DNA from: Flavobacteriales bacterium
Lineage (GTDB): Bacteria; Bacteroidota; Bacteroidia; Flavobacteriales_E; Vicingaceae
Length of the DNA stretch: 64,000 nt
Assembly: GCA_905339165.1 (NCBI GenBank)
Contig: CAJPFH010000064.1
Coordinates: 1-64,000 of the forward strand
Direction: 5' to 3'
The position numbers and the translations under genes are program-made. Below the pieces are notes generated by a model. It was not told where the DNA came from. It saw nothing but the letters and a program-made list of their open reading frames with translations, and ran no database searches. Shown in pieces: positions 1 through 64,000 of the stretch (the stretch's first letter is position 1; each line of letters starts with the position of its first letter).

Positions 1-225
1 AAATAAATAACAAAACTCCTTGGGGTTATTGGGGTTAAAACAGGGCATGTGGTAACCTATTGGGTCTGTATCAAATGTTTGTGTTAACCACAAGGCATAT
101 TTGGGTTGAGGAGTATAACAATCTCCATTGCCAATAGGCAGATAGGGGTCTTTTTTGCAGGTAGTAAACAGCAGCAGCCCTAAAAAGGCTGCTGCTGTTA
201 TGGTTATTTTTCTTGTATAAAACAT
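1..225 (-). CDS. Lipoprotein, N-terminal part (runs off the window)
   Basis: Seventy-five codons are visible from the ATG at 225 to the window edge. The N-terminus has a basic n-region, a hydrophobic stretch and a lipobox ending LLLFTTC (Cys23), followed by KKD, so an outer-membrane lipoprotein is expected. The following segment, with CYTPQPKYALWL and CFNPNNPKEF, resembles the start of Bacteroidota lipoproteins that continue into PD40/TolB-like propellers; that resemblance is from memory and not proven. It starts only 4 nt after the stop of the protease gene at 230-3721, so the two are probably cotranscribed. Confidence 0.75.
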   Translation of the reverse strand, partial: MFYTRKITITAAAFLGLLLFTTCKKDPYLPIGNGDCYTPQPKYALWLTQTFDTDPIGYHMPCFNPNNPKEFCYLF

Positions 226-229
226 GGCT

Positions 230-3200
230 TTACTGTTTTATAATTTTTCTTACAAAAGTATCTTCTTCCGTTTTTACTTTCAGCACATACACTCCTTTGG
301 CTAAATCTGCTATATCCAGCACGCTTGTATTTTCCTTGGTAAATGCAGTAAGCAGTATTTTGCCCTCCAGGCTGCTTAGCTCTATTTGTTTGCTACCACT
401 TGTTGTTCCGCTTAGCTGAATGTTCAACACCGTGTTAGCCGGATTAGGGAAAACTGCCATTTCTTTGTCGCTTGTCTTCTCTTCTTCTCCTTGCGGAACA
501 TGGCTTAGGTGTAGGCTGTAAGCCCATTTGGCTGCATCGCCCGGTGCGTTAGGATACCATGTATAAATCATTTGCCAAGGAAAGAATTTCTCTTTAACAA
601 AATAAATATACGCACTTAAAGTAGCCGAACTGCTGTTGTAACTTTCCAATGTAATGTCTGCCCAAGGATTTAATACCAAACTGTTAGACCATAAACTAGA
701 GGAACTGTTGCGTACCCAAGCGTTAAGTATAGAAGCATTTCCAATGTTGTGCGAAATTGTAACCGTTACCTTATACATATCAGCAAGGTACAAACCCGGA
801 GAAAGATTTTGAAGGTAATAATCGTTGGGTACCAACACCGTACAGGCTTGTTGCACTAAGGAAGGATTGCTGATGCTTTGTACCGAAGTTACATGTTTTA
901 CCTCGTAGTCGGGCATATTAATCATGTGCATAGCCTTGCCCGCGTTGATGCGTCCCCAGCCGGATTTTGCATCATAACCGGGTATATAATCTTGATCCCA
1001 TTGTATGTTTTTTATATCATACGCATACTTTTCGAGCACATTTTCTACATCTTCGGGGGCAAGGTTGTTGGCATAACCCTGTTGGGTATTGTGCCGGCTA
1101 AGCATTAAAGAGGCTACTCCCGAAACATGAGGAGCTGCAGCAGAGGTGCCCGAAAATTTTGCAGAGGCAGAAACAGAGCTTTTAGATACCGACATAACAA
1201 TATGGGTATCGCCCGGAGCAATAAAATCCAACCCGTTACCGTACACAGAAAATCCAATTTTTACCCCTGCGGTATCACTTGCACCTACTTTCATTACCCA
1301 TGAATCAAAATAACTGGCCGGATATTTCATGGATGTATTTCCATCATTTCCAGAAGATGCAACAAATGAAACCTGATTCAGATTAGCAAAATGTGCAGCC
1401 TGTTTAAGCATACCACTGCTAGTGGAGAATGCATAGCTATTGTTCATAACATGTAATCCGTAACCATTACTGCTGATACTTGTCGCACCCTTAATGATAG
1501 CACTTGCAACATGCAATGTCAATACTAATTCTGTATAGCCTTGTAAAGATAAACTTAATTTAGCATCTATTAACTCCGTTCCATAGTCATAGCTTCCGCC
1601 TCCATTACCTCCGGAAATACCTGCCACATTTTTTGAATTATTACGTAAGGCTCCAATAATACCGGCAGAGCGTGTTCCATGTCCATGTGAAGAAAGAGTA
1701 TAATTATCATTATTAGGGTCGTTTTTAATGTCTTTATTATTATAAAAATCCCAGCCCCCTTTAATTTTAGATCCGTTCCAGGTATTGCTGCCATCGGTGC
1801 TAAAATCATTGTGTGCCCAGTTAATACCGGAATCATACACGCCCACTTTAATGTAGGAGTTTCCGGTGGAAATATCCCAGGCTGAATCCATATTGATGTG
1901 TGCATTGGAATATTGCTGCGTAGGGTGTAAACTTGCCTGATTACCACCGGTAAACTCAGGGTCATTAGGTAGTGAAGTAAGGAAGCCGATATAGTTCGGT
2001 TCAGCCAGATACACCGTAGGTCGCAAGGTATTTAAAGAGTCGGCTGTTTCCATCACATCTAATCCTGTGGGGAGTTTAACCACAAAGGTAGCCCAAAAAG
2101 GAGGAATTTTTATGGTATCGCCCAGGCGGGTAATAGAAAGGCTGTCGGCAGTGGTCATCCAATCAAAAACCTTAATGGTTTTCGCCCGGCTCAGGTCTAA
2201 GCCCAGTTTTGCATTTATAAGGTTTATGGTGGTGGTGTCAACAAATTCTTCAAGTAAGCCAAATCGTTTGTGTATGCGGTTTACTTCCGTTTTGCTTACT
2301 ACAGCCGAATCAAACATAATTATCAGCTCACGGTCGTTGTAAACGGGGGTGTCGTTGCTGTCTAATACAGGAATGTAGGTATTTTCGTACTCTTCGTAAC
2401 GTATAGTGGCATATTCAAACCCTGTTTGTGTTTGCGATTGTCCGCTTACCAACACCCCACCGAGCGAATCAAGGGCAATATCAAAAGCATGGTCATCACC
2501 ATTTTTTGTACCATTAAAAGCAATGCCCCAAAGCTCTGTGCCGTTAGATTTGTATTTTGTGGTATAAAAATCTTCGGTAGAGCCATTAAAAGAAGAACCT
2601 GTAATATAAACATTGTTGTTTGCATCTACTGCAATGGCACGGGCGGTGTCGGCAGCATTGCCTTCTCCGTTAAAGGTTTTTACCCATTGCTGTGTGCCCG
2701 ATGAGTTGTATTGGATGGTAACATAGTTGGTGCCTTCGGTACTTGTTTCGGAAAAGCCGGTTACTATTACATTTCCGGCATTGTCCACCGCCAGGGCGTT
2801 ACCAACATCGTTCATGGTAGAAGTGCTGTTGTAGTTTGCCGACCAAATTACATTCAGGTTATCGTCTAACTTAACGGTTAAAATATCATAACCTGTGCTG
2901 GCATTAAAAACGGTTCCTGTTAAATAAAAATTACCCGAGGCATCGGTTTGTAAATCGTGTACCTTATCGAAACCAGCCGTACCACCGGTAGAGGTGCTGT
3001 GCGAGATATACGAACCGTTTACAGGGTGGTAAGCAACGTACAGATAATCCCAGTCGGTAACGCCCACTTGTGTAGCTCCGGCAATGGCAAGGCGGGTAGA
3101 AGTAACAATAAGCGAAACGGGTACATCGTGTACATTGTTTAGATCGAACTGTTGGTTTAAAAGCAGAGAACCGGAGTTGTCGTACTTCAGCAATAAAAAA

Positions 3201-3721
3201 TCGGAGCCGTTATTGGCATCTTGTGTAAATGCACTCACATACACGTTGCCCGAAGCATCTACTTGCAGGGAGGTGCCACCATCGTTTAGGGAGGAAGAAC
3301 CGTTGTAAATTTCGTCCCATTGCAAAACACCTGATGCGTTGTATTTTAGTGTAACCACATCGTTGCTATCGTTAGAAGAAGTAAAAACCGAACCGGTAAC
3401 ATATACATTGCCGGAGGCGTCTACCCTTAGGTCGGCAGCGGCATCGTGCCAGCCTCCTGCACCGGCATATACAACGTCCCACAACAAAACGCCCGAAGCG
3501 TTGTATTTGGCAAGATACAAATCGTAATTTCCGTTTTGGTTAAGGGTAGCACCTGCAATATGTGCATTGCCCGAAGCATCGGAACGTACCACCGATTTTT
3601 GAAAAAAAGCTTGGGAGCCTTGATTGTCGTACCAATGCTCGGAAACCATTTGCTGAGCTTGCAGAAAATGGTATGCAAAGATTACCACAAACAGGGCTGA
3701 GATTTTAGATAAAGTTTTCAT
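230..3721 (-). CDS. Subtilisin-like (S8) protease with SBBP beta-propeller repeats and T9SS sorting domain
   Basis: Secreted serine protease of 1163 aa. A signal peptide (MKTLSKISALFVVIFAYHFL, then QAQ) is followed by about seven beta-propeller repeats of the SBBP type, each with a DASGNVYVTG-like core, at residues ~45-440. The S8 catalytic domain follows, with Asp630 (VGVYDSG), His681 (GHGTRSAG) and Ser860 (FSGTSAAAPHVSG), so the triad is intact. The last ~80 residues (FPNPANTVLNIQL to VRKIIKQ) form a type A T9SS sorting domain, predicting outer-membrane export and surface anchoring or release. Propeller-plus-protease fusions suggest that the propeller positions substrate or attaches to the surface. 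It precedes the lipoprotein at 1-225 in the same direction. Confidence 0.95.
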   Translation of the reverse strand: MKTLSKISALFVVIFAYHFLQAQQMVSEHWYDNQGSQAFFQKSVVRSDASGNAHIAGATLNQNGNYDLYLAKYNASGVLLWDVVYAGAGGWHDAAADLRVDASGNVYVTGSVFTSSNDSNDVVTLKYNASGVLQWDEIYNGSSSLNDGGTSLQVDASGNVYVSAFTQDANNGSDFLLLKYDNSGSLLLNQQFDLNNVHDVPVSLIVTSTRLAIAGATQVGVTDWDYLYVAYHPVNGSYISHSTSTGGTAGFDKVHDLQTDASGNFYLTGTVFNASTGYDILTVKLDDNLNVIWSANYNSTSTMNDVGNALAVDNAGNVIVTGFSETSTEGTNYVTIQYNSSGTQQWVKTFNGEGNAADTARAIAVDANNNVYITGSSFNGSTEDFYTTKYKSNGTELWGIAFNGTKNGDDHAFDIALDSLGGVLVSGQSQTQTGFEYATIRYEEYENTYIPVLDSNDTPVYNDRELIIMFDSAVVSKTEVNRIHKRFGLLEEFVDTTTINLINAKLGLDLSRAKTIKVFDWMTTADSLSITRLGDTIKIPPFWATFVVKLPTGLDVMETADSLNTLRPTVYLAEPNYIGFLTSLPNDPEFTGGNQASLHPTQQYSNAHINMDSAWDISTGNSYIKVGVYDSGINWAHNDFSTDGSNTWNGSKIKGGWDFYNNKDIKNDPNNDNYTLSSHGHGTRSAGIIGALRNNSKNVAGISGGNGGGSYDYGTELIDAKLSLSLQGYTELVLTLHVASAIIKGATSISSNGYGLHVMNNSYAFSTSSGMLKQAAHFANLNQVSFVASSGNDGNTSMKYPASYFDSWVMKVGASDTAGVKIGFSVYGNGLDFIAPGDTHIVMSVSKSSVSASAKFSGTSAAAPHVSGVASLMLSRHNTQQGYANNLAPEDVENVLEKYAYDIKNIQWDQDYIPGYDAKSGWGRINAGKAMHMINMPDYEVKHVTSVQSISNPSLVQQACTVLVPNDYYLQNLSPGLYLADMYKVTVTISHNIGNASILNAWVRNSSSSLWSNSLVLNPWADITLESYNSSSATLSAYIYFVKEKFFPWQMIYTWYPNAPGDAAKWAYSLHLSHVPQGEEEKTSDKEMAVFPNPANTVLNIQLSGTTSGSKQIELSSLEGKILLTAFTKENTSVLDIADLAKGVYVLKVKTEEDTFVRKIIKQ

Positions 3722-3797
3722 AAAAATGGGTTTTAAAGGTTAAACAAAAAAATGTTGAGAGAGAAAAAACTCAATACATTAATGCACCTGATTTTAT

Positions 3798-4118
3798 TTA
3801 TATCTTATTTAACTGAAAAGAGTTTTTATGCAAATCGTTTTCTACCGAAAGAACATAAAAACCTTTTTCGAAATCTTCGAGAGGTATTTCAATTATTTTT
3901 TTATTCGAAATGCTACTAAAAATAAAATTGCCCTTATCATCTACAATTTTACAGGTAGCATTTTTACAGTCGAAATCAGTTACATCAATGTAAACCACTT
4001 GAGTTGTGGTATCGTAGTTGATTTTAAAATCGGGCGTTTGTTTTTTGTTTTCTTCCTTCAATCGTTCTGTATCCATAAAAAATATAATTCGGTAGTATTC
4101 GTTTCTAAGGTCATTCAT
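3798..4118 (-). CDS. Small protein resembling an isolated T9SS-type C-terminal domain
   Basis: A 106-aa protein whose second half (YIDVTDFDCKNATCKI, then PLEDFEKGFYVLSV) has the beta-strand pattern and the 'L..F..GFYVLSV' signature of T9SS sorting domains, yet it has no signal peptide. The ATG at 4118 lies inside the end of the upstream 39-aa membrane peptide (ATGAATGA, 8-bp overlap), which supports this start through translational coupling. It may instead be the C-terminal half of one protein separated from its signal anchor by a frameshift. Function unknown. Confidence 0.6.
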   Translation of the reverse strand: MNDLRNEYYRIIFFMDTERLKEENKKQTPDFKINYDTTTQVVYIDVTDFDCKNATCKIVDDKGNFIFSSISNKKIIEIPLEDFEKGFYVLSVENDLHKNSFQLNKI

Positions 4119-4230
4119 TTGCTACCGCATCGGTAGGACTAAACTCAAGCTGCACAACCATAGCCGACAAGATAAGCACCACTATGGCTGCGCAGATGAT
4201 AAGAATATACAATATTCTTTCGTGTTTCAT
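4111..4230 (-). CDS. 39-aa single-span membrane peptide
   Basis: A short reading frame from the ATG at 4230 gives MKHERILYILIICAAIVVLI followed by LSAMVVQLEFSPTDAVANE and stop. It has a charged N-terminus, one hydrophobic span of about 20 residues and an acidic tail. Its stop overlaps the start of the next gene by 8 bp (ATGAATGA), typical of a translationally coupled pair. It may be a genuine small membrane protein, or the signal-anchor portion of a gene whose remainder (3798-4118) has shifted frame. Confidence 0.5.
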   Translation of the reverse strand: MKHERILYILIICAAIVVLILSAMVVQLEFSPTDAVANE

Positions 4231-4259
4231 GAGAAGGATTTTAAATGAGTATCATTTAT

Positions 4260-4568
4260 TTAATTCCATACTTCTTCCAAACAACAGATGCCTGTACTGT
4301 CTATGTACACTATTACCCACATATTGGGGTACTGGGTAGTGGCAATGCGGTTGCAGGTGCCTCTTTCGTTTCTTAAACTGTACACCTGATAACCGAAACT
4401 GTTTAGGTATTGTATTACCTGAGTATCGGTTACCCCACAATTGTTTTTACTTTCTGTTTGTACCTTAGGGATGTTTTCAAGGGCATAGCTTAATGAAGAA
4501 ATACTGAATAGTAAAAGAAAGGCAAGGCCTTTCAAAACATAATTGAATGAGTTGAATTGGTTTTTCAT
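4260..4568 (-). CDS. Small exported protein of unknown function
   Basis: I place the start at the ATG at 4568, not the upstream ATG at 4595, because it yields a clean signal peptide (MKNQFNSFNYVLKGLAFLLL to SLSYA|LEN). The mature part is about 75 aa with four cysteines (NNCGV, GTCNR, GICCLE), which could form disulfides in the periplasm. No family recognised. It is divergent from the TPR-like gene at 4748; the 180 bp between them holds TTTGTTACAC repeats. The 39-aa peptide gene follows 30 nt downstream in the same direction. Confidence 0.65.
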   Translation of the reverse strand: MKNQFNSFNYVLKGLAFLLLFSISSLSYALENIPKVQTESKNNCGVTDTQVIQYLNSFGYQVYSLRNERGTCNRIATTQYPNMWVIVYIDSTGICCLEEVWN

Positions 4569-4611
4569 GGTATGTATTTTTAAAATTTGTACCACGAAAT
4601 ACGAGGTAAAA

Positions 4612-4884
4612 TTTTAATTTTTTTGTTACACTTTTTTCAATTTGTTACACCAAAATGGGCTGTTTTTTGTATTCTGAAATCAGTTATCTATCAGAATTAC
4701 AATTAAATAATTATTAAATTAGCCCACATTTTGTTACACCATATTTTATGAAAGAGTTGCAGAATCTCGTAAAATCCTTATCATCAAAGGAGAAGCGGAT
4801 GATTTCGGATTACCTGAAAGCATACCCCAAAACAAAAGAAGTGCCGAAAATATTGGATTTTTTTAAGCGGATTTCAGCCTTTTC
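4612..4884. repeat. Direct repeat copy 1: control region plus first ~46 codons of TPR-like gene
   Basis: This 273-bp stretch recurs at 7107-7379 with a constant offset of 2495 bp and no gaps, differing at a minority of positions by eye. It covers the whole upstream region of the gene at 4748 and its first 46 codons. The upstream part is as well conserved as the coding part, which suggests a recent duplication, a functional control region, or both. Confidence 0.9.
4622..4740 (+). promoter_or_regulatory. Three TTTGTTACAC direct repeats upstream of the TPR-like gene
   Basis: The decamer TTTGTTACAC occurs at 4622-4631, 4641-4650 and 4730-4739; the second and third are followed by another C. The first two are 19 bp apart, close to two helical turns, and the third ends 8 bp before the ATG at 4748. 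The array is reproduced at 7117, 7136 and 7225 upstream of the truncated second copy. It looks like an operator or activator binding array, possibly autoregulatory; the binding protein is unknown. Confidence 0.5.
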
Positions 4885-5566
4885 GAAAAATGAAAAAAAA
4901 AGTAATTTCTCTGTAAACAGTTTACTATTTAAGGAAAATTCTTCCGGGCGTTTTCGTACTATGAAAACGAGATTAAAACATAAAATTTATGAGTCGCTAT
5001 GTAACGACAACCACATACTCAGACACCCCGGATTAGATGAGAATATAAAACAATCCATACGCCTAAGAAAAAAACTGGTGCAGTTTATTGTGTTGTATAA
5101 TTTAAAAGGAAAATCGGAAATAGCACTAAATCTACTTGATTTCGTAATTAGGAAAGCCAAGGGATATGAGTTATATCCATTACAAGTAGATGCTTTAATG
5201 CATAAAATTGGTTTACTAGACTATTCAAAAGATAAAAAGGAGCAGAAAGAATATTATGCACTTTCTAAAGAACTTACAAATTCTATACGCTCCCTAAGTG
5301 TACAAACGGATGTGTATAATGCCTTTAACAAGCTTCGCATTTACCACGCGGAGGGAAAGCCCACCCGCTTTATTACCCATTACCTTTACCATAGCACAAG
5401 GCATTTGGAAAAAATGGTTAAAGATTCTCACTCCGGTTTAAGCCTGTACTTTTTTTACTTAATGAAAATAAATTATTTCGAAAACATAAAAAAATATACA
5501 CAGGCTGCTAATTATTGTAATAAACTAACGGAGCTTGTAAAAAACACCCCCCTCGGTATATCGTAA
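4748..5566 (+). CDS. TPR-like cytosolic protein, N-terminal part (frameshifted)
   Basis: N-terminal 272 aa of what should be a ~493-aa helical protein; no signal peptide. It starts MKELQNLVKSLSSKEKRMIS, rich in Lys and predicted all-helical, and belongs to a Bacteroidota paralog family without an assigned function. The frame is lost in a run of six C at 5547-5552. Removing one C joins TELVKNTPSVYRKNRLASAYWN and continues into the reading frame that ends at 6230. So either this is a disrupted gene, a slippage-switchable gene, or a sequencing/assembly indel. Its control region carries TTTGTTACAC repeats and is duplicated at 7107. Confidence 0.7.
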   Translation: MKELQNLVKSLSSKEKRMISDYLKAYPKTKEVPKILDFFKRISAFSKNEKKSNFSVNSLLFKENSSGRFRTMKTRLKHKIYESLCNDNHILRHPGLDENIKQSIRLRKKLVQFIVLYNLKGKSEIALNLLDFVIRKAKGYELYPLQVDALMHKIGLLDYSKDKKEQKEYYALSKELTNSIRSLSVQTDVYNAFNKLRIYHAEGKPTRFITHYLYHSTRHLEKMVKDSHSGLSLYFFYLMKINYFENIKKYTQAANYCNKLTELVKNTPLGIS

Positions 5567-5573
5567 AAACCGT

Positions 5574-6230
5574 TTGGCATCGGCTTACTGGAATTCTTCT
5601 GCCATATATATTTATGCCGGAAAATATGATTTAGCCATAGAGCATGCTAAAAAAGCTCTGCTATTATTTCCAGCCCATTCGGTAAACAGCCTTAAGGCTA
5701 TGGAATTTATTTTTTATGCCGCCTTCTACTCTCAAAAATACAAAACAGCCTACAAGTATTTGCTGGCATTGCAACACAGTAAAGTACCCATCGATGAGTT
5801 TGAACAATCGAAATACATTTTTTGGGGAATTTGCCTGCAATTTACCAAAGGAAATTATGCCTCTGCACTTAAACAATTATTACAAAAACAAATTATTTCT
5901 AGGGATAAAATGGGCTGGGATTGGCAATCGCGCATTCTGCAAATACAATGTTTTATAGAACTCCATAAACTGGAAGAGGCTGAAAACGCCATTCAAACCT
6001 TACGCCAATACATTTGGAGAAATGATTTGCTCAACGAAAATGTAAGTAAACGACAAAAGCATATTTATTTCTTATTGCAAAAGCTGGCTAAAAACGGGTT
6101 TCAGTATAAACATATTAAACCTCCATTGAATAAACATCTATTGCTTATTACCAAGCGTAATGCATGGGAGCCGCTTGGTGCAGAACTTATTCCATTCGAT
6201 GTATGGCTGAAAAAGAAATTAAAGAGATGA
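5574..6230 (+). CDS. TPR-like cytosolic protein, C-terminal part (frameshifted)
   Basis: C-terminal ~220 aa of the gene starting at 4748, in the +1 frame after the C6 tract. The opening segment (SAYWNSSAIYIYAGKYDLAI, then EHAKKALLLFP) has the helix-turn-helix spacing and the small/aromatic pattern of tetratricopeptide repeats, and two or three more degenerate repeats follow. No true start codon is convincing here, so it is unlikely to be an independent gene. A strong hairpin terminator overlaps its last codons at 6221-6257. Confidence 0.65.
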   Translation: MASAYWNSSAIYIYAGKYDLAIEHAKKALLLFPAHSVNSLKAMEFIFYAAFYSQKYKTAYKYLLALQHSKVPIDEFEQSKYIFWGICLQFTKGNYASALKQLLQKQIISRDKMGWDWQSRILQIQCFIELHKLEEAENAIQTLRQYIWRNDLLNENVSKRQKHIYFLLQKLAKNGFQYKHIKPPLNKHLLLITKRNAWEPLGAELIPFDVWLKKKLKR

Positions 6231-6257
6231 GCCAACAAAGTTGGCTCATCTCTTTTT
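6221..6257. terminator. Bidirectional intrinsic terminator
   Basis: A perfect 16-bp stem (6221-6236 with 6240-6255) with loop AAA is followed by T residues on the plus strand and by an A/T-rich flank on the other. It ends the TPR-like gene (its stop codon lies in the left arm) and lies 3' of the convergent lipoprotein gene ending at 6273. Confidence 0.9.
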
Positions 6258-6272
6258 AGAAAAAGTTTGTAC

Positions 6273-6512
6273 TTACTTATTTTCTAATTTTTTCGCTTCC
6301 TCGTAGGTCATCATTTCATACTCGCCTGTTTTGGGATTTTTTACTCCCACCGAGTCGGTGGGCAACAATTCAGCACTTGATTCCGAAAAGTTTCCGCTCA
6401 GGGTGTCTTCAATAAAAACCATGTCGTTTTTATCGGTTTCGGTATTGACTGAGTTGTTGCAAGAAGAGAGTATAAAAACAAGAATAATTAAAAGAGAGCT
6501 TGGGGTTTTCAT
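6273..6512 (-). CDS. Small lipoprotein, unknown function
   Basis: 79 aa from the ATG at 6512 (an upstream ATG at 6548 would bury the signal). MKTPSSLLIILVFILSSC is a lipoprotein signal with the lipid-bearing Cys18. The mature part is acidic and ends in GVKNPKTGEYEMMTYEEAKKLENK-like sequence, of a type common in small Bacteroidota lipoproteins. Downstream of the gene at 6556 in the same direction. No known function. Confidence 0.7.
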   Translation of the reverse strand: MKTPSSLLIILVFILSSCNNSVNTETDKNDMVFIEDTLSGNFSESSAELLPTDSVGVKNPKTGEYEMMTYEEAKKLENK

Positions 6513-6555
6513 AGGTTTTGGTTTTAAAGGGTAATACGAATGTGTCAAAAATAAG

Positions 6556-6978
6556 TTATGAACCGGAAAGTACTTTTTTTGCTGTACAAAATTTGTCGCA
6601 ACACGCAGAACAAGTTGTTACAGAATAGCAAATTACCCAACTAAATGTTCCTGAGATATCGCACCACTCACATCTGCATTTAACACTCCCGTCACTATCC
6701 GGCAAATCAGTTTCTATTCTATCTGTGCTTTTATTATATTTTAGAAAATATTGAGAAAAATCCGTGTGCCCAAAGTAAATGTAATTAGAATCTTCATTGT
6801 ATGCTATCCAGCCACCAAAAACACTATCTGCTTCATATGGCATATATACCCATATAGTGTCATCAATTGAGGGATGCCTCATCAAGTCGTTTTGATTCAC
6901 AATGCTTGAACCAATTTTCTGCATCTTTTTTTCGTCTTCTCTTTTATTGCATGCAAATGTTACAAGTAGCAGAAGCAT
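6556..6978 (-). CDS. Lipoprotein with cysteine-rich C-terminus; start codon irregular
   Basis: From the ATG at 6978 the protein is 140 aa and starts MLLLLVTFACNKRED, an unusually short signal with no basic n-region. In the same frame upstream, codons 7008-6979 would read IKKTTLNLSI ahead of it, giving a textbook lipoprotein leader if the ATC at 7006-7008 replaced or served as the start; no ATG, GTG or TTG exists before the in-frame stop. The C-terminal third contains seven Cys (CRCEWC, then CYSVTTCSACCDKFC), suggestive of metal binding or disulfides. Function unknown. Confidence 0.6.
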   Translation of the reverse strand: MLLLLVTFACNKREDEKKMQKIGSSIVNQNDLMRHPSIDDTIWVYMPYEADSVFGGWIAYNEDSNYIYFGHTDFSQYFLKYNKSTDRIETDLPDSDGSVKCRCEWCDISGTFSWVICYSVTTCSACCDKFCTAKKVLSGS

Positions 6979-7106
6979 AATGCTTAAATTTAAAGTTGTT
7001 TTTTTGATAAGATTAGGATTTTAATTTTACCTACTTGTGCAGGGCTTCGGTTTTCCCGCTGTTATGTTGCGGCCGCAAAAAATACAAATCAAACTTCTGC
7101 TAAACT

Positions 7107-7379
7107 TTTTAATTTTTTTGTTACACTTTTTTCAATTTGTTACACCAAAATGGACTGTTTTTTGTATTCTGAAATCAATTATCTATCTGAATTACAATTA
7201 AATAATTATTAAATTAGCCCACATTTTGTTACACCATTATTTATGAAAGAGTTGCAGAATCTCGTAAAATCCTTATCAGCAAAAGAAAAGCGGATGGTTT
7301 TGGAGTACCTGAAAGCATACCCCCAAACAAGAGAAGTGCCGAAAACACTGGATTTTTTTAAGCGGATTTCAGCCTTTTC
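7107..7379. repeat. Direct repeat copy 2 (control region plus gene start)
   Basis: Second copy of the 273-bp repeat at 4612-4884, including all three TTTGTTACAC sites (7117, 7136, 7225) and the first 46 codons of the TPR-like gene. Similarity stops abruptly near 7379, inside the coding region, marking the duplication or deletion junction. Confidence 0.9.
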
Positions 7380-7479
7380 AACAAAAGTAAAGTATAAAAT
7401 TTCTTACAACAAACAAATGTTTCAAAATAAAAAAGATGGCCTTACTAGTGGAATAGAATTTTTAAAATTTTATCAGTAG
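7243..7479 (+). pseudogene. Truncated second copy of the TPR-like gene
   Basis: Starts MKELQNLVKSLSAKEKRMVL, nearly identical to the gene at 4748 for 46 codons, then diverges and stops after 78 codons; the intact relative would be ~493 aa. Its 3' end overlaps the convergent waaA gene by 35 bp. Most likely a remnant left by deletion, although the leading helix and the conserved control region mean a short peptide could still be made. Confidence 0.75.
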
Positions 7480-8671
7480 CCCCTGTATTTTCAGCCATGT
7501 AGCTCTTTGCCGCATTTCCGGATTCGGCTGTAAAAGAAGATTCATTCAGAAATTTTTCCATACATTCTGTAAATTCAAATAGAGTAGAAAAAGAAAAAGC
7601 GGCTTTACGTTCTATGAGGTCTTTGGCCTCAACATTTTTGTGATAATTGGGGCCAAATAAAATGGGAATACCAAAAACAGCCGCTTCCAAACTGTTATGC
7701 AATCGACTGTGAAAAGCCCCACCAATAATGGCCATATCTGCATATTGGTAAAGTGAAGAAAGCATGCCAATATTATCTATCAGCAGCACCTGAGCATTTT
7801 GAATATTTTCTTTTCTTGCTTTAGAATAACGAACAATAGGAACGGTAAATAACGATTCAATAAATTTTAAGTGCGCTTCATGAATCTCATGTGGGGCAAT
7901 GATACACTTTACCCCCTGTTGCTGTTTATTTATATAAGCCGCTATTATTTTTTCTTCGGAAGGCCAAGAACTGCCGGCAACCACAAGAAATTGATTCTCT
8001 TTAAATTCTTTGATTGATGCTATTTCTTTGGCAAAAGCTGCGTTTTCCATACATCGGTCGAAACGGGTATCTCCTGTTTTTAAATAATTAGTAAACCCTA
8101 TCTTTTTTAACAGCAAACAAGATTCTTCATTTTGCAAAAAGAAAAAGGTAAAACCGGTTAAATGCTTTTTAAACCAGTTTCCGTAAAATTTAAAAAAATG
8201 CTGATTAGGCCTGAATACTCCGGAAACTAAGTAACATGGAATATTTCTTTCTTTTATTTCGTTCAGATAATTAAACCAGAATTCGTATTTAATAAAAAAG
8301 GCAGCCGAAGGTTTTACGAGGTCTAAAAATTGTTTTACGTTCTTTGGGGTATCGGAAGGCAGATAACAAACCACATCGGCAAATACGTAGTTTTTGCGTA
8401 TTTCAAAGCCCGATGGAGAAAAAAAACTGAGTAAAACAGGAATGTGTGGGTGTTCCTTTTTTAATTTTTCAATCAGCGGCCTGCCTTGTTCAAATTCGCC
8501 CAAAGAGGCACAATGCACCCAAAAATAATTTTCATCTTTTATTTTTTCTTTTAATTCTGTTCTCCATTTTTTTCTACCCTTTATCCATTTTTTTGCTTTG
8601 GTATTGAAAGACGAAGCAATGTAAATACCCTGCGTATAAAGATGTATGGCAAAGGTGTATAAAATTCGCAT
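7445..8671 (-). CDS. waaA: 3-deoxy-D-manno-octulosonic acid (Kdo) transferase
   Basis: Transfers Kdo from CMP-Kdo to lipid A precursor, the first LPS core step, on the inner leaflet of the cytoplasmic membrane. 408 aa, normal length for the family. The N-terminal GT30 domain has the CASLGEFEQGRP motif with catalytic Glu59, and the C-terminal Rossmann domain has VAGSSWPSEE, CIIAPHEIH and GGAFHSRLHNSLEAAVFG, the CMP-sugar and active-site loops of KdtA. Last gene of the alaS-esterase-waaA operon, 11 nt after the esterase stop. Its 3' end overlaps a truncated convergent reading frame. Confidence 0.96.
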   Translation of the reverse strand: MRILYTFAIHLYTQGIYIASSFNTKAKKWIKGRKKWRTELKEKIKDENYFWVHCASLGEFEQGRPLIEKLKKEHPHIPVLLSFFSPSGFEIRKNYVFADVVCYLPSDTPKNVKQFLDLVKPSAAFFIKYEFWFNYLNEIKERNIPCYLVSGVFRPNQHFFKFYGNWFKKHLTGFTFFFLQNEESCLLLKKIGFTNYLKTGDTRFDRCMENAAFAKEIASIKEFKENQFLVVAGSSWPSEEKIIAAYINKQQQGVKCIIAPHEIHEAHLKFIESLFTVPIVRYSKARKENIQNAQVLLIDNIGMLSSLYQYADMAIIGGAFHSRLHNSLEAAVFGIPILFGPNYHKNVEAKDLIERKAAFSFSTLFEFTECMEKFLNESSFTAESGNAAKSYMAENTGATDKILKILFH

Positions 8672-8682
8672 ATACGAATTGG

Positions 8683-9849
8683 TTAAAATAAATTGCGAAC
8701 AATGAATAATTTTTTATGCAAAACTGTATTTCCGTAATGAAATGAAACAAAGTAAAGCCCATCGGGAAAAGAGGATAGGTCGATGCGTTGAGCATGTTCG
8801 GTAATCTTTACGAGCCTAAGCCACTGCCCATCTGCCGAAACTATTTTTAGTTCGTAAGGATACCCATCGGAAGTTATATCTAAGTAGGTACTGGCCGGAT
8901 TAGGAAAAATTTCAAACCCCGCTTTTTGCAAAAAGTCTACCTCGGCTGCACTAGGTATTACACAGGAATTTTGATACGTAATACGATTCGATTGTTGAAG
9001 AGAATCTAAAAAAACAGACAAAGAATTGGTATTGTTTTTTAAATAATAATTTAACCACAAGCCCACCAAATCGTAGGTAACCTGTTGCTGCTCCTGACGT
9101 GTAATACTAATACCCGGAGAGGAGGTGGATTCGCCAAAATCGCAGTTAAAATTTGGCTTTGCAAAATAGCAGTGTGCACCACCTTTAATGTTTACAAATG
9201 TTTTGCAAACAGAAGCCAATGCATTATAAATGGGTAAATGATGTTGGGCAGGAGGCGTAACGCCATCTTTTTCTCCCGAAAGAATTAAAGCAGGAACTGT
9301 TACGTTAGCTGCCGCTGCAATAGCCGAAGGATTGGTTTCGGCCGGAGCAAATCCTATAACGGTTTTTATACTGTTGTTGTTAGCTGATGCCAAAAAGGAA
9401 CTGCCTCCACCCATGCTATGTCCCATAATGGCCGAAGCAGAATCTATTTTATTGTATAAAAGAAACGCATTATTGGAATTATCCATTAAAAATGCATTGA
9501 CTAAAAATCTCAAATCTTTACCAAACTCTTCATGGTTGGGAGAAAATCCGGTTTCGGTATTTGCAAAAACAATAATATACCCTTGGGGTACCCACTCGCT
9601 GCTAAGATTTTCGTAGGCCGTGTACGTCATCACAAAACCATGCCCGAACACAATAAACGGAAATTTTCCGTTGGCAGGAGTGGTGTTATTTCCGGCCGAT
9701 AAAGCAGGGTAATAAATTTCGGCCTTTACCTGCCTATTGTTACGATTTACATCGGTATACGTTTTGCTGGTAATCCCTACCTGAAAACTTTGTGAAAAGG
9801 TTTCTAAAAAAAGAAAAAGAGAAAGTATAAAAAAGAATATTGTTTTCAT
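8683..9849 (-). CDS. Secreted alpha/beta hydrolase with T9SS sorting domain
   Basis: Exported esterase-like enzyme of 388 aa. Signal peptide MKTIFFFILSLFLFLETFSQ; alpha/beta-hydrolase core of the chlorophyllase/PAF-acetylhydrolase-like type with oxyanion segment VFGHGFVMTY, nucleophile Ser145 (GHSMGGG), probable acid Asp195 (SGEKDGVTPP) and His226 (GGAHCYF). The C-terminal ~75 residues (FEIFPNPASTYLDI to LHKKLFIVRNLF) are a T9SS type A domain. Start overlaps the alaS stop by 4 bp (ATGA), so it is translationally coupled to a housekeeping gene. Substrate unknown. Confidence 0.9.
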   Translation of the reverse strand: MKTIFFFILSLFLFLETFSQSFQVGITSKTYTDVNRNNRQVKAEIYYPALSAGNNTTPANGKFPFIVFGHGFVMTYTAYENLSSEWVPQGYIIVFANTETGFSPNHEEFGKDLRFLVNAFLMDNSNNAFLLYNKIDSASAIMGHSMGGGSSFLASANNNSIKTVIGFAPAETNPSAIAAAANVTVPALILSGEKDGVTPPAQHHLPIYNALASVCKTFVNIKGGAHCYFAKPNFNCDFGESTSSPGISITRQEQQQVTYDLVGLWLNYYLKNNTNSLSVFLDSLQQSNRITYQNSCVIPSAAEVDFLQKAGFEIFPNPASTYLDITSDGYPYELKIVSADGQWLRLVKITEHAQRIDLSSFPDGLYFVSFHYGNTVLHKKLFIVRNLF

Positions 9850-12461
9850 AAAATAAACTTTTTTGCTTTTTCAAAAACATGGTTAAGTCCATTTATATCG
9901 GTACCTCCTGCAGTGGCATAAAAAGCCTGTCCACCTCCACCACCCTTTATTTCTTTTGCCAATTCCTTTGTTATATTTCCTGCATGCCAGTTTTTTTGTT
10001 TGGCTAATTGTTCGGAAATAACAACGGTAATAAGAGGTTTATTATCGAGTTCGGCTCCTAAAACCAAAAATAAATTATCGTATTCTTTCATTAACTGAAA
10101 AGAAATGTCTTTAAGGGAGGCTGCATCGCTTAAATTAATTTTCCCAATATAAAAATAGATTTGATTTTCGAAGTGCAACTTATTTTTTAATTCTGCTTTG
10201 ATTATTTTAGCCTTTTCGAGCAACAATGCATCTGCTTTTTTTTGCAGCTCTTCGTTTTTACTTTGCAGTTCAATTATTGCCTTTTTAATATCTTTAGGAT
10301 TTTTGAGCAATGTTTTAATTTCTTCCAGCAATTGAATTTTTGCATTAATAAACTCTTCTGCTTTTTGCGAAGTGATGGCTTCGATTCTTCTTACTCCTGC
10401 GGCAACCGAACTTTCAGCAATAATTTTAAACAAAGAAATTTGCGAGGTGTTTGATACGTGAATACCCCCGCACAACTCAACCGACTGCCCGTATTTTATA
10501 ATCCTTACCGTATTTCCGTATTTTTCTCCAAACAACATCATGGCTCCCATTTTTTCGGCTTCTGCAATAGGGGCATTCCGCATTTCTTCTAATGCCATTG
10601 CATTTGAAATGGTCTCGTTAACCTGTCTTTCTACCTGACTGAGTTCTTCATCGGTTACTTTTTGGAAATGCGAAAAATCGAAACGCAAATAGTCGGGAGT
10701 TACCAAAGAGCCTTTTTGTTCTACGTGTGTTCCCAGCACTTTTCTTAATGCATAGTGTAATAAATGCGTAGCTGAGTGATTTTTTGCTGTGGCCATTCTT
10801 TTTCTAACATCAACACAAGCAGTAAAAGTAGAATCTGTTGGTTCGGGAAGTGTTTCAGAAAAATGAACAATGAGGTTGTTTTCTTTTTTGGTGTCTGTAA
10901 TGTATGTTTTGGAGCCGTTATACTCTAAAAATCCGGTATCGCCTATTTGCCCACCTCCTTCAGGATAAAATGGTGTTTTATCAAAAACCAGTTGAAACAA
11001 CTCTTTCTCTTTGGTTTTAATTTTTCTGTATTGTAGTAATTTAATTTCTGTCTGTGTGTGGTCGTAACCTAAAAACTCTGTTGCTTTAAATGGTTGCAGT
11101 TCTACCCAGTCGGAAGTTTCTATTTTGGTAGCCGCCCGCGACCGTTCTTTTTGCAACTGCAAACACTGGTTGAAAGAAGGCATGTCTATTTCAAACCCCG
11201 ATTCTTTAGCCAAAAGCTGAGTAAGATCAATGGGAAACCCAAAGGTATCGTAAAGTTCGAAGGCAAAGGTTCCGTTTATCATTTTGGCTGAAGAGTGTTC
11301 GTGAATGTATTTTTCGAATCGGGAAATTCCCTGTTCCAGGGTTCGCAAAAAACTTTGTTCTTCTTCAAGAATTACTTTTACAATTAATTTCTCTTGTGCT
11401 TTTAATTCTGGAAAGGAAGTCCCCATGTGATGAGTAAGAGCAGGCACTAATCTATAAATAAAAGGGTCTTTTAAAGAAAGGAAGCTGTATCCATAACGTA
11501 CGGCCCTTCTTAAAATTCTACGTATAACGTATCCGGCACCTGTATTCGAAGGGAGTTGTCCATCGGTAATAGAGAAAGAGATGGCTCTCAGGTGGTCGGC
11601 TATAACCCGAAAGGCGATATCTTGTTTAGAAGAAGAATGAGTATAGGGAAGCGAGCAAATAGTTTCTAACTCTTTTATGTAAGGCATAAACACATCGGTA
11701 TCGTAGTTAGAAGTTTTTCCTTGCAGTGCCATGCAAAGCCTCTCGAAACCCATGCCCGTATCAACGTGTTTTGCCGGAAGAGGTTTTAATTCTCCATTGG
11801 CCATGCGGTTGTATTGCATAAAAACCAAATTCCAAATTTCAATTACCTGCGGATGCCCTGTGTTTACCAATGTATCTCCGTTTTGTTTTTTTATTTCTTC
11901 ATCGCTACGCAGGTCTATGTGTATTTCGGAGCAAGGGCCACAGGGTCCGGTATCGCCCATTTCCCAAAAATTATCTTTTTTATTTCCTTTTAAAATACGG
12001 TTTTCCGGTATCCATTTTTTCCAGCAATCGAATGCTTCTTGGTCAAAATCCAATGCATCATCTAAACTACCTTCAAATACGGTAACATAAAGTTTATCTT
12101 TATCCAGTTTATACACTTCGGTAAGCAATTCCCATGCCCACTCAATGGCCTCTTTTTTAAAATAATCGCCAAAGCTCCAGTTTCCGAGCATTTCAAACAT
12201 GGTATGGTGATAGGTATCTACTCCCACTTCTTCCAAATCGTTATGTTTTCCTGAAACGCGCAAGCACTTTTGGGTATTGGCAATGCGTGGAAATAGAATG
12301 GGAGAGTTGCCTAAGAAAAGATCTTTAAACTGGTTCATTCCGGCATTGGTAAACATCAGCGTGGGGTCGTTCTTAATAACCATGGGAGCCGATGCCACTA
12401 TTTCGTGTTTTTTATTTTTAAAAAATTGCAAAAATCTTTCGCGTACTTCTGTAGAATTCAT
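9846..12461 (-). CDS. alaS: Alanyl-tRNA synthetase
   Basis: Charges tRNA(Ala) with alanine and edits misacylated Ser/Gly. 871 aa, full length. N-terminal class II catalytic domain (FTNAGMNQFKDLFLG; ANTQKCLRVSGKHNDLEEVG), the editing domain with the metal-binding set HSATHLLHYALR and CGGIHV, and the C-terminal DHHA1 domain ending GGGGGQAFYATAGG. First gene of an operon with the esterase and waaA, and divergent from the M23 peptidase gene with 133 bp between them. Confidence 0.98.
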   Translation of the reverse strand: MNSTEVRERFLQFFKNKKHEIVASAPMVIKNDPTLMFTNAGMNQFKDLFLGNSPILFPRIANTQKCLRVSGKHNDLEEVGVDTYHHTMFEMLGNWSFGDYFKKEAIEWAWELLTEVYKLDKDKLYVTVFEGSLDDALDFDQEAFDCWKKWIPENRILKGNKKDNFWEMGDTGPCGPCSEIHIDLRSDEEIKKQNGDTLVNTGHPQVIEIWNLVFMQYNRMANGELKPLPAKHVDTGMGFERLCMALQGKTSNYDTDVFMPYIKELETICSLPYTHSSSKQDIAFRVIADHLRAISFSITDGQLPSNTGAGYVIRRILRRAVRYGYSFLSLKDPFIYRLVPALTHHMGTSFPELKAQEKLIVKVILEEEQSFLRTLEQGISRFEKYIHEHSSAKMINGTFAFELYDTFGFPIDLTQLLAKESGFEIDMPSFNQCLQLQKERSRAATKIETSDWVELQPFKATEFLGYDHTQTEIKLLQYRKIKTKEKELFQLVFDKTPFYPEGGGQIGDTGFLEYNGSKTYITDTKKENNLIVHFSETLPEPTDSTFTACVDVRKRMATAKNHSATHLLHYALRKVLGTHVEQKGSLVTPDYLRFDFSHFQKVTDEELSQVERQVNETISNAMALEEMRNAPIAEAEKMGAMMLFGEKYGNTVRIIKYGQSVELCGGIHVSNTSQISLFKIIAESSVAAGVRRIEAITSQKAEEFINAKIQLLEEIKTLLKNPKDIKKAIIELQSKNEELQKKADALLLEKAKIIKAELKNKLHFENQIYFYIGKINLSDAASLKDISFQLMKEYDNLFLVLGAELDNKPLITVVISEQLAKQKNWHAGNITKELAKEIKGGGGGQAFYATAGGTDINGLNHVFEKAKKFIL

Positions 12462-12521
12462 GTAGAATGTTAATGTTTGTTAATCCTATATTTAACAAGT
12501 GCGGCATCGTATTTATAAAAC

Positions 12522-12552
12522 TTGGCAAAGTGAGTTTGTAGTTTTATATTTG
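12522..12552 (+). promoter_or_regulatory. Bacteroidota-type promoter for the M23 peptidase gene
   Basis: TATATTTG at 12545-12552 matches the Bacteroidota -7 consensus TAnnTTTG, and a TTG at 12522-12524 sits 20 bp upstream as a -33 element. The predicted start point near 12559 leaves a leader of about 36 nt before the ATG at 12595. Confidence 0.55.
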
Positions 12553-12594
12553 CATACGCTGCAACGGTTGCCAAAAATAATGAATTAAAGCAGA

Positions 12595-13566
12595 ATGTCT
12601 AAAATAAAATACAGGTATAATACCCAAACGCTCGATTACGAAAAGGTAAAAATAACTTGGCGTACCCGTATTTTAAGGGCAATGGGTTATCTTGCCACAT
12701 CGGGTGTAATAGCGGCCGGCATGGTGTATATTGTTTACCTGAGTGTAGAATCGCCCAAAGAAAAAATACTACAGGAAGAAAACTATCAGTTACAAGCACA
12801 ATATAAAATCCTACACAAAAGGATGGAAGATATTGAAATGGTATTGAACGACATTCAGGTTCGCGATAACAATATTTATCGTGTTATTTTTGAGGCGGAA
12901 CCCATTTCAGAAAACATCAGAAATGCGGGGTTTGGCGGCATAAACCGCTATAAGCACATGGAGGGTTTTAGAAGTTCCGATTTATTGATTGAAACCACCA
13001 AAAGGGTAGATAAAATTTCGAAACAACTTTATATACAGTCTAAATCGTACGATGAGGTGTTTGCCATGGCCAAGAAAAAAGAACAACTGTTGGCTTCTAT
13101 TCCGGCCATACAGCCTGTTTCGAACAAAGAATTAAAATATATGGCATCGGGCTTTGGGTTTAGAATAGACCCTGTGTATAAAACCACTAAATTTCATGCA
13201 GGCATAGATTTTACTGCGCCCATAGGAACCCCTGTATATGCCACCGGAGATGGAGTGATTATGCCTTACGCAGAAGGATACTCGGGATATGGTAATTTTA
13301 TTCGTATTAATCATGGATACGGATACGTAACCCTATACGCACATTTAAGCAAAATAGCTGTAAAAACCTCTCAAAAAGTAAAACGTGGCGATGTAATCGG
13401 GTTTGTTGGAAATACAGGGAAATCGGTTGGTCCGCATTTGCACTACGAGGTTCGAAAAAATGACAATCCGATTAACCCCATCAACTTTTTCTTTAACGAT
13501 CTAACTCCGGAAGAGTACGACCGACTCATTCAGCTTGCGAACGACCCCACTCAGGCTCTCGATTAG
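12595..13566 (+). CDS. M23-family peptidoglycan endopeptidase, membrane-anchored
   Basis: Zinc metallopeptidase expected to cut peptide cross-links in peptidoglycan in the periplasm. 323 aa: cytosolic basic N-terminus, one membrane span at ~30-50, a helical/coiled region to ~150, then a LytM domain with zinc ligands His201 and Asp205 (HAGID) and His283 of HLH (281-283), and active-site His250 (YAHL). All key residues are present, so it should be active, unlike degenerate EnvC/NlpD types. The MerR gene follows in the same direction. Confidence 0.93.
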   Translation: MSKIKYRYNTQTLDYEKVKITWRTRILRAMGYLATSGVIAAGMVYIVYLSVESPKEKILQEENYQLQAQYKILHKRMEDIEMVLNDIQVRDNNIYRVIFEAEPISENIRNAGFGGINRYKHMEGFRSSDLLIETTKRVDKISKQLYIQSKSYDEVFAMAKKKEQLLASIPAIQPVSNKELKYMASGFGFRIDPVYKTTKFHAGIDFTAPIGTPVYATGDGVIMPYAEGYSGYGNFIRINHGYGYVTLYAHLSKIAVKTSQKVKRGDVIGFVGNTGKSVGPHLHYEVRKNDNPINPINFFFNDLTPEEYDRLIQLANDPTQALD

Positions 13567-13595
13567 TTTTTTTGTTTATCTTTATCTGCTCCAAT

Positions 13596-13943
13596 ATGCA
13601 ACCAGATAAGTTATATTACACCATTGGCGAAGTGGCCAACATGTACAAAGTAAAACATTCTTTAATTCGTTTTTGGGAAAAAGAGTTTGCCATTATTCAT
13701 CTGCACAAAAGCAGCAAGGGAAACCGATTGTTTACAAAAAAAGATTTGGAAACTTTTGAAAAAATTTACCACCTTGTAAAAGTTCGGGGTTACACATTAG
13801 AAGGAGCCAAAAAAGCCCTGAAAGTAAAAGAGGAACTTCCGTTGGTTTCAACTTCAAAGATTATCCGAAAGGAAGAAGAATTAAAAAAACGATTAATAGA
13901 CCTTCGTTTAAAATTAGAACAACTGAAACAAAGTTTACACTAA
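13596..13943 (+). CDS. MerR-family transcriptional regulator
   Basis: 115 aa from the ATG at 13596; an earlier ATG at 13572 would add an unusual hydrophobic tail (MFIFICSN). The N-terminal winged helix-turn-helix (YYTIGEVANMYKVKHSLIRF, then WEKEF) is typical of MerR proteins, followed by a long dimerisation helix (KRLIDLRLKLEQLKQSLH). There is no C-terminal ligand domain or Cys set, so no inducer can be inferred. It follows the M23 gene by about 30 nt and its 3' end overlaps hldD on the other strand by 4 bp. Confidence 0.9.
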   Translation: MQPDKLYYTIGEVANMYKVKHSLIRFWEKEFAIIHLHKSSKGNRLFTKKDLETFEKIYHLVKVRGYTLEGAKKALKVKEELPLVSTSKIIRKEEELKKRLIDLRLKLEQLKQSLH

Positions 13944-14902
13944 AAATAGCTGTTCTTCATCAAATAATTTTTTACATAATCCTCTACTCCTTCTTCGAGG
14001 GTGTAAAAAGGTTTCTGATAACCTATGGCATGTAGTTTTTGCATATCGGCTTCGGTAAAATATTGGTACTTGCCACGTATATCTTCCGGTGTAGGGATAA
14101 ATTCAATGTTGGGCTTTTTGTTTAATGCGGAAAAAGTATAGTTGGCTAAATCTAAAAAGGTTCTTGCTTTTCCCGAACCAAGATTATAGATACCATTGTT
14201 TTTACGGTGTTCCATTAAAAACGCACATACACTAATTACGTCTTTAACATACACAAAATCGCGCATTTGTTCTCCATCTTTGAACAAAGGATGGTGTGAT
14301 TGAAATAAATTAAGTTTTTCGGAATCGATGATTTGTTTGTACGCATGAAAAATAACCGAAGCCATTCTTCTTTTGTGGTATTCGTTGGGGCCATAAACAT
14401 TAAAAAATTTTAAACCGGCCCAGAAGTATGGTTTTCTTTCTTGTTCTAAAGCCCATTTATCGAAATCGTTTTTTGAATCGCCATAAGGATTGAGGGGTTT
14501 TAAAACTGATGGAGAAGTACTGTCACTATACCCATACTCGCCCATTCCGTAGGTTGCGGCCGATGAAGCATAAACTAAGGGAATTCCGTATTGAACGCAT
14601 TTCTGCCAAACTTTTTTTGAATAATCTAAATTTAGTGTATTAAATATGGACACATCAAACTCTGTTGTATCGGTTCTTGCTCCAATATGAAAAATAAATT
14701 GAACAAATTTTTCGTTTTCATCTAGCCATTTAAAAAAAACATCCCGATGAATTTTTGCGGTTAGTATTTTATTTTCAATATTTTTATTTTTTATTTCATT
14801 CGAAAAATTGTCAACCGCTACAATATCCTTGTATCCCTCTTTGTTTAAAAAAGAAATTAAACAACTGCCAATAAATCCTGCGGCTCCGGTAACTACAATC
14901 AT
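13940..14902 (-). CDS. hldD: ADP-L-glycero-D-manno-heptose 6-epimerase
   Basis: Converts ADP-D-glycero-heptose to ADP-L-glycero-heptose for LPS inner core. 320 aa, extended SDR enzyme: NADP-binding VTGAAGFIGSCL at residues 4-15, catalytic Tyr140-x3-Lys144 (YGDSK), KFFNVYGPNEYHKRRMAS substrate segment and FKDGEQMRDFVYVKD, all characteristic of HldD/RfaD. It pairs functionally with rfaE2 at 56289 and waaA at 7445. A -7 box lies at 14917-14924, giving a very short leader. Confidence 0.94.
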   Translation of the reverse strand: MIVVTGAAGFIGSCLISFLNKEGYKDIVAVDNFSNEIKNKNIENKILTAKIHRDVFFKWLDENEKFVQFIFHIGARTDTTEFDVSIFNTLNLDYSKKVWQKCVQYGIPLVYASSAATYGMGEYGYSDSTSPSVLKPLNPYGDSKNDFDKWALEQERKPYFWAGLKFFNVYGPNEYHKRRMASVIFHAYKQIIDSEKLNLFQSHHPLFKDGEQMRDFVYVKDVISVCAFLMEHRKNNGIYNLGSGKARTFLDLANYTFSALNKKPNIEFIPTPEDIRGKYQYFTEADMQKLHAIGYQKPFYTLEEGVEDYVKNYLMKNSYF

Positions 14903-14916
14903 AGATAAATAAACTA

Positions 14917-14924
14917 CAAAAGTA
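14917..14924 (-). promoter_or_regulatory. -7 box for hldD
   Basis: TACTTTTG on the minus strand matches TAnnTTTG and lies 15 nt upstream of the hldD ATG at 14902, implying a leader shorter than 10 nt. Confidence 0.45.
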
Positions 14925-15102
14925 AATCATTTAATAAGATAAAGGGCAGAATCTTTTAGTAACAATACTAATACTTTTGTTATTTATTATAATACGAATA
15001 AAATACTGTAATAAATGAATAAAACAAATAAAAGAACGAATTATTAGTTTTTAATAAAATAAAACATCAAATGCAATGTTATTATATACAAAACTAATTA
15101 CC

Positions 15103-15732
15103 ATGAAAAAGATAATAATTGTAATATTAGTTTGCGTAACTAATGTATTATCAGGGCAAGTTGCTTGGCAACAAACAGCCCCCCCCCCTCCAAAAACAAA
15201 GAATGTAAAAGTAGATGGCGTAACTTATACACTTAAAAGCGACCACCCAAAAGAACTTGAAATTCTTATTGCTGTAAAGAACTTGAAAAAGGGGGAAGAA
15301 TTGAGTAAAGAACAAGCTCTTATCGTGTTTGAAATAGTAATAGCAAGAACATATAAAGTGTCTGGAACAAAGGTTTCTTATAATAATTCTTATAGTATAA
15401 ATGACGTGTGTTCAGGGTATGTTAAGTATGTATATGACGGGTTAATTAATTATAATAATATTTATAGTAACCCATTAGGAACTGCAGTACCTAAAAACGA
15501 AGAATCTCTTACCCCTAAAACCACAAACCCTATAAGGGGTATGCCTATTTTTTGGGATACTAAGATATCCGGGCACGTAGGGATTTTTTATAGTATGGAA
15601 GATTTAGGAGGAGGATTAATGAGGGTAAAATATTTTGACCAAAACAACGGGTATAGGAGATATGTGGATTTGGCAGAAATAATATTATATAAAGAAGATT
15701 TGCAGATTGCAAAAGTTTTTTCTTACTTTTAG
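15103..15732 (+). CDS. Exported NlpC/P60- or CHAP-like protein with a poly-C tract
   Basis: 209 aa from the ATG at 15103 (MKKIIIVILVCVTNVLSGQ signal peptide; an upstream ATG at 15076 would add nine residues). Weak but coherent signs of a papain-fold cysteine amidase: NDVCSGYVKYVYDG (candidate Cys nucleophile), GMPIFWDTK and GHVGIFYSM (candidate His). This matches the order of NlpC/P60 or CHAP enzymes; I infer the family by pattern only. Just after the signal peptide, APPPPK is encoded across ten consecutive C at 15179-15188, where slippage would switch the frame. The AT-rich 200 bp upstream contains TACTTTTG at 14972-14979, a possible -7 box. Confidence 0.65.
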   Translation: MKKIIIVILVCVTNVLSGQVAWQQTAPPPPKTKNVKVDGVTYTLKSDHPKELEILIAVKNLKKGEELSKEQALIVFEIVIARTYKVSGTKVSYNNSYSINDVCSGYVKYVYDGLINYNNIYSNPLGTAVPKNEESLTPKTTNPIRGMPIFWDTKISGHVGIFYSMEDLGGGLMRVKYFDQNNGYRRYVDLAEIILYKEDLQIAKVFSYF

Positions 15733-15811
15733 ATAAAAAGCGAAACAGAAAAATAGATTGCAAAAAACAGCAACAGAAAAGTTATTTAAAGAAGTTAATA
15801 AACCAAAAACA

Positions 15812-15819
15812 ATGAAAAA
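15812..15819. repeat. Target site duplication, left (ATGAAAAA)
   Basis: ATGAAAAA directly precedes the left end of the insertion element, and the identical octamer follows its right end at 17107-17114. Eight base pairs is the duplication length known for IS1595-family elements. The octamer includes the start codon of the disrupted downstream gene. Confidence 0.95.
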
Positions 15820-15882
15820 CGTACCTATCCCTACAAAGGAATTTGGAAATAATATAAATGATTAAAATACAGAAACAAAGGT

Positions 15883-16836
15883 ATGAAATTATCCGAAGTA
15901 TATAAAAAATATAATACACAAGCGAAATGCCTGAAAAAATTAGAGGTTTTGCGATGGGGTAAAACTGTAAAATGCCCTTATTGTGAATCAAAATCAACAA
16001 GACCAACTAAAAGCGAAGCTGGACGGCACTCTTGCAAAACCTGCAAACGCTCGTTTACTGTTATGGTAGGCACTATATTTGAACATTCCGCACTGCCACT
16101 ACCTAAATGGTTTGAATTGGCTACACTAATGTTAAACGCTAAGGGAGGCATGAATGCAATGGAATTAAAAAGAAACGTAAAAGTAACATATAAAACAGCC
16201 TACTACGTAGCTATGCGAATACGTATAGGTATGCTTGAACCTGATACAAAATTAAATGGCATAATAGAAATGGACGAGAGTTATTTCGGTGGAAAAGCAC
16301 GTAAACTTAGAGCCGTTACCGATAATACACCAAGTTTGGCAAAAGTAGATTTAAAAAGAGGTCGGGGAACTCATAAAATTTCGGTAGTAGGTATGGTTCA
16401 GCGTAAAGGAAAAGTTAGAACAAAAGTAGTAGAAAAACTTACAAAGCGTAACCTCTTATCTATGCTAAAACGCTATGCTAAAAAAGACAATTCACTATTA
16501 ATGACAGACTGTTTTCGCTCATATAAAACATTAGAACAATACATTGATAGATTAGTAATAAACCATAGTAAAGCATACAGTAAAGGAATAACACATATAA
16601 ATACCATTGAGGGATATTGGAGTTTTGTTAAGAATGGAATACGTGGAAATTTTAAATCAATAAGTAAAAAATATTTACCTTTCTATCTTATTGAATATGA
16701 ATGGAAATATAATCATAGAAATTTTAAAGGCAATCAATTAGAAAACTTCTTAAAAAATGCGTTAAAACATGAAAAAGAATTAGAATACTGGAAAGCACAA
16801 TCAACACAACAAGTAAAAGAGATAGCTTATGATTGA
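15883..16836 (+). CDS. IS1595-family (ISXO2-like) transposase
   Basis: 317-aa DDE transposase. N-terminal zinc ribbon (KCPYC at ~35-39, then CKTC at ~52-55) binds the ends; the catalytic domain has Asp131 (EMDESYFGGK), Asp209 (LMTDCFRSY) and Glu243 (NTIEGYWSFVK), a DD34E arrangement fitting the ISXO2-like DDE domain. No frameshift or missing residue, so activity is plausible. Confidence 0.96.
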   Translation: MKLSEVYKKYNTQAKCLKKLEVLRWGKTVKCPYCESKSTRPTKSEAGRHSCKTCKRSFTVMVGTIFEHSALPLPKWFELATLMLNAKGGMNAMELKRNVKVTYKTAYYVAMRIRIGMLEPDTKLNGIIEMDESYFGGKARKLRAVTDNTPSLAKVDLKRGRGTHKISVVGMVQRKGKVRTKVVEKLTKRNLLSMLKRYAKKDNSLLMTDCFRSYKTLEQYIDRLVINHSKAYSKGITHINTIEGYWSFVKNGIRGNFKSISKKYLPFYLIEYEWKYNHRNFKGNQLENFLKNALKHEKELEYWKAQSTQQVKEIAYD

Positions 16837-16851
16837 AGTGAGTGCAAACGA

Positions 16852-16882
16852 AAGCCCAGTTTGTAAGTCAGGGACTGGGCTT
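16852..16882. other. Hairpin downstream of the transposase
   Basis: AAGCCCAGT (16852-16860) pairs with ACTGGGCTT (16874-16882) around a 13-nt loop. There is no T-run after it, so it is not a typical terminator; it may limit read-through of the transposase message or protect its 3' end. Confidence 0.5.
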
Positions 16883-16903
16883 CGGGTTAACATCAACAAC
16901 TGG

Positions 16904-17041
16904 TTAAAGTTTCGTTAAAACTAAAACTACGCAAACAGCTGATATGATAACAACAGTACCAATCAGAAGTTTTTCGTACTTTCCAGTTGTTGATACACTC
17001 ACACAATGTTTCGTGGGAGTGCAATATGACAAATTAGTCAT
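16904..17041 (-). CDS. 45-aa single-span membrane peptide inside the IS
   Basis: From the ATG at 17041: MTNLSYCTPTKHCVSVSTTG, then KYEKLLIGTVVIISAVCVVLVLTKL. It has one strong hydrophobic span at the C-terminus and lies wholly between the transposase and the right inverted repeat, antisense to the element. IS1595-group elements are known to carry passenger genes, so it could be one; it may also be a chance frame. A longer version from 17158 would start outside the element and is unlikely. Confidence 0.35.
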   Translation of the reverse strand: MTNLSYCTPTKHCVSVSTTGKYEKLLIGTVVIISAVCVVLVLTKL

Positions 17042-17106
17042 AATACAAAGATATGAATAAAAACCATTTAGTAAATAAACAAAATTCCTTTGTAGGGATA
17101 GGTACG

Positions 17107-17325
17107 ATGAAAAAATTAGACCGTATTTACACCCTGATGGAGGAGGAAGACAGGGCAAAATTCAATCAAGTGATGGAGATACTAAGCAAGAAAGCGGAAG
17201 AGTACAAGCGTGTGCTTGCTGAGAAAAAGGCTCAGGAAAAGGAGCCGGACGAAGAATTGAAACAAACAAAAGAAGCCTCCCAAACTGATACCAAGCAGAG
17301 CGAAAATATGAGTGATGAAAAATAA
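17107..17325 (+). CDS. Small charged coiled-coil protein, promoter displaced by IS insertion
   Basis: 72 aa: MKKLDRIYTLMEEEDRAKFN, then a Lys/Glu-rich helix and a polar tail ending ENMSDEK. No family recognised. Its start codon lies within the 8-bp target duplication, so the element restored ATGAAAAA at both ends and left the coding region intact, but the original upstream sequence is now 1.3 kb away, beyond 15819. An upstream ATG at 17053 would begin inside the element and is rejected. Expression now depends on read-through or an element-borne promoter. Confidence 0.6.
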   Translation: MKKLDRIYTLMEEEDRAKFNQVMEILSKKAEEYKRVLAEKKAQEKEPDEELKQTKEASQTDTKQSENMSDEK

Positions 17326-17339
17326 AGCTGTTTTTGTTT

Positions 17340-18326
17340 TTAATTAGTTTCTAAAATTTGTAGTAACTCATCCAGTTTAGGCGTAAGTATTACATCGGTT
17401 CTTCTGTTTTTTTTACGAGCTTCCGGGGTGTTGGCAACTTCAATGGGCATAAATTCGCCTTTACCCGCAGCTTCTAAACGCTTAGGGTCAACCTTGCTGT
17501 TGCTGGTAATAATTTTAACCACCGAAGTGGCTCGCATTACACTTAAATCCCAATTATCTTTTATGGCTCCGCTGCCTTTGTAGGGTACATTATCGGTATG
17601 GCCTTCTACCAAAATATTTATATCGGTATTTTGTTCCAATACTTTTGCCAGTTTTTTAAGCACCTCTACTCCTTTTTGTTCTACCGTATAGCTGCCCGAT
17701 GAGAACAATAAACTTTCTTCGAGTGAAACATACACTTTGCCATTTTTTTGTTCTATGGTAAGCCCGCTGTTTTCAAAACCAAGCAGGGCATCCTGTACTT
17801 TTTGTTTTAGTGCCTTTACGGCTGAATCTTTTTTACTAATAATTGATTCTAATTCCTTTACCCTGGCTTCTCTTTTAGAAAGTTCGAATGTTTTTGTATT
17901 TAAATCTTTTTCTAAGGCCCGCAAAGCATCTTCTTTTCTCTGTAATTCTTCTTGTGTAACTTGTAATTGTTTCATCAATTTTTTAGTTTCTTCGGCATTA
18001 CCGGAAAGCAATTCTTTATTTTTATCTAACAGAAGTTGATAGGTTTTATTAATATTATTGTAGTTCTCTGTTAATTGCCTCAACGACATTCCCTGAATAA
18101 ATGTATCGTTTTGCAGTGCCGCAATACGTTTTTCCATATCGGCAAATTTTGCATTCAGCTCATTATTTTTATTTTCCAGCTCCATATTGGCTGTTTTATA
18201 AGCCTCTAATTCGGCTGCACATTTTTTTTGTCGGTTCTGAACTTCTTCAAATTTTCTGGCAGGCACACAGGCAAAAAGAATTAAACCAAAAACCGCAACA
18301 CATATATTTTGAACACGTATAAGCAT
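17340..18326 (-). CDS. OmpA-family lipoprotein with coiled coil
   Basis: 328 aa from the ATG at 18326 (MLIRVQNICVAVFGLILFAC lipoprotein signal; the 18368 ATG would hide it). A long coiled coil (residues ~30-190; AELEAYKTANMELENKNNEL and repeated KELESII-like heptads) leads to a C-terminal OmpA/MotB domain with VEGHTDNVPYKG, NWDLSVMRATSV and KNRRTDVIL, which bind peptidoglycan. So it links the outer membrane to the cell wall. Divergent from the gene at 18416, with 89 bp between them. Confidence 0.92.
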   Translation of the reverse strand: MLIRVQNICVAVFGLILFACVPARKFEEVQNRQKKCAAELEAYKTANMELENKNNELNAKFADMEKRIAALQNDTFIQGMSLRQLTENYNNINKTYQLLLDKNKELLSGNAEETKKLMKQLQVTQEELQRKEDALRALEKDLNTKTFELSKREARVKELESIISKKDSAVKALKQKVQDALLGFENSGLTIEQKNGKVYVSLEESLLFSSGSYTVEQKGVEVLKKLAKVLEQNTDINILVEGHTDNVPYKGSGAIKDNWDLSVMRATSVVKIITSNSKVDPKRLEAAGKGEFMPIEVANTPEARKKNRRTDVILTPKLDELLQILETN

Positions 18327-18415
18327 AACCTTTTTTATTACAAGAATACGATAATGTATATTAGGCATTTTTATTGCTTATACTAATTTATAAACACACA
18401 ACTATTAATAATACC

Positions 18416-19123
18416 ATGCTAAGTAGAAATTGGATAACCGAACATACCTTAGACTTTGAGTACAAGCAATACCAGTTTCTGAGTTATATAAATAAAGCGA
18501 AAAGCAATTTCCGAAACAAAAAGATACAACCTTTTTTGTCCGAAATAACAATGCATCTCGATGATTTAATGAAATTAAAAAACGAAAGACAAAGACTAAA
18601 AACAGAAGTAAATTTCTTTTTATCGGGTGTTGACCTTAAAGAAGCAAAACTGCATTATGCTGCAAATAAAGAAGAGGAGATGATACTCGAACCTATAGAT
18701 AAAATACTTGATTTTACTGAACCCATTTTAAAAAGCACTATAGAAATAGGTAAAGAAATAAAACAAAAGGCTGAACAAACAATACACGTTTACTCTCTTG
18801 GAATTGTTCCTCTTTACAAAGAGGAGGGCATAATTATTTTAGATTTACAAAGAAAAAATAAAGTCTTTATTTTTGAGTACGCAATAGATAACATAAGCTC
18901 TTTTGCCTCTCATATTACTGTTAAAACAACTTTTATTCAGTCGTATATTTTAAGCGTTTCAAATACCATCTACTCAGTAAAACTAGATTTCTTGAGAAAT
19001 TACCGAAAAATTCCGGTACCTGCAACATTTGTGGTAGAATCTGACGGAGCTTATCCAATAAAAGAAACACTATTGCCTATTGCTACTCAAAAATTGATTA
19101 CCGAACTTTCAAAACCTAATTAA
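18416..19123 (+). CDS. Conserved-looking hypothetical protein
   Basis: 235 aa from the ATG at 18416 (the ATG at 18374 would add 14 residues reaching into the divergent gene's leader). No signal peptide or membrane span. The first half is Lys/Glu-rich and helical (DDLMKLKNERQRLKTEV); the second half alternates beta strands (IIILDLQRKNKVFIFEYAI). No family recognised. It stands alone between the OmpA and M43 genes. Confidence 0.7.
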   Translation: MLSRNWITEHTLDFEYKQYQFLSYINKAKSNFRNKKIQPFLSEITMHLDDLMKLKNERQRLKTEVNFFLSGVDLKEAKLHYAANKEEEMILEPIDKILDFTEPILKSTIEIGKEIKQKAEQTIHVYSLGIVPLYKEEGIIILDLQRKNKVFIFEYAIDNISSFASHITVKTTFIQSYILSVSNTIYSVKLDFLRNYRKIPVPATFVVESDGAYPIKETLLPIATQKLITELSKPN

Positions 19124-19185
19124 GAATCCAAGATAAAAAAATTTCATATTTAATTCTTAAAAGTAATATCAGTAAAATTGTAACT

Positions 19186-21276
19186 ATGAAAAAAGTTACA
19201 GTATACCTTTTGTTTACCTTGTTTTTATCTAATAGGGCTAGCCTTGTTTCTGCTCAGGAACTTCCATGCGGAGCCACCGAAATGATTGAAAAATCTATAC
19301 AGAGCAACCCCTCTCTGCGTTTGCTGATGGAAGAAGAAAACGAAAAAGCACTTCAGTATTCATACAAAAACAACGGAACAGAAGGAACCAATAAAGTGAT
19401 TCCGGTAGTGGTACATATTATTCATACCTACGGAAGTGAGAACATTTCCAAAGCTCAGGTAGAAGATGAACTGAAAATATTGAATGAAGACTTCCAAAAA
19501 TTAAACTCCGATACAAATCAAATTGTTCCCGCTTTTAAAGGCATTGCAGCCAATAGTGAAATTGAATTTCGATTAGCAAGAATGGACCCCTACGGGAACT
19601 GCACCGAAGGTATAACTCGCACATATTCTTCGCTCACGCACAACGCCAACGATAACGTAAAAGATTTAATCAGTTGGCCTACGAACAAATACTTAAATAT
19701 GTGGATTGTAGAAAAAATTTCTTTCGGAGCAGGCGGATATGCCTATTACCCGGGCACTGCACCTCAAGCTAAATACGAAGGAGTAGTAATGCTAAATAAA
19801 CAATTTGGTGGCATCGGCACCTCGTACGGAAGCAATTTTGCTAAACGTACCACCACCCACGAAGTGGGGCATTACCTCAATTTACCACATACATGGGGAA
19901 GTAGCAACAGTTGTGGCGATTTAGGAAATTGTTCTACCGATGATGGTGTTTTTGATACGCCCAATACAATTGGTAATTGCCAGTCGTGCGATTTAGCTGC
20001 AGTGAATTGCAACTCCTTAGATAATGTGCAAAACTACATGGATTATGCAGTATGCACCAAAATGTTTACCGAAGGTCAAAAAGACCGTATGCACGCTGCG
20101 TTAGCCTCAGGAGCCGGAGGGCGTAATAATTTATGGACCAATGCAAACCTTATTGCTACCGGCACAAATGACGGGTATGTGCCCGTAGATTGTACTCCCA
20201 TTGCCGATTTTAAAAGCAATAAAAATAACATATGTGCTAGCGATAGTATTAAATACACCGATCTTTCGTATAACGCCCCGATTGACGGAAACTGGCAGTG
20301 GAACTGGGTATTTCAGGGAGGAACACCCGCTACTTCCAATTTGCAACATCCTGTTGTGTATTATAATTCGCCCGGAGTGTACAACACAACACTAACCGTA
20401 TCTAACCTTTCCGGTAGCGATGCAATAACCAAAAGTCAATATATTACTGTAGGAAACATCAACGGAGGAGAAGTAGCTCCCTTTTTAGAAGGCATTGAAT
20501 ACCCTAATTTTCCTTTGCATATAAACAACCCTATTAAAAATTGGCAATACGAAAGCGAATCGGGATTTTTTTGGAGCAGAACTACAAATGCAGCAGCTAC
20601 AGGCTCTGCTTCCATTCACTTAAAATGTTCCGATGTGCCCGATGATGAAAAATCTTCTTTTATTTCTCCTCCCATTGATTTATCTGGCTTAACAGGAATT
20701 CCCGGAGTTAAGTTTAAAGTTGCTTATGCCAAGCATTTCGAAGAAGATGATGACATGTTAAGAGTGTATGCCTCAAAAGATTGTGGTAATACATGGACCA
20801 TCCGCTATGCCAAAAAAGGAAATAACTTGGTAACCAATGGCGGAAGTTTAGTATCAGGAAATTTTGTGCCCTCGGTTTCATGGCATTGGAGAGATGATGT
20901 GGCCAATTTGAGCACCACTTTTCAGGGTTTATCAAACGTGCTCTTAAAATTTGAACTAACGGCCAAAGGTAGCGGAAATTATATCTACATTGATGATATT
21001 AATATTACCGTTAATGTGGGAATGGAAGAAAATGAAAATATGACTCCGTTCTCGGTATTTCCCAATCCTGCCAACAAAGAGTTAACCATTGCATTTAACG
21101 AAACACTCAACGGAAAAATAAAAGTGTTTAATTCTTTAGGGCAAGTTATTATTGAAACCGATTTTTTGTCGTCTGATAATTACGTAATGAATATCGAAGA
21201 TTTACCAAAAGGGGTTTACTTGTTACAGCTGAATATTGCTAACGGAACCAGAATACACCGGTTTATAAAGGAATAG
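19186..21276 (+). CDS. Secreted M43 (pappalysin-type) metalloprotease with PKD and T9SS domains
   Basis: 696-aa exported zinc protease. Signal peptide ending SLVSAQ; a catalytic domain of the cytophagalysin/pappalysin family with His225-Glu226-x2-His229-x5-His235 (HEVGHYLNLPH) and a Met-turn in QNYMDYAVC; a PKD domain at ~345-425 (DFKSNKNNICASDSIKYTDL); a jelly-roll-like domain rich in Asp; and a T9SS type A sorting domain (FPNPANKELTIAF to RIHRFIKE). It should be released on or from the surface to degrade proteins. Single gene, terminated before the convergent lipoprotein at 21296. Confidence 0.95.
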   Translation: MKKVTVYLLFTLFLSNRASLVSAQELPCGATEMIEKSIQSNPSLRLLMEEENEKALQYSYKNNGTEGTNKVIPVVVHIIHTYGSENISKAQVEDELKILNEDFQKLNSDTNQIVPAFKGIAANSEIEFRLARMDPYGNCTEGITRTYSSLTHNANDNVKDLISWPTNKYLNMWIVEKISFGAGGYAYYPGTAPQAKYEGVVMLNKQFGGIGTSYGSNFAKRTTTHEVGHYLNLPHTWGSSNSCGDLGNCSTDDGVFDTPNTIGNCQSCDLAAVNCNSLDNVQNYMDYAVCTKMFTEGQKDRMHAALASGAGGRNNLWTNANLIATGTNDGYVPVDCTPIADFKSNKNNICASDSIKYTDLSYNAPIDGNWQWNWVFQGGTPATSNLQHPVVYYNSPGVYNTTLTVSNLSGSDAITKSQYITVGNINGGEVAPFLEGIEYPNFPLHINNPIKNWQYESESGFFWSRTTNAAATGSASIHLKCSDVPDDEKSSFISPPIDLSGLTGIPGVKFKVAYAKHFEEDDDMLRVYASKDCGNTWTIRYAKKGNNLVTNGGSLVSGNFVPSVSWHWRDDVANLSTTFQGLSNVLLKFELTAKGSGNYIYIDDINITVNVGMEENENMTPFSVFPNPANKELTIAFNETLNGKIKVFNSLGQVIIETDFLSSDNYVMNIEDLPKGVYLLQLNIANGTRIHRFIKE

Positions 21277-21295
21277 AAAACGTAAAAAAGAATGC

Positions 21296-21721
21296 TTAAT
21301 TAGTGGGGATATTCTTTTTGAATTTAACCAATGATGCTTTTACAACAATATCTTTTTTAATTTTTGTTTTACTTTTTCCTCCTTCTCCTTTTGTTCTTCC
21401 ATCTTCCGATTCGCGAGAAATATTGCCTCCGGTGGTAACAAAACCTCCGGCCTGCATATCGAAATTGTCTATAATAATAGCATCAGCCCCTTTTTTTGCA
21501 GCCGTGGACTGCACTTTTCGTTGAATTTTTTCTGTTTTCATTTTTTCCGGAACCGTAACATCCATCTTGCCCATTACTTCGAATGGCTCTGATATATCTG
21601 TTTCTCTGAAATAAAGCTGTGCATCAGAGGTAGGTGCGTATGTTCTGCCAAAATACTTGTAATGGTTAGCACAGGCCGAGAAAAGAATTACCGAAACCAC
21701 AGCAAACAAAAACTTCTTCAT
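21296..21721 (-). CDS. Lipoprotein of unknown function
   Basis: 141 aa from the ATG at 21721 (MKKFLFAVVSVILFSAC lipoprotein signal, Cys17). The middle (AAKKGADAIIIDNFDM) resembles segments of small alpha/beta periplasmic proteins that track redundant metal-binding folds, but this is only a resemblance. A Gly/Lys-rich linker follows (EDGRTKGEGGKSKTKIK). It follows the peptide-binding protein gene by about 30 nt in the same direction. Confidence 0.65.
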   Translation of the reverse strand: MKKFLFAVVSVILFSACANHYKYFGRTYAPTSDAQLYFRETDISEPFEVMGKMDVTVPEKMKTEKIQRKVQSTAAKKGADAIIIDNFDMQAGGFVTTGGNISRESEDGRTKGEGGKSKTKIKKDIVVKASLVKFKKNIPTN

Positions 21722-21753
21722 AGCTAAAAATTTCAATGATTTATGAAATAAAA

Positions 21754-23505
21754 TTATTTCTTAGCATTCATTTCTTTTTGGTCAAGATACACCTCCGACA
21801 AATCTCGGTATTCCATAGCATTTGCCGGAAAGTTTTTAACATAGGTTTGCAGCAATCGAGTATTTTCATCGTAGAAAATAGGCATAATGGCAGCATCGTT
21901 AATTGCTTCTTGGTCGGCCAAACGGAAAAGTTCAAAACGTTTTTTAGCATCCACTTCTCTAAGTGCAAGTTCAAAAATAGAATCGAATCGGGTGCTTTGA
22001 TAACGAACCGAGTTAATATATGATTTATCGGCTAAGTTTTCAGGAACATGTTTGCTGTAAAGCAAGTTTAAAAAGTTTTCAGGGTCCGGATAATCGGCTG
22101 TCCAACCTGTTCTCCAAAAAAGAGCCTTTCCCGTTTCCAAATTTTCTAAGTGCTGAGCAAACTGCATAATCTCTATCTGAACTTCAATATTCAAATTCTC
22201 CTTCAACATTTTCTGAATTACTTCGGCAGTTTGCACATTTCGGTCTCCTCCTCCGCTGTTTATTTGTAAAATCATTTTCGGAAATCCTTTTCCATTGGGG
22301 TAACCTGCCTCTTTTAAGAGTTGGCGAGCTTTTTCAGGATCGTATTTAAATCCTTCAATTTTTTCGTACTCGTACCCTTTAAAAGGAGGCACAATGCCAT
22401 AAATTCCGGCACGTCCATCACCTTGCAAGGTGTAATTTACTATAGATTCTCTGTCTATTGCGAAATTGAATGCCTGACGAACCAATTTGTTATCAAAAGG
22501 CGGTAATTTGTGCTGAAAACCGTAATAAAAAACGCTCATAGCGGGCACTACCTGCATTTCGAACGAAATATTTCCACCGTTTTTAGCTTCTTCGAATTCG
22601 GTTACTACTTCTTTAACCATTTCCAAAGGCAAGCGGAAAACCATTTCCTGATTTCCTTTGCGAAATTCCATTAACTCTGCTTTTTTTTCTTTAATGAAAG
22701 TGTATTTAACGGCATCTAAGTACGGAAGTTGGTTGCCAAATTGATCTATCCCCCAATAATCCGGATTTCTGTCTAAGATAACGGCTTCTCCTTCTTTGAT
22801 ATTTTTAATCCGGAAAGCTCCTGTTCCTACGCAATTGGTACGCATATCCACACCATATTTATCGTACGCTTCTTTAGGATATACCCAACAGGCAGAATGG
22901 CTTAGAATGTTTAAAAATCCGGCAAAAGAATAGCTAAGGTCTATTTGCAGGGTATAGTCGTCAATAACCTTTATTCCGGAAACCCCACCCTGAAGCGGAG
23001 CTTTTTTAACTGTAGATTCGTTGTATTCATTGGCTCCCATCACACGGTCTTTAAAAAGCCAAAACATTTGATTTTGAGGATTTGATTCGCACACTTTATC
23101 TAAGCAATATTTAAAATCCTGAGCCTTTACTTCTCTGCCTTTTCCTTCGGGGAAGCATTCGTTATCATGAAATTTAACTCCTTTACGCAGGTAAAAAACA
23201 AACGAGGTGGCATCTTCGTTTACATCCCATTTTTCGGCTATACAAGGCTTTACCGATAAATCTTCTTGGTTTAGTTTTACCAAACCCTCGTAAACCTGGT
23301 TTGCTATACGGTGAGATACTACCTCGGTAACATCTAGGGGGTAAAGACTTCTAAAGTCTTCTGTTTCGTTCACTCTGAATACCCCTCCGTAATACACTCC
23401 GCCTTTTGCAATTTTACCTTCTTTGTCGTTTTTGTTATTTCCGCCTCCGCATGAGTAAAGTAAAACCGAAGTTGCCGCAAATACTGCCAATGCTATTTTT
23501 TTCAT
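21754..23505 (-). CDS. Oligopeptide-type ABC transporter substrate-binding lipoprotein (SBP family 5)
   Basis: 583 aa from the ATG at 23505 (MKKIALAVFAATSVLLYSC, lipid Cys19; the 23535 start would add ten residues). Family 5 signatures: FRSLYPLDVTEVVSHRIANQ, VYEGLVKLN, TSFVFYLRKGVKFHDNECFP, FGNQLPYLDAVKY and RQAFNFAIDRESIV. It should bind peptides or related ligands in the periplasm for an OppBCDF-like permease, but no permease or ATPase gene is nearby, so it must work with components encoded elsewhere. Upstream palindrome at 23559-23572 overlaps the -33 region. Confidence 0.93.
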   Translation of the reverse strand: MKKIALAVFAATSVLLYSCGGGNNKNDKEGKIAKGGVYYGGVFRVNETEDFRSLYPLDVTEVVSHRIANQVYEGLVKLNQEDLSVKPCIAEKWDVNEDATSFVFYLRKGVKFHDNECFPEGKGREVKAQDFKYCLDKVCESNPQNQMFWLFKDRVMGANEYNESTVKKAPLQGGVSGIKVIDDYTLQIDLSYSFAGFLNILSHSACWVYPKEAYDKYGVDMRTNCVGTGAFRIKNIKEGEAVILDRNPDYWGIDQFGNQLPYLDAVKYTFIKEKKAELMEFRKGNQEMVFRLPLEMVKEVVTEFEEAKNGGNISFEMQVVPAMSVFYYGFQHKLPPFDNKLVRQAFNFAIDRESIVNYTLQGDGRAGIYGIVPPFKGYEYEKIEGFKYDPEKARQLLKEAGYPNGKGFPKMILQINSGGGDRNVQTAEVIQKMLKENLNIEVQIEIMQFAQHLENLETGKALFWRTGWTADYPDPENFLNLLYSKHVPENLADKSYINSVRYQSTRFDSIFELALREVDAKKRFELFRLADQEAINDAAIMPIFYDENTRLLQTYVKNFPANAMEYRDLSEVYLDQKEMNAKK

Positions 23506-23541
23506 AATCAATGTAGCTTTTCTTTTTAAATTCACAAGTTA

Positions 23542-23572
23542 CAAATATATAATTTACCTTAGAATATTCTAA
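23542..23572 (-). promoter_or_regulatory. Promoter with overlapping palindromic operator for the peptide-binding protein
   Basis: On the minus strand TATATTTG (23542-23549) matches the Bacteroidota -7 box. The perfect 14-bp palindrome TTAGAATATTCTAA at 23559-23572 covers the place of the -33 element, and a further half-site (TTATTCTAA) lies near 23600. A repressor bound there would block the promoter; the regulator is unknown. Confidence 0.45.
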
Positions 23573-23615
23573 ATTTTATTGTATTATTCCTAAAAAATTA
23601 TTCTAAGATAGGTGA

Positions 23616-24380
23616 TTAGTCGTTTAATTCCAACAAAACGGGGCAATGGTCGGAATGTTTGGCCTCCGGAAGTATATGGCTTGATTTCAGTTGTTCCCGT
23701 AGCACTTCGCTGGTCATGTGGTAATCTATTCTCCACCCTAAATTTTTTACCCGGGCATTGGCTCTAAAACTCCACCATGTGTACTGGTGAGGCTGGTGGT
23801 TAAACGCCCTGAATGTGTCTATAAATCCATCGGAAAGAAATAAATCGACCCAAGCTCTTTCTTCGGGCAAAAAACCTGAGGAGTTTTTGTTGGAGATAGG
23901 ATTATGTATATCTATGGGTTTATGACAAATATTAAAATCGCCCGAAATCACTAAACAAGGGTGCGTTTTCCGAAGCTCGGAAAGGTATTTTCTAAAATCA
24001 TCGAGCCATTGCATTTTAAAGGCCTGGCGCTCGTCTCCGGTAGTACCCGATGGCATATACACGCTCATTACTGAAGCAAAGTCAAAGTCGGCACGTATTA
24101 CCCGGCCTTCCACATCATACTTCTCTATTCCGCAACCGTAGACTACTTGTCGGGGTTCTATTTTTGAAAGTATTGCCACTCCGCTATATCCTTTTTTTTG
24201 TGCCGGATACCAATAGTGGTAATATCCCTGCTCTTCAAATATTTCTACCGGTATTTGTTCTGCATTTGCTTTAATTTCCTGAAGACATAAAATATCGGGA
24301 TTTGCCGCTTTTAACCATTCTGCAAAACCTTTACCAATAGCCGACCGTATGCCGTTTACATTGTAAGTTACTATTTTCAT
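23616..24380 (-). CDS. xth: Exodeoxyribonuclease III / AP endonuclease
   Basis: Base-excision repair nuclease that cuts at abasic sites and trims 3' ends. 254 aa from the ATG at 24380 (the 24428 start would add 16 residues not seen in the family). Motifs of the exonuclease III family are intact: MKIVTYNVNGIRSA, LQEIKAN with metal ligand Glu35, SGDFNICH, and the C-terminal KHSDHCPV. Precedes the peptide-binding protein gene in the same direction, with its own promoter between. Confidence 0.95.
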   Translation of the reverse strand: MKIVTYNVNGIRSAIGKGFAEWLKAANPDILCLQEIKANAEQIPVEIFEEQGYYHYWYPAQKKGYSGVAILSKIEPRQVVYGCGIEKYDVEGRVIRADFDFASVMSVYMPSGTTGDERQAFKMQWLDDFRKYLSELRKTHPCLVISGDFNICHKPIDIHNPISNKNSSGFLPEERAWVDLFLSDGFIDTFRAFNHQPHQYTWWSFRANARVKNLGWRIDYHMTSEVLREQLKSSHILPEAKHSDHCPVLLELND

Positions 24381-24520
24381 TTGGGTTAATTTATACTTTC
24401 CTGTTTTTGGGAGGAAGTAAACGTACATAATTTTTAAATAAATTACAGACTGTTGCGTTATAAAAACACGAATAAAAAAACGGTTGTACTTTTATGCTTT
24501 CTAAACTCTCCCCAAATTAG

Positions 24521-27500
24521 TTGCAGGCAAATAAATTTATATCGTTTTTATTTTTTCTGTTAGTTGCAGTCATTTCTGTAAAAGCTCAGGTTTCTTCTAA
24601 TTTTCGGAGTAAAAATTTTTATCTGCTAAAAGACACCCTACTGCTCGATACGCTGAGCATTGTACCAGGTTCGGAGTTTATTAAAATCAATCAACACCTT
24701 GTGTTGGATAGTTCTTTCTATACCTTAGATGTGGCCAACAGCATACTTATTCTCAACAGAGATAAATTAGATGAATTAGACTTTATACCCACCGAAATAA
24801 CAATCAGCTATAAAGTATTCTCGCTTCTTTTTACAAAACCTTATTTCCATAAAAAATTTACCATAAACAAAAACGCAGGAAATTCCGAAACGAATCCTTT
24901 TGTTTTTAAATACGTCTCGACCCCCGATGATATTTTTAGCTGGCAAGGGTTAAATAAAACGGGAAGTATTTCTCGGGGGGTAAGTTTTGGTAATAATCAG
25001 GATTTGGCAGTTAATTCCAATCTTAACCTACAACTTTCAGGCAAGCTTACCGAAAACATAAATATAATAGCGGCTATTTCTGACGATAATATTCCCATAC
25101 AACCCGATGGAAACACGCAACTTTTGCAGGAATTTGACCAAGTATACATAAAAGTTTTTGACGAAAAAAACGAACTCGTTGCCGGAGATTTTTTTCTAAA
25201 CAAGCCTCCCGGGTATTTTATGAATTTTAATAAAAGAGCACAAGGTGGAAGTTTTTCGGGCAAATACTCGATTCCAAAAGAAAACCATAAAGAACACTCC
25301 GTAGTGGTTAAAGGCAGTGGTGCAGTATCTAAAGGAAAATTTGCCCGCAACGTAATCAATGGAATAGAAGGAAATCAAGGTCCGTACAGGCTTACGGGTA
25401 GCGAAAACGAAACATTTATTATTGTATTAGCAGGTACAGAAAAAGTATTTGTAGATGGGAAACTGATGGAACGCGGACAAGATTACGACTACGTAATTGA
25501 TTATAATACAGCCGAAATTACATTTACCGCTAATCGCTTAATTACTCAATTTTCGCGTATTGTAGCCGAGTTTCAGTATTCCGATAAAAACTATGCCCGC
25601 TCGCTTTTTTATGCCGGAACCGAATACCAAACTTCCTGGGCGAATTACCGCATCAACATGTATTCCGAACAAGATGCCAAAAATCAACCCCTGCGGCAAG
25701 AGTTAGATACCGCCCAACGCAGGTTGCTTTCGCAAATAGGCGACAGCCTCTACATGGCCGTTGTTTCGGGCATTGACAGTGTACCCTTTGCAAACGATGC
25801 CGTGCTGTACAAAAAAGTAGATACGTTGGTAAATAGTGTGTCCTACTCTCCCGTTTATGTGCATTCTACCCATTCAGATAGTGCACGATATAAACTCTCT
25901 TTTTCGCAAGTTGGAATTAATAAAGGAAATTATGTGCAAACCAAAAGCACTGCCAACGGAAGAGTATTTAAATGGGTAGCTCCCCTTAACGGAATTCCGC
26001 AAGGTAATTACGAACCGGTGATACTACTTATTACGCCCAAACGCAAACAAATGGCCACCTTTGGCAGCGATTTTAAATGGGGTAAAAAAGGAAAAATTCA
26101 ACTGGAAACAGCCGTTTCATCGAACGATATCAATACCTTTTCGGCTAAAGACCAAAACGACAATGTAGGATATGCCGTAAGAATATTGGCCGATAATGCT
26201 TTTCCGCTCGATACACATAAAAACCCACTACAAATTATTGCAGGAGGCGGATTTGAAATGACAGACGAATATTTTGAACCTATTGAACGATTCAGAACGG
26301 TTGAATTTGAACGCGATTGGAACGTAAGCCAAACCCCTCTGCTCAACAAACAATACATTGCCAAAGCCTACTCCGGAATTGAAAAAAAAGACAAACTCCT
26401 GCTACGCTACGAAACAGGCTCTTTTATAAGCGAAAAAGAATACGAAGGATTTAAAAATACGGCCAATGTGTTCTTTTTTCAAAAAGGGTTTCAGGTAAAG
26501 GGTAATGGGAGTTTCCTTCAGTCGGACGGCAAAGTAGCTTCTGAGTTTTTACGCCACAATGCCAGCCTTTCTCAAACCTTTGGCAAAGTGCAAGTAGGCC
26601 TCTACGAAGAGGTAGAACAAAATAAATTTTCTTTACCCCGTATCGACACCTTACTGGCCAACAGTTTTCGGTGGAACATTCTTAAAGCGTTTGTAGAAAT
26701 AGCCGATACTCTTGAAAACAAGATGGGCGTGAGCTATCAGTACCGCGAAGATTTATTTCCTTTTCAAAACCGCTTTAAACTAGCTAGTATAGCCGATGAT
26801 ATAAATTTTGAATGGGCCATGAATCAAAATAAAAACAGCCGTTTTAAAATAAAAACTACCTATCGTAAATTAAGAGTTACCGATTCGCTTATCAGTGTTA
26901 CCAAACCAGAAGAAACGATTTTAGGCCGTGCCGAATACCACGCCCTTGCAGGCAAAGGACTGCTTACCTTGGGCACCTATTATGAAATTGGATCGGGCAT
27001 GGAACTGAAAAAAGAGTTCCGATTTTTAGAAGTGCAGCCCGGACAAGGAACCCATGCATGGAAAGACTACAACGATAACGGAATTAAAGAACTCAACGAA
27101 TTTGAAGTAGCTCAGTTTCAAGATCAGGCTCATTACATTAAAATATTTACCCCCACCAACCAATATATTAGAACCTACACCAATCAATTTAGTCAAACTT
27201 TTTTTATTAGGCCGGAAACTCGTTGGGGAAACAAAAAAGGAATTAAAAAATTCGTTTCGCGATTTTCCGATAAAACTTCATACCGTATTGACCGTAAAAC
27301 AGGCAATCGAAACAGTATCTACAATCCCCTATCAGAAAATATTATAGACACCCACCTGGTAGCATTGAACACTTCATTATTAAATTCCTTTTACTTTAAC
27401 AGAACCTCGCCTATTTATGGTTTCGACTTCACTTTTCAGGATAACAAGGGAAAGACCCTGCTTACCAACGGCTACGAATTGCGAGAAAACACGTATTACG

Positions 27501-28012
27501 AAATACGAAGCAGATGGAATTTTTTAAGCCAATTTACCTTAAATACAAACTACAAAAATGGAGTTAAATCAAACCTCTCGGAATATTTCAGCAATCGCAA
27601 TTACTCCTTTGCTTACGAAGAAGCAGAACCTCGTTTTAGTTTTCAGCCCAATACTACCTTTCGGTTATCGGTTTACTATACTTACATTCAAAAAATAAAT
27701 AAGCCGATTTATGGCAACGAAAAAACTTTTTTAAATAAGGCAGGAATCGAGTTACGCTATATTGCTCCTGCAAAAGGAAATGTTATTTTAAATTTTAATT
27801 TTATTGACATTAACTACAATGCTACACCCAATACAGCTGTAGCATACGATATGATGGAGGCCTTACAACCCGGAAAAAATTATACATGGAGTGCTGTTTG
27901 GCAACGCAATCTTTCTAAAAATACTCAACTCAATTTAACGTATAACGGTCGCTTGTCAGAAAACAGTAAAACCATTCATTCGGGAGGAGTGCAGGTAAGA
28001 GCCTTCTTTTAA
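24521..28012 (+). CDS. Large exported outer-membrane-type protein of unknown function
   Basis: 1163 aa. Starts at TTG (24521): the in-frame TAG lies directly before it, so no earlier start exists, and it gives a proper signal peptide (MQANKFISFLFFLLVAVISV, then KAQ). The rest has alternating beta strands with many aromatic residues (e.g. FRWNILKAFVEIADT; TQLNLTYNGRLSEN) and ends in Phe, as outer-membrane beta-barrels do. A CNA-like or repeated beta domain occupies ~120-330. No T9SS domain is seen. Probably a conserved Bacteroidota outer-membrane protein; I cannot assign a role. No plus-strand operon partner. Confidence 0.7.
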   Translation: MQANKFISFLFFLLVAVISVKAQVSSNFRSKNFYLLKDTLLLDTLSIVPGSEFIKINQHLVLDSSFYTLDVANSILILNRDKLDELDFIPTEITISYKVFSLLFTKPYFHKKFTINKNAGNSETNPFVFKYVSTPDDIFSWQGLNKTGSISRGVSFGNNQDLAVNSNLNLQLSGKLTENINIIAAISDDNIPIQPDGNTQLLQEFDQVYIKVFDEKNELVAGDFFLNKPPGYFMNFNKRAQGGSFSGKYSIPKENHKEHSVVVKGSGAVSKGKFARNVINGIEGNQGPYRLTGSENETFIIVLAGTEKVFVDGKLMERGQDYDYVIDYNTAEITFTANRLITQFSRIVAEFQYSDKNYARSLFYAGTEYQTSWANYRINMYSEQDAKNQPLRQELDTAQRRLLSQIGDSLYMAVVSGIDSVPFANDAVLYKKVDTLVNSVSYSPVYVHSTHSDSARYKLSFSQVGINKGNYVQTKSTANGRVFKWVAPLNGIPQGNYEPVILLITPKRKQMATFGSDFKWGKKGKIQLETAVSSNDINTFSAKDQNDNVGYAVRILADNAFPLDTHKNPLQIIAGGGFEMTDEYFEPIERFRTVEFERDWNVSQTPLLNKQYIAKAYSGIEKKDKLLLRYETGSFISEKEYEGFKNTANVFFFQKGFQVKGNGSFLQSDGKVASEFLRHNASLSQTFGKVQVGLYEEVEQNKFSLPRIDTLLANSFRWNILKAFVEIADTLENKMGVSYQYREDLFPFQNRFKLASIADDINFEWAMNQNKNSRFKIKTTYRKLRVTDSLISVTKPEETILGRAEYHALAGKGLLTLGTYYEIGSGMELKKEFRFLEVQPGQGTHAWKDYNDNGIKELNEFEVAQFQDQAHYIKIFTPTNQYIRTYTNQFSQTFFIRPETRWGNKKGIKKFVSRFSDKTSYRIDRKTGNRNSIYNPLSENIIDTHLVALNTSLLNSFYFNRTSPIYGFDFTFQDNKGKTLLTNGYELRENTYYEIRSRWNFLSQFTLNTNYKNGVKSNLSEYFSNRNYSFAYEEAEPRFSFQPNTTFRLSVYYTYIQKINKPIYGNEKTFLNKAGIELRYIAPAKGNVILNFNFIDINYNATPNTAVAYDMMEALQPGKNYTWSAVWQRNLSKNTQLNLTYNGRLSENSKTIHSGGVQVRAFF

Positions 28013-28170
28013 CTAAAAATGTTTCTTACTGATTTTTCTTTTTTGGGAATATTCTCTTTTTTTCTTTTCTCGATATGCTCGAACCTTGTTATTTGAACGA
28101 ACAAATATTCTTAAACACATAACCATTAGGCAGTTTTATTGTTTTTCGTTACTTTGTAAAAAATATTTTT

Positions 28171-29430
28171 ATGAAATCGTATTTAATTGTTTTTCTGTTT
28201 CTTTTCTCTATTTCTATTTTAAATGCCCAGTTTGCTGCACCCATTGGGCCACAAAATAGTACGCTAAATACGGCCAATCAAATTCGGGGCTATCATTTTA
28301 CAGCCACCACCTCTTTTACAATTTGTGGTTTGTATATTCCCGATGATAATTCTTCGCTTCCGCAAAACATAGAAGTGGTAAGGTTTACCAATGGGGCACC
28401 ACCAGCATGGATAATGACCACCAATGATTTTGTTTCGCTATTTTATATTTCGCAGTACGCCATAAACGATACTGTATCTTGTTACATTCCGGTTGCCAAA
28501 GGCGATATTATTGGTGTTTACGGGGCTAGAGGAAATACCACGCTGATGTACAACAGCTTGAGTACACCTAATTACGTGAGCAATATTTACGGAAAACCGG
28601 TAACTTTTATTCGTAGTGGAATGAATTCTCCGTTGCATAATCAACAAATGAAAGATATTTTTAGTGAACAAAGTCAGGAAATTGGCCGTATTGCTATGCG
28701 TTACCATTGCTGCGAGCCCCCCAAACCCGATTTTATATACGGGCCTTCCGAAGTTTGCGTGAATATTCCTTACTCTTTTTATATTGATTCTTCTTACTCG
28801 GCCACACAATACATTTGGTCGGTACCCACGGGTACTACCTTAAATAACGGACAAGGCACTGATACCGTAAGCATTACTTTTACCAATGCCATAACCGATA
28901 CCCTTTGGGTTAAGGCTGTAAATGGCTGCGATACCAGTTTAGTAGAATACAAAGTAGTTAGCTCTCTGCCTATTATTCCCACCATTACTTACAACTGGCC
29001 CGAACTCATTTCATCACCTGCTCCAAGTTATCAGTGGTATGTAAACGGCAATTTGTTGCCGGGCGAAATTTTTCAAACACACACTCCAACACAAAACGGA
29101 AATTACGAGGTAGAAATTGACACCTTGGGTTGCAAATACAAATCGGCCCTTTATGCCTTTGGAAGTTTTTCTATAGAAGAATGGATAGAAAAAAATACTC
29201 GTCTTTATCCAATTCCTGCTAAAGATGCTATTTATATTGAGTTTTCTGAAAAATTAAATTCCGAAAATAAGGGTATAGAAATTATTGATATACTCGGAAA
29301 TTTTGTTTTTAAAGAAGAATTGAACAGTACCCTAAACCGTGTTTCGGTTTCGCAACTCCAAGCCGGAATTTATTTTGCAAGAATTAAAAACGGAAATCAT
29401 TCGTTTGTTAAAAAGATGGTGTTGGAATAA
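28171..29430 (+). CDS. Secreted T9SS cargo protein with PKD/Ig-like region
   Basis: 419 aa: signal peptide (MKSYLIVFLFLFSISILNAQ), an N-terminal all-beta region (~25-180) with the CCEPPKPDF junction, a PKD/Ig-like segment (IWSVPTGTTLNNGQGTDTVS), another beta module with YQWYVNGNLLPG, and a type A T9SS sorting domain (LYPIPAKDAIYIEF to SFVKKMVLE). No enzymatic motif, so it is more likely adhesive or structural. Stands alone downstream of the 1163-aa protein. Confidence 0.85.
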   Translation: MKSYLIVFLFLFSISILNAQFAAPIGPQNSTLNTANQIRGYHFTATTSFTICGLYIPDDNSSLPQNIEVVRFTNGAPPAWIMTTNDFVSLFYISQYAINDTVSCYIPVAKGDIIGVYGARGNTTLMYNSLSTPNYVSNIYGKPVTFIRSGMNSPLHNQQMKDIFSEQSQEIGRIAMRYHCCEPPKPDFIYGPSEVCVNIPYSFYIDSSYSATQYIWSVPTGTTLNNGQGTDTVSITFTNAITDTLWVKAVNGCDTSLVEYKVVSSLPIIPTITYNWPELISSPAPSYQWYVNGNLLPGEIFQTHTPTQNGNYEVEIDTLGCKYKSALYAFGSFSIEEWIEKNTRLYPIPAKDAIYIEFSEKLNSENKGIEIIDILGNFVFKEELNSTLNRVSVSQLQAGIYFARIKNGNHSFVKKMVLE

Positions 29431-29536
29431 TGATTGGGAGTATTAACGGATTTAATAGGAGTAAAATGAAATGTTTAAAAGTGCTTTTTTAATCAAATAC
29501 TCTCTTATGAGCAGATACTTTTAATCGTTCATTGTT

Positions 29537-29992
29537 TTATTTTTTCAAATTCTTCTCGTAGATATTTATCCATTCTTTTACGGTTATTTTTTGCATTAAT
29601 TTACCAATAAGTTCGTAAGGAATTTCTTCAAACTTTTTAAACCGGATACAACTTTTCCCCATATCTAACTTTTGTTTACAATACTTTGGATATTCAGATA
29701 CAAACCAATTCAAAAGGATAGAATCAGCATATATCCCCATGTGGTAAAAATTGATTGAGTTTTTTTGAGAAGCAATTCCGGCAAAAGGAAGTGGCTCACT
29801 GGGTTTGCAATGGTAGCCTGCCGGGTAAATAGTATGTGGAACAACATAGCCCAAACCACCATAACTAATGGCTGCTTCAAAACCTTTAGGTAAATTTTTT
29901 ACAATAATATTGTGTAGCTTATTAAATGCTTCTTCCCTGTCTTTCGGAAGGTTTTGCAGAATCTCTTTTACCGTTTTTCCGTTTGCTTTCAT
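29537..29992 (-). CDS. DUF1801 domain protein
   Basis: 151 aa, cytosolic, matching the DUF1801/YdhG-like alpha-beta fold: LPKDREEAFNKLHNIIVKNL, AISYGGLGYVVPHTIYPAGY, SINFYHMGIY, and CIRFKKFEEIPYELIGKLM. Function of the family is not settled (some members bind iron or act near frataxin-like proteins). Last gene of the AraC-headed group, 12 nt after the VOC gene. Confidence 0.85.
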   Translation of the reverse strand: MKANGKTVKEILQNLPKDREEAFNKLHNIIVKNLPKGFEAAISYGGLGYVVPHTIYPAGYHCKPSEPLPFAGIASQKNSINFYHMGIYADSILLNWFVSEYPKYCKQKLDMGKSCIRFKKFEEIPYELIGKLMQKITVKEWINIYEKNLKK

Positions 29993-30004
29993 CTCTCATT
30001 GGTA

Positions 30005-30508
30005 TTAACGATGTTGGTCAAGTAAAATCACATTACCGTCAGGGTCAGATAACATAAGGCTTGCGGGGCCTTTCGTTTTTTCGTCCGCTTCGCTTGTAAG
30101 TGTAAGCCCATTGTTTTTTAGCTTTTTTTGAAGTTCACGAATATCGTCAAAGTTTTCTACATTGTTGGCATTTTCATCCCAACCCGGATTAAATGTTAAC
30201 ATATTCCCTTGAAACATTCCATGAAAAAGCCCAATGAGTGCATTGCCGTTTTTCATGATGAGATAATTCTGCTCCATTCCTCCGGCAAAAGCATTGAATC
30301 CTAATTTTTCATAAAACTCTTTTGATGTTTTTAAATCTTTTACATTAAGACTGATTGAAAATGCGCCTAATTTCATCGGGTATTGTTTTTCGGTGTTTGT
30401 TTTTTCTATATTTCCTGTTGTTGACCTTTGTGCAACAACAGAATTAAGGTAAAATCCGATTGCAAAAGATACAAGTAATCCCGCAATAATTAATAGCTTT
30501 TTTTTCAT
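30005..30508 (-). CDS. VOC (glyoxalase/dioxygenase-fold) protein with N-terminal membrane segment
   Basis: 167 aa. An N-terminal hydrophobic leader (MKKKLLIIAGLLVSFAIGFY) is followed by one vicinal-oxygen-chelate module: LGAFSISLNVKDLKTSKEFY, EKLGFNAFAG, LTFNPGW and LMLSDPDGNVILLDQHR. VOC proteins bind metal for glyoxalase, ring-cleavage or antibiotic-binding roles; which one cannot be told. The leader is unusual and suggests periplasmic or membrane-tethered location. Follows ygiD by 20 nt in the same group. Confidence 0.85.
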   Translation of the reverse strand: MKKKLLIIAGLLVSFAIGFYLNSVVAQRSTTGNIEKTNTEKQYPMKLGAFSISLNVKDLKTSKEFYEKLGFNAFAGGMEQNYLIMKNGNALIGLFHGMFQGNMLTFNPGWDENANNVENFDDIRELQKKLKNNGLTLTSEADEKTKGPASLMLSDPDGNVILLDQHR

Positions 30509-30528
30509 CTCAGTTTGTTGTTTTTTAC

Positions 30529-31410
30529 TTACCCAATTTTTACAGAGGTCATGGTTAATGAGCCAGCCACTGCTTTGTCGTTAAAGATACTAATTTCATC
30601 TTTGTCATCTTTTAAAGCAATAGAATAAATTAGTGGTAAATAATGTTCGGGGGTTGGAATAGCCAAATCAAATGCTTTCCCCTGCGAACGAAAATTGATC
30701 AATTCTTTGTGATTTCCCTCAAGAATAAATTTTTTTATTTTTTCATTGGCTTCTATAGCCCAGTCATAACCAAATGTTTCATTTAATCTTCGCCATTCTA
30801 CTTTACTAAGATTGTGAACGATGTTACCGCTCCCAATAATTAACACACCTTTTTCGCGAAGCGATTTTATCTGCTGTGCCAATTCGTAATGATATTGGGG
30901 GCTTTGACTATAATCTATGCTCATTTGAATGATAGGAATATCTGCATTAGGATACAAATGTTTTATCACACTCCATGCACCATGGTCAAGGCCCCATTTA
31001 TCGTCTAAACCTATTTCAGTTTTTGTTATTAATGATTTAGTTTCTTTTGCTAAATCAGGGCTTCCTAGAGCAGGGTATTGCACATCAAACAATGCTTTCG
31101 GGAAACCGCCAAAATCGTGAATAGTTGGTGGGTTTTGCATAGCGGTTACAAATGTTCCTTTGGTTTCCCAATGGGCAGAGAGGCACAAAATGGCATTTGG
31201 TTTTGGAATTCCTTTGGCGATATTTCTAAAACCGATTACAAATTCATTTTCTTCAATGGCATTCATGGGGCTTCCGTGACCAAGAAACAACACGGGCATT
31301 TTAGAAGTGTTGCCTAATGGTGCGGTTATTTTATTTAATTCATTCAGTTTCATAGCTGCTGCTGTTAGTGGCAGAATTGCCAGTGATTTTAAAAATATTT
31401 TTCTGTTCAT
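30529..31410 (-). CDS. ygiD: YgiD-type extradiol dioxygenase (DODA family) with export-like leader
   Basis: Class III extradiol ring-cleavage dioxygenase of the 4,5-DOPA dioxygenase group. 293 aa; conserved segments VLFLGHGSPMNAI, CLSAHWET, LDHGAWSVIKHLYP, IQMSID and IIGSGNIVHNL supply the histidine ligands of the mononuclear metal. E. coli YgiD is cytosolic and ~270 aa; here MNRKIFLKSLAILPLTAAAM precedes the core and resembles a twin-arginine-like or secretory leader, so periplasmic location is likely. Start overlaps the YjdI stop by 4 bp (ATGA). Confidence 0.9.
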   Translation of the reverse strand: MNRKIFLKSLAILPLTAAAMKLNELNKITAPLGNTSKMPVLFLGHGSPMNAIEENEFVIGFRNIAKGIPKPNAILCLSAHWETKGTFVTAMQNPPTIHDFGGFPKALFDVQYPALGSPDLAKETKSLITKTEIGLDDKWGLDHGAWSVIKHLYPNADIPIIQMSIDYSQSPQYHYELAQQIKSLREKGVLIIGSGNIVHNLSKVEWRRLNETFGYDWAIEANEKIKKFILEGNHKELINFRSQGKAFDLAIPTPEHYLPLIYSIALKDDKDEISIFNDKAVAGSLTMTSVKIG

Positions 31411-31637
31411 TTCTCATTATTTCTACTAATTGACAATGCACCCGAAGGACATTTATTTACAGTTGCGATAATTTCTTCGCTAGAAGCATTTGCCACATTT
31501 ACCCAAGGACTTGCTTTTGTATTAAATACTTGCGGCAAATTGTTAACGCAATTGGCAGAGTGAATACACTTGCCCGATTGCCAAACAACGGTTATTTCTC
31601 CGTTTGAATAGCGTTTTGTAATGTTGTTTTTATCCAT
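31407..31637 (-). CDS. YjdI-family (4Fe-4S)/divergent ferredoxin-like protein
   Basis: 76 aa. CIHSANCVNNLPQVFN and CPSGALS supply the cysteines of the short iron-sulfur fold (Fer4_19 type, as in YjdI). Likely an electron carrier or sensor. Lies 2 nt downstream of the GNAT gene, the same order as yjdI-yjdJ in enterobacteria, and its stop overlaps the ygiD start. Confidence 0.9.
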   Translation of the reverse strand: MDKNNITKRYSNGEITVVWQSGKCIHSANCVNNLPQVFNTKASPWVNVANASSEEIIATVNKCPSGALSISRNNEK

Positions 31638-31639
31638 GA

Positions 31640-31927
31640 TTATATGATTTTTAGAACGTCTTTAAATTCTTTTACTTTATCAAAAACACTTCTTGCAAAG
31701 GGGCAAAGCGGAAGAATTTTTATTCCTTTCTCTCTTGCAAAGCTAACAGCTTTAGTAATCATTTGCTTACCAACTCCTTTGCCTTTTAATACAGCATTTA
31801 CATCTGTGTGATCAATAATTATTCTGTCTGTTCCTGCCCATACATACGTCATTTCTGCAAGAACTTGATTGTCTAATTCTACATAAAATGCACCTTTGTT
31901 GCCATCGTCTTTTTGAAGTATTTCCAT
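31640..31927 (-). CDS. YjdJ-like GNAT N-acetyltransferase
   Basis: 95 aa, short GNAT domain of the YjdJ type: YVELDNQVLAEMTYVW, ADRIIIDHTDV-like strand, GKGVGKQMITKAVSFAREKG acetyl-CoA loop and LPLCPFARSVFDK. Substrate unknown. Immediately precedes the YjdI ferredoxin gene; this pairing is widespread in bacteria and suggests joint action. Confidence 0.9.
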   Translation of the reverse strand: MEILQKDDGNKGAFYVELDNQVLAEMTYVWAGTDRIIIDHTDVNAVLKGKGVGKQMITKAVSFAREKGIKILPLCPFARSVFDKVKEFKDVLKII

Positions 31928-31937
31928 TGTGCTGCTT

Positions 31938-32936
31938 TTATTTTACATATTTCCATAAGCTACCATTCTTGGTAACTACTTTTGTCAAATTACCTTTTGT
32001 AGTATGTTCATTCAGCAGTTGCTCACTTTCCTTTCTGCCAATTCCTGATAGTTCTGAAAATTCTTTAGCGGTTAATGTTTGGTATTTTGCAAAAAGGTCT
32101 TTCCAATCTTTCTTGTATTCGCTTTTATTTGCAGTGGGAGCAAGTTTCAATACCGCCACTTCATAAAATGAATAGGGTTTAGAACCATATACCAACTCTT
32201 TGTTTCCTTTTTCGTCCACAAAAAACATAGTAGGGAAACCTCTTACGCCAAGTTCTTTTCCCAGTTTTAGATCTTCCTGAAAAAGTTCTTTTGCTTTTCC
32301 TTCGTAGTCGGTTTTAAATTGCTCAATATTCAATCCAACAGTTTTTGCAGCTGTTTCCAGATGTTCCCATTTGGCAATGTTTTTCTTTTGCAGAAATACC
32401 ATTTCTCTTATTTCACGAAGAAACAGAATGGCCTTCTCGCTGTCTTGCAATTGTGCTGCTTTAAAAGCAATAGATGGCGGATAGGAAGAATGTAAAGGAT
32501 CTTCCAGCCATACATCGCCATCAATGGGCATATCGTAATACACACTTACTTCGTCCCAATGATGAGCCACATCAGAAGGTTTGCTTATGCCGCCACTATT
32601 GTAACTCCAGTCAGGTAATAAGCCACCCATTCGGTATTCTATTTCAATACTGTTTCCGTATTCCAATTTAAGTTTTCGTAACTGCGGCTCTATGCCCCAG
32701 CATGATGAGCAAATCGGGTCGGTATAGTAAATAACCTTTACCGATTTTTGGGTTGATTTTGTAATTTCAGCGGTACTATCTTTTTCTTTTCCGGTTGGCA
32801 TTTCGCACATGCCGGTTTCTATGTCGCATAAAAGCGGATTGTTATTTTTTGATTCCATTTTACCTTGTGTTTGTGTTTTGCAGCTTAAACTGCAAAATGT
32901 TAAAAATCCTATGATTGCAAATTCAGAGAAATTCAT
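31938..32936 (-). CDS. FrnE/DsbA-family thiol oxidoreductase, putative lipoprotein
   Basis: 332 aa. An N-terminal leader with Cys19 (weak lipobox) is followed by extra Cys37/Cys44 (CDIETGMC) and a DsbA-like domain with active site Cys76-Ser-Ser-Cys79 (YTDPICSSCWG) and cis-Pro loop VRGFPTMFFVDEKG. The C-terminal ~70 aa form an extra helical domain (SELSGIGRKESEQLL) of the FrnE/SpxH-like kind. Likely catalyses disulfide chemistry outside the cytosol during oxidative stress. Next gene (GNAT) is 10 nt away. Confidence 0.85.
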   Translation of the reverse strand: MNFSEFAIIGFLTFCSLSCKTQTQGKMESKNNNPLLCDIETGMCEMPTGKEKDSTAEITKSTQKSVKVIYYTDPICSSCWGIEPQLRKLKLEYGNSIEIEYRMGGLLPDWSYNSGGISKPSDVAHHWDEVSVYYDMPIDGDVWLEDPLHSSYPPSIAFKAAQLQDSEKAILFLREIREMVFLQKKNIAKWEHLETAAKTVGLNIEQFKTDYEGKAKELFQEDLKLGKELGVRGFPTMFFVDEKGNKELVYGSKPYSFYEVAVLKLAPTANKSEYKKDWKDLFAKYQTLTAKEFSELSGIGRKESEQLLNEHTTKGNLTKVVTKNGSLWKYVK

Positions 32937-32960
32937 GCGTTGAGTTGTTTTATATTAGTA

Positions 32961-32997
32961 GGTAGTGTCATCAATGTGATGATGACACTACCTTTTT
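32961..32997. terminator. Terminator-like hairpin between YceI and FrnE-like genes
   Basis: GGTAGTGTCATCA (32961-32973) pairs perfectly with 32980-32992 around a 6-nt loop, followed by TTTTT on the plus strand. For the minus-strand operon there is no T-run after it, so it may act as a partial attenuator or mRNA-processing structure dividing the yceI message from the genes below. Confidence 0.55.
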
Positions 32998-33081
32998 ATT
33001 GAAAATTGTATACTCGATACATTCCTCAATGCTGCGGAACACTCGAATTGACAAATTTTCTTTCAAATGCACAACCAGTTT

Positions 33082-33624
33082 TTAATATTGTTTTAAAAAC
33101 TGAATTTCACCCGCTATTTTCACTTCTTCACTTACCAATACACCGCCTGTTTCTAACGCTGCATTCCAGTTTAACCCCCAATTTTTTCTGTTAATTTTTC
33201 CTTCAACCGAAAAACCTGCTTTTTCATTGCCCCAAGGGTCTTTGTTAATGCCTCCAAACTCTACTTCGAGTTTTATTTCTTTACTGATTCCTTTGATGGT
33301 AAGCAACCCTTTCAACTCATACTCATCATCGTCTTTTTGTTTGAACGAAGTGCTTTTAAACGAAAGTTCTTTGTGGTTTTCCACATCAAAGAAGTCGGCA
33401 GATTTCAGGTGATTGTCCCTGTCGGTATTGTTAGTACTGATAGATGAAGCATCTACTGTAACATTTAGCGGAGAGTTAAAAATATCCTCTCCGTTTACTT
33501 CAACTGAGAAGTTTTTAAATTCACCTTTTACATTGGCAATCATCATGTGTTTTACTTTAAAAGTAAGTTCGCTATGAGTTGGATCTAAAATCCATTTTGT
33601 TGTTTTTTGTGTTGCTGTTTCCAT
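33082..33624 (-). CDS. YceI-family protein
   Basis: 180 aa, lipocalin-like beta-barrel: WILDPTHSELTFKVKHMMIA, VKGEFKNFSV, FDVENHKELSFKSTSF, and GKINRKNWGLNWNAAL are the hallmarks of YceI, which binds isoprenoid/quinone-like lipids. Unlike E. coli YceI it lacks a signal peptide (METATQKTTKW), so it is cytosolic. It is downstream of the AraC gene (98 nt) and often induced by solvent, acid or oxidants in relatives. Confidence 0.93.
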   Translation of the reverse strand: METATQKTTKWILDPTHSELTFKVKHMMIANVKGEFKNFSVEVNGEDIFNSPLNVTVDASSISTNNTDRDNHLKSADFFDVENHKELSFKSTSFKQKDDDEYELKGLLTIKGISKEIKLEVEFGGINKDPWGNEKAGFSVEGKINRKNWGLNWNAALETGGVLVSEEVKIAGEIQFLKQY

Positions 33625-33721
33625 TTTTATTAGTTTTTAAATGATGAATAAATTTTACACTACAAAGTTGCCATCATTTAAAAGACTAGTGGTAATAGAA
33701 TTTGGAAGAAGAGTTGTAAAA

Positions 33722-34552
33722 TCAGGAAATCAATTTCTTCATTTCTTCCCGAAACTCAGAAGGAGTTTGTCCGGTTCTTTTCTTGAACACATTAGTGAAG
33801 TAAGCTTTTTCGTTGTAACCCAGGTCAAAACCAATTTCAGAAATATTTTTGTTGGAATGGATTAACTGATTTTTGGCTTCGATAAGTTTTCGGGTTTCAA
33901 TCATCTCACTCACGGTTTGGTAGAGGATGTTTTTGCAAATCAAATTCAAGTTTCTTGTTGACATAAACAACTTTTCCGCATAGAATTCTACTCCAACCGG
34001 TCTTTGGTAATTTTCTTCAAGAATTTTCAGGAAGTTTTGAATGGTGGTATTTTGTGATAAATCTAAACCAATATGGTTTGGTGCCATTTTATTTTTTTCC
34101 GACTCAATCATAATAAACAAAGCACTTAGTAAATGCTTTACCACACCAAGGTCAGGGTTTTCTTGTTGCATAGCACCATTTATGATTTCGCAAAGTGTAA
34201 CCAGTCGGTTAAAACAATCACCAGGTTGTATTTTTAGCGTGGCATGATTATGATAGCTGGCATAAAGCTGAAAGGTTGTTTCGGGAATAAACTCGCTTTT
34301 GAAACGAAGTACCCACATGTTGCATTTGCCATTCTTTAATTGTGGAATAACACGATGAACCTTTCCTTTTGTTACAAAACTCACCAGCGGTGCGTCAAGT
34401 GTGGTGTTTTTGAAATCAATAAAATGCTCTAACTGACCTTCCATACCAATAATCAATTCTTCAAAATCGTGTTGGTGTGGCTCATCGGGAGAAGCACTAA
34501 TTTTAGTAGCTTCTGCTTCATCTACTTTGAATATTTTGAAAAGTTGATTCAT
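33722..34552 (-). CDS. AraC-family transcriptional regulator
   Basis: 276 aa. N-terminal cupin-like sensor (HQHDFEELIIGMEGQLEHFI) and C-terminal double HTH (EKLFMSTRNLNLICKNIL; IGFDLGYNEKAYFTNVFKKR, then TGQTPSEFR). It heads a minus-strand run of eight genes to 29537 and probably controls it. TAACTTTG on the minus strand at 34558-34565 matches a -7 box and predicts a leaderless or near-leaderless message. Confidence 0.93.
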   Translation of the reverse strand: MNQLFKIFKVDEAEATKISASPDEPHQHDFEELIIGMEGQLEHFIDFKNTTLDAPLVSFVTKGKVHRVIPQLKNGKCNMWVLRFKSEFIPETTFQLYASYHNHATLKIQPGDCFNRLVTLCEIINGAMQQENPDLGVVKHLLSALFIMIESEKNKMAPNHIGLDLSQNTTIQNFLKILEENYQRPVGVEFYAEKLFMSTRNLNLICKNILYQTVSEMIETRKLIEAKNQLIHSNKNISEIGFDLGYNEKAYFTNVFKKRTGQTPSEFREEMKKLIS

Positions 34553-34909
34553 ATTTTCAAAGTTAGGAATTTAACGGAACAGCTAAAAAAGTGGCTCTTT
34601 TACTTATGCAGAGTGTCTGCTTATATGGTGGCAAAAGCTCTCACATACTCTTGCATTTTTTCGGCAGTCTCCGATTTTTTTTGTTCTTGTTTATATTCAT
34701 TTTGGTTGATTTTGTGTCAACCTATTTCAGGAATATACACTTTATATAATCACAGCTAACGTTTTCGGGCTTTGCGTTGGTAGGCTTTTTAGCACAAAAG
34801 TTCAATCGGAGAACTGCACTTGATCCTACCACAAAACTTTCATACGAAGCACTGAACCGCCACTTTTGCAAAACCGCTGTTATATGCCGTTTTTCTTTCT
34901 TCGCATTCA
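34553..34909. other. Intergenic region with AraC promoter and attC-like element
   Basis: No gene is supported. The left end carries the AraC promoter (34558-34565). About 34753-34890 is a structured repeat described separately; the segment between them (34570-34750) shows nothing I recognise. Confidence 0.7.
34753..34890 (-). repeat. attC-like structured repeat at the 3' end of the restriction-modification operon
   Basis: Read on the minus strand it begins GGCATATAACAGCGGTTTTGC and ends in GAAAACGTTAGCTG. The outer TAAC...GTTA ends pair, TTTGC/GCAAA segments can pair with bulges, and TGGTAGG pairs with CCTACCA in the inner part. This imperfect, asymmetric palindrome with a variable centre is how integron attC sites look, although the 7-bp core boxes do not match the RYYYAAC/GTTRRRY consensus strictly. 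Its last 23 bp (34757-34779) recur at 38407-38429, on the other side of the operon. Confidence 0.5.
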
Positions 34910-36298
34910 TTAGTTCCAAAAGTCTAACAAGTTTGTAATTGCGTCTTTGAATAGTTTTGGTGCTTTCACGCCTAAAATTAGTTGACCATTTTCGTTGAGT
35001 AAAAACCCAATTTCTATTTCAATTATTTCTTGTGCTGTGCTTCCATATAATACAACTGTCCTCAATATTTTAAATTTTGGATAGTGTTTCAAAATGTAAT
35101 TTTTCTCTATATAGTCGTAGTTCCCAAGCTCAGTAATTCCATTTTTGCGAAAAGCGTATTTTTTGCCCTCAACATTTATAACTTCACTTCGTCCAAAGTC
35201 TATAAGTATTAAATCTGGAATATGTACAATTTGTTTCTTATCACCACTTTTATATTTTTCTCTGTCTTTGTATTTTTCAAGCGGAATATGTTCGCCATTT
35301 TTAGTTATAAAATAACCTTTTTCAGAACCAGCATGATTTTCAAAAATCGAATAACCTTCTGTGAAATTTTCTACAACTAAATGAATAAAAATTGTACCAA
35401 GTTTTTCGCCATCTGTGTCGTATTTCCAATAATCCTTATTCATTTCGGCTTTTGGAACTGTCAAGCCTTGTAAAGAAATGTCTAATTTATTAGCAATTTG
35501 GATAAACTTGTTGGTTTTGCCAACGTGTTTTTGCAAAAGTCCGTGTTGAGTAATTTCAATTTTTTGTGTCCAACCTAATTGTCGTAAAACTGCACAAATA
35601 ATGCTCAATGCCCCAATATTTGGGTCGTGTGAAAGTCCACCGCTTTTAAAAAGTCTACCTGAAACTTCAATTTTAGTTTTTGATTTTGTTAGCAAAATTG
35701 GCACGTTTCCTTTTGGTGCTTTTCGCATATTGTCTTTCAATTCTATGATTTCATCAATGGTTTTGAAAGGGGTAAATATTTTGCTGTCAAGTTTCTTACC
35801 TAAAATTTCAACGCCCAAAGTTAAAAGCAACTTTGTTCCAAAAATGTAAGTAGATGTCGGCTCTTCTTTTTGGTCAATTTGCAAATTGTAAAGCATTACC
35901 TTTTTTGCGTTTGGGTAATAACTTTGAATAAAAACAAACTTACTACAACGTTGATAAACACCTGTATTTCGACTTTCTTTATCGTCTGTTTTTGTTTCTT
36001 CTATCGCATAAATTGGCTCGTCTTTTAATGTTGGTTCATCTTTTTGATAGAATATCAAAAAATCTGTAAAACTTGAATTACCCGAAACAGTTTTCACATA
36101 AACCTTGTCCACTTTATTACAACGAAAACCTGTAACTTCATAAGTGAAAGTAAATTTATTGTCCTCCAAAATCGGAAAAATACGAAGCGTATCAACGAAA
36201 ACGGCAAAACCGCAATCTTTGGCAAACTTTTGAAATATCGTTTGTAGAACTTCTTTTTTAGGTCGTTCTTCTGTTAGAAACCAAAGATTTTTAGGCAT
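34910..36298 (-). CDS. Type II restriction endonuclease (predicted PD-(D/E)XK)
   Basis: 462 aa, no recognised exact relative. The nuclease call rests on context (two adenine methyltransferases directly upstream) and on FTDFLIFYQKDE followed by IYAIEETKTDD near residues ~85-115, which fits a D-x(n)-(E)xK active site. The C-terminal half contains ISIIC-like helices and IPDLILIDFGRSEVINVEGKK, a second D...E-x-K-like pattern (E-V-I-N-V-E-G-K). Start at 36298 lies 8 bp within the preceding methyltransferase gene end. Cleavage site unknown. Confidence 0.75.
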   Translation of the reverse strand: MPKNLWFLTEERPKKEVLQTIFQKFAKDCGFAVFVDTLRIFPILEDNKFTFTYEVTGFRCNKVDKVYVKTVSGNSSFTDFLIFYQKDEPTLKDEPIYAIEETKTDDKESRNTGVYQRCSKFVFIQSYYPNAKKVMLYNLQIDQKEEPTSTYIFGTKLLLTLGVEILGKKLDSKIFTPFKTIDEIIELKDNMRKAPKGNVPILLTKSKTKIEVSGRLFKSGGLSHDPNIGALSIICAVLRQLGWTQKIEITQHGLLQKHVGKTNKFIQIANKLDISLQGLTVPKAEMNKDYWKYDTDGEKLGTIFIHLVVENFTEGYSIFENHAGSEKGYFITKNGEHIPLEKYKDREKYKSGDKKQIVHIPDLILIDFGRSEVINVEGKKYAFRKNGITELGNYDYIEKNYILKHYPKFKILRTVVLYGSTAQEIIEIEIGFLLNENGQLILGVKAPKLFKDAITNLLDFWN

Positions 36299-37355
36299 AC
36301 TTTTTTAAAATGTATAACTGTTCGTGAATAAATTTCTTTGTGTTACTTTGTCCATTGCTGTTGCTTTTAAAACGCAAATATTCAAACTCAACTAATTCAA
36401 CTTCCCCATACTTCTCTAATGTAGAAATTATGTCTTCTTGTTGCATAATTCCTTCGGTGTTATAACTTAATATTAAACTTTTAAATTTCCCTTTTTTAGC
36501 AATATCATTGAGTTCTTGTATTGCAGTAGTTGCATTGCAAAACTTTGATTTTTGATTTTGATAATCTCTTAAACCTGCAACTCCTTTAATTTTTGGGTTA
36601 TCATACTTTGCAATGGTTTCTAATAAATGATAATTTGGTGCGTATTGACGTTGATTATATGGTGGGTCAAGATAAAAAATGTCTGCCTCAACTTCGTTGA
36701 GTAATTCGGTCGAATTTTTATAGTAAGTAAAATTTTCTTTATTGTTTACTACAAATTCAACTGGTCGTAAAATCATTTTTTTTACTGCTCTTGGGTCCCA
36801 TATTTTTTGAAATGCAGCATAAACACCAGAAATATTGGCGTAAAAAGGAACAGTTTCAATTAAACACGCCAATAAAACAAAATATTCATTTTCATTTATT
36901 AAATCCTCTATTTTCCAAAGTTCAATTTTTTGTCTAATTGCATCAATTATTTTTCCGTTTTCGTCAGAATAATACATTCGTGGAATTTCTAATTCAGAAG
37001 TTCCAAAAGGCGTATAATTTTGAGAAATAAAACCTTCAACAGGCTCAATTTGGTTTAGATATTCGACAACTATATGTATAGGTGAAGCAAAAAGTGATGT
37101 GCTTTGAAAATTGAGTTTTTTCAATAATTTTTCAAAGTTTAATTCTTGATTGTTTGAAATATATGCTCTTTGTAAAACATAAGAAAAGTACATTAAATCA
37201 GATGAATAAATTTGATAATTCAACTTTTTAAAAAATTTACTTACGCTTGTTGTACCAGCAAAAAAATCAAAAAATGAATTTCCTTGAATTTTTTTTAATT
37301 GCATTACTTGATAAATTTTCTCAAGTAAGTTTTCTTTGTTTCCGAGATACCTCAT
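36291..37355 (-). CDS. DNA adenine methyltransferase, D12 class (first)
   Basis: 354 aa. AdoMet-binding motif FFDFFAGTTSVSKFF near residue 25-40 after the D12-type start MRYLGNKENLLEKI, and catalytic motif IV FYLDPPYNQRQYAPNY near ~230. This form (DPPYNxRQY) is common in type II and phase-variable methyltransferases. It is in the middle of a methyltransferase-methyltransferase-nuclease operon; two different adenine methyltransferases usually mean an asymmetric recognition site needing separate modification of each strand. Confidence 0.9.
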   Translation of the reverse strand: MRYLGNKENLLEKIYQVMQLKKIQGNSFFDFFAGTTSVSKFFKKLNYQIYSSDLMYFSYVLQRAYISNNQELNFEKLLKKLNFQSTSLFASPIHIVVEYLNQIEPVEGFISQNYTPFGTSELEIPRMYYSDENGKIIDAIRQKIELWKIEDLINENEYFVLLACLIETVPFYANISGVYAAFQKIWDPRAVKKMILRPVEFVVNNKENFTYYKNSTELLNEVEADIFYLDPPYNQRQYAPNYHLLETIAKYDNPKIKGVAGLRDYQNQKSKFCNATTAIQELNDIAKKGKFKSLILSYNTEGIMQQEDIISTLEKYGEVELVEFEYLRFKSNSNGQSNTKKFIHEQLYILKKYA

Positions 37356-37360
37356 AAATG

Positions 37361-38299
37361 CTAAAAATCAAATTCATCAAAAAGAGTTTTCTCTTTTTGT
37401 GGTTTTTGAGGTTCGTAATTTGTTATAAGCACTTCCACACTTGCGTTTTTATCTCGTACAAGTGTTTGATAGTTTGAGTTTGAATAATGAAAATTTAAGT
37501 AATTAATTTTATAATTCAGGTTGCTTGCAACCCAAGACTTTAAAACATCATTTGATTTTCCTTTGTGTTCTAAAACATTTGAAAGTGCAAACTTTATATC
37601 TCGTTTGTTCAAATTGTCAAGTATTTGCAAAAGTTGTTTTTCTTCCTTTTCTGTCCAGCCTTTAAAACCTCTTTTTCCGTCATTGTAAGTTCCTGTTGTA
37701 ATCAAATAAGGAGGGTCGCAATAGACAAAATCATTAGAATTTAGAAATGTAAAATCAAAATTATTAAAACAAACATTGGTGAAGCCAATGTTTGTTTCTT
37801 TTAATCTTATTATGAATTTCTCTAAATTTTGTTTCATTGAAGTGTTGAAACTACTTCTTTCACGTCCAAAAGGATTATTAAATTCGTGATTATTGTTAAA
37901 GCGGATTTGGTGGTTAAAAGAATAGGCAATAAGAACAAATAAATCCAATGGATTTTTTTGTTTATTATATTGCTCTCTCAATTTTTTATATCCTTCTTCA
38001 TTAGTCAGAGAAAGTTGAAACTCTTTAATTCGTTTTTCAATGTATGAAATTGTTGTATCAAGGTCGTTTTCTTGAAATTTTTGGTACATCTCAATTAGGT
38101 AAGTCAAGTTGTCATTAAAGTAAATTTTATTAGCATTTACGTTAATTCCAACGTTGCAACCACCCGCAAACAAGTCAACAAAATTGTTTATTTCTTTTGG
38201 AAATAAAGGCAAAATTTGGTCTAATATTTTTGCTTTCCCTCCAATATAATTTAGTGGAGATTTAATTTGTTTTAAACTATGTCTGCTTGTTACTGCCAT
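37361..38299 (-). CDS. DNA adenine methyltransferase, D12 class (second)
   Basis: 312 aa. Starts KSPLNYIGGKAKILDQIL, motif I FVDLFAGGCNVGIN and motif IV DFVYCDPPYLITTGTYNDGK, as in Dam-like enzymes. First gene of the restriction-modification operon, 5 nt before the other methyltransferase, so protection is expressed before the nuclease. Upstream on the minus strand TTTG (38351-38348) and TAACTTTG (38324-38317), 23 bp apart, make a promoter inside the cassette. Confidence 0.93.
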   Translation of the reverse strand: MAVTSRHSLKQIKSPLNYIGGKAKILDQILPLFPKEINNFVDLFAGGCNVGINVNANKIYFNDNLTYLIEMYQKFQENDLDTTISYIEKRIKEFQLSLTNEEGYKKLREQYNKQKNPLDLFVLIAYSFNHQIRFNNNHEFNNPFGRERSSFNTSMKQNLEKFIIRLKETNIGFTNVCFNNFDFTFLNSNDFVYCDPPYLITTGTYNDGKRGFKGWTEKEEKQLLQILDNLNKRDIKFALSNVLEHKGKSNDVLKSWVASNLNYKINYLNFHYSNSNYQTLVRDKNASVEVLITNYEPQKPQKEKTLFDEFDF

Positions 38300-38316
38300 T
38301 CAAATTTATCTTTTTG

Positions 38317-38351
38317 CAAAGTTACAATTGTTGTTTTCTTTTAATGTCAAA
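38317..38351 (-). promoter_or_regulatory. Promoter of the restriction-modification operon
   Basis: Minus-strand TTTG at 38348-38351 and TAACTTTG at 38317-38324, separated by 23 bp, match the Bacteroidota -33/-7 pair. It lies inside the borders of the mobile unit, so the operon carries its own promoter. Confidence 0.5.
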
Positions 38352-38400
38352 TTTTCAGATTTTATTCCAAGCTTTTGTCGATTGTGTGATGTTCTAAAAA

Positions 38401-38429
38401 GGCATATAACGTTTTCGGGCTTTGCGTTG
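38401..38429 (-). repeat. Half copy of the attC-like repeat at the 5' border of the R-M operon
   Basis: 38407-38429 is identical to 34757-34779 (23 bp), and GGCATATAAC (38401-38410) reappears inverted at 34879-34888. On the minus strand this matches the 3' end of the attC-like element. It begins only about 10 nt after the stop codon of the serine hydrolase gene, so the 5' half of that site is missing. Confidence 0.7.
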
Positions 38430-38438
38430 TGGCAGTAG

Positions 38439-39749
38439 TTATTCTATTATCAGTTTGTTTGTCCAAACTTTTCCATTATCAAGAATTGCTTTTACTAAAT
38501 ATAGTCCTTTTTGCAGTTCGCTAATTGATATGCTTATTTCTTTGTTTTGTGTGTTTAAAAATTTTACAACCTGTCCTTTTAAATTAAATACTTCAACTTT
38601 TAAAATTTGGTTGGCTGATTTTAAATTTAAAATGTCGTTGCTTGGATTTGGAAATAATTTTATAAAATCGTTTTGAAAATCTTGATTATCAATCCCTGTT
38701 GAGTTACACTGCAGGTCGTTTATGTATTCCCAAATGTCATCGTTAAGCAAAAAAGGAACTAACGAATTTACAGGCTCATTACCCATTCTTACCCAAACCA
38801 TATTTTGACTAGGAATTACATTTAAAAATTGCCCACCTTTTCCCATTGCCGAAATCATATCAGGTGGGGCGTTAGGTATTATATAACCCGGAAATACAAT
38901 TTGTGAGGAAGGTATCATAAAACTTTGTTTTCCGTTTAACCACCACAAATATCCATAGGATTTATTGAGTGGTTGTGAAGTGGTTGTCATTTGGTTAAAA
39001 TAAGTGGTGTCGGTTAGTATTTGGTTTCCGTTCCAATTTCCATTGTTCAAAATTAGAAGTCCAAAACGTGCCATGCTTCTTGCATTGCTGAAAAACACAT
39101 TGTTGTAACCAACAGGCACAAATGTTCCTGTCATTCCTGTCGGAGTTTTAAGCTTTTGCGTTGTGTAGCTATTCAGTGTTTGTCCTGTTGCGTTCTCAAT
39201 TACTCCGTCAAGAAGTGTATAAGGGGCATTGTGATATGCCCAACGTATTCCAGCATCTGCTTTATAAATTAAGCAACTGTCCAATGTGCAATAGGGATCA
39301 GCAACACCGTCATCAAGTCCCGATGTCATCATAAGTTGGTGGCGAATGGTTATTTTTTCTTCTTGCATAGTAGTGCAATCTGTCCAACCTTGTCCAAGAT
39401 AAGATGAAGTAGTGTCATTAATTGATAAATGCCCTTCTTGTTGAGCTATACCAACCATAAACGAAGTGATTGTTTTTCCTGCTGAAGCCCATTGCCAAAC
39501 AGAACTTTGAGTATGTGTCCCAAAATATTTTTCCAAAACAATCATTCCGTCTTTTAATAAGATAAATGCCTTGGTGTTGTTTGTGTCCAAAAAAGCATAT
39601 AGGCTGTCAATTTTAGATTGGCAATACCCTAGCGATTGTGGTGCAATAGTGTCCCACGTATTTCCTATTGTTGGTGGGAAGTAAAGCGACTGTGCATTTA
39701 CGCTGAAAGCTACAATTGTAGCAATTATTGAAGTAAAAAATTTATTCAT
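38439..39749 (-). CDS. Exported serine hydrolase (beta-lactamase/penicillin-binding fold) with T9SS domain
   Basis: 436 aa. Signal peptide MNKFFTSIIATIVAFSVNAQ, class C beta-lactamase-like core with the SxxK box (WASAGKTITS), a YHN-type second motif (WAYHNAPYT) and KGGQFLNV-like region, then a type A T9SS domain (LFPNPSNDILNLKSA to WTNKLIIE). Relatives include esterases and peptidases rather than true beta-lactamases; substrate is unknown. It lies directly upstream of the R-M cassette border, which may be its original terminator side. Confidence 0.9.
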   Translation of the reverse strand: MNKFFTSIIATIVAFSVNAQSLYFPPTIGNTWDTIAPQSLGYCQSKIDSLYAFLDTNNTKAFILLKDGMIVLEKYFGTHTQSSVWQWASAGKTITSFMVGIAQQEGHLSINDTTSSYLGQGWTDCTTMQEEKITIRHQLMMTSGLDDGVADPYCTLDSCLIYKADAGIRWAYHNAPYTLLDGVIENATGQTLNSYTTQKLKTPTGMTGTFVPVGYNNVFFSNARSMARFGLLILNNGNWNGNQILTDTTYFNQMTTTSQPLNKSYGYLWWLNGKQSFMIPSSQIVFPGYIIPNAPPDMISAMGKGGQFLNVIPSQNMVWVRMGNEPVNSLVPFLLNDDIWEYINDLQCNSTGIDNQDFQNDFIKLFPNPSNDILNLKSANQILKVEVFNLKGQVVKFLNTQNKEISISISELQKGLYLVKAILDNGKVWTNKLIIE

Positions 39750-39878
39750 ATTCGTTTGAATTAAAATTATTCGTTAGACGTATTAAATGTTGTTTGGTTT
39801 ATTCCTGTGTCATATTTTGTTCGGTTTTTCTGTCGTGATTCGTTTTTGTATAATTCCTGCCAACTTGTTTATACTCAC

Positions 39879-39931
39879 CATAAACATTTCTATAATCCTT
39901 ACTCTTTAATATTAATAAGAGAATGTTTATG
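39879..39931. other. Inverted repeat in the gap between SDR and serine hydrolase genes
   Basis: CATAAACATT (39879-39888) is the exact complement of AATGTTTATG (39922-39931), with a smaller TCTTTAAT/ATTAATAAGA pairing inside. It lies 3' of the SDR gene, about 50 nt beyond its stop; no T-run follows on the minus strand. Might be a terminator-like hairpin or a remnant of mobility. The rest of 39750-39982 shows nothing recognisable. Confidence 0.35.
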
Positions 39932-39982
39932 AGATTTTATTTACAAGTAGTAAATATATTTATTTTAAAATTTAGAAACAAA

Positions 39983-40750
39983 TTACTTGCTGTTTCTAAG
40001 AATCGAAGTACTGTTGGCCTGAGCGGTAGAAGTCATTACCAAATCGTTAATACACACATGTTGGGGCAATGCTGTTACAAAGTAAGCTACCTCAGCCACA
40101 TCTTGTGCGGTAAGTGGTTTATATCCATTGTACACCTGCCTGGCTCTTTCGGTATCGCCACTAAAACGCACTACCGAAAACTCGGTTTCGGCCGCTCCCG
40201 GACAAATTTGTGTTACTTTTATTCCGTGCTCCAGCAAATCTATGCGCATGGCCTTGCTTATTGCATCTACGGCATGTTTAGTGGCACAATACACATTACC
40301 TTTTTCATACACTTCTTTTCCGGCCGTAGAACCAATGTGTATGATATGTCCTTTTTTTTGGTTTACCATCAGGGGCATTATTTCTCTGGAAACATAAAGC
40401 AAACCCTTCACATTGGTGTCAATCATTTTTTCCCAGTCGCTTAAATTCCCTTCTTGTATTTTATCTAATCCGCTGGCTAATCCGGCATTGTTAATGAGTA
40501 CATCTATGGCTTTCCATTCAGTCGGAAGATGTTGAATCTTTTCTGCCACTTCTTTTTGGTTTCGCACATCGAAACAAAGCGATAACACTTTTACATTGAA
40601 TTTATTCTGCAAGGTATTTTTAAGCTCAATAAGCCTTTCGTTTCTGCGTCCGGTAATAATTACATCGTGTCCGTTTTGAGCAAATATTTCGGCCATTGCT
40701 TTTCCGAAGCCCGAAGTAGCTCCGGTAATGAAAATTATTTTTTTTGCCAT
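39983..40750 (-). CDS. Short-chain dehydrogenase/reductase (YdfG-like)
   Basis: 255 aa NAD(P)-dependent oxidoreductase. GATSGFGKAMA cofactor loop and GRR at ~36-38 (favouring NADP), NNAG, Ser-Tyr-Lys site (IHIGSTAG; YCATK). YdfG/L-allo-threonine dehydrogenase-like enzymes act on 3-hydroxy acids and serine/threonine, which is a fair guess. No operon partner: the ClC gene upstream ends in a terminator. Confidence 0.9.
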   Translation of the reverse strand: MAKKIIFITGATSGFGKAMAEIFAQNGHDVIITGRRNERLIELKNTLQNKFNVKVLSLCFDVRNQKEVAEKIQHLPTEWKAIDVLINNAGLASGLDKIQEGNLSDWEKMIDTNVKGLLYVSREIMPLMVNQKKGHIIHIGSTAGKEVYEKGNVYCATKHAVDAISKAMRIDLLEHGIKVTQICPGAAETEFSVVRFSGDTERARQVYNGYKPLTAQDVAEVAYFVTALPQHVCINDLVMTSTAQANSTSILRNSK

Positions 40751-40768
40751 TTATTTTTTTTGTAAAAA

Positions 40769-40800
40769 TAATAAACCCCTCGGAATAGGAGGGGCTTATT
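40769..40800. other. Hairpin in the 5' region of the SDR gene
   Basis: AATAA-A-CCCCTC pairs with GAGGGG-C-TTATT around a 7-nt loop. It lies about 20-50 nt upstream of the SDR start on the minus strand, so it could be a second terminator for the ClC transcript or a structured leader. Confidence 0.5.
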
Positions 40801-41106
40801 ATTACCTGTTTAACCTTTTCTCTAAAAAAGCTAAATACTAAAAAGGTGGACTATGAAGAAGAACGATGCAATAAAGTTAATGGCAAACAGAAAAAATAAT
40901 CGTATCAATTAATAATGGGTCGTTTTGAGGCATTAAACGGTCGTAAAATGCAAACAAGCGTAAAAAATGAAAGGCGTACATGGTACGCCTTTCATACTAT
41001 TCAACAACCTTAATCTAATAAAGAACTAATTTCTTTAATGCTACCAAAAATACAAAACCTAAACCCACACAAACTCACATTAACATCTTATTAACAATAT
41101 GCGGAG
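40801..41106. other. Gene-free stretch between ClC and SDR genes
   Basis: Besides the hairpin at 40769-40800 and the terminator at 40968-40994, this region holds only two tiny plus-strand frames (40853-40912 and a 32-codon one after it) without homology I recognise. Nothing else supported. Confidence 0.6.
40961..40994 (-). terminator. Intrinsic terminator of the ClC gene
   Basis: TGAAAGGCGTAC (40968-40979) pairs with 40983-40994 around loop ATG; on the minus strand the stem is followed by a T6 run. It ends the dnaG-ClC transcript. Confidence 0.85.
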
Positions 41107-42897
41107 TTATGTATTCGAAAAATCCTTCAACACCCTTCGGTATGCGTTAAATAGCTTAGCCTTAGAAACAAACCCTATGTATCTTCCGTTTTCAACAACC
41201 GGCAAACTCCACGCTTCGGTTTCCTGAAATTTTTGCATTACCTGTTCCATGTTTTCATCGGAATAAACAATGGCCGGAGGGAATGTCATTAAATTTTCTA
41301 CCCAGTATTTATTGTAATTATCGGGATTGAACATAATATCGCGAACATCATCTAACTGGATGATACCAACCAGTTTTTCATTGTCCAAAACCGGAAAAAT
41401 ATTTCTTTTGGAACGGGAAATGGTTTTAATTAAATCGCCTAAACTATCGGAAACTTTAACGGGCAAAAAATCGGTTTCTATTTCGGACCGCACGTTCATA
41501 AGCGTTAATACCGCCTGGTCTTTATTGTGTGTAATTAATTCGCCTCGCTTTGCAAGGTGCTTGGTGTAAATGGAATGAGGTTCAAAATAATTTACCGTAA
41601 AATATGAAATGGCCACCGTAATCATAAGCGGTATCATAAGGCTGTAACTTCCGGTAACTTCTGCAATAAGAAATAGGCCGGTTAAAGGGGCATGCAATAC
41701 TCCGGCAATTAATCCGGCCATACCCACTAAGGTAAAATTAGAAACCGGTAGTTGAAGGTGCCCCCAATGGTTTATGGCCTTAGAAAAAACAAAGCCTGCA
41801 GTAGCTCCCGTAAATAAGGAGGGGGCAAAAATTCCGCCTACACCACCGGCTCCAAAGGTAAGCGAAGAGGCTACCACTTTAAGCAATACAATTCCAAACA
41901 ATAGGAGCAGCAAAACAGGGGTGTTTTCTTTAAATTGATAAAAAATACTGTTATCTACTATATCGGAATAATTACCGTTAATCAGTTTGTTTATCACATC
42001 GTATCCTTCGCCATATAATGGGGGAATTAAAAAAATAAGTACGCCTAATAAACTGCCAAATACCACGAGTTTGAAATATTGATTTGAAATACGATCGAAT
42101 ACGTTTTCCATTTTCCAATATACTTTAACAAAGTAAACGGAAAGCAATCCGGTAAAAATGCCTAATAAAATATAGAAAGGAATATTTTGAATTTGAAAAG
42201 CATGATGGGTGGTTATATTAAACAACACGTTTTCTCCTAGTATTAATCGAGAGGTTAAACCCGCTGTAGCCGAAGCAATAAGCAAAGGAATAAGTGATGA
42301 CATGGTTAAATCGAGCATAAACACTTCGATACAAAAAATAATAGCGGCAATAGGTGAATTAAAAATACCCGATATAGCACCGGCTGCTCCACAGGCCAAC
42401 AGCAAGGTGGTTGCTTTATAATTTAAACGCAAAAATTTTGCAATATTAGAGCCTAACGCACTGCCGGTGGCAACCGTAGGGCCTTCTAAACCTACAGAAC
42501 CTCCAAAACCCACCGTAAACGCACTGGTAACAATAGATGCGTACATAGCAAAAGGCGGAATAATGCTTTTTCGTTTAGATATAGCATATAAGGTATTGGG
42601 GATTCCATGTCCTAATTTCTGACGTATTACAAAGCGGGCAAAAAGAAGTGCAATCAGAATTCCTACAATAGGATAAAAAAAGTAAGGAAAGTTTTGATAT
42701 TCTTTTACAAAAAAACCGGTAAGTAAAAACTGTGTAAAGTGAACCGCATTTTTAATAATCACAGCAGCAATACCTGCAATAAGGCCCACTAAAATACTAA
42801 GTATAAAAATAAATTCCCGGTCCTTAATGTACCGTAATCTCCATTTTAAAAATTTTTTTATATAGTAGTGGTAGGACTTATTATTCTTTATTTCCAC
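41107..42897 (-). CDS. ClC-type chloride channel/transporter with two CBS domains
   Basis: 596 aa integral membrane protein. The ClC core has GSVGLEGPTVATGS with the gating glutamate, GIFNSPIAAIIFCIEV and GGVGGIFAPSLFTGA; a C-terminal cytosolic pair of CBS domains (residues ~450-590: DNEKLVGIIQLDDVRDIM; VENGRYIGFVSKAKL) should bind nucleotides to regulate it. Starts at GTG (42897): the in-frame codon just before it is a stop, and GAGGAG lies a few nt upstream. Follows dnaG by 7 nt, so probably cotranscribed. Confidence 0.94.
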   Translation of the reverse strand: MEIKNNKSYHYYIKKFLKWRLRYIKDREFIFILSILVGLIAGIAAVIIKNAVHFTQFLLTGFFVKEYQNFPYFFYPIVGILIALLFARFVIRQKLGHGIPNTLYAISKRKSIIPPFAMYASIVTSAFTVGFGGSVGLEGPTVATGSALGSNIAKFLRLNYKATTLLLACGAAGAISGIFNSPIAAIIFCIEVFMLDLTMSSLIPLLIASATAGLTSRLILGENVLFNITTHHAFQIQNIPFYILLGIFTGLLSVYFVKVYWKMENVFDRISNQYFKLVVFGSLLGVLIFLIPPLYGEGYDVINKLINGNYSDIVDNSIFYQFKENTPVLLLLLFGIVLLKVVASSLTFGAGGVGGIFAPSLFTGATAGFVFSKAINHWGHLQLPVSNFTLVGMAGLIAGVLHAPLTGLFLIAEVTGSYSLMIPLMITVAISYFTVNYFEPHSIYTKHLAKRGELITHNKDQAVLTLMNVRSEIETDFLPVKVSDSLGDLIKTISRSKRNIFPVLDNEKLVGIIQLDDVRDIMFNPDNYNKYWVENLMTFPPAIVYSDENMEQVMQKFQETEAWSLPVVENGRYIGFVSKAKLFNAYRRVLKDFSNT

Positions 42898-42904
42898 TTA
42901 CTCC

Positions 42905-44860
42905 TCATTTTAAAATAATTCTTCCGCCCAAAGCCTCTGCCAATTCTTGTTGAATATCTTTTATTGATTTGTATTTGTTTAAAAGCTCAAACAATGCTTC
43001 TTCGTTACTTGTATTTTTTATTTCTATTTCGGTATCTTTTAGCATTTTGTTTATCACCTTTAACTTAAGGGCGTACAATACCTGATGAACGGTTTTATGA
43101 AGCATGTCTTCTTCGGTTACCACAAAAATATTTTTTTTCTCCCATTTATCGCTTAGGCGGTAGGGCTGAGAAATAATATTTACGGCTGCGGCACATATAT
43201 CGGCATCGGGGTGTTGCGTAAAATAATGTTCGCTCGGAAGTTTGTTTTGTTCGGTAAACGATTTGTACTCGCAAAACATTTTGCTGTAAAGGGTATGAGC
43301 TAATTCAATCTCATCATTCGTTAAATCGTTAACGATGTAATGGGCCACCGGCACTTCAAATTTAGCAGGCAAACCTCTTTCATCAGGCTTTTCTATAGTA
43401 ATGTTTTTATGCCCGTAATTTAAAAGAATACGAATTAAATCTTTTTCGAGAATATGATTTTCGGGCTCGTTATCATTTGCAGGAGCAGTAGTAACCGGAA
43501 CAACGATATCAGGCATATCTTCCAGTTCATTGCTACCTTGTTGTTTTACTTTTTTACTGATGCGATCTTTTCTTATTCGGTTTAGTGTACTGAGTAAAGC
43601 CTGCTCTTCGGCTTGCAGTAATGAGGCACATTCTTTAATGTATACCGATCGGTAAATAGGATCGGGAATGCAAGAAACAGAAGTAACAATATCTTTTATT
43701 AACTCGCTTTTTTTAATAGGATCGTTTGCAACATCTGCTGTAAGAATATTTGTTTTAAACCGAATGAAATCTTGTGTGTTTTCGGTAATGTATTTTTTTA
43801 ACTCTTCGGTAGAAACCATGTGTGCGTACGAATCAGGGTCATTGCCATCGGGAAAAAGTACTACTCGCACATTCATTCCTTCTTCCAAAATCATATCTAT
43901 GCCTCTGAAAGAAGCTTTAATGCCGGCAGCATCGCCATCGTATAAAATGGTAATATTATTCGTAAAGCGTTTAATAAGGCGAATTTGTTCGGTAGTAAGC
44001 GAAGTGCCCGAAGAAGAAACTACATTTTCTATACCTGCCTGCACAAAAGAAATCACATCGGTATAGCCTTCTACCAAAAAACAGTTGTTATTGGCTATGA
44101 TTGATTTTTTGGCAAAAAACAATCCGTACAATACCTTGCTTTTGTTGTAAATTTCCGATTCGGGCGAGTTGATGTATTTTGCTTTTTCTTCTTTTTTTAA
44201 CGCCCTGCCTCCAAAACCTATTACCCGTCCGGTTTGGTTGTGAATGGGAAAAATAACTCTTGCCCTGAAACGGTCGATGTATATAGTTTCTTTTTTAATA
44301 CACAAACCTGTTTTTTCTAAAAAAGAAGGGTTATGCCCTGCCGAAACAGCCGATGTATAGAGAGCATCGCGTGCATCGGGGCTGTAGCCCAATCCGAATT
44401 TTTCAATGATGTCGTCTCTGAATCCGCGTTGCCTCAGGTAACTTAAACCCACCGATTTTCCTTCATCGGTATGGTGAAGCCTTTCGGTAAAAAACTGCCA
44501 GGCAAAATGGTTTACCACCATTAAACTTTCTTTGGTATTTTCTTCAATAAGTTGTTCGGGAGTGGCTTCGGCTTCTTCTATTTCTATGTTGTATTTTCGG
44601 GCTAGGTATTTAAGGGCTTCAGGGTAAGAGTAGTGTTCGTGCTCCATTACGAAATTTACCGAATTTCCGGCTTTTCCGCAACCAAAGCACTTATAAATTC
44701 CTTTGGCGGGCGAAACCGTGAAAGAGGGGGTTTTTTCGTTATGAAAAGGGCATAGGCCAAGCAGATTGGTGCCTCTTTTTTTCAGTACCACAAAATCGCC
44801 CACCACTTCTTCTATAAGTACGGCTTCAAAAATTTTGTCTATATCGTTTTTTGAAATCAA
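42905..44860 (-). CDS. dnaG: DNA primase
   Basis: Makes RNA primers for replication. 651 aa: CHC2 zinc-binding domain with Cys37, His40, Cys58 and Cys61 (CPFHNEKTPS; CFGCGKAG), N-terminal catalytic RNAP core (ARVIFPIHNQTGRVIGFGGR), TOPRIM segment (LVEGYTDVISF; YDGDAAG) and C-terminal helicase-binding region. Starts at TTG (44860); no ATG or GTG exists in frame after the upstream stop, and the MISKNDIDKI start suits the family. Confidence 0.97.
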   Translation of the reverse strand: MISKNDIDKIFEAVLIEEVVGDFVVLKKRGTNLLGLCPFHNEKTPSFTVSPAKGIYKCFGCGKAGNSVNFVMEHEHYSYPEALKYLARKYNIEIEEAEATPEQLIEENTKESLMVVNHFAWQFFTERLHHTDEGKSVGLSYLRQRGFRDDIIEKFGLGYSPDARDALYTSAVSAGHNPSFLEKTGLCIKKETIYIDRFRARVIFPIHNQTGRVIGFGGRALKKEEKAKYINSPESEIYNKSKVLYGLFFAKKSIIANNNCFLVEGYTDVISFVQAGIENVVSSSGTSLTTEQIRLIKRFTNNITILYDGDAAGIKASFRGIDMILEEGMNVRVVLFPDGNDPDSYAHMVSTEELKKYITENTQDFIRFKTNILTADVANDPIKKSELIKDIVTSVSCIPDPIYRSVYIKECASLLQAEEQALLSTLNRIRKDRISKKVKQQGSNELEDMPDIVVPVTTAPANDNEPENHILEKDLIRILLNYGHKNITIEKPDERGLPAKFEVPVAHYIVNDLTNDEIELAHTLYSKMFCEYKSFTEQNKLPSEHYFTQHPDADICAAAVNIISQPYRLSDKWEKKNIFVVTEEDMLHKTVHQVLYALKLKVINKMLKDTEIEIKNTSNEEALFELLNKYKSIKDIQQELAEALGGRIILK

Positions 44861-44903
44861 GAATGTAAAAAATGAATGGCTAATTTACGAAAGTAAAACG
44901 GGC

Positions 44904-45326
44904 TTAGGGATAAATTTTTTCTTCTTTCATTAATTCGCCCCGTTCGCTGTAAAATCGCCAGGTACCCGCTTTGGCATCGTTTAGATACTCGCCTTCGTAC
45001 CGCTTTATTCCGTTTTCGTAATACACAATGGTTTCGCCATGTTTAGCCCCTTCGTTGTAATGGCAAATGCTCCACATACTGCCGGAGGGATAATAGTATT
45101 CCCACTTCCCGTGTCGCTTATTGTTTTTTAAACTACCTTTCATTTTCACTTTTCCATCTTGGTAATATTCCGTTTCTTTAAGTTTTTCTTTTGCACCCGA
45201 AGCGTTTTTATATGTTACCACCTTTTGTGGCTGCTGATTGGGGTATGTTTCCTCAATAACCTCTACTTCCTGATTGCAGGCAACGAACAGTATGGCAAAG
45301 ATGCTTATGGTAAAAACGGATTTCAT
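44904..45326 (-). CDS. Lipoprotein with MORN-type repeats
   Basis: 140 aa. Lipoprotein signal MKSVFTISIFAILFVAC (Cys17) followed by three or four MORN_2 repeats, each with the 'G.w.yYy.nG' core (KRHGKWEYYYPSGSMW; KHGETIVYYENGIKRYEGEY; KAGTWRFYSERGEL). Such proteins are often called YwqK-like; in Bacteroidota they are envelope lipoproteins of unknown role. The start overlaps the polyprenyl synthase stop by one base (TAATG), so they are coupled. Confidence 0.85.
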   Translation of the reverse strand: MKSVFTISIFAILFVACNQEVEVIEETYPNQQPQKVVTYKNASGAKEKLKETEYYQDGKVKMKGSLKNNKRHGKWEYYYPSGSMWSICHYNEGAKHGETIVYYENGIKRYEGEYLNDAKAGTWRFYSERGELMKEEKIYP

Positions 45327-46300
45327 TATTTTACTCTTTCTACCGTGAAATTAACCAAATCCTGTAAAGAATTACGGGCTTCGTTTTGCGGAAAAGTATG
45401 AAGCAATTCAATGGCTTTATTCCGATATTCCAACATTTTATTTCGGGTGTACTCAATGCCTCCGCTTTTAATAACATATTGAATAACTTCTTTTACTTTT
45501 TCAGGATTTTGATTGTGGTTTTTTACCGTGTTTATAATTCTTCTTTTTTCGGAAGAAGAGGCTTGATTTAGGGCATAAATGAGAGGCAGTGTCATTTTCT
45601 TTTCTTTAATATCTATTCCGGTAGGTTTGCCAATACTTACATCGGAACCGTAATCGAATAAATCGTCTTTTATTTGAAAGGCAATACCCACATATTCGCC
45701 AAAAAGCCTCATCTTTTCTACTACCTCATCGGAAGCACTTACCGATGCTGCCCCACAAGCACAACACGAGGCAATAAGGGAAGCGGTTTTTTGACGAATA
45801 ATTTCGAAATAAATAGGTTCTTTAATGTCTAATCTGCGAGCTTTTTCAATTTGCAGCAATTCTCCCTCGCTCATTTCGCGTACAGAATTGGAAACGATTT
45901 GCAGCAAGCGGTATTCTTTTTTATCAACCGAAAGTAAGAGGCCTTTAGACAGCAAATAGTCGCCTACCAGCATAGCTATTTTATTTTTCCAAAGTGCATT
46001 GACCGAAAAAAATCCTCTGCGGAGGTGGGCATCGTCTACCACATCATCGTGTACCAATGTAGCAGTATGCAGTAATTCTATAAGCGAAGCAGCTGTAAAA
46101 GAAGACTCTCCGGGTTGCCCGTGCAACTTGGCTGAAAGAAAAACGAATAAGGGGCGAATTTGTTTCCCTTTTCGCTTCACAATATAGTGCGTTATTTTAT
46201 CCAACAACGCTACATTGCTTTTCATCGATTGGCGAAACCAATCTTCAAAGCCATCCATTTGTGCTGCTACCGGTGCTTTTATCTGTTCAAGTTTTCCCAT
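45326..46300 (-). CDS. Polyprenyl (octaprenyl-type) diphosphate synthase
   Basis: 324 aa trans-isoprenyl synthase making the side chain of menaquinone. First Asp-rich motif DDVVDDAHLRRG (~residues 84-95) and second DDLFDYGSD, with KAGYLL-like and GKPTGIDIKEKKMTLPLIYAL. Chain length cannot be read with confidence from the sequence. Minus-strand TATTTTTG at 46309-46316 fits a -7 box about 9 nt before the ATG. Precedes the MORN lipoprotein. Confidence 0.92.
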   Translation of the reverse strand: MGKLEQIKAPVAAQMDGFEDWFRQSMKSNVALLDKITHYIVKRKGKQIRPLFVFLSAKLHGQPGESSFTAASLIELLHTATLVHDDVVDDAHLRRGFFSVNALWKNKIAMLVGDYLLSKGLLLSVDKKEYRLLQIVSNSVREMSEGELLQIEKARRLDIKEPIYFEIIRQKTASLIASCCACGAASVSASDEVVEKMRLFGEYVGIAFQIKDDLFDYGSDVSIGKPTGIDIKEKKMTLPLIYALNQASSSEKRRIINTVKNHNQNPEKVKEVIQYVIKSGGIEYTRNKMLEYRNKAIELLHTFPQNEARNSLQDLVNFTVERVK

Positions 46301-46308
46301 TCCGGGTT

Positions 46309-46316
46309 CAAAAATA
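46309..46316 (-). promoter_or_regulatory. -7 box for the polyprenyl synthase gene
   Basis: TATTTTTG on the minus strand matches TAnnTTTG, just upstream of the ATG at 46300. Confidence 0.4.
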
Positions 46317-46387
46317 TGGTAAAAATGTTGAAAATACCTTTAAAATTTATCTCTTCGTTTATCAGTGGCATTTACTAATTTCGCTGC

Positions 46388-46822
46388 ATGGGTATTTCTA
46401 ATTCCGAAAAACAAGAACGATACGATAGGGCCTATCTTAAAATGGCACTGGAATGGGCCAAACTTTCTCACTGCAAACGCAAACAAGTGGGGGCTCTCAT
46501 TGTTAAAGAGAATATGATTATTTCTGACGGCTACAACGGTACACCTACCGGATTTAATAATTGCTGCGAAGACGAAAACGGAGAAACCCACTGGTACGTT
46601 CTGCATGCCGAAGCCAATGCGATTATGAAAGTAGCCCGCTCTACTCAAAGTGCCAAAGGATCTACTCTTTATATAACCCTTTCGCCTTGCAAAGAGTGTA
46701 GCAAATTAGTGTTGCAAGCAGGTATTCATCGTTTAGTGTATATAAAAGGATATAAAGATGATGCCGGATTAGCCTTTTTGAAAGAAGCAGGAATAGAAAT
46801 AGTGCAAATACCCGAACCATAA
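46388..46822 (+). CDS. dCMP deaminase-like protein
   Basis: 144 aa zinc deaminase converting dCMP to dUMP for thymidylate synthesis. Zn/active-site residues intact: His73-Ala-Glu75 (HAEANAIM) and Cys101/Cys104 (SPCKECSKLV). Size fits dCMP rather than cytidine deaminase. Its stop is directly followed by the ATG of the S41 protease gene at 46823, so they are cotranscribed. Confidence 0.92.
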   Translation: MGISNSEKQERYDRAYLKMALEWAKLSHCKRKQVGALIVKENMIISDGYNGTPTGFNNCCEDENGETHWYVLHAEANAIMKVARSTQSAKGSTLYITLSPCKECSKLVLQAGIHRLVYIKGYKDDAGLAFLKEAGIEIVQIPEP

Positions 46823-48448
46823 ATGGAAGACCACAAAAAATTCAATTACCAGTCGGTATTAATGCCCATTCTTCTCGCCTTCGTAGTGGCCGTATCTCTT
46901 TATTTAGGCACACTAATTACCCAACCTCAATCGGAATCTTTTTTCTTTCCCACTAAAGAACAAAAAATTTCCGGATTAAATAAACTAAACGAATTGCTCC
47001 ATTTTGTTGAAGAAGCCTACGTTGATACTATCAATAAAAATCAACTGTTAGAAAAAAGTTTTAATGATATTTTACAAAGTCTCGACCCCCACTCGTATTA
47101 CATACCACCTGCCGAATTTGATGAAGCAAACGAACCGTTGGAAGGAAATTTTGAAGGAATAGGTATTGAGTTTCGTATTATTAATGATACGGTAACCGTT
47201 ATTTCTACCATAGGCGGAGGTCCATCAGAAAGAGCCGGATTGCTTTCGGGCGATAAAATTATTATGGCCAACGATTCGGTTATTGCCGGCCATAACATTA
47301 CTAACGAAAAAGTAATGAAATTGCTGAAAGGGCCCAGAGGTACCAGTGTTAAAATAGGAGTACTTAGAAAAATGAAAAGCGAAACGCTTTTTTTCACTAT
47401 AAAACGAGATAAAATACCCATCTACAGTATTGATGCATCCTATCTGATTGCCCCAAAAATCGGGTATATCAAAATAAACAAGTTTGCCAAAAATACCTAT
47501 TTCGAATTTTTAGAAGCGGCCGAAAGTCTTAAAAACAAAGGCATGGAAAAAATGATTATTGATCTCCGTAATAATGGCGGAGGAGTAATGAACGCAGCCA
47601 TAGAAATTGCCGATGAATTTTTAGATCAACGGAAAATGATTGTTTATACCAAAGGCAGAAAACGAAATAAAGAGGCTTACCTGGCCACATCCAAAGGCAA
47701 TTATCACGATATTGAGCTGGCCGTTTTGATCAATGAAAACTCTGCATCGGCCAGTGAAATTTTAGCCGGAGCTATTCAAGACAACGACCGAGGAATTATC
47801 ATTGGAAGACGTTCGTTTGGGAAAGGACTTGTTCAAGAACAAATAGAATTTCCGGATCATTCTGCTATTCGCTTAACGGTAGCACGGTATTATACCCCTG
47901 CCGGAAGAAACATACAAAAACCCTATAACGAAGGACTTGATAACTACCGACACGAAACCTATATACGAATGGAAAAAGGAGAATTATTTTCGGTTGATAG
48001 TATTAAATATCCCGACTCGCTAAAGTTCTTTACTCCAAAAGGAAAAATAGTGTATGGCGGAGGAGGCATTATGCCGGATTATTTCGTTCCCATTGACACT
48101 ATCGGGTATACCATGTATTTATCTAACCTGCATGGCAATGCAATATTTCAGGAATTTGCTTTCTATTATATGGAAAAAGAAAAAAAGAAATTAAGTATGT
48201 ATAAAAATTTAAACGATTTTAAAAAACTCTTTCAGGTAAACGAGTCTATTTTGCTTAGTTTTTATAAATATGCCGAAGAGTTGGGTGTCTCTAAAACCGA
48301 GAACGAAATTAAACTATCTAAAAAAATCATTCAAAACCGCATTAAAGCCCATGTTGCTCGCTATTTGTGGAGAGAAGAAGGCTTATATTCTGTATTAAAC
48401 GAGGAAGACGTGATGATAAAAGAAACCATTAAACTTTTATCAAAATAA
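46823..48448 (+). CDS. ctpA: S41-family C-terminal processing peptidase
   Basis: 541 aa. N-terminal membrane anchor (~residues 15-32), PDZ domain (IGIEFRIINDTVTVISTIGG; GLLSGDKIIMANDSV) and S41 catalytic domain with Ser309 in ENSASASEI and Lys334 in RSFGKGLVQ, 25 residues apart as in Prc/CtpA. It should trim periplasmic proteins from their C-termini. Ends at a strong terminator. Confidence 0.94.
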   Translation: MEDHKKFNYQSVLMPILLAFVVAVSLYLGTLITQPQSESFFFPTKEQKISGLNKLNELLHFVEEAYVDTINKNQLLEKSFNDILQSLDPHSYYIPPAEFDEANEPLEGNFEGIGIEFRIINDTVTVISTIGGGPSERAGLLSGDKIIMANDSVIAGHNITNEKVMKLLKGPRGTSVKIGVLRKMKSETLFFTIKRDKIPIYSIDASYLIAPKIGYIKINKFAKNTYFEFLEAAESLKNKGMEKMIIDLRNNGGGVMNAAIEIADEFLDQRKMIVYTKGRKRNKEAYLATSKGNYHDIELAVLINENSASASEILAGAIQDNDRGIIIGRRSFGKGLVQEQIEFPDHSAIRLTVARYYTPAGRNIQKPYNEGLDNYRHETYIRMEKGELFSVDSIKYPDSLKFFTPKGKIVYGGGGIMPDYFVPIDTIGYTMYLSNLHGNAIFQEFAFYYMEKEKKKLSMYKNLNDFKKLFQVNESILLSFYKYAEELGVSKTENEIKLSKKIIQNRIKAHVARYLWREEGLYSVLNEEDVMIKETIKLLSK

Positions 48449-48450
48449 AA

Positions 48451-48475
48451 AAGCCTCCGAAATTCGGAGGCCTTT
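48451..48475. terminator. Bidirectional intrinsic terminator
   Basis: GCCTCCGAA pairs with TTCGGAGGC around a single A; T-runs occur on both strands (T6 on the minus strand). It separates the S41 gene from the convergent small lipoprotein gene. Confidence 0.9.
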
Positions 48476-48497
48476 CAATAAACTTTTTACTAAAAAT

Positions 48498-48695
48498 TTA
48501 TTTTGTAGCTTCTTCAGCAGGAGCTTCTTCAGCAGTAGCTTCCGATTCTTCAACAGCCTGATCTAACGATTGCATTAATTCGTTAGTAAGTTTTTCAGCT
48601 TCTGCCTCAGCAGCCGCTTTTTCTTCTTCAGAAGGACCACAAGCTACCATTGAAAATAGGCCTGCAATCATAATCATTGATAAGAACTTTTTCAT
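48498..48695 (-). CDS. Small Ala/Glu-rich lipoprotein
   Basis: 65 aa: lipoprotein signal MKKFLSMIMIAGLFSMVAC (Cys19), then an acidic helix dominated by Ala and Glu (EEEKAAAEAEAEKL; EEAPAEEATK). Abundant short Braun-like lipoproteins of this composition occur in Bacteroidota; function unknown. Ends before the terminator at 48451. Confidence 0.8.
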   Translation of the reverse strand: MKKFLSMIMIAGLFSMVACGPSEEEKAAAEAEAEKLTNELMQSLDQAVEESEATAEEAPAEEATK

Positions 48696-48822
48696 GTCTT
48701 TTTTAGATTAAGGGTTAATAATTTATTGAATAGTTGGCAAATTTAAAACATTTTCCCTTAATATTAAAAAAAATAAACATTTTCTTTTCTGTATTGTTTT
48801 AAAGGTGATTCATTAATTGTAA

Positions 48823-48830
48823 TATCTTTG
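48823..48830 (+). promoter_or_regulatory. -7 box for the superoxide dismutase gene
   Basis: TATCTTTG matches TAnnTTTG, 38 nt upstream of the ATG at 48868, in an AT-rich leader. Confidence 0.5.
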
Positions 48831-48867
48831 AAAACAATAATACCTAAACTTTAAAAAAACAAAAATT

Positions 48868-49479
48868 ATGGCCTTTGAGTTAGCTCCCCTCCCTTATGCA
48901 CACGATGCATTAGAACCTTACATTGATAAAACTACCATGGAAATACACCATGGAAAACACCATGCTGCTTACACCAACAACCTGAATAATGCAATAAAAG
49001 GAACCGAATGGGAAAGTAAAACCATTGAAGAAATACTGGCAAATGTTGGAAAGATTAGTACTGCCGTTCGCAACAATGCCGGAGGGTACTACAATCATAA
49101 CTTGTTTTGGAGTATTATGAAGCCAAATGGTGGAGGAGCTCCGCAGGGAGAGCTTGCCAAAGCAATTGATACAGCATTTGGAAGTTTTGAAAAATTTAAA
49201 GAAGAGTTTTCAACCGCTGCCGCCACTCGCTTCGGTTCGGGCTGGGCATGGCTGTGTGTAACAGCTAATCATTCGCTTTGTGTTTGCTCTTCTGCAAACC
49301 AAGATAATCCCTTAATGGATATTTCGGAGTGTAAAGGCACACCTATTTTAGGAATTGATGTTTGGGAACATGCTTATTACTTACACTATCAGAACAGACG
49401 CCCCGACTACATTACGGCATTTTGGAATGTAATAAACTGGGAAGAAGTTTCGAGAAGATTCACTGCCACAAAAAAATAA
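48868..49479 (+). CDS. sod: Superoxide dismutase, Mn/Fe family
   Basis: 203 aa. Metal ligands His27, His77, Asp164 and His168 are all present ([27 protein letters not shown]). NNAGGYYNH and ANQDNPLM are the Mn-type variants, so manganese or cambialistic use is more likely than strict iron. Cytosolic, no signal peptide. Its stop overlaps the TM2 gene start by one base (TAATG). Confidence 0.96.
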
Positions 49480-49883
49480 TGAAATCTTTTTTTGTAGTAT
49501 TTCTACTTTACATTCTCACTACAACGAACTCTTTTTCGGGATTGTTTGCCAACTCGGTGAACCATCCCGAAATTTTTTATACTCTTACCGATAGTAATGA
49601 AATTACTCAGGCTTCGGACACGATAGCTCATCCTAGACATAAAAAATTAAAAGCGGCTCTCTTGGCTCTTACGTTAGGGCATTTTGGAGCACATCGCATT
49701 TATTTAAGTACCAACCCTCGCATTCCGGCCGCGTACACTCTAACGCTGGGTGGAGGCTTAGGGATTTTACCTTTGGTAGATTTTTTTAATATCCTGTTTA
49801 CTAAGGATATTTCCAGATTTCAGAATAGTAGTCGCTTTTTTATGTGGCAAGATGAGCCTGTAAAATCAGTTATTCAACCGTAA
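49479..49883 (+). CDS. TM2-domain membrane protein
   Basis: 134 aa from the ATG at 49479; an upstream ATG at 49362 inside the dismutase gene is rejected. Signal-like N-terminus ([20 protein letters not shown]) and a TM2 domain with two spans (ALLALTLGHFGAHRIYLSTN; LGGGLGILPLVDFFNILF). Coupled to sod; 3' end overlaps glmS on the other strand by 14 bp. Role unknown. Confidence 0.85.
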   Translation: MKSFFVVFLLYILTTTNSFSGLFANSVNHPEIFYTLTDSNEITQASDTIAHPRHKKLKAALLALTLGHFGAHRIYLSTNPRIPAAYTLTLGGGLGILPLVDFFNILFTKDISRFQNSSRFFMWQDEPVKSVIQP

Positions 49884-51717
49884 CCGATTTGGCTAAATTC
49901 CTTGGCTGATCTACATTGCAACCTCTCATTACGGCAATATGATACGATAATAACTGTAAGGGGATTACCGATATTAAAGGAGAAAGCAGTTCATCGGTTT
50001 CGGGAACTTCTATGGCATAATCGGCTAAGTCTTTTGCCAACACATCGCCTTCGGTAACCACGGCAATAATTTTTCCTCTTCTGGCTTTTACTTCCTGTAT
50101 GTTACTTACTACTTTTTCGTACGAGGCTCCTTTTACAGCAATTACCACAACAGGCATTTCCTCGTCTATAAGAGCAATAGGGCCATGTTTCATTTCTGCT
50201 GCCGGATAGCCTTCGGCATGTATGTAGGAAATTTCTTTTAGCTTTAAAGCCCCTTCTAGTGCTACCGGAAAGGTGTAGTTTCTGCCTAAATACAAAAAGT
50301 TTTTAGCCTCTTTAAAAATAGAACTGATGTGCTTTATATTTTCATCGGAATGGTTTAAGAGTTTTTGTATTTTTTCGGGAATGCTGTTTAATTCGCTAAG
50401 CAACTGCCTAAATCTTGATTGAGGAATAGTGCCACGTTTAAACCCTAATCGCAGAGCCATTAAGGTAAGAACAGTTACTTGTGCTGTAAAAGCTTTGGTA
50501 GAAGCTACTCCTATTTCCGGTCCGGCATGGGTATATGAACCTCCGTGGGTGGCACGAGAAATGGAAGACCCTACTACATTACACACTCCTATAATGGTAG
50601 CTCCTTTTGATTTCGCCAACTCTATGGCTGCTAATGTATCAGCTGTTTCGCCCGACTGGGAGATGGCAATAACTACATCATTTTCGTTGATAATGGGATT
50701 GCGGTATCTGAATTCCGAGGCGTATTCAACTTCCACAGGTATGCGAGCCAAGTCTTCAAACAAGTATTCGCCAACCAATCCGGCATGCCATGAAGTTCCG
50801 CAAGCTACAAAAATAATACGTTGAGCATTCATCATTTTTTGCTCATAATCTAAAATACCTCCCAAGCTAACTATTCCATCGTTTATATTCAATCTTCCTC
50901 TAAAACTATCTCTTATGGAACGAGGTTGCTCGTAAATTTCTTTTAACATAAAATGCTCAAAGCCTCCTTTTTCAATGGCTTCGAGATTTAACTCTAGCTG
51001 TTGAATATAAGGTGTTTTTTCTTGCTTTTTAATGTTCATTAGGTGCATTTCCTTTCCGGGAGTAAGCACGGCAATTTCTTCATCTTCTAGGTATACCACG
51101 TTTTTTGTGTACTCTACGATAGGGGTGGCATCGGAAGCAATAAAAAATTCGTTGTTGTTTGCGCCAAGCCCTACCACCAAAGGGCTGCTTTTTTTTGCAA
51201 TAATGAGTGTTTCAGGATCGTTTTTGCTCATTACTACTATGGCATATGCTCCAATCACTCCGTTTAATGCCATTCGTACAGCCTCTACCAGTGTTACTTT
51301 TTCTTTTTGCTGGATATCTTCTATGAGGTGTACTAATACTTCGGTATCGGTTTCGCTTAAAAAATGGTGTCCGCGTTTTATTAATTCTTTTTTTAAAGGA
51401 GCATAATTTTCTATGATTCCATTGTGAATCATGGCAATGTTAGTGCTGCCCGAAAAATGTGGATGTGCATTTTCATCGTTTGGCTCGCCATGGGTAGCCC
51501 AGCGGGTATGGCCAATACCTATGCAACTTTCTATGTTTTTACCCTCTACGTGTTGTTCTAAAACAGAAACTTTGCCTTTTTTTTTGTAGATAAATATTTC
51601 TTCATTTAATAGAGCTACTCCGGCACTGTCGTATCCGCGATACTCAAGACGGTGTAACCCTTTTATTATTATTGGGTAGGCTTGTTTTTTACCAACGTAT
51701 GCAACAATTCCACACAT
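49870..51717 (-). CDS. glmS: Glucosamine-6-phosphate synthase (isomerizing)
   Basis: Makes glucosamine-6-phosphate from fructose-6-phosphate and glutamine, the entry to peptidoglycan and LPS amino sugars. 615 aa, full length: N-terminal glutaminase with Cys2 (MCGIVAYVG), HTRWATHG and SETDTEVLVHL, two SIS domains (ACGTSWHAGL; SQSGETADTLAA) and the C-terminal LAKSVTVE end. Minus strand with DUF4270 and GT5 genes; the GT5-DUF4270-glmS order beside panC is common in Bacteroidota. Confidence 0.98.
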   Translation of the reverse strand: MCGIVAYVGKKQAYPIIIKGLHRLEYRGYDSAGVALLNEEIFIYKKKGKVSVLEQHVEGKNIESCIGIGHTRWATHGEPNDENAHPHFSGSTNIAMIHNGIIENYAPLKKELIKRGHHFLSETDTEVLVHLIEDIQQKEKVTLVEAVRMALNGVIGAYAIVVMSKNDPETLIIAKKSSPLVVGLGANNNEFFIASDATPIVEYTKNVVYLEDEEIAVLTPGKEMHLMNIKKQEKTPYIQQLELNLEAIEKGGFEHFMLKEIYEQPRSIRDSFRGRLNINDGIVSLGGILDYEQKMMNAQRIIFVACGTSWHAGLVGEYLFEDLARIPVEVEYASEFRYRNPIINENDVVIAISQSGETADTLAAIELAKSKGATIIGVCNVVGSSISRATHGGSYTHAGPEIGVASTKAFTAQVTVLTLMALRLGFKRGTIPQSRFRQLLSELNSIPEKIQKLLNHSDENIKHISSIFKEAKNFLYLGRNYTFPVALEGALKLKEISYIHAEGYPAAEMKHGPIALIDEEMPVVVIAVKGASYEKVVSNIQEVKARRGKIIAVVTEGDVLAKDLADYAIEVPETDELLSPLISVIPLQLLSYHIAVMRGCNVDQPRNLAKSVTVE

Positions 51718-51720
51718 AGT

Positions 51721-53106
51721 TTAAATTATTTTAGTATAAATAAGGTTTAGTTTTATGGGCGATGCCAACGATTTTTCGTTTTGCAGTATAAGGCGAGATG
51801 CATTTACCGCCCGACCTGAAACATATAAATAAAAACCGTAATTCTCTTTTTCTCCGTTAACAACCTGATGTACATGGCGGGTAATATTAAAAACATAAGC
51901 CCCGCGAGTAGCATCGTATTTTCCTCCGTAGTGCGATTCGCTTTCAAAATAATCTTTTATAAAAAGGTCTTGCCCGGCAGAATCAACAGCTACTAACACC
52001 AATTTATCGGGTAAACCAAAAGGAGCAGTTGTTCCTTGCTGAACAGGTAATATTAATTCGGCTTTATTGATTGCAATTTTCCCTTCGGTTTGGTAAGCCG
52101 AAAGATAGGGAGTTTCTATTTTAACCGATACTCCCGCCATCGATTGGAGGTAAAGCAATGTAGTATCCGCAGGATTTCCGCTAAGTGCATTTTCTACAGG
52201 CGTGGCTGCATATTGATGCTGAAAAGTAGTAAATCTGGCACATTGATTTGTAATGTTAAACTGGTATTTTGTAGAAACTCCGGTATTGGTATTGGTGTAA
52301 TAAATTGTTAAACGCGAAACAGAAGAAATTAAATCAATATAAGAAACCGATCCGCTACCGGGAGCCAAAGCCCACTGATAACCCGGAAACATTTTATAGG
52401 TATTGCTACCGGAAGGAACTGAAAAATTATTTGTGGGAACAACGTAGATTCCTTTTACAACACTTAAAAAATCATCGTTAGAAGAAAACCCACCTTGCTG
52501 AAGTATTTTATCTCCGAAACTGCGGTTTAATTTTATCTGAATATGTGGAGCCGCCTTTGAGCCATCTAAAACTACACTATCGGTAAAGTTTAATCGAAAT
52601 GATTTGGAGCCTATCGGATTATTATAGTAATTTATTTGGGTAGTGTTGTAGTATGAATTGTCGAAATCTAAATGGTCGGAAATTTCAAAAACACTCACCG
52701 AAATAGGACTCAGCACATTACCGTATCCGGCATCTGTTTCTAACGATAAAAGAACGGAATCGCATTTTAATTCCTGAGGGTTTCCGAAACTTACCGAAGT
52801 AGAAGATAAATGCACCTGAGTAGCAAATCCGGCTGTGGTAATACCAAAAACTTCGTCATTCATAATTCCCAACAAATTCCACGTGGTTTTAGAGGTTGCC
52901 AAACTATCGATTAGGCGTTGTGATGTTATTACGGTTGAAGTATCCGAAAAAATGCCCAATAAATCATTTTTATCAAAGCCCGGGGTAAGTACCCCCTTTT
53001 TTTTGCAAGAAAATAAAAAGGTGAAACATAGTGCAAAAATTACAACGGAAAGTAAATATACTTTCCGCTGTAATTGATATAAAAAAGAAAACAAAACTTT
53101 ACTCAT
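51721..53106 (-). CDS. DUF4270 lipoprotein
   Basis: 461 aa Bacteroidota-specific envelope lipoprotein. The signal has a long n-region (MSKVLFSFLYQLQRKVYLLS) and lipobox LFSC (Cys34), followed by family-type segments (FDKNDLLGIFSDTSTVITSQ; NDEVFGITTAGFATQVHLSS) and an all-beta C-terminus. Starts 1 bp inside the GT5 stop (TAATG) and ends 3 bp before the glmS start, so all three form an operon. Function unknown. Confidence 0.9.
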   Translation of the reverse strand: MSKVLFSFLYQLQRKVYLLSVVIFALCFTFLFSCKKKGVLTPGFDKNDLLGIFSDTSTVITSQRLIDSLATSKTTWNLLGIMNDEVFGITTAGFATQVHLSSTSVSFGNPQELKCDSVLLSLETDAGYGNVLSPISVSVFEISDHLDFDNSYYNTTQINYYNNPIGSKSFRLNFTDSVVLDGSKAAPHIQIKLNRSFGDKILQQGGFSSNDDFLSVVKGIYVVPTNNFSVPSGSNTYKMFPGYQWALAPGSGSVSYIDLISSVSRLTIYYTNTNTGVSTKYQFNITNQCARFTTFQHQYAATPVENALSGNPADTTLLYLQSMAGVSVKIETPYLSAYQTEGKIAINKAELILPVQQGTTAPFGLPDKLVLVAVDSAGQDLFIKDYFESESHYGGKYDATRGAYVFNITRHVHQVVNGEKENYGFYLYVSGRAVNASRLILQNEKSLASPIKLNLIYTKII

Positions 53107-53933
53107 TATTCAGCTAACACCTCTTCTTCCAAAAGCACCTCATCGTAAAACTCGGAGTAACGCTGAACAAAACTATCTTCCGGTTGATATTTAAGCACAG
53201 GAACTTGTAATTGTTTCATATATTTTTCTAACTCTTCGTCTATATCGGCACTGCCTTTAATAACACCATCGGCCCATTGCATAGCAGCTTTGTTTAAACT
53301 AACAAATGTTGGTTTTTCGTAGGCTTTGAGTTCGTCTTTCGTATTGGCATCCATCATTGCTTTTTTAGCAAATTTGGTGTTTAACGCTTCTTTAAAGCTG
53401 TTGTTGTATACCGAATACACCACTTTGGTATTTGAAAAAATAGGGTCGTCTTTATAGGATGTTTTTACATACATAGGTATTAAACTGCTCATCCAACCCA
53501 GGCAATGTATTACATCGGGTGTCCATCCTAATTTTTTAACTGTTTCTAGTACACCTCGGCAAAAGAATATGGCTCGCTCATCGTTATCTTGTAAAAACTG
53601 TCCTTTTTCATCGGTGTATAAACACTTCTTTTGGAAATAATCTTCGTTATCGATAAAGTATACTTGCATGCGTGCAGACTGGATAGAGGCCACCTTAATA
53701 ATTAAAGGATGGTCAGAATCATTAATAATCATGTTCATGCCGGAGAGGCGAATTACTTCGTGCAATTGGTGGCGCCTTTCGTTAATACACCCGAAGCGGG
53801 GCATAAAAGTTCTAATTTCTTTTCCGAGTTCTTGTACGCCTTGCGGTAATTTTCGGGCGGCTAAAGAAAGTTCCGTTTCGGGTAAAAAAGGAGCAATTTC
53901 CTGAGAGATGAATAAAACACGTTTTTTCTTCAT
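53106..53933 (-). CDS. Short glycogen/starch synthase-like (GT5) protein
   Basis: 275 aa, matching only the N-terminal GT-B domain of glycogen synthase: RVLFISQEIAPFLPETELSL, GKEIRTFMPRFGCINERR, and DVIHCLGWMSSLIPMYVKT. The C-terminal nucleotide-sugar domain is absent, as in the widespread Bacteroidota form next to panC, so this is the normal family length rather than a truncation. Whether it still transfers glucose is uncertain. Divergent from panC. CAAAATTA at 53961-53968 (TAATTTTG on the minus strand) fits a -7 box. Confidence 0.85.
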   Translation of the reverse strand: MKKKRVLFISQEIAPFLPETELSLAARKLPQGVQELGKEIRTFMPRFGCINERRHQLHEVIRLSGMNMIINDSDHPLIIKVASIQSARMQVYFIDNEDYFQKKCLYTDEKGQFLQDNDERAIFFCRGVLETVKKLGWTPDVIHCLGWMSSLIPMYVKTSYKDDPIFSNTKVVYSVYNNSFKEALNTKFAKKAMMDANTKDELKAYEKPTFVSLNKAAMQWADGVIKGSADIDEELEKYMKQLQVPVLKYQPEDSFVQRYSEFYDEVLLEEEVLAE

Positions 53934-53960
53934 AGTTGGGAGGCATTTTTAGAGTGTAGG

Positions 53961-53968
53961 CAAAATTA
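53961..53968 (-). promoter_or_regulatory. -7 box for the GT5-DUF4270-glmS operon
   Basis: TAATTTTG on the minus strand matches TAnnTTTG, 28 nt upstream of the ATG at 53933. Confidence 0.45.
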
Positions 53969-54079
53969 CGATAATTTTTCCCTATTTTCAAAGTTTTAAA
54001 CGCCCTTTTGTTGAAATTGTGAGAAGAACAGAGTTCTATCATTTCATTTTTTATGAATTTAGGCCCCATATATTTTTCA

Positions 54080-54925
54080 ATGGAAATTATACATACAATA
54101 AGCACCCTCCAACCTTACATTAATGAATGTAAGGCTCGTCAACTTCAGGTAGGTTTTGTTCCCACCATGGGCGCATTACATGAAGGGCATCTTTCACTCA
54201 TCAAACAATCGTTAAAAGAAAACGACATTACCGTGTGTAGTATTTTTGTTAATCCAACGCAGTTTAATAATACTAGCGATTTAGCCAACTACCCCCGCAC
54301 CATTGCATCTGATATTCAATTATTGGAAAAAGAGGGTTGTACAGTGGTATTTATTCCCAGCGAAAATGAAATTTATCCATCTTCTTCTTTTAAAACTTTA
54401 AGTATAGATTTACAAGACCTGGATAAAAATATGGAGGGGAAATACCGACCCGGACACTTTATGGGTATGGTTACCGTTGTAAAACGCCTATTTGAAATTG
54501 TGCAACCCCATAAGGCCTATTTTGGAAAAAAAGATTATCAGCAACTTAAAATTATTCAGTTTATGGTTTCGTATTTTAAGCTCCCCATACAAATTGTTGC
54601 ATGCGAAACTCTTAGAGAACCCAACGGATTAGCCATGAGTTCTCGGAATACACGCCTTAGTACCGAACAAAGAAAAAATGCTGAAGTAATTTACAGAGCC
54701 TTGTTAAACGCAAAGCAACACTTTTTTACTTTGTCAATAACACAATTAAAAAATCAAATTGCCGAAGAAATCAATTCCTGCAAAGATTTTAAAGTAGAAT
54801 ACGTGGAAATAGCGAATGCCAACAGTTTAAAACCAATTATTGATAATGAAAAAACCAATGCTATGGCTTTTGTAGCCTGTTTTGCAGGCGAAGTTCGGCT
54901 CATTGACAATATACATCTCTCTTAA
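54080..54925 (+). CDS. panC: Pantoate-beta-alanine ligase (pantothenate synthetase)
   Basis: Last step of pantothenate synthesis. 281 aa from the ATG at 54080 (an upstream ATG at 54053 would add nine residues). Motifs: [18 protein letters not shown] with the HIGH-like site, [35 protein letters not shown] and [11 protein letters not shown]. Followed by panD, 20 nt away, on the same strand. Confidence 0.97.
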
Positions 54926-54930
54926 TTTAT

Positions 54931-54938
54931 TACTTTTG
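54931..54938 (+). promoter_or_regulatory. Possible -7 box for panD
   Basis: TACTTTTG matches TAnnTTTG and lies 7 nt before the panD ATG at 54946, predicting an almost leaderless message in addition to read-through from panC. Confidence 0.35.
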
Positions 54939-54945
54939 CAACACC

Positions 54946-55296
54946 ATGAATATTGATGTACTAAAATCGAAAATACACCGCGTAAAAGTTACCGAAGCCG
55001 ATTTAAATTATATTGGCAGTATTACCATTGATGAAAACCTGATGGAAGCCGCTAACCTTATTGAAGGAGAGCAGGTACATGTGCTAAATTACAGCAACGG
55101 AGAAAGAATTATAACCTACGTAATTACTGGCGAAAGGGGTTCCGGAGTAATTTGCCTAAATGGACCTGCAGCCCTTAAATTTTCTCCCGGAGACTATGCT
55201 ATTGTGTTATCGTACGCCAGCATGCCCTTTGAAGAAGCTAAAAAATTTAAACCGGCCATTGTATTCCCCGATGCCGAAACCAACTCGCTGAAATAA
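54946..55296 (+). CDS. panD: Aspartate 1-decarboxylase
   Basis: Supplies beta-alanine to panC. 116 aa proenzyme self-cleaved at Gly24-Ser25 (YIGSITID) to form the pyruvoyl group; [26 protein letters not shown] is the conserved core, written here in part ([17 protein letters not shown]). Precedes the UPF0104 gene in the same frame, with TTG at 55309 as its start. Confidence 0.97.
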
Positions 55297-55308
55297 ATTT
55301 TTAAAATT

Positions 55309-56292
55309 TTGAAACGATCTATTGTTTCGATTCTTAAAGTGGTGCTGCCTATTGCATTAGGCATTTTTCTTATATGGATTGTAGCCAGAAAGTTTACTCC
55401 CAAGGATATTGACGAAATAAAAGGTTCTTTTGAAAAAGCAAATTACGGATGGATATTTTTATGCATCTTCTTGGGAATACTTAGCCATGCAAGCCGTGCA
55501 TGGCGATGGAAATACACCTTGGAACCTCTCGGTATAAAACCAACCTTTTACAACAGCTTTTTTTCGGTAATGATTGGATATTTTGCCAATATGGCCATAC
55601 CACGTTTGGGCGAAGTATCACGCTGTGCCATTATGGCTAAATACGAAAAAGCTCCTTTCGATAAACTTTTCGGCACCGTAATAGCTGAACGGGTGGCCGA
55701 TATGCTCATTCTGCTCACTCTTATTATCACTGTTCTTTTTATGCAGTTCGATACACTGAAAGAGTTGTTTTTTAATACCTCCATCGGTCAAAAACTTAGC
55801 GGCCCGCTCTTCTATATTTTAATAGCTGTTTTCTTGTTGCTAGGTTTATTTCTATTCAAATTAATTAAAAACTCTTCGCTTCCATTTTTCGAAAAAATAC
55901 GGCAACTGTTGGGAGGAGTATTTGAGGGCATTCGGTCTATTATAAACATGAAACAAAGAGCAGCCTTTTTATTTCACACACTATTTATTTGGAGTATGTA
56001 TTTACTGATGCTTTGGGTGGCCTTTTTTAGTTTAGAAGAAACTTCTCAAATTCCATTTTCGGGTGTAATGAGTTGTTTTGTAATGGGCGGAATAACCATT
56101 GCTGCCACCAATGGCGGTCTTGGAGCATATCCGTTGGGTATACAATCGGTATTGCTTTTATATGGTGTAACCGCAAACGCAGGCTATGCTTTTGGATGGA
56201 TTGTATGGACGGCTCAGGCAATTATGCTGGTAGGGTTAGGTATTTTATCATTTATTTTAGTTCCTCTGTTTAATAAAAATCCGACAACATGA
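55309..56292 (+). CDS. UPF0104/LPG synthase TM-like flippase family membrane protein
   Basis: 327 aa with about eight membrane spans (VVLPIALGIFLIWIVARKF; MLILLTLIITVLFM; FYILIAVFLLLGLFLF). The AglD/MprF-like membrane domain is recognisable by ASRAWRWKYTLEPLG and PRLGEVSRCAIMAKYE. Probably transports or modifies a lipid; no role is proven here. Starts at TTG (55309): panD stop lies in the same frame and no ATG is available. Overlaps rfaE2 by 4 bp (ATGA). Confidence 0.85.
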   Translation: MKRSIVSILKVVLPIALGIFLIWIVARKFTPKDIDEIKGSFEKANYGWIFLCIFLGILSHASRAWRWKYTLEPLGIKPTFYNSFFSVMIGYFANMAIPRLGEVSRCAIMAKYEKAPFDKLFGTVIAERVADMLILLTLIITVLFMQFDTLKELFFNTSIGQKLSGPLFYILIAVFLLLGLFLFKLIKNSSLPFFEKIRQLLGGVFEGIRSIINMKQRAAFLFHTLFIWSMYLLMLWVAFFSLEETSQIPFSGVMSCFVMGGITIAATNGGLGAYPLGIQSVLLLYGVTANAGYAFGWIVWTAQAIMLVGLGILSFILVPLFNKNPTT

Positions 56293-56804
56293 ATTCATTT
56301 GAGGTAATTAAATATAAAATACACAACGCTGAAAACATTCAGCCCATACTGGCCGCTTGGCGATTGAAAAGTGAAAAAATTGTATTCACAAACGGATGCT
56401 TTGATATTTTACATCCGGGGCATGTGGAATATCTTGCCAAAGCAAGAAGTATGGGAAACCGGATGATAGTAGGTATAAACTCTGATACTTCGGTAAAAAA
56501 ACTTGAAAAAGGAAACAACCGTCCCATTCAATCGGAAGAGGCAAGAGCCCTTGTATTAGCTTCCTTGCAAATGGTAGATGCAGTAATCATTTTTAATGAG
56601 GAAACTCCCCTGGAGCTTATTCGCATTATACTCCCCGATGTACTTGTGAAAGGAGGAGACTATGACGCCCACGAAACCAATCCTACCTCTAAGAAATACA
56701 TTGTGGGCAGCGATGTAGTAAAAACTAAAGGGGGGGCCATTATAACCATTCCTTTTGTAGAAGGCTACTCTACCAGCAATATAGAAAAAAAAATAAAAGG
56801 GTAA
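56289..56804 (+). CDS. rfaE2: D-glycero-beta-D-manno-heptose 1-phosphate adenylyltransferase
   Basis: 171 aa cytidylyltransferase-fold enzyme making ADP-heptose for the LPS core. TNGCFDILHPGHVEYLAKAR nucleotide motif and VKGGDYDAHETNPTSKKYIV; the size fits the stand-alone adenylyltransferase domain (HldE C-terminal half). The kinase partner is not in the window; hldD at 13940 completes the next step. Overlaps the upstream gene by 4 bp, so it is in the panC operon region. Confidence 0.95.
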   Translation: MNSFEVIKYKIHNAENIQPILAAWRLKSEKIVFTNGCFDILHPGHVEYLAKARSMGNRMIVGINSDTSVKKLEKGNNRPIQSEEARALVLASLQMVDAVIIFNEETPLELIRIILPDVLVKGGDYDAHETNPTSKKYIVGSDVVKTKGGAIITIPFVEGYSTSNIEKKIKG

Positions 56805-56827
56805 ATTAGCCGAATTAACTAAAGGCC

Positions 56828-58195
56828 TTGTCTAAATCTAAAATTAAAACCAGTTTCTTTTGTCAAAGTTGTGGGCACAATGCCCCGAAATGGCTAGGCA
56901 AATGCCCTTCTTGCGGACAATGGAATACTTTTGTGGAAGAAATACTAAAAAAAGAAAACGAAAATTCAAACCTCCCTTTTACCTCTAAAACTTCAAGAAT
57001 TCAGGTTATTTCTGAAATCGAAATAGGAGCCGAACACCGCATTTTACTTCCCGATTTGGAACTAAATCGAGTACTGGGTGGTGGTTTGGTTCCGGGTTCA
57101 ATCATACTATTTGGGGGTGAACCCGGTATAGGAAAATCTACCTTATTGTTACAAATTGCCCTTGGCTTAAAAAATAAAAAAGTGCTCTACATTTCGGGCG
57201 AAGAAAGCGAACAACAAATAAAGATGCGTGCCGAACGTATAGAAACCGGAAATAAAAACTGTTACGTTCTTACCGAAACTTCACTGCAACATATTTTTAA
57301 ACACTTAGAGCAGCTACAACCCGAACTGCTTATTATTGATTCCATTCAAACCCTGCATACCGCATTAATAGACAGTTCGCCCGGAAGTGTTTCGCAAATA
57401 AGAGAATGTACAGGCGAACTGCTACGATACGCAAAAGAAAGCAATACACCTGTTTTTTTAATAGGCCATATTACCAAAGATGGGAACATTGCCGGCCCTA
57501 AAATTTTAGAACACATGGTAGATGTTGTGTTGCAATTTGAAGGCGACCGAAACCATATTTACCGCCTACTACGTAGCATAAAAAATCGCTTTGGTTCTAC
57601 TAATGAGCTGGGCATATACGAAATGATAAGTTCAGGCTTACGCGAAGTAAGCAATCCTTCTGAAATCTTAATTAGTCATCGCGATGAACAGTTAAGTGGT
57701 GTAGCCATTGCTGCAACCATGGAAGGCCTGCGACCAATGCTTATAGAAGTACAAGCATTGGTAAGTACAGCCGCATACGGCACTCCTCAACGCTCTTCTA
57801 CCGGTTTTGATTTAAGAAGATTGGGTATGTTATTGGCAGTACTTGAAAAACGCTGCGGTTTCAAACTAGCGGCCAAAGATGTATTTCTGAATATTGCCGG
57901 AGGTATTCGGGTAGATGACCCCGCAATAGATTTGGCCGTAATTTGTGCGGTGCTCTCTTCCAGCGAAGATATTTCCATTAACCCTAATATTGCATTTGCT
58001 GCCGAAATAGGATTATCGGGCGAAATACGCCCTGTTACAAGAATTGATCAACGTATAAGCGAAGCAGAAAAACTGGGATTCGAAAAAATATTTATTTCTA
58101 AATACAACAAGAAAGGCTTGGATACAAAAAACTTTAAGATAGAAATCGTTTTTGTAAGTCGGGTTGATGAAGTATTTCGCTTGTTATTTGGTTAA
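56828..58195 (+). CDS. radA: DNA repair protein RadA
   Basis: 455 aa recombination factor. N-terminal zinc finger (FFCQSCGHNAPKWLGKCPSC), Walker A GGEPGIGKSTLL, the RadA-specific KNRFGSTNE motif and a C-terminal Lon-like domain. Starts at TTG (56828): the frame has a stop three codons earlier with no ATG or GTG. Its stop directly precedes the deacetylase ATG at 58196. Confidence 0.97.
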   Translation: MSKSKIKTSFFCQSCGHNAPKWLGKCPSCGQWNTFVEEILKKENENSNLPFTSKTSRIQVISEIEIGAEHRILLPDLELNRVLGGGLVPGSIILFGGEPGIGKSTLLLQIALGLKNKKVLYISGEESEQQIKMRAERIETGNKNCYVLTETSLQHIFKHLEQLQPELLIIDSIQTLHTALIDSSPGSVSQIRECTGELLRYAKESNTPVFLIGHITKDGNIAGPKILEHMVDVVLQFEGDRNHIYRLLRSIKNRFGSTNELGIYEMISSGLREVSNPSEILISHRDEQLSGVAIAATMEGLRPMLIEVQALVSTAAYGTPQRSSTGFDLRRLGMLLAVLEKRCGFKLAAKDVFLNIAGGIRVDDPAIDLAVICAVLSSSEDISINPNIAFAAEIGLSGEIRPVTRIDQRISEAEKLGFEKIFISKYNKKGLDTKNFKIEIVFVSRVDEVFRLLFG

Positions 58196-58828
58196 ATGTA
58201 CTTTGTAAACACTCCATACCTGCTTAAAAAATTCTACCCAGGGTTAATTTGGGAAATTCCCAATAATCACCATCATGTTTTTCTCACTTTTGACGATGGT
58301 CCCACTCCGGATATTACAGAAGAAGTACTTGCCGTTCTTAGTAAAAACAACGCAAAAGCTACCTTTTTCTGCACAGGTAAAAATGTAGAGAAAAACCCTG
58401 CTATTTACCAATGCATATTACAAGAAGGGCATACTGTGGGAAACCACAGTTTTATGCATCAAAATGGCTGGAAAACAAACGATATTGATTATATTGAAGA
58501 TGTAAAAAGAGGCAGCTCCCTGATTCATTCAAACTTATTTCGCCCACCCTACGGTAAAATTACCTTTTCGCAAATAGAAAAATTAAAAATTGATTTTAAA
58601 ATTGTGATGTGGAGTGTTCTAAGTGCCGACTTTGATAATACCATTTCTCCTCAACAATGTTTAAAAAACAGTATCGAACAGATTAAGTCAGGTTCTATAA
58701 TCGTTTTTCATGATAGCGAAAAGGCAAAAAAAAATATGCTTTATACATTACCTCGTTTTTTAGAACATTGCCACGCAAAAAATTTAATTCCTACTTCTTT
58801 ACATACTTCATCTGCTGTTTCTATCTAA
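58196..58828 (+). CDS. Polysaccharide deacetylase (NodB-like)
   Basis: 210 aa CE4-family metal-dependent deacetylase. TFDDG with Asp33 and Asp34, His84/His88 (GNHSFMHQ), RPPYGKITFSQI and FHDSEKAKKN. No clear signal peptide, so a cytosolic or unconventional location is possible. It lies immediately after radA, so it is likely cotranscribed. May act on peptidoglycan or LPS glycan. Confidence 0.93.
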   Translation: MYFVNTPYLLKKFYPGLIWEIPNNHHHVFLTFDDGPTPDITEEVLAVLSKNNAKATFFCTGKNVEKNPAIYQCILQEGHTVGNHSFMHQNGWKTNDIDYIEDVKRGSSLIHSNLFRPPYGKITFSQIEKLKIDFKIVMWSVLSADFDNTISPQQCLKNSIEQIKSGSIIVFHDSEKAKKNMLYTLPRFLEHCHAKNLIPTSLHTSSAVSI

Positions 58829-58911
58829 GCATTGGACACTGTTCCTTTTGACTTTAACTAAATTTCGAAATATTTTCACTACCTAATTCTTATTAAAAGA
58901 ATCAAATTGTT

Positions 58912-61900
58912 TTAATGTACCACTATTCTATAAACAGCACTTTGATTGTTTGCTTTAATCATTAACATATACACTCCACTACCCACATTCTTAAGATGAA
59001 CAGTTTCATTAATATTTCCATTTTGTTGTTGTAATAAATCAGAGTAAATCACTTGTCCTAAGGTGTTTTTAATTTCTAGTTTGTATTCTCCCGGTAAATT
59101 TAAAAAACCGGAAAAAGTAAACTCTCCGTTATTTGGATTTGGATAAATTTTGAGATTTGAAAAAACCGCATTTTCTTTCACATTACTTGCATCTAAGATG
59201 GCATCGAACACATCGGAAGAGTTATGACACCCATTTGTGTCCGTAACTTCTACCATATAGTTACCCGACTGAGTTATTGTATAACTTTGAGATGTTGCTC
59301 CCGGAATTAAAATACTATTAAGATACCATTGATAAGAAGCATAAGCTGGATTACAGGTTAATACATTTCCAGATTGTGTAATGGTTGGCATAAGAGGCAA
59401 AGGATACACAGTAATCACAACGGTTGCCGAACCCACACATCCCTCAATACTTGTTCCGTTAACGGTATAGGTTATACTTGTAGTAGGAAATGCAAAAACA
59501 GTATCTCCGCTTGTATTACTTAATCCGGTACCCGGCAACCATGTATAAGCAGAGGCTCCACTCGCAACCAGTTGTACGGTATCCTTTTCGCACATTTCAT
59601 GAGAAGGAGGAATAACCGACACGATAGGAATAGGAGACACCACTACCGTGATAGTAATTGGACTACCCACACAAGCATTGGCTGTTGGTGTTGCAGTATA
59701 AACCGCTGTTCCACTTGATTGCATAACTGTATTAAGGGTTTGAGAAATTACAGATCCATTTCCATTAGATGCACCGGTTACATTGGTTTGAGTAACCGTC
59801 CATGCAAAACTGGTGCCCCCCACATTAGAACTTAAATTAATATTAACTGTTTCTCCCGAACAAATGGAATCGTCAGGTGGTGTGGCTGTAGCTACAGGAT
59901 TTGGTTTAACTGTTACTACCACCGTAATGGGTGTTCCGGCACATCCGTTTGCCGTAGGAGTTATGGTATATGTGGCTGTACCGTTAGTGCCTCCGGTAGC
60001 CGTTAAAGTCTGAGAAATAGTACTTCCAGAACCATTGCTGGCTCCGCTTACTCCGCTTTGAGTTACTGTCCATGCAAAAGTGGTACCTCCCACATTAGAG
60101 GTTAGTGCAATATTGGTGGTACCTCCCGAACAGAATGTTTGTGAATTGGGAGTGGCTGTGGCCACAGGTATTGGATTAACCGTTATATACGCATTCTTTG
60201 TTTCAGTACTGCTTCCGTATATGTTAGTTGCTACCAGCGTAGCATTGTAAGTACCCGGGGTATTGTATGTAATCAGAGGATTTTGCTGGGTAGAAGTCCC
60301 CGGAGTACCGCCCGGGAATGTCCAACTCCAACTGGTAGGAGCATTTGTACTCAAATCAGTAAACTGCACCGTACCCCCTGCACAAACCGAGGTAGGATTG
60401 GCACTAAAGTTTGCTACGGGCTGTTGGGGTGGAGAGTATAAGTCAGACTCCCACAAACCTCTGCCAAACGTGGCTGCTCTTACTTTTTGAGAACTATATT
60501 GAATTTCTAACTCATCTACAATTACGTTTGGTAGATTGTTACTGAAACTCGTCCAAGAACCGAGTCCTGAATTTCTGTAATACACACCCACATCGGTTCC
60601 CACGTAAACTCCATCGCTGGAATTATTTTCGTAAACAATGCAATTTACAGGCAAATTAGGTAATCCGGTGGAGTAGTTCGTCCAGCTAGTTCCTCCATTG
60701 GTTGACATATATACTTTACTGGCCGCAGTATAACCGGAATAAGTTACATAAACCTTATTGGGATCTGTATTAGAAACAGCTATATACGTAATGTTTAAGT
60801 TTGGTAGTCCTGTAGTAATATTAGTAAAAGAGGTGCCCCCATTAGTAGAAACATGAATCGTATTGGTTCTTGCAACATAAATAATATTTGGATTAGAAGG
60901 GGCGTAAGCGATAGCACAAACATTTCCACTTCCGGCAATAGCACCCAAAGTAGTCCAATTTGTTCCTCCGTCTATAGTTCGGTACAATCCACTCTTTCCT
61001 ACCAATAATGTTTGGGCATTACTTGGATGCATTACGTATGGAGTTACCCAATTCCCGTTTCCATGAACGCCCGCTCCACCGGAGTTTACAATAGTAGCAA
61101 ACGAGGCTCCTCCATTGGTTGATTTTCGGATATTTCCATAGTACAATTCACCGTACATGGTATTGGCATTAGAGTGGTCAATAATGCACTCCATACCATC
61201 TCCTCCAATTACTCTGGCCCATGCTCCTGAACTTAAGCGATTGGTTCCGTTATCTTGCCAACCGGTTAAATTAAGATTTGCATTGGTTGCTGAAGTTCCT
61301 AAACGATACATTTGCCCTATTTGTAAACCATTGCTCAGGTCAGTATAAGAGGTGCCGTTGTTTGTGGTTCTAAAAATTCCTCCGTCAGAGCCTACCCAAA
61401 CGGTAGTGCCGCTTCCGGGCACAAAAATCAGATCGTGAATATCGGCATGCACATAGGGTTTGCTGAAGCCTCCATACCAATGTGCATTCAATACCCAGTT
61501 TACCCCACCATCGGTAGAACGCCACACATTTACCCCACCTGTAAATACTTCGTTGGCGTTGGTAGGCGAAATCGCTATAGATAAATCGTACCATCCTTGC
61601 CCACCACTATCTCCACCATTGTCCCAACCCATAATATTTGGACTTGTGCTTTGTGTTGTAAAATTAGTTCCACTATTGGTAGAACGATACATTCCTTGAA
61701 AGCCACTATTCGATTGCAGGGAAGCCAAAATGTAAACATAGTTTGCATTAGCAGGGGTAACTCCAATGGCTAAACGATTTACAAGATTAGCAGCCGGAAC
61801 CCCTGCTGTAATCTGAGTCCATGTGGCTCCTCCATCGGTAGATTTGTAAAACTGGTCGGTAGTGGCATATACTGTATTTGGGTCTCCTGGCTTAAATTCG

Positions 61901-62694
61901 GCATCATAAAAACTACCGGTTTGAACTTGTGTCCAAGCAGTACCTCCGTTGGTGGTTCGGTAAATTCCATTACTGGTAGCAGCTATAAGAATGTTCGTAT
62001 TGGAAGGATTAACAATGAGCCTGCGAATTACCCGCCCCTGATTTACTGTCCAATTGAGCCCTGTGGTATTCCAGTTTATTCCTCCATCGGTTGATTTAAG
62101 CACCCCTATACTATAAGTGTCAGAAGCATCTCCATCGCCCGTGGCCAAATACATTACATTCGTATTGGTAGGGTCAATGGCCAAATCGGAGCAACCTATT
62201 ACGGGGAGGTTATCGGTATTCCAGTTGGTCCATGAACTTCCGCTGTTGGTAGATTTCCATAAACCACCTCCTGGTGAACCGGTATAAACGGTGTTATTGT
62301 TGTTGGGGTCAAAACGCACAAAGTTGCATCGGCCTGCCCCTCCTCCATTGGTAGGCACATTAGTAGGCCCTAAAAACGCCCAGTTGCCATTGGGACTTTC
62401 CGGACTATTTTTTACTTGATCGAAATACTGCCCCATGGCGATATTCATAATGCTTCGGTCTCCGCTGGGATAAACACGCTGCTCGGTAAACCATTCCCAC
62501 CGTTTAAAGGGTTTCCATCCCTTACCTTTTTCGGAGCTATCCTTTCCTGCCCAATATTGGTTAAAGGATTGCCTTACATCGTAAAAGTTTACAGTTGGGT
62601 CGGCCATCATCTCTACCCAGGTTTGTTGGGAAAATAGAAATGTGGCGTTTAAAAGAACTGAAAATAGGAATAAAAAACGATTAAAATTTTTCAT
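58912..62694 (-). CDS. Giant BNR/sialidase-propeller surface protein with PKD repeats and T9SS sorting domain
   Basis: 1260 aa from the ATG at 62694 (MKNFNRFLFLFSVLLNATFL, then FSQ). The first ~750 residues are a propeller of BNR/VPS10-type repeats (many STDGGVNW, STNGGTSW and GTSWTNW-like units). Next a PKD domain (PVANFSANPTSVCAGGTVQF), then two nearly identical PKD-like modules (residues ~845-1020: VATATPNSQTFCSGGTTNI and VATATPPDDSICSGETVNI), further Ig-like units and a T9SS type A domain (LKIYPNPNNGEFTF to AVYRIVVH). No catalytic residues are evident; probably glycan-binding or adhesive. Ends 84 nt past the convergent deacetylase gene. Confidence 0.9.
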   Translation of the reverse strand: MKNFNRFLFLFSVLLNATFLFSQQTWVEMMADPTVNFYDVRQSFNQYWAGKDSSEKGKGWKPFKRWEWFTEQRVYPSGDRSIMNIAMGQYFDQVKNSPESPNGNWAFLGPTNVPTNGGGAGRCNFVRFDPNNNNTVYTGSPGGGLWKSTNSGSSWTNWNTDNLPVIGCSDLAIDPTNTNVMYLATGDGDASDTYSIGVLKSTDGGINWNTTGLNWTVNQGRVIRRLIVNPSNTNILIAATSNGIYRTTNGGTAWTQVQTGSFYDAEFKPGDPNTVYATTDQFYKSTDGGATWTQITAGVPAANLVNRLAIGVTPANANYVYILASLQSNSGFQGMYRSTNSGTNFTTQSTSPNIMGWDNGGDSGGQGWYDLSIAISPTNANEVFTGGVNVWRSTDGGVNWVLNAHWYGGFSKPYVHADIHDLIFVPGSGTTVWVGSDGGIFRTTNNGTSYTDLSNGLQIGQMYRLGTSATNANLNLTGWQDNGTNRLSSGAWARVIGGDGMECIIDHSNANTMYGELYYGNIRKSTNGGASFATIVNSGGAGVHGNGNWVTPYVMHPSNAQTLLVGKSGLYRTIDGGTNWTTLGAIAGSGNVCAIAYAPSNPNIIYVARTNTIHVSTNGGTSFTNITTGLPNLNITYIAVSNTDPNKVYVTYSGYTAASKVYMSTNGGTSWTNYSTGLPNLPVNCIVYENNSSDGVYVGTDVGVYYRNSGLGSWTSFSNNLPNVIVDELEIQYSSQKVRAATFGRGLWESDLYSPPQQPVANFSANPTSVCAGGTVQFTDLSTNAPTSWSWTFPGGTPGTSTQQNPLITYNTPGTYNATLVATNIYGSSTETKNAYITVNPIPVATATPNSQTFCSGGTTNIALTSNVGGTTFAWTVTQSGVSGASNGSGSTISQTLTATGGTNGTATYTITPTANGCAGTPITVVVTVKPNPVATATPPDDSICSGETVNINLSSNVGGTSFAWTVTQTNVTGASNGNGSVISQTLNTVMQSSGTAVYTATPTANACVGSPITITVVVSPIPIVSVIPPSHEMCEKDTVQLVASGASAYTWLPGTGLSNTSGDTVFAFPTTSITYTVNGTSIEGCVGSATVVITVYPLPLMPTITQSGNVLTCNPAYASYQWYLNSILIPGATSQSYTITQSGNYMVEVTDTNGCHNSSDVFDAILDASNVKENAVFSNLKIYPNPNNGEFTFSGFLNLPGEYKLEIKNTLGQVIYSDLLQQQNGNINETVHLKNVGSGVYMLMIKANNQSAVYRIVVH

Positions 62695-62772
62695 ATTCAG
62701 AGCATTATAAAATAATACCCCGAAAGTTAGCAATTCTTTGTATTTGTATTCGATTAAATTTTAAAAAAGGAA

Positions 62773-62803
62773 CAAAAAAAACAGGGTATTATTGAAACCC
62801 TGT
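62773..62803 (-). terminator. Intrinsic terminator of the small lipoprotein gene
   Basis: On the minus strand AACAGGGT pairs with ACCCTGTT and is followed by T8. It ends the gene at 62826-63242 and lies just upstream of the giant BNR gene. Confidence 0.85.
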
Positions 62804-62825
62804 TTTGTAAACCAAATAGATTTTT

Positions 62826-63242
62826 TTATTTTTCTGCAATAACCTCTTCACGATACACATTATCTCCCCTTTGTCTTTTGCTCTCAATTTTAACCACTCT
62901 TTTTCCTAAAAGGGAATCTTGTACTGTGAGCATGGAAGTGGAATCAAAACGACTAAAGTTGTAAATCACATCAACATCTAATACGGCTGAATATTTAAAA
63001 TCGAAAGTAACTTCTCCATTCCCATCGGTAGTGCCCTTTTGATCCATTTCTTTATTGGGGGTTCCATTATTTGCCGTAGCCCCCTTGTAAGCATGAACTT
63101 TTGCCCCTTTCAGCGCCTTACCGGATGTATCTTTCACCGTAATAATTAATCTTGGCGATACTTCTTTCTTACAAGAATACGTAATGCCCGCAAGAAAAAA
63201 TGCACCCATCATTAATAAGAGTAAGTTTGAAAATAGTTTCAT
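62826..63242 (-). CDS. Lipoprotein with Ig-like (carboxypeptidase-regulatory type) domain
   Basis: 138 aa. Lipoprotein signal MKLFSNLLLLMMGAFFLAGI ending TYSC (Cys24). The body RLIITVKDTSGKALKGAKVH followed by TTDGNGEVTFDFKYSA has the pattern of CarboxypepD_reg/Ig-like domains found in outer-membrane proteins. Function unknown. TATATTTG on the minus strand at 63273-63280 fits a -7 box. Confidence 0.8.
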   Translation of the reverse strand: MKLFSNLLLLMMGAFFLAGITYSCKKEVSPRLIITVKDTSGKALKGAKVHAYKGATANNGTPNKEMDQKGTTDGNGEVTFDFKYSAVLDVDVIYNFSRFDSTSMLTVQDSLLGKRVVKIESKRQRGDNVYREEVIAEK

Positions 63243-63272
63243 GGTCTAAAATATTATTAATATTGTAACACA

Positions 63273-63280
63273 CAAATATA
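63273..63280 (-). promoter_or_regulatory. -7 box for the Ig-like lipoprotein gene
   Basis: TATATTTG on the minus strand, 31 nt upstream of the ATG at 63242. Confidence 0.45.
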
Positions 63281-63327
63281 GTATTTTTTATTGTATTTAA
63301 ATTCTTTCTTATTAAATTATATCGATT

Positions 63328-64000
63328 ATGAATACACGAACTATTTGCATGCTGATTGCGTTTTTTGGATGGCAAACCATTATTTTTGCTCAAAAAAATA
63401 CAGAAATGAACCCCGAACAAAAAATGGTACTAATTGAAACCTCACTAGGTAACATCACTGTTAAATTATACAACGAAACCCCATTACACTGCGATAATTT
63501 TTTAAAATTAGTTGAAGACACTTTTTACAATGGGTGCATCTTTCACCGCGTAATAAATCAATTTATGATACAAGGTGGAGATCCCGACTCTAAAAATCCT
63601 AAACCAAATCAAGTATTGGGAAATGGGGGGCCTGGTTACACCATTGCGGCCGAAATAGTGCCTACACTTTTTCATAAAAAGGGAGTGTTAGCAGCTGCCA
63701 GATTGGGCGATAATGTGAATCCCGATAAAGAGTCTTCGGGAAGCCAGTTTTACATTGTACAGGGCAAAAAATTTAGTTCTGCCGATTTAGATATGCTCGA
63801 AACCCGTATGGGAACAAAATTTAGTACAGAACAACGAGACGCGTACACAAACATTGGAGGAACCCCCCACCTAGATGGGAATTACACCGTTTTTGGAGAA
63901 GTGGTTGAAGGGCTTGAGGTAGTGGATAAAATTGCACAGGTACAAACCCACCCTGCCAATAATCGCCCCCTGCAAGATATTAAAATGAACATGAAAATCA
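63328..64000 (+). CDS. Cyclophilin-type peptidyl-prolyl isomerase, exported (partial)
   Basis: The first 224 codons are visible; the gene runs off the right end. Signal peptide MNTRTICMLIAFFGWQTIIF then AQ, then a cyclophilin domain: TSLGNITVKLYNETPLHCDN, CIFHRVINQFMIQGGDPDS, SSGSQFYIVQGK and TVFGEVVEGLEVVDKIA. It assists folding of proline-containing proteins in the periplasm. A domain insertion (KKFSSADLDMLETRMGTKFS) typical of Bacteroidota cyclophilins is present. Divergent from the lipoprotein gene at 62826. Confidence 0.95.
   Translation, partial: MNTRTICMLIAFFGWQTIIFAQKNTEMNPEQKMVLIETSLGNITVKLYNETPLHCDNFLKLVEDTFYNGCIFHRVINQFMIQGGDPDSKNPKPNQVLGNGGPGYTIAAEIVPTLFHKKGVLAAARLGDNVNPDKESSGSQFYIVQGKKFSSADLDMLETRMGTKFSTEQRDAYTNIGGTPHLDGNYTVFGEVVEGLEVVDKIAQVQTHPANNRPLQDIKMNMKI

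Follow-up and report, generated by a model that had tools for sequence, protein, structure and literature searches.

A restriction-modification operon in a putative integron-like cassette array of a Flavobacteriales genome

Genes and sites at the locus

We analyzed a stretch of 64,000 nt (the window) from a Flavobacteriales bacterium of the Vicingaceae (assembly GCA_905339165.1, contig CAJPFH010000064.1, positions 1 to 64,000; genome G000). Read along the minus strand, it presents an attI-like site, a serine hydrolase cassette (cassette 1), a restriction-modification (R-M) cassette (cassette 2) and then chromosome (Table 1). An initial annotation had described 34753-38430 as a methyltransferase-methyltransferase-nuclease operon bordered by a 23-bp direct repeat. 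Both claims held: the repeat is exact at 34757-34779 and 38407-38429, and the operon encodes two D12-class adenine methyltransferases and a type II restriction enzyme. The joint presence of methyltransferase and endonuclease genes fulfills the criterion for a type II R-M system, with activity inferred from sequence alone. A -7 promoter consensus is known for Bacteroidota, and TAACTTTG matches it. Relatives of the operon genes occur on plasmids of distant bacteria (60-80% identity), which argues that cargo of this type is mobile elsewhere.

Cassette 2 carries its own attC-like site (84.9 bits, E = 2.6e-18 with covariance model R1). The imperfect palindrome claimed for this end was confirmed, with covariance-model support, as a 126-nt core (34757-34882) plus outer arms reaching about 34892. 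The cassette start, TATGCC, is complementary to the 5' arm of this site; GGCATATAAC at 38401-38410 (plus strand) has its exact complement, GTTATATGCC, at 34879-34888. Position +7 of the start is T, where A is usual. Two claims needed correction. The upstream border, read as a bare repeat tail, is the right half of an attC-like site, and no whole site was called at 38407-38433 by the covariance model; the relevant unit also extends beyond 34753-38430, reaching the attI-like site at 39862. Regions around hydrolase orthologues in two other genomes (G001 and G044) share no other gene with the window. At the opposite end, the stretch separating the last site from the conserved flank is likely, by inference, the remnant of a further cassette start.

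Table 1. Coordinates of features at the locus and of related array heads (window positions unless a genome and contig are given; a slash in GTT/R marks the crossover).
Feature	Coordinates	Strand	Basis or remark
Hairpin of attI-like site	39879..39931	-	Predicted fold
attI-like core TATAAACAAGTT, crossover GTT/R at 39862/39861	39862..39873	-	Motif shared with recombinase-adjacent site; G000/G005 homology stop
Cassette 1, secreted beta-lactamase-family serine hydrolase	38408..39861	-	Cassette-type start GTT/GGCAGGAATTA
PF00144 serine hydrolase with Por secretion tail, 436 aa	38439..39749	-	
Right half of attC-like site, ending cassette 1	38407..38433	-	Left half missing
Cassette 2, R-M operon with own attC-like site	34758..38407	-	Start complementary to the site's 5' arm
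TAACTTTG, promoter-like -7 match	38317..38324	-	Consensus match only
Dam-type N6-adenine methyltransferase, 312 aa	37361..38299	-	
D12-class N6-adenine methyltransferase, 354 aa	36291..37355	-	
Type II restriction endonuclease, 462 aa	34910..36298	-	PADLOC PDLC03445, 216.8 bits
Outer 5' arm of attC-like site	34883..34892	-	Complementary to cassette start
attC-like hairpin site of cassette 2, TAACA...GTTA, 126 nt	34757..34882	-	Covariance model R1
Stretch between last site and conserved flank	34639..34756	-	Differs from G005
TATAAACAAGTT motif heading array without recombinase gene	window 39862-39873; G000:C34:68305; G005:C2:48011; G005:C18:108540; G005:C16:95373		
attI-like variant TATAGGTAAGTT at array head	G005:C19:8897		

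A family of attC-like sites in Bacteroidota

The site belongs to a structured family. Its first six copies align over ~126 nt (TAACA...GTTA), and a 22-bp arm is repeated elsewhere in the genome. A covariance model built from 38 diverse sites (19 pairs) identified 54 attC-like sites in this genome, so the check for further repeat copies proposed in the initial annotation was positive. Because the arm recurs and the model finds this many sites, the signal lies far beyond chance. Of the cells in the model stems, 94.7% are paired; two-sided changes total 116, compared with 43 in shuffles. In GTDB genomes, the right-arm pattern has matches in more than 117 stretches, which come almost entirely from Bacteroidota and include named isolates as well as metagenome-assembled genomes. 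Schleiferia thermophila DSM 21410 and Thermoflexibacter ruber DSM 9560 are examples of isolates that carry sites. With the covariance model, sites were found in 35 of 46 genomes from the bacterium's own family and in 102 of the 198 Bacteroidota genomes sampled (63 of 103 genera), where per-genome counts are lower bounds. A search of Rfam with the attC-like sites gave no match.

Near-identical sites were also observed at contig breaks, namely at the ends of C11, C50, C54, C81, C82, C110, C121 and C128 of G000. Since contigs break at such sites, arrays are under-assembled and cassette counts should be read as "at least". One locus with several attC-like sites additionally contains a DUF805 RNA motif (RF03081, 79.9 bits; L135:2290-2358, minus strand).

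Folding, likewise proposed at the outset, revealed that the ends pair and that certain unpaired or mismatched bases are conserved. The sites thereby meet the integron criterion of an imperfectly palindromic, structurally conserved site with unpaired bases. They fail that of classical core boxes, which are rare (GTTRRRY in 11/151, RYYYAAC in 9/151), and the earlier caveat that the boxes deviate was thus borne out. Top and bottom strands are predicted to fold with about equal energy, so the folds do not point to one active strand.

Arrays follow a cassette logic

None of 41 loci with at least two sites was mixed-strand. ORFs between sites were co-oriented in 123 cases and opposed in 24 (44,428 versus 3,733 aa). 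We then compared the five bases after GTT/R at each cassette start with the five bases before TAAC in the same cassette's site. All five were complementary in 50 of 93 pairs, whereas 500 shuffles gave a mean of 3.3 and a maximum of 10. Among the 62 pairs with at least four matching bases, the R base co-varies, +7 is always A and hardly ever matched, and four more pairs follow; these figures are conditional, as the pairs were selected by their arms. Arrays and arms are thus established, and the sites meet the integron criterion that the R'' and R' arms derive from the same cassette. By inference, the pattern is the trace expected from a circular cassette opened at a single point. Cargo examined in the cassettes included R-M, HamA, McrBC and Schlafen-type genes as well as metal or RND efflux; with such cargo, the system may possibly spread phage defence.

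attI-like sites and cassette replacement

In this genome and its relatives, TATAAACAAGTT or a close variant lies ~90-130 bp 3' of the stop codon of a tyrosine recombinase gene, directly followed by a cassette-type start. Such a site was found 3' of the recombinase gene in about 20 genomes, with first-cassette arms that mostly match. The integron criterion of an attI-type site beside the recombinase gene with variable cassettes behind it is therefore met, the label "attI-like" resting on position and crossover. The same motif also heads other arrays, including that of the window, without a recombinase gene (Table 1).

A comparison of relatives had been proposed as a third check, and the locus content indeed differs in G005, a genome of the same genus. 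The window flanks are colinear with G005:C19; homology ends at window position 39862, exactly at the attI-like crossover, and resumes at 34638, enclosing 5.2 kb in G000 and a 28-kb array with further sites in G005. Cassette 1 is missing from the corresponding place. Three further loci behave alike: homology is lost at the attI-like crossover at C18:8924/C31:96 (G000/G005) and C34:68305/C2:48011 (two cassettes versus ~36 kb), and no more than about ten bases from it at C7:56365/C18:108549. Cassette content has thus been replaced at the same sites between two genomes of one genus, which is the nearest to an empty-site test in the available data. A further candidate for an empty site, G040, was rejected: no site lies beside its AraC gene, but the other flank is off the contig.

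These observations bear on two alternative explanations. The sites could be structured repeats of the dispersed kind (such as a REP-like element) that do no more than flank genes, and they are indeed similar and numerous. We regard this as highly improbable, because cassette-specific arms that match better than shuffles, strict strand agreement and homology stops at single-nucleotide resolution would be unexpected. Alternatively, the system could be real and the window array dead, left after deletion from a larger array like that in G005. The half site, the T at position +7 where the R-M cassette begins and the 28 kb at the same locus in G005 favor this reading, whereas neither the attI-like site nor the R-M cassette's attC-like site is truncated, both being complete. 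Given the T at +7 and the half-deleted site of cassette 1, an inactive array is a real possibility, though less likely than not; such a remnant would refine, not exclude, the interpretation as a cassette array.

A linked tyrosine recombinase

The initial annotation had noted that the window lacks an integrase, and this held; the likely integrase, not a canonical IntI, is encoded on another contig (C18:9038-10186; 382 aa, or 415 aa from the first possible start). It combines PF13495 and PF00589 domains with an N-terminal extension. The protein reaches 226 bits with the XerA model NF040815 (cut-off 220) and 207 bits with the integron-integrase model TIGR02249 (cut-off 265). It fails the criterion of I2, the integrase-specific domain (PMC4792948), an insert found in 0/23 recombinases of its tight group and in 8/8 aligned IntI. 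In the tree, 22 of these 23 recombinases cluster (support 91/85); IntI (100/100) and the genome's two Xer-like proteins fall outside this cluster.

Presence of the recombinase is linked to presence of the sites. Among the 198 sampled genomes, all 20 with a close-clade recombinase carry sites (Fisher, 8e-7), and for the wider recombinase family the proportions are 62/71 with and 40/127 without (p = 7e-15). The p values are optimistic, as sampled genomes share ancestry, and the 40 genomes with sites (some with 11-15) but no detected recombinase count against our proposal. At 21 tabulated loci, which were picked for containing both features, a distance of 0.3-11.7 kb separates the recombinase from a downstream site on the same strand; in this genome, the first detected attC-like site lies 7.8 kb behind it, a further point against the proposal. 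While this linkage is shown, catalysis is inferred, and we consider it likely that the C18 recombinase is the integrase of the attC-like arrays.

A structure model of an orthologue (pLDDT 84, pTM 0.55) matched XerA and IntI4 structures in a whole-model Foldseek search, with 5hxy as the top match. The N-terminal part (about 60-100 aa) forms a beta-rich extra domain without a Pfam match above cut-off; conceivably, it serves site recognition in place of I2.

G045 was rejected as evidence for transfer of the recombinase between genera. Positions 9980-11693 of L199, on its contig C88, comprise 1714 bp identical to C18 of G000, and since the identity ends within an ORF and spans two tRNA genes, the stretch is probably an assembly chimera.

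Two rival explanations concern the enzyme. Were the system a canonical integron, the cassettes would be moved by a true IntI located elsewhere in the cell and the sites would be ordinary attC; the overall logic is identical, and IntI above the NCBIfam cut-off occurs in 57/198 Bacteroidota genomes. This genome, however, has no IntI over the cut-off, the core boxes are non-classical, and sites show no positive association with IntI (23/57 IntI genomes versus 79/141; odds ratio 0.53, p = 0.06), which leaves this explanation with very little support. Alternatively, host XerC/XerD could act at dif-like sites, the linked recombinase being incidental. Xer-like proteins are indeed encoded on C14 and C28, but the linked clade is separate from both in the tree, predicts site presence and is found at the array head with an attI-like site, so we hold this to be most improbable as well.

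Proposed mechanism and relation to known systems

We very likely see, in the window, a short cassette array of a Bacteroidota integron-like system with a tyrosine recombinase encoded at another place in the genome; the initial reading of a cassette-like mobile unit is supported, and none of the conditions named at the outset as refuting it was fulfilled, although no recombination has been observed. In the proposed mechanism, the recombinase (C18:9038-10186) would cut and join at GTT/R, using as substrates attI-like sites (hairpin plus TATAAACAAGTT) and attC-like sites of ~126 nt, the latter probably in folded single-stranded form. While circular, a cassette would hold both complementary arms of its own site, and insertion would part them, one going to the cassette start and the other to the start of the cassette's attC-like site. 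A single recombinase appears to act in trans on several dispersed arrays or attI-like landing sites. Catalysis, strand choice, the single-stranded substrate and service in trans are all inferred.

The system shares with integrons (IntI, attI and attC, both mobile and sedentary chromosomal) a tyrosine recombinase, an attI-like site, co-oriented cassette arrays, imperfectly palindromic sites with both outer arms derived from one and the same cassette, and GTT at the crossover. It differs in a recombinase without I2 and with an N-terminal extension, in its core boxes, in a recombinase gene that points the same way as the array and is followed by the attI-like site on its 3' side, and in several attI-like copies without an integrase gene. 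Since the I2, integrase-model and core-box criteria fail, we conclude that the system, although integron-like in the way it works, falls outside the IntI/attC family. Most arrays resemble CALINs (attC clusters without integrase) in lacking an adjacent recombinase; in contrast, an attI-like site opens the arrays whose heads were read, and the genome does contain a linked recombinase gene at another place. XerA, XerC and XerD are similar in the catalytic domain, the passed XerA cut-off and the top structure match (5hxy), whereas our recombinase is array-linked, has the extra N-terminal domain and forms a separate clade. Non-classical integration sites of integrons are known as attG (see also PMC12901181). 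They too are landing sites distant from the integrase gene, but the Bacteroidota landing sites closely resemble the recombinase-adjacent attI-like site (no sequence comparison with attG was made).

No description of the system was found in the open-access literature searched, with most subscription papers and all preprints outside its scope. A bolder reading, towards which we lean only slightly, is that of a separate integron lineage widespread in Bacteroidota, with an I2-less recombinase, folded attC-like sites and dispersed attI-like sites served in trans. How I2 and attC could each arise before the other is an open question (PMC4792948), which natural folded cassette sites with an I2-less recombinase, if true, would make testable. 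The system would also, if true, bring to light a large pool of cassette genes in a phylum so far considered poor in integrons; IntegronFinder 2.0 reported one complete Bacteroidetes integron, in Salinibacter ruber (PMC9024848). As a separate observation, the number of sampled Bacteroidota genomes with canonical IntI (57/198) is far above this single complete integron reported for complete genomes.
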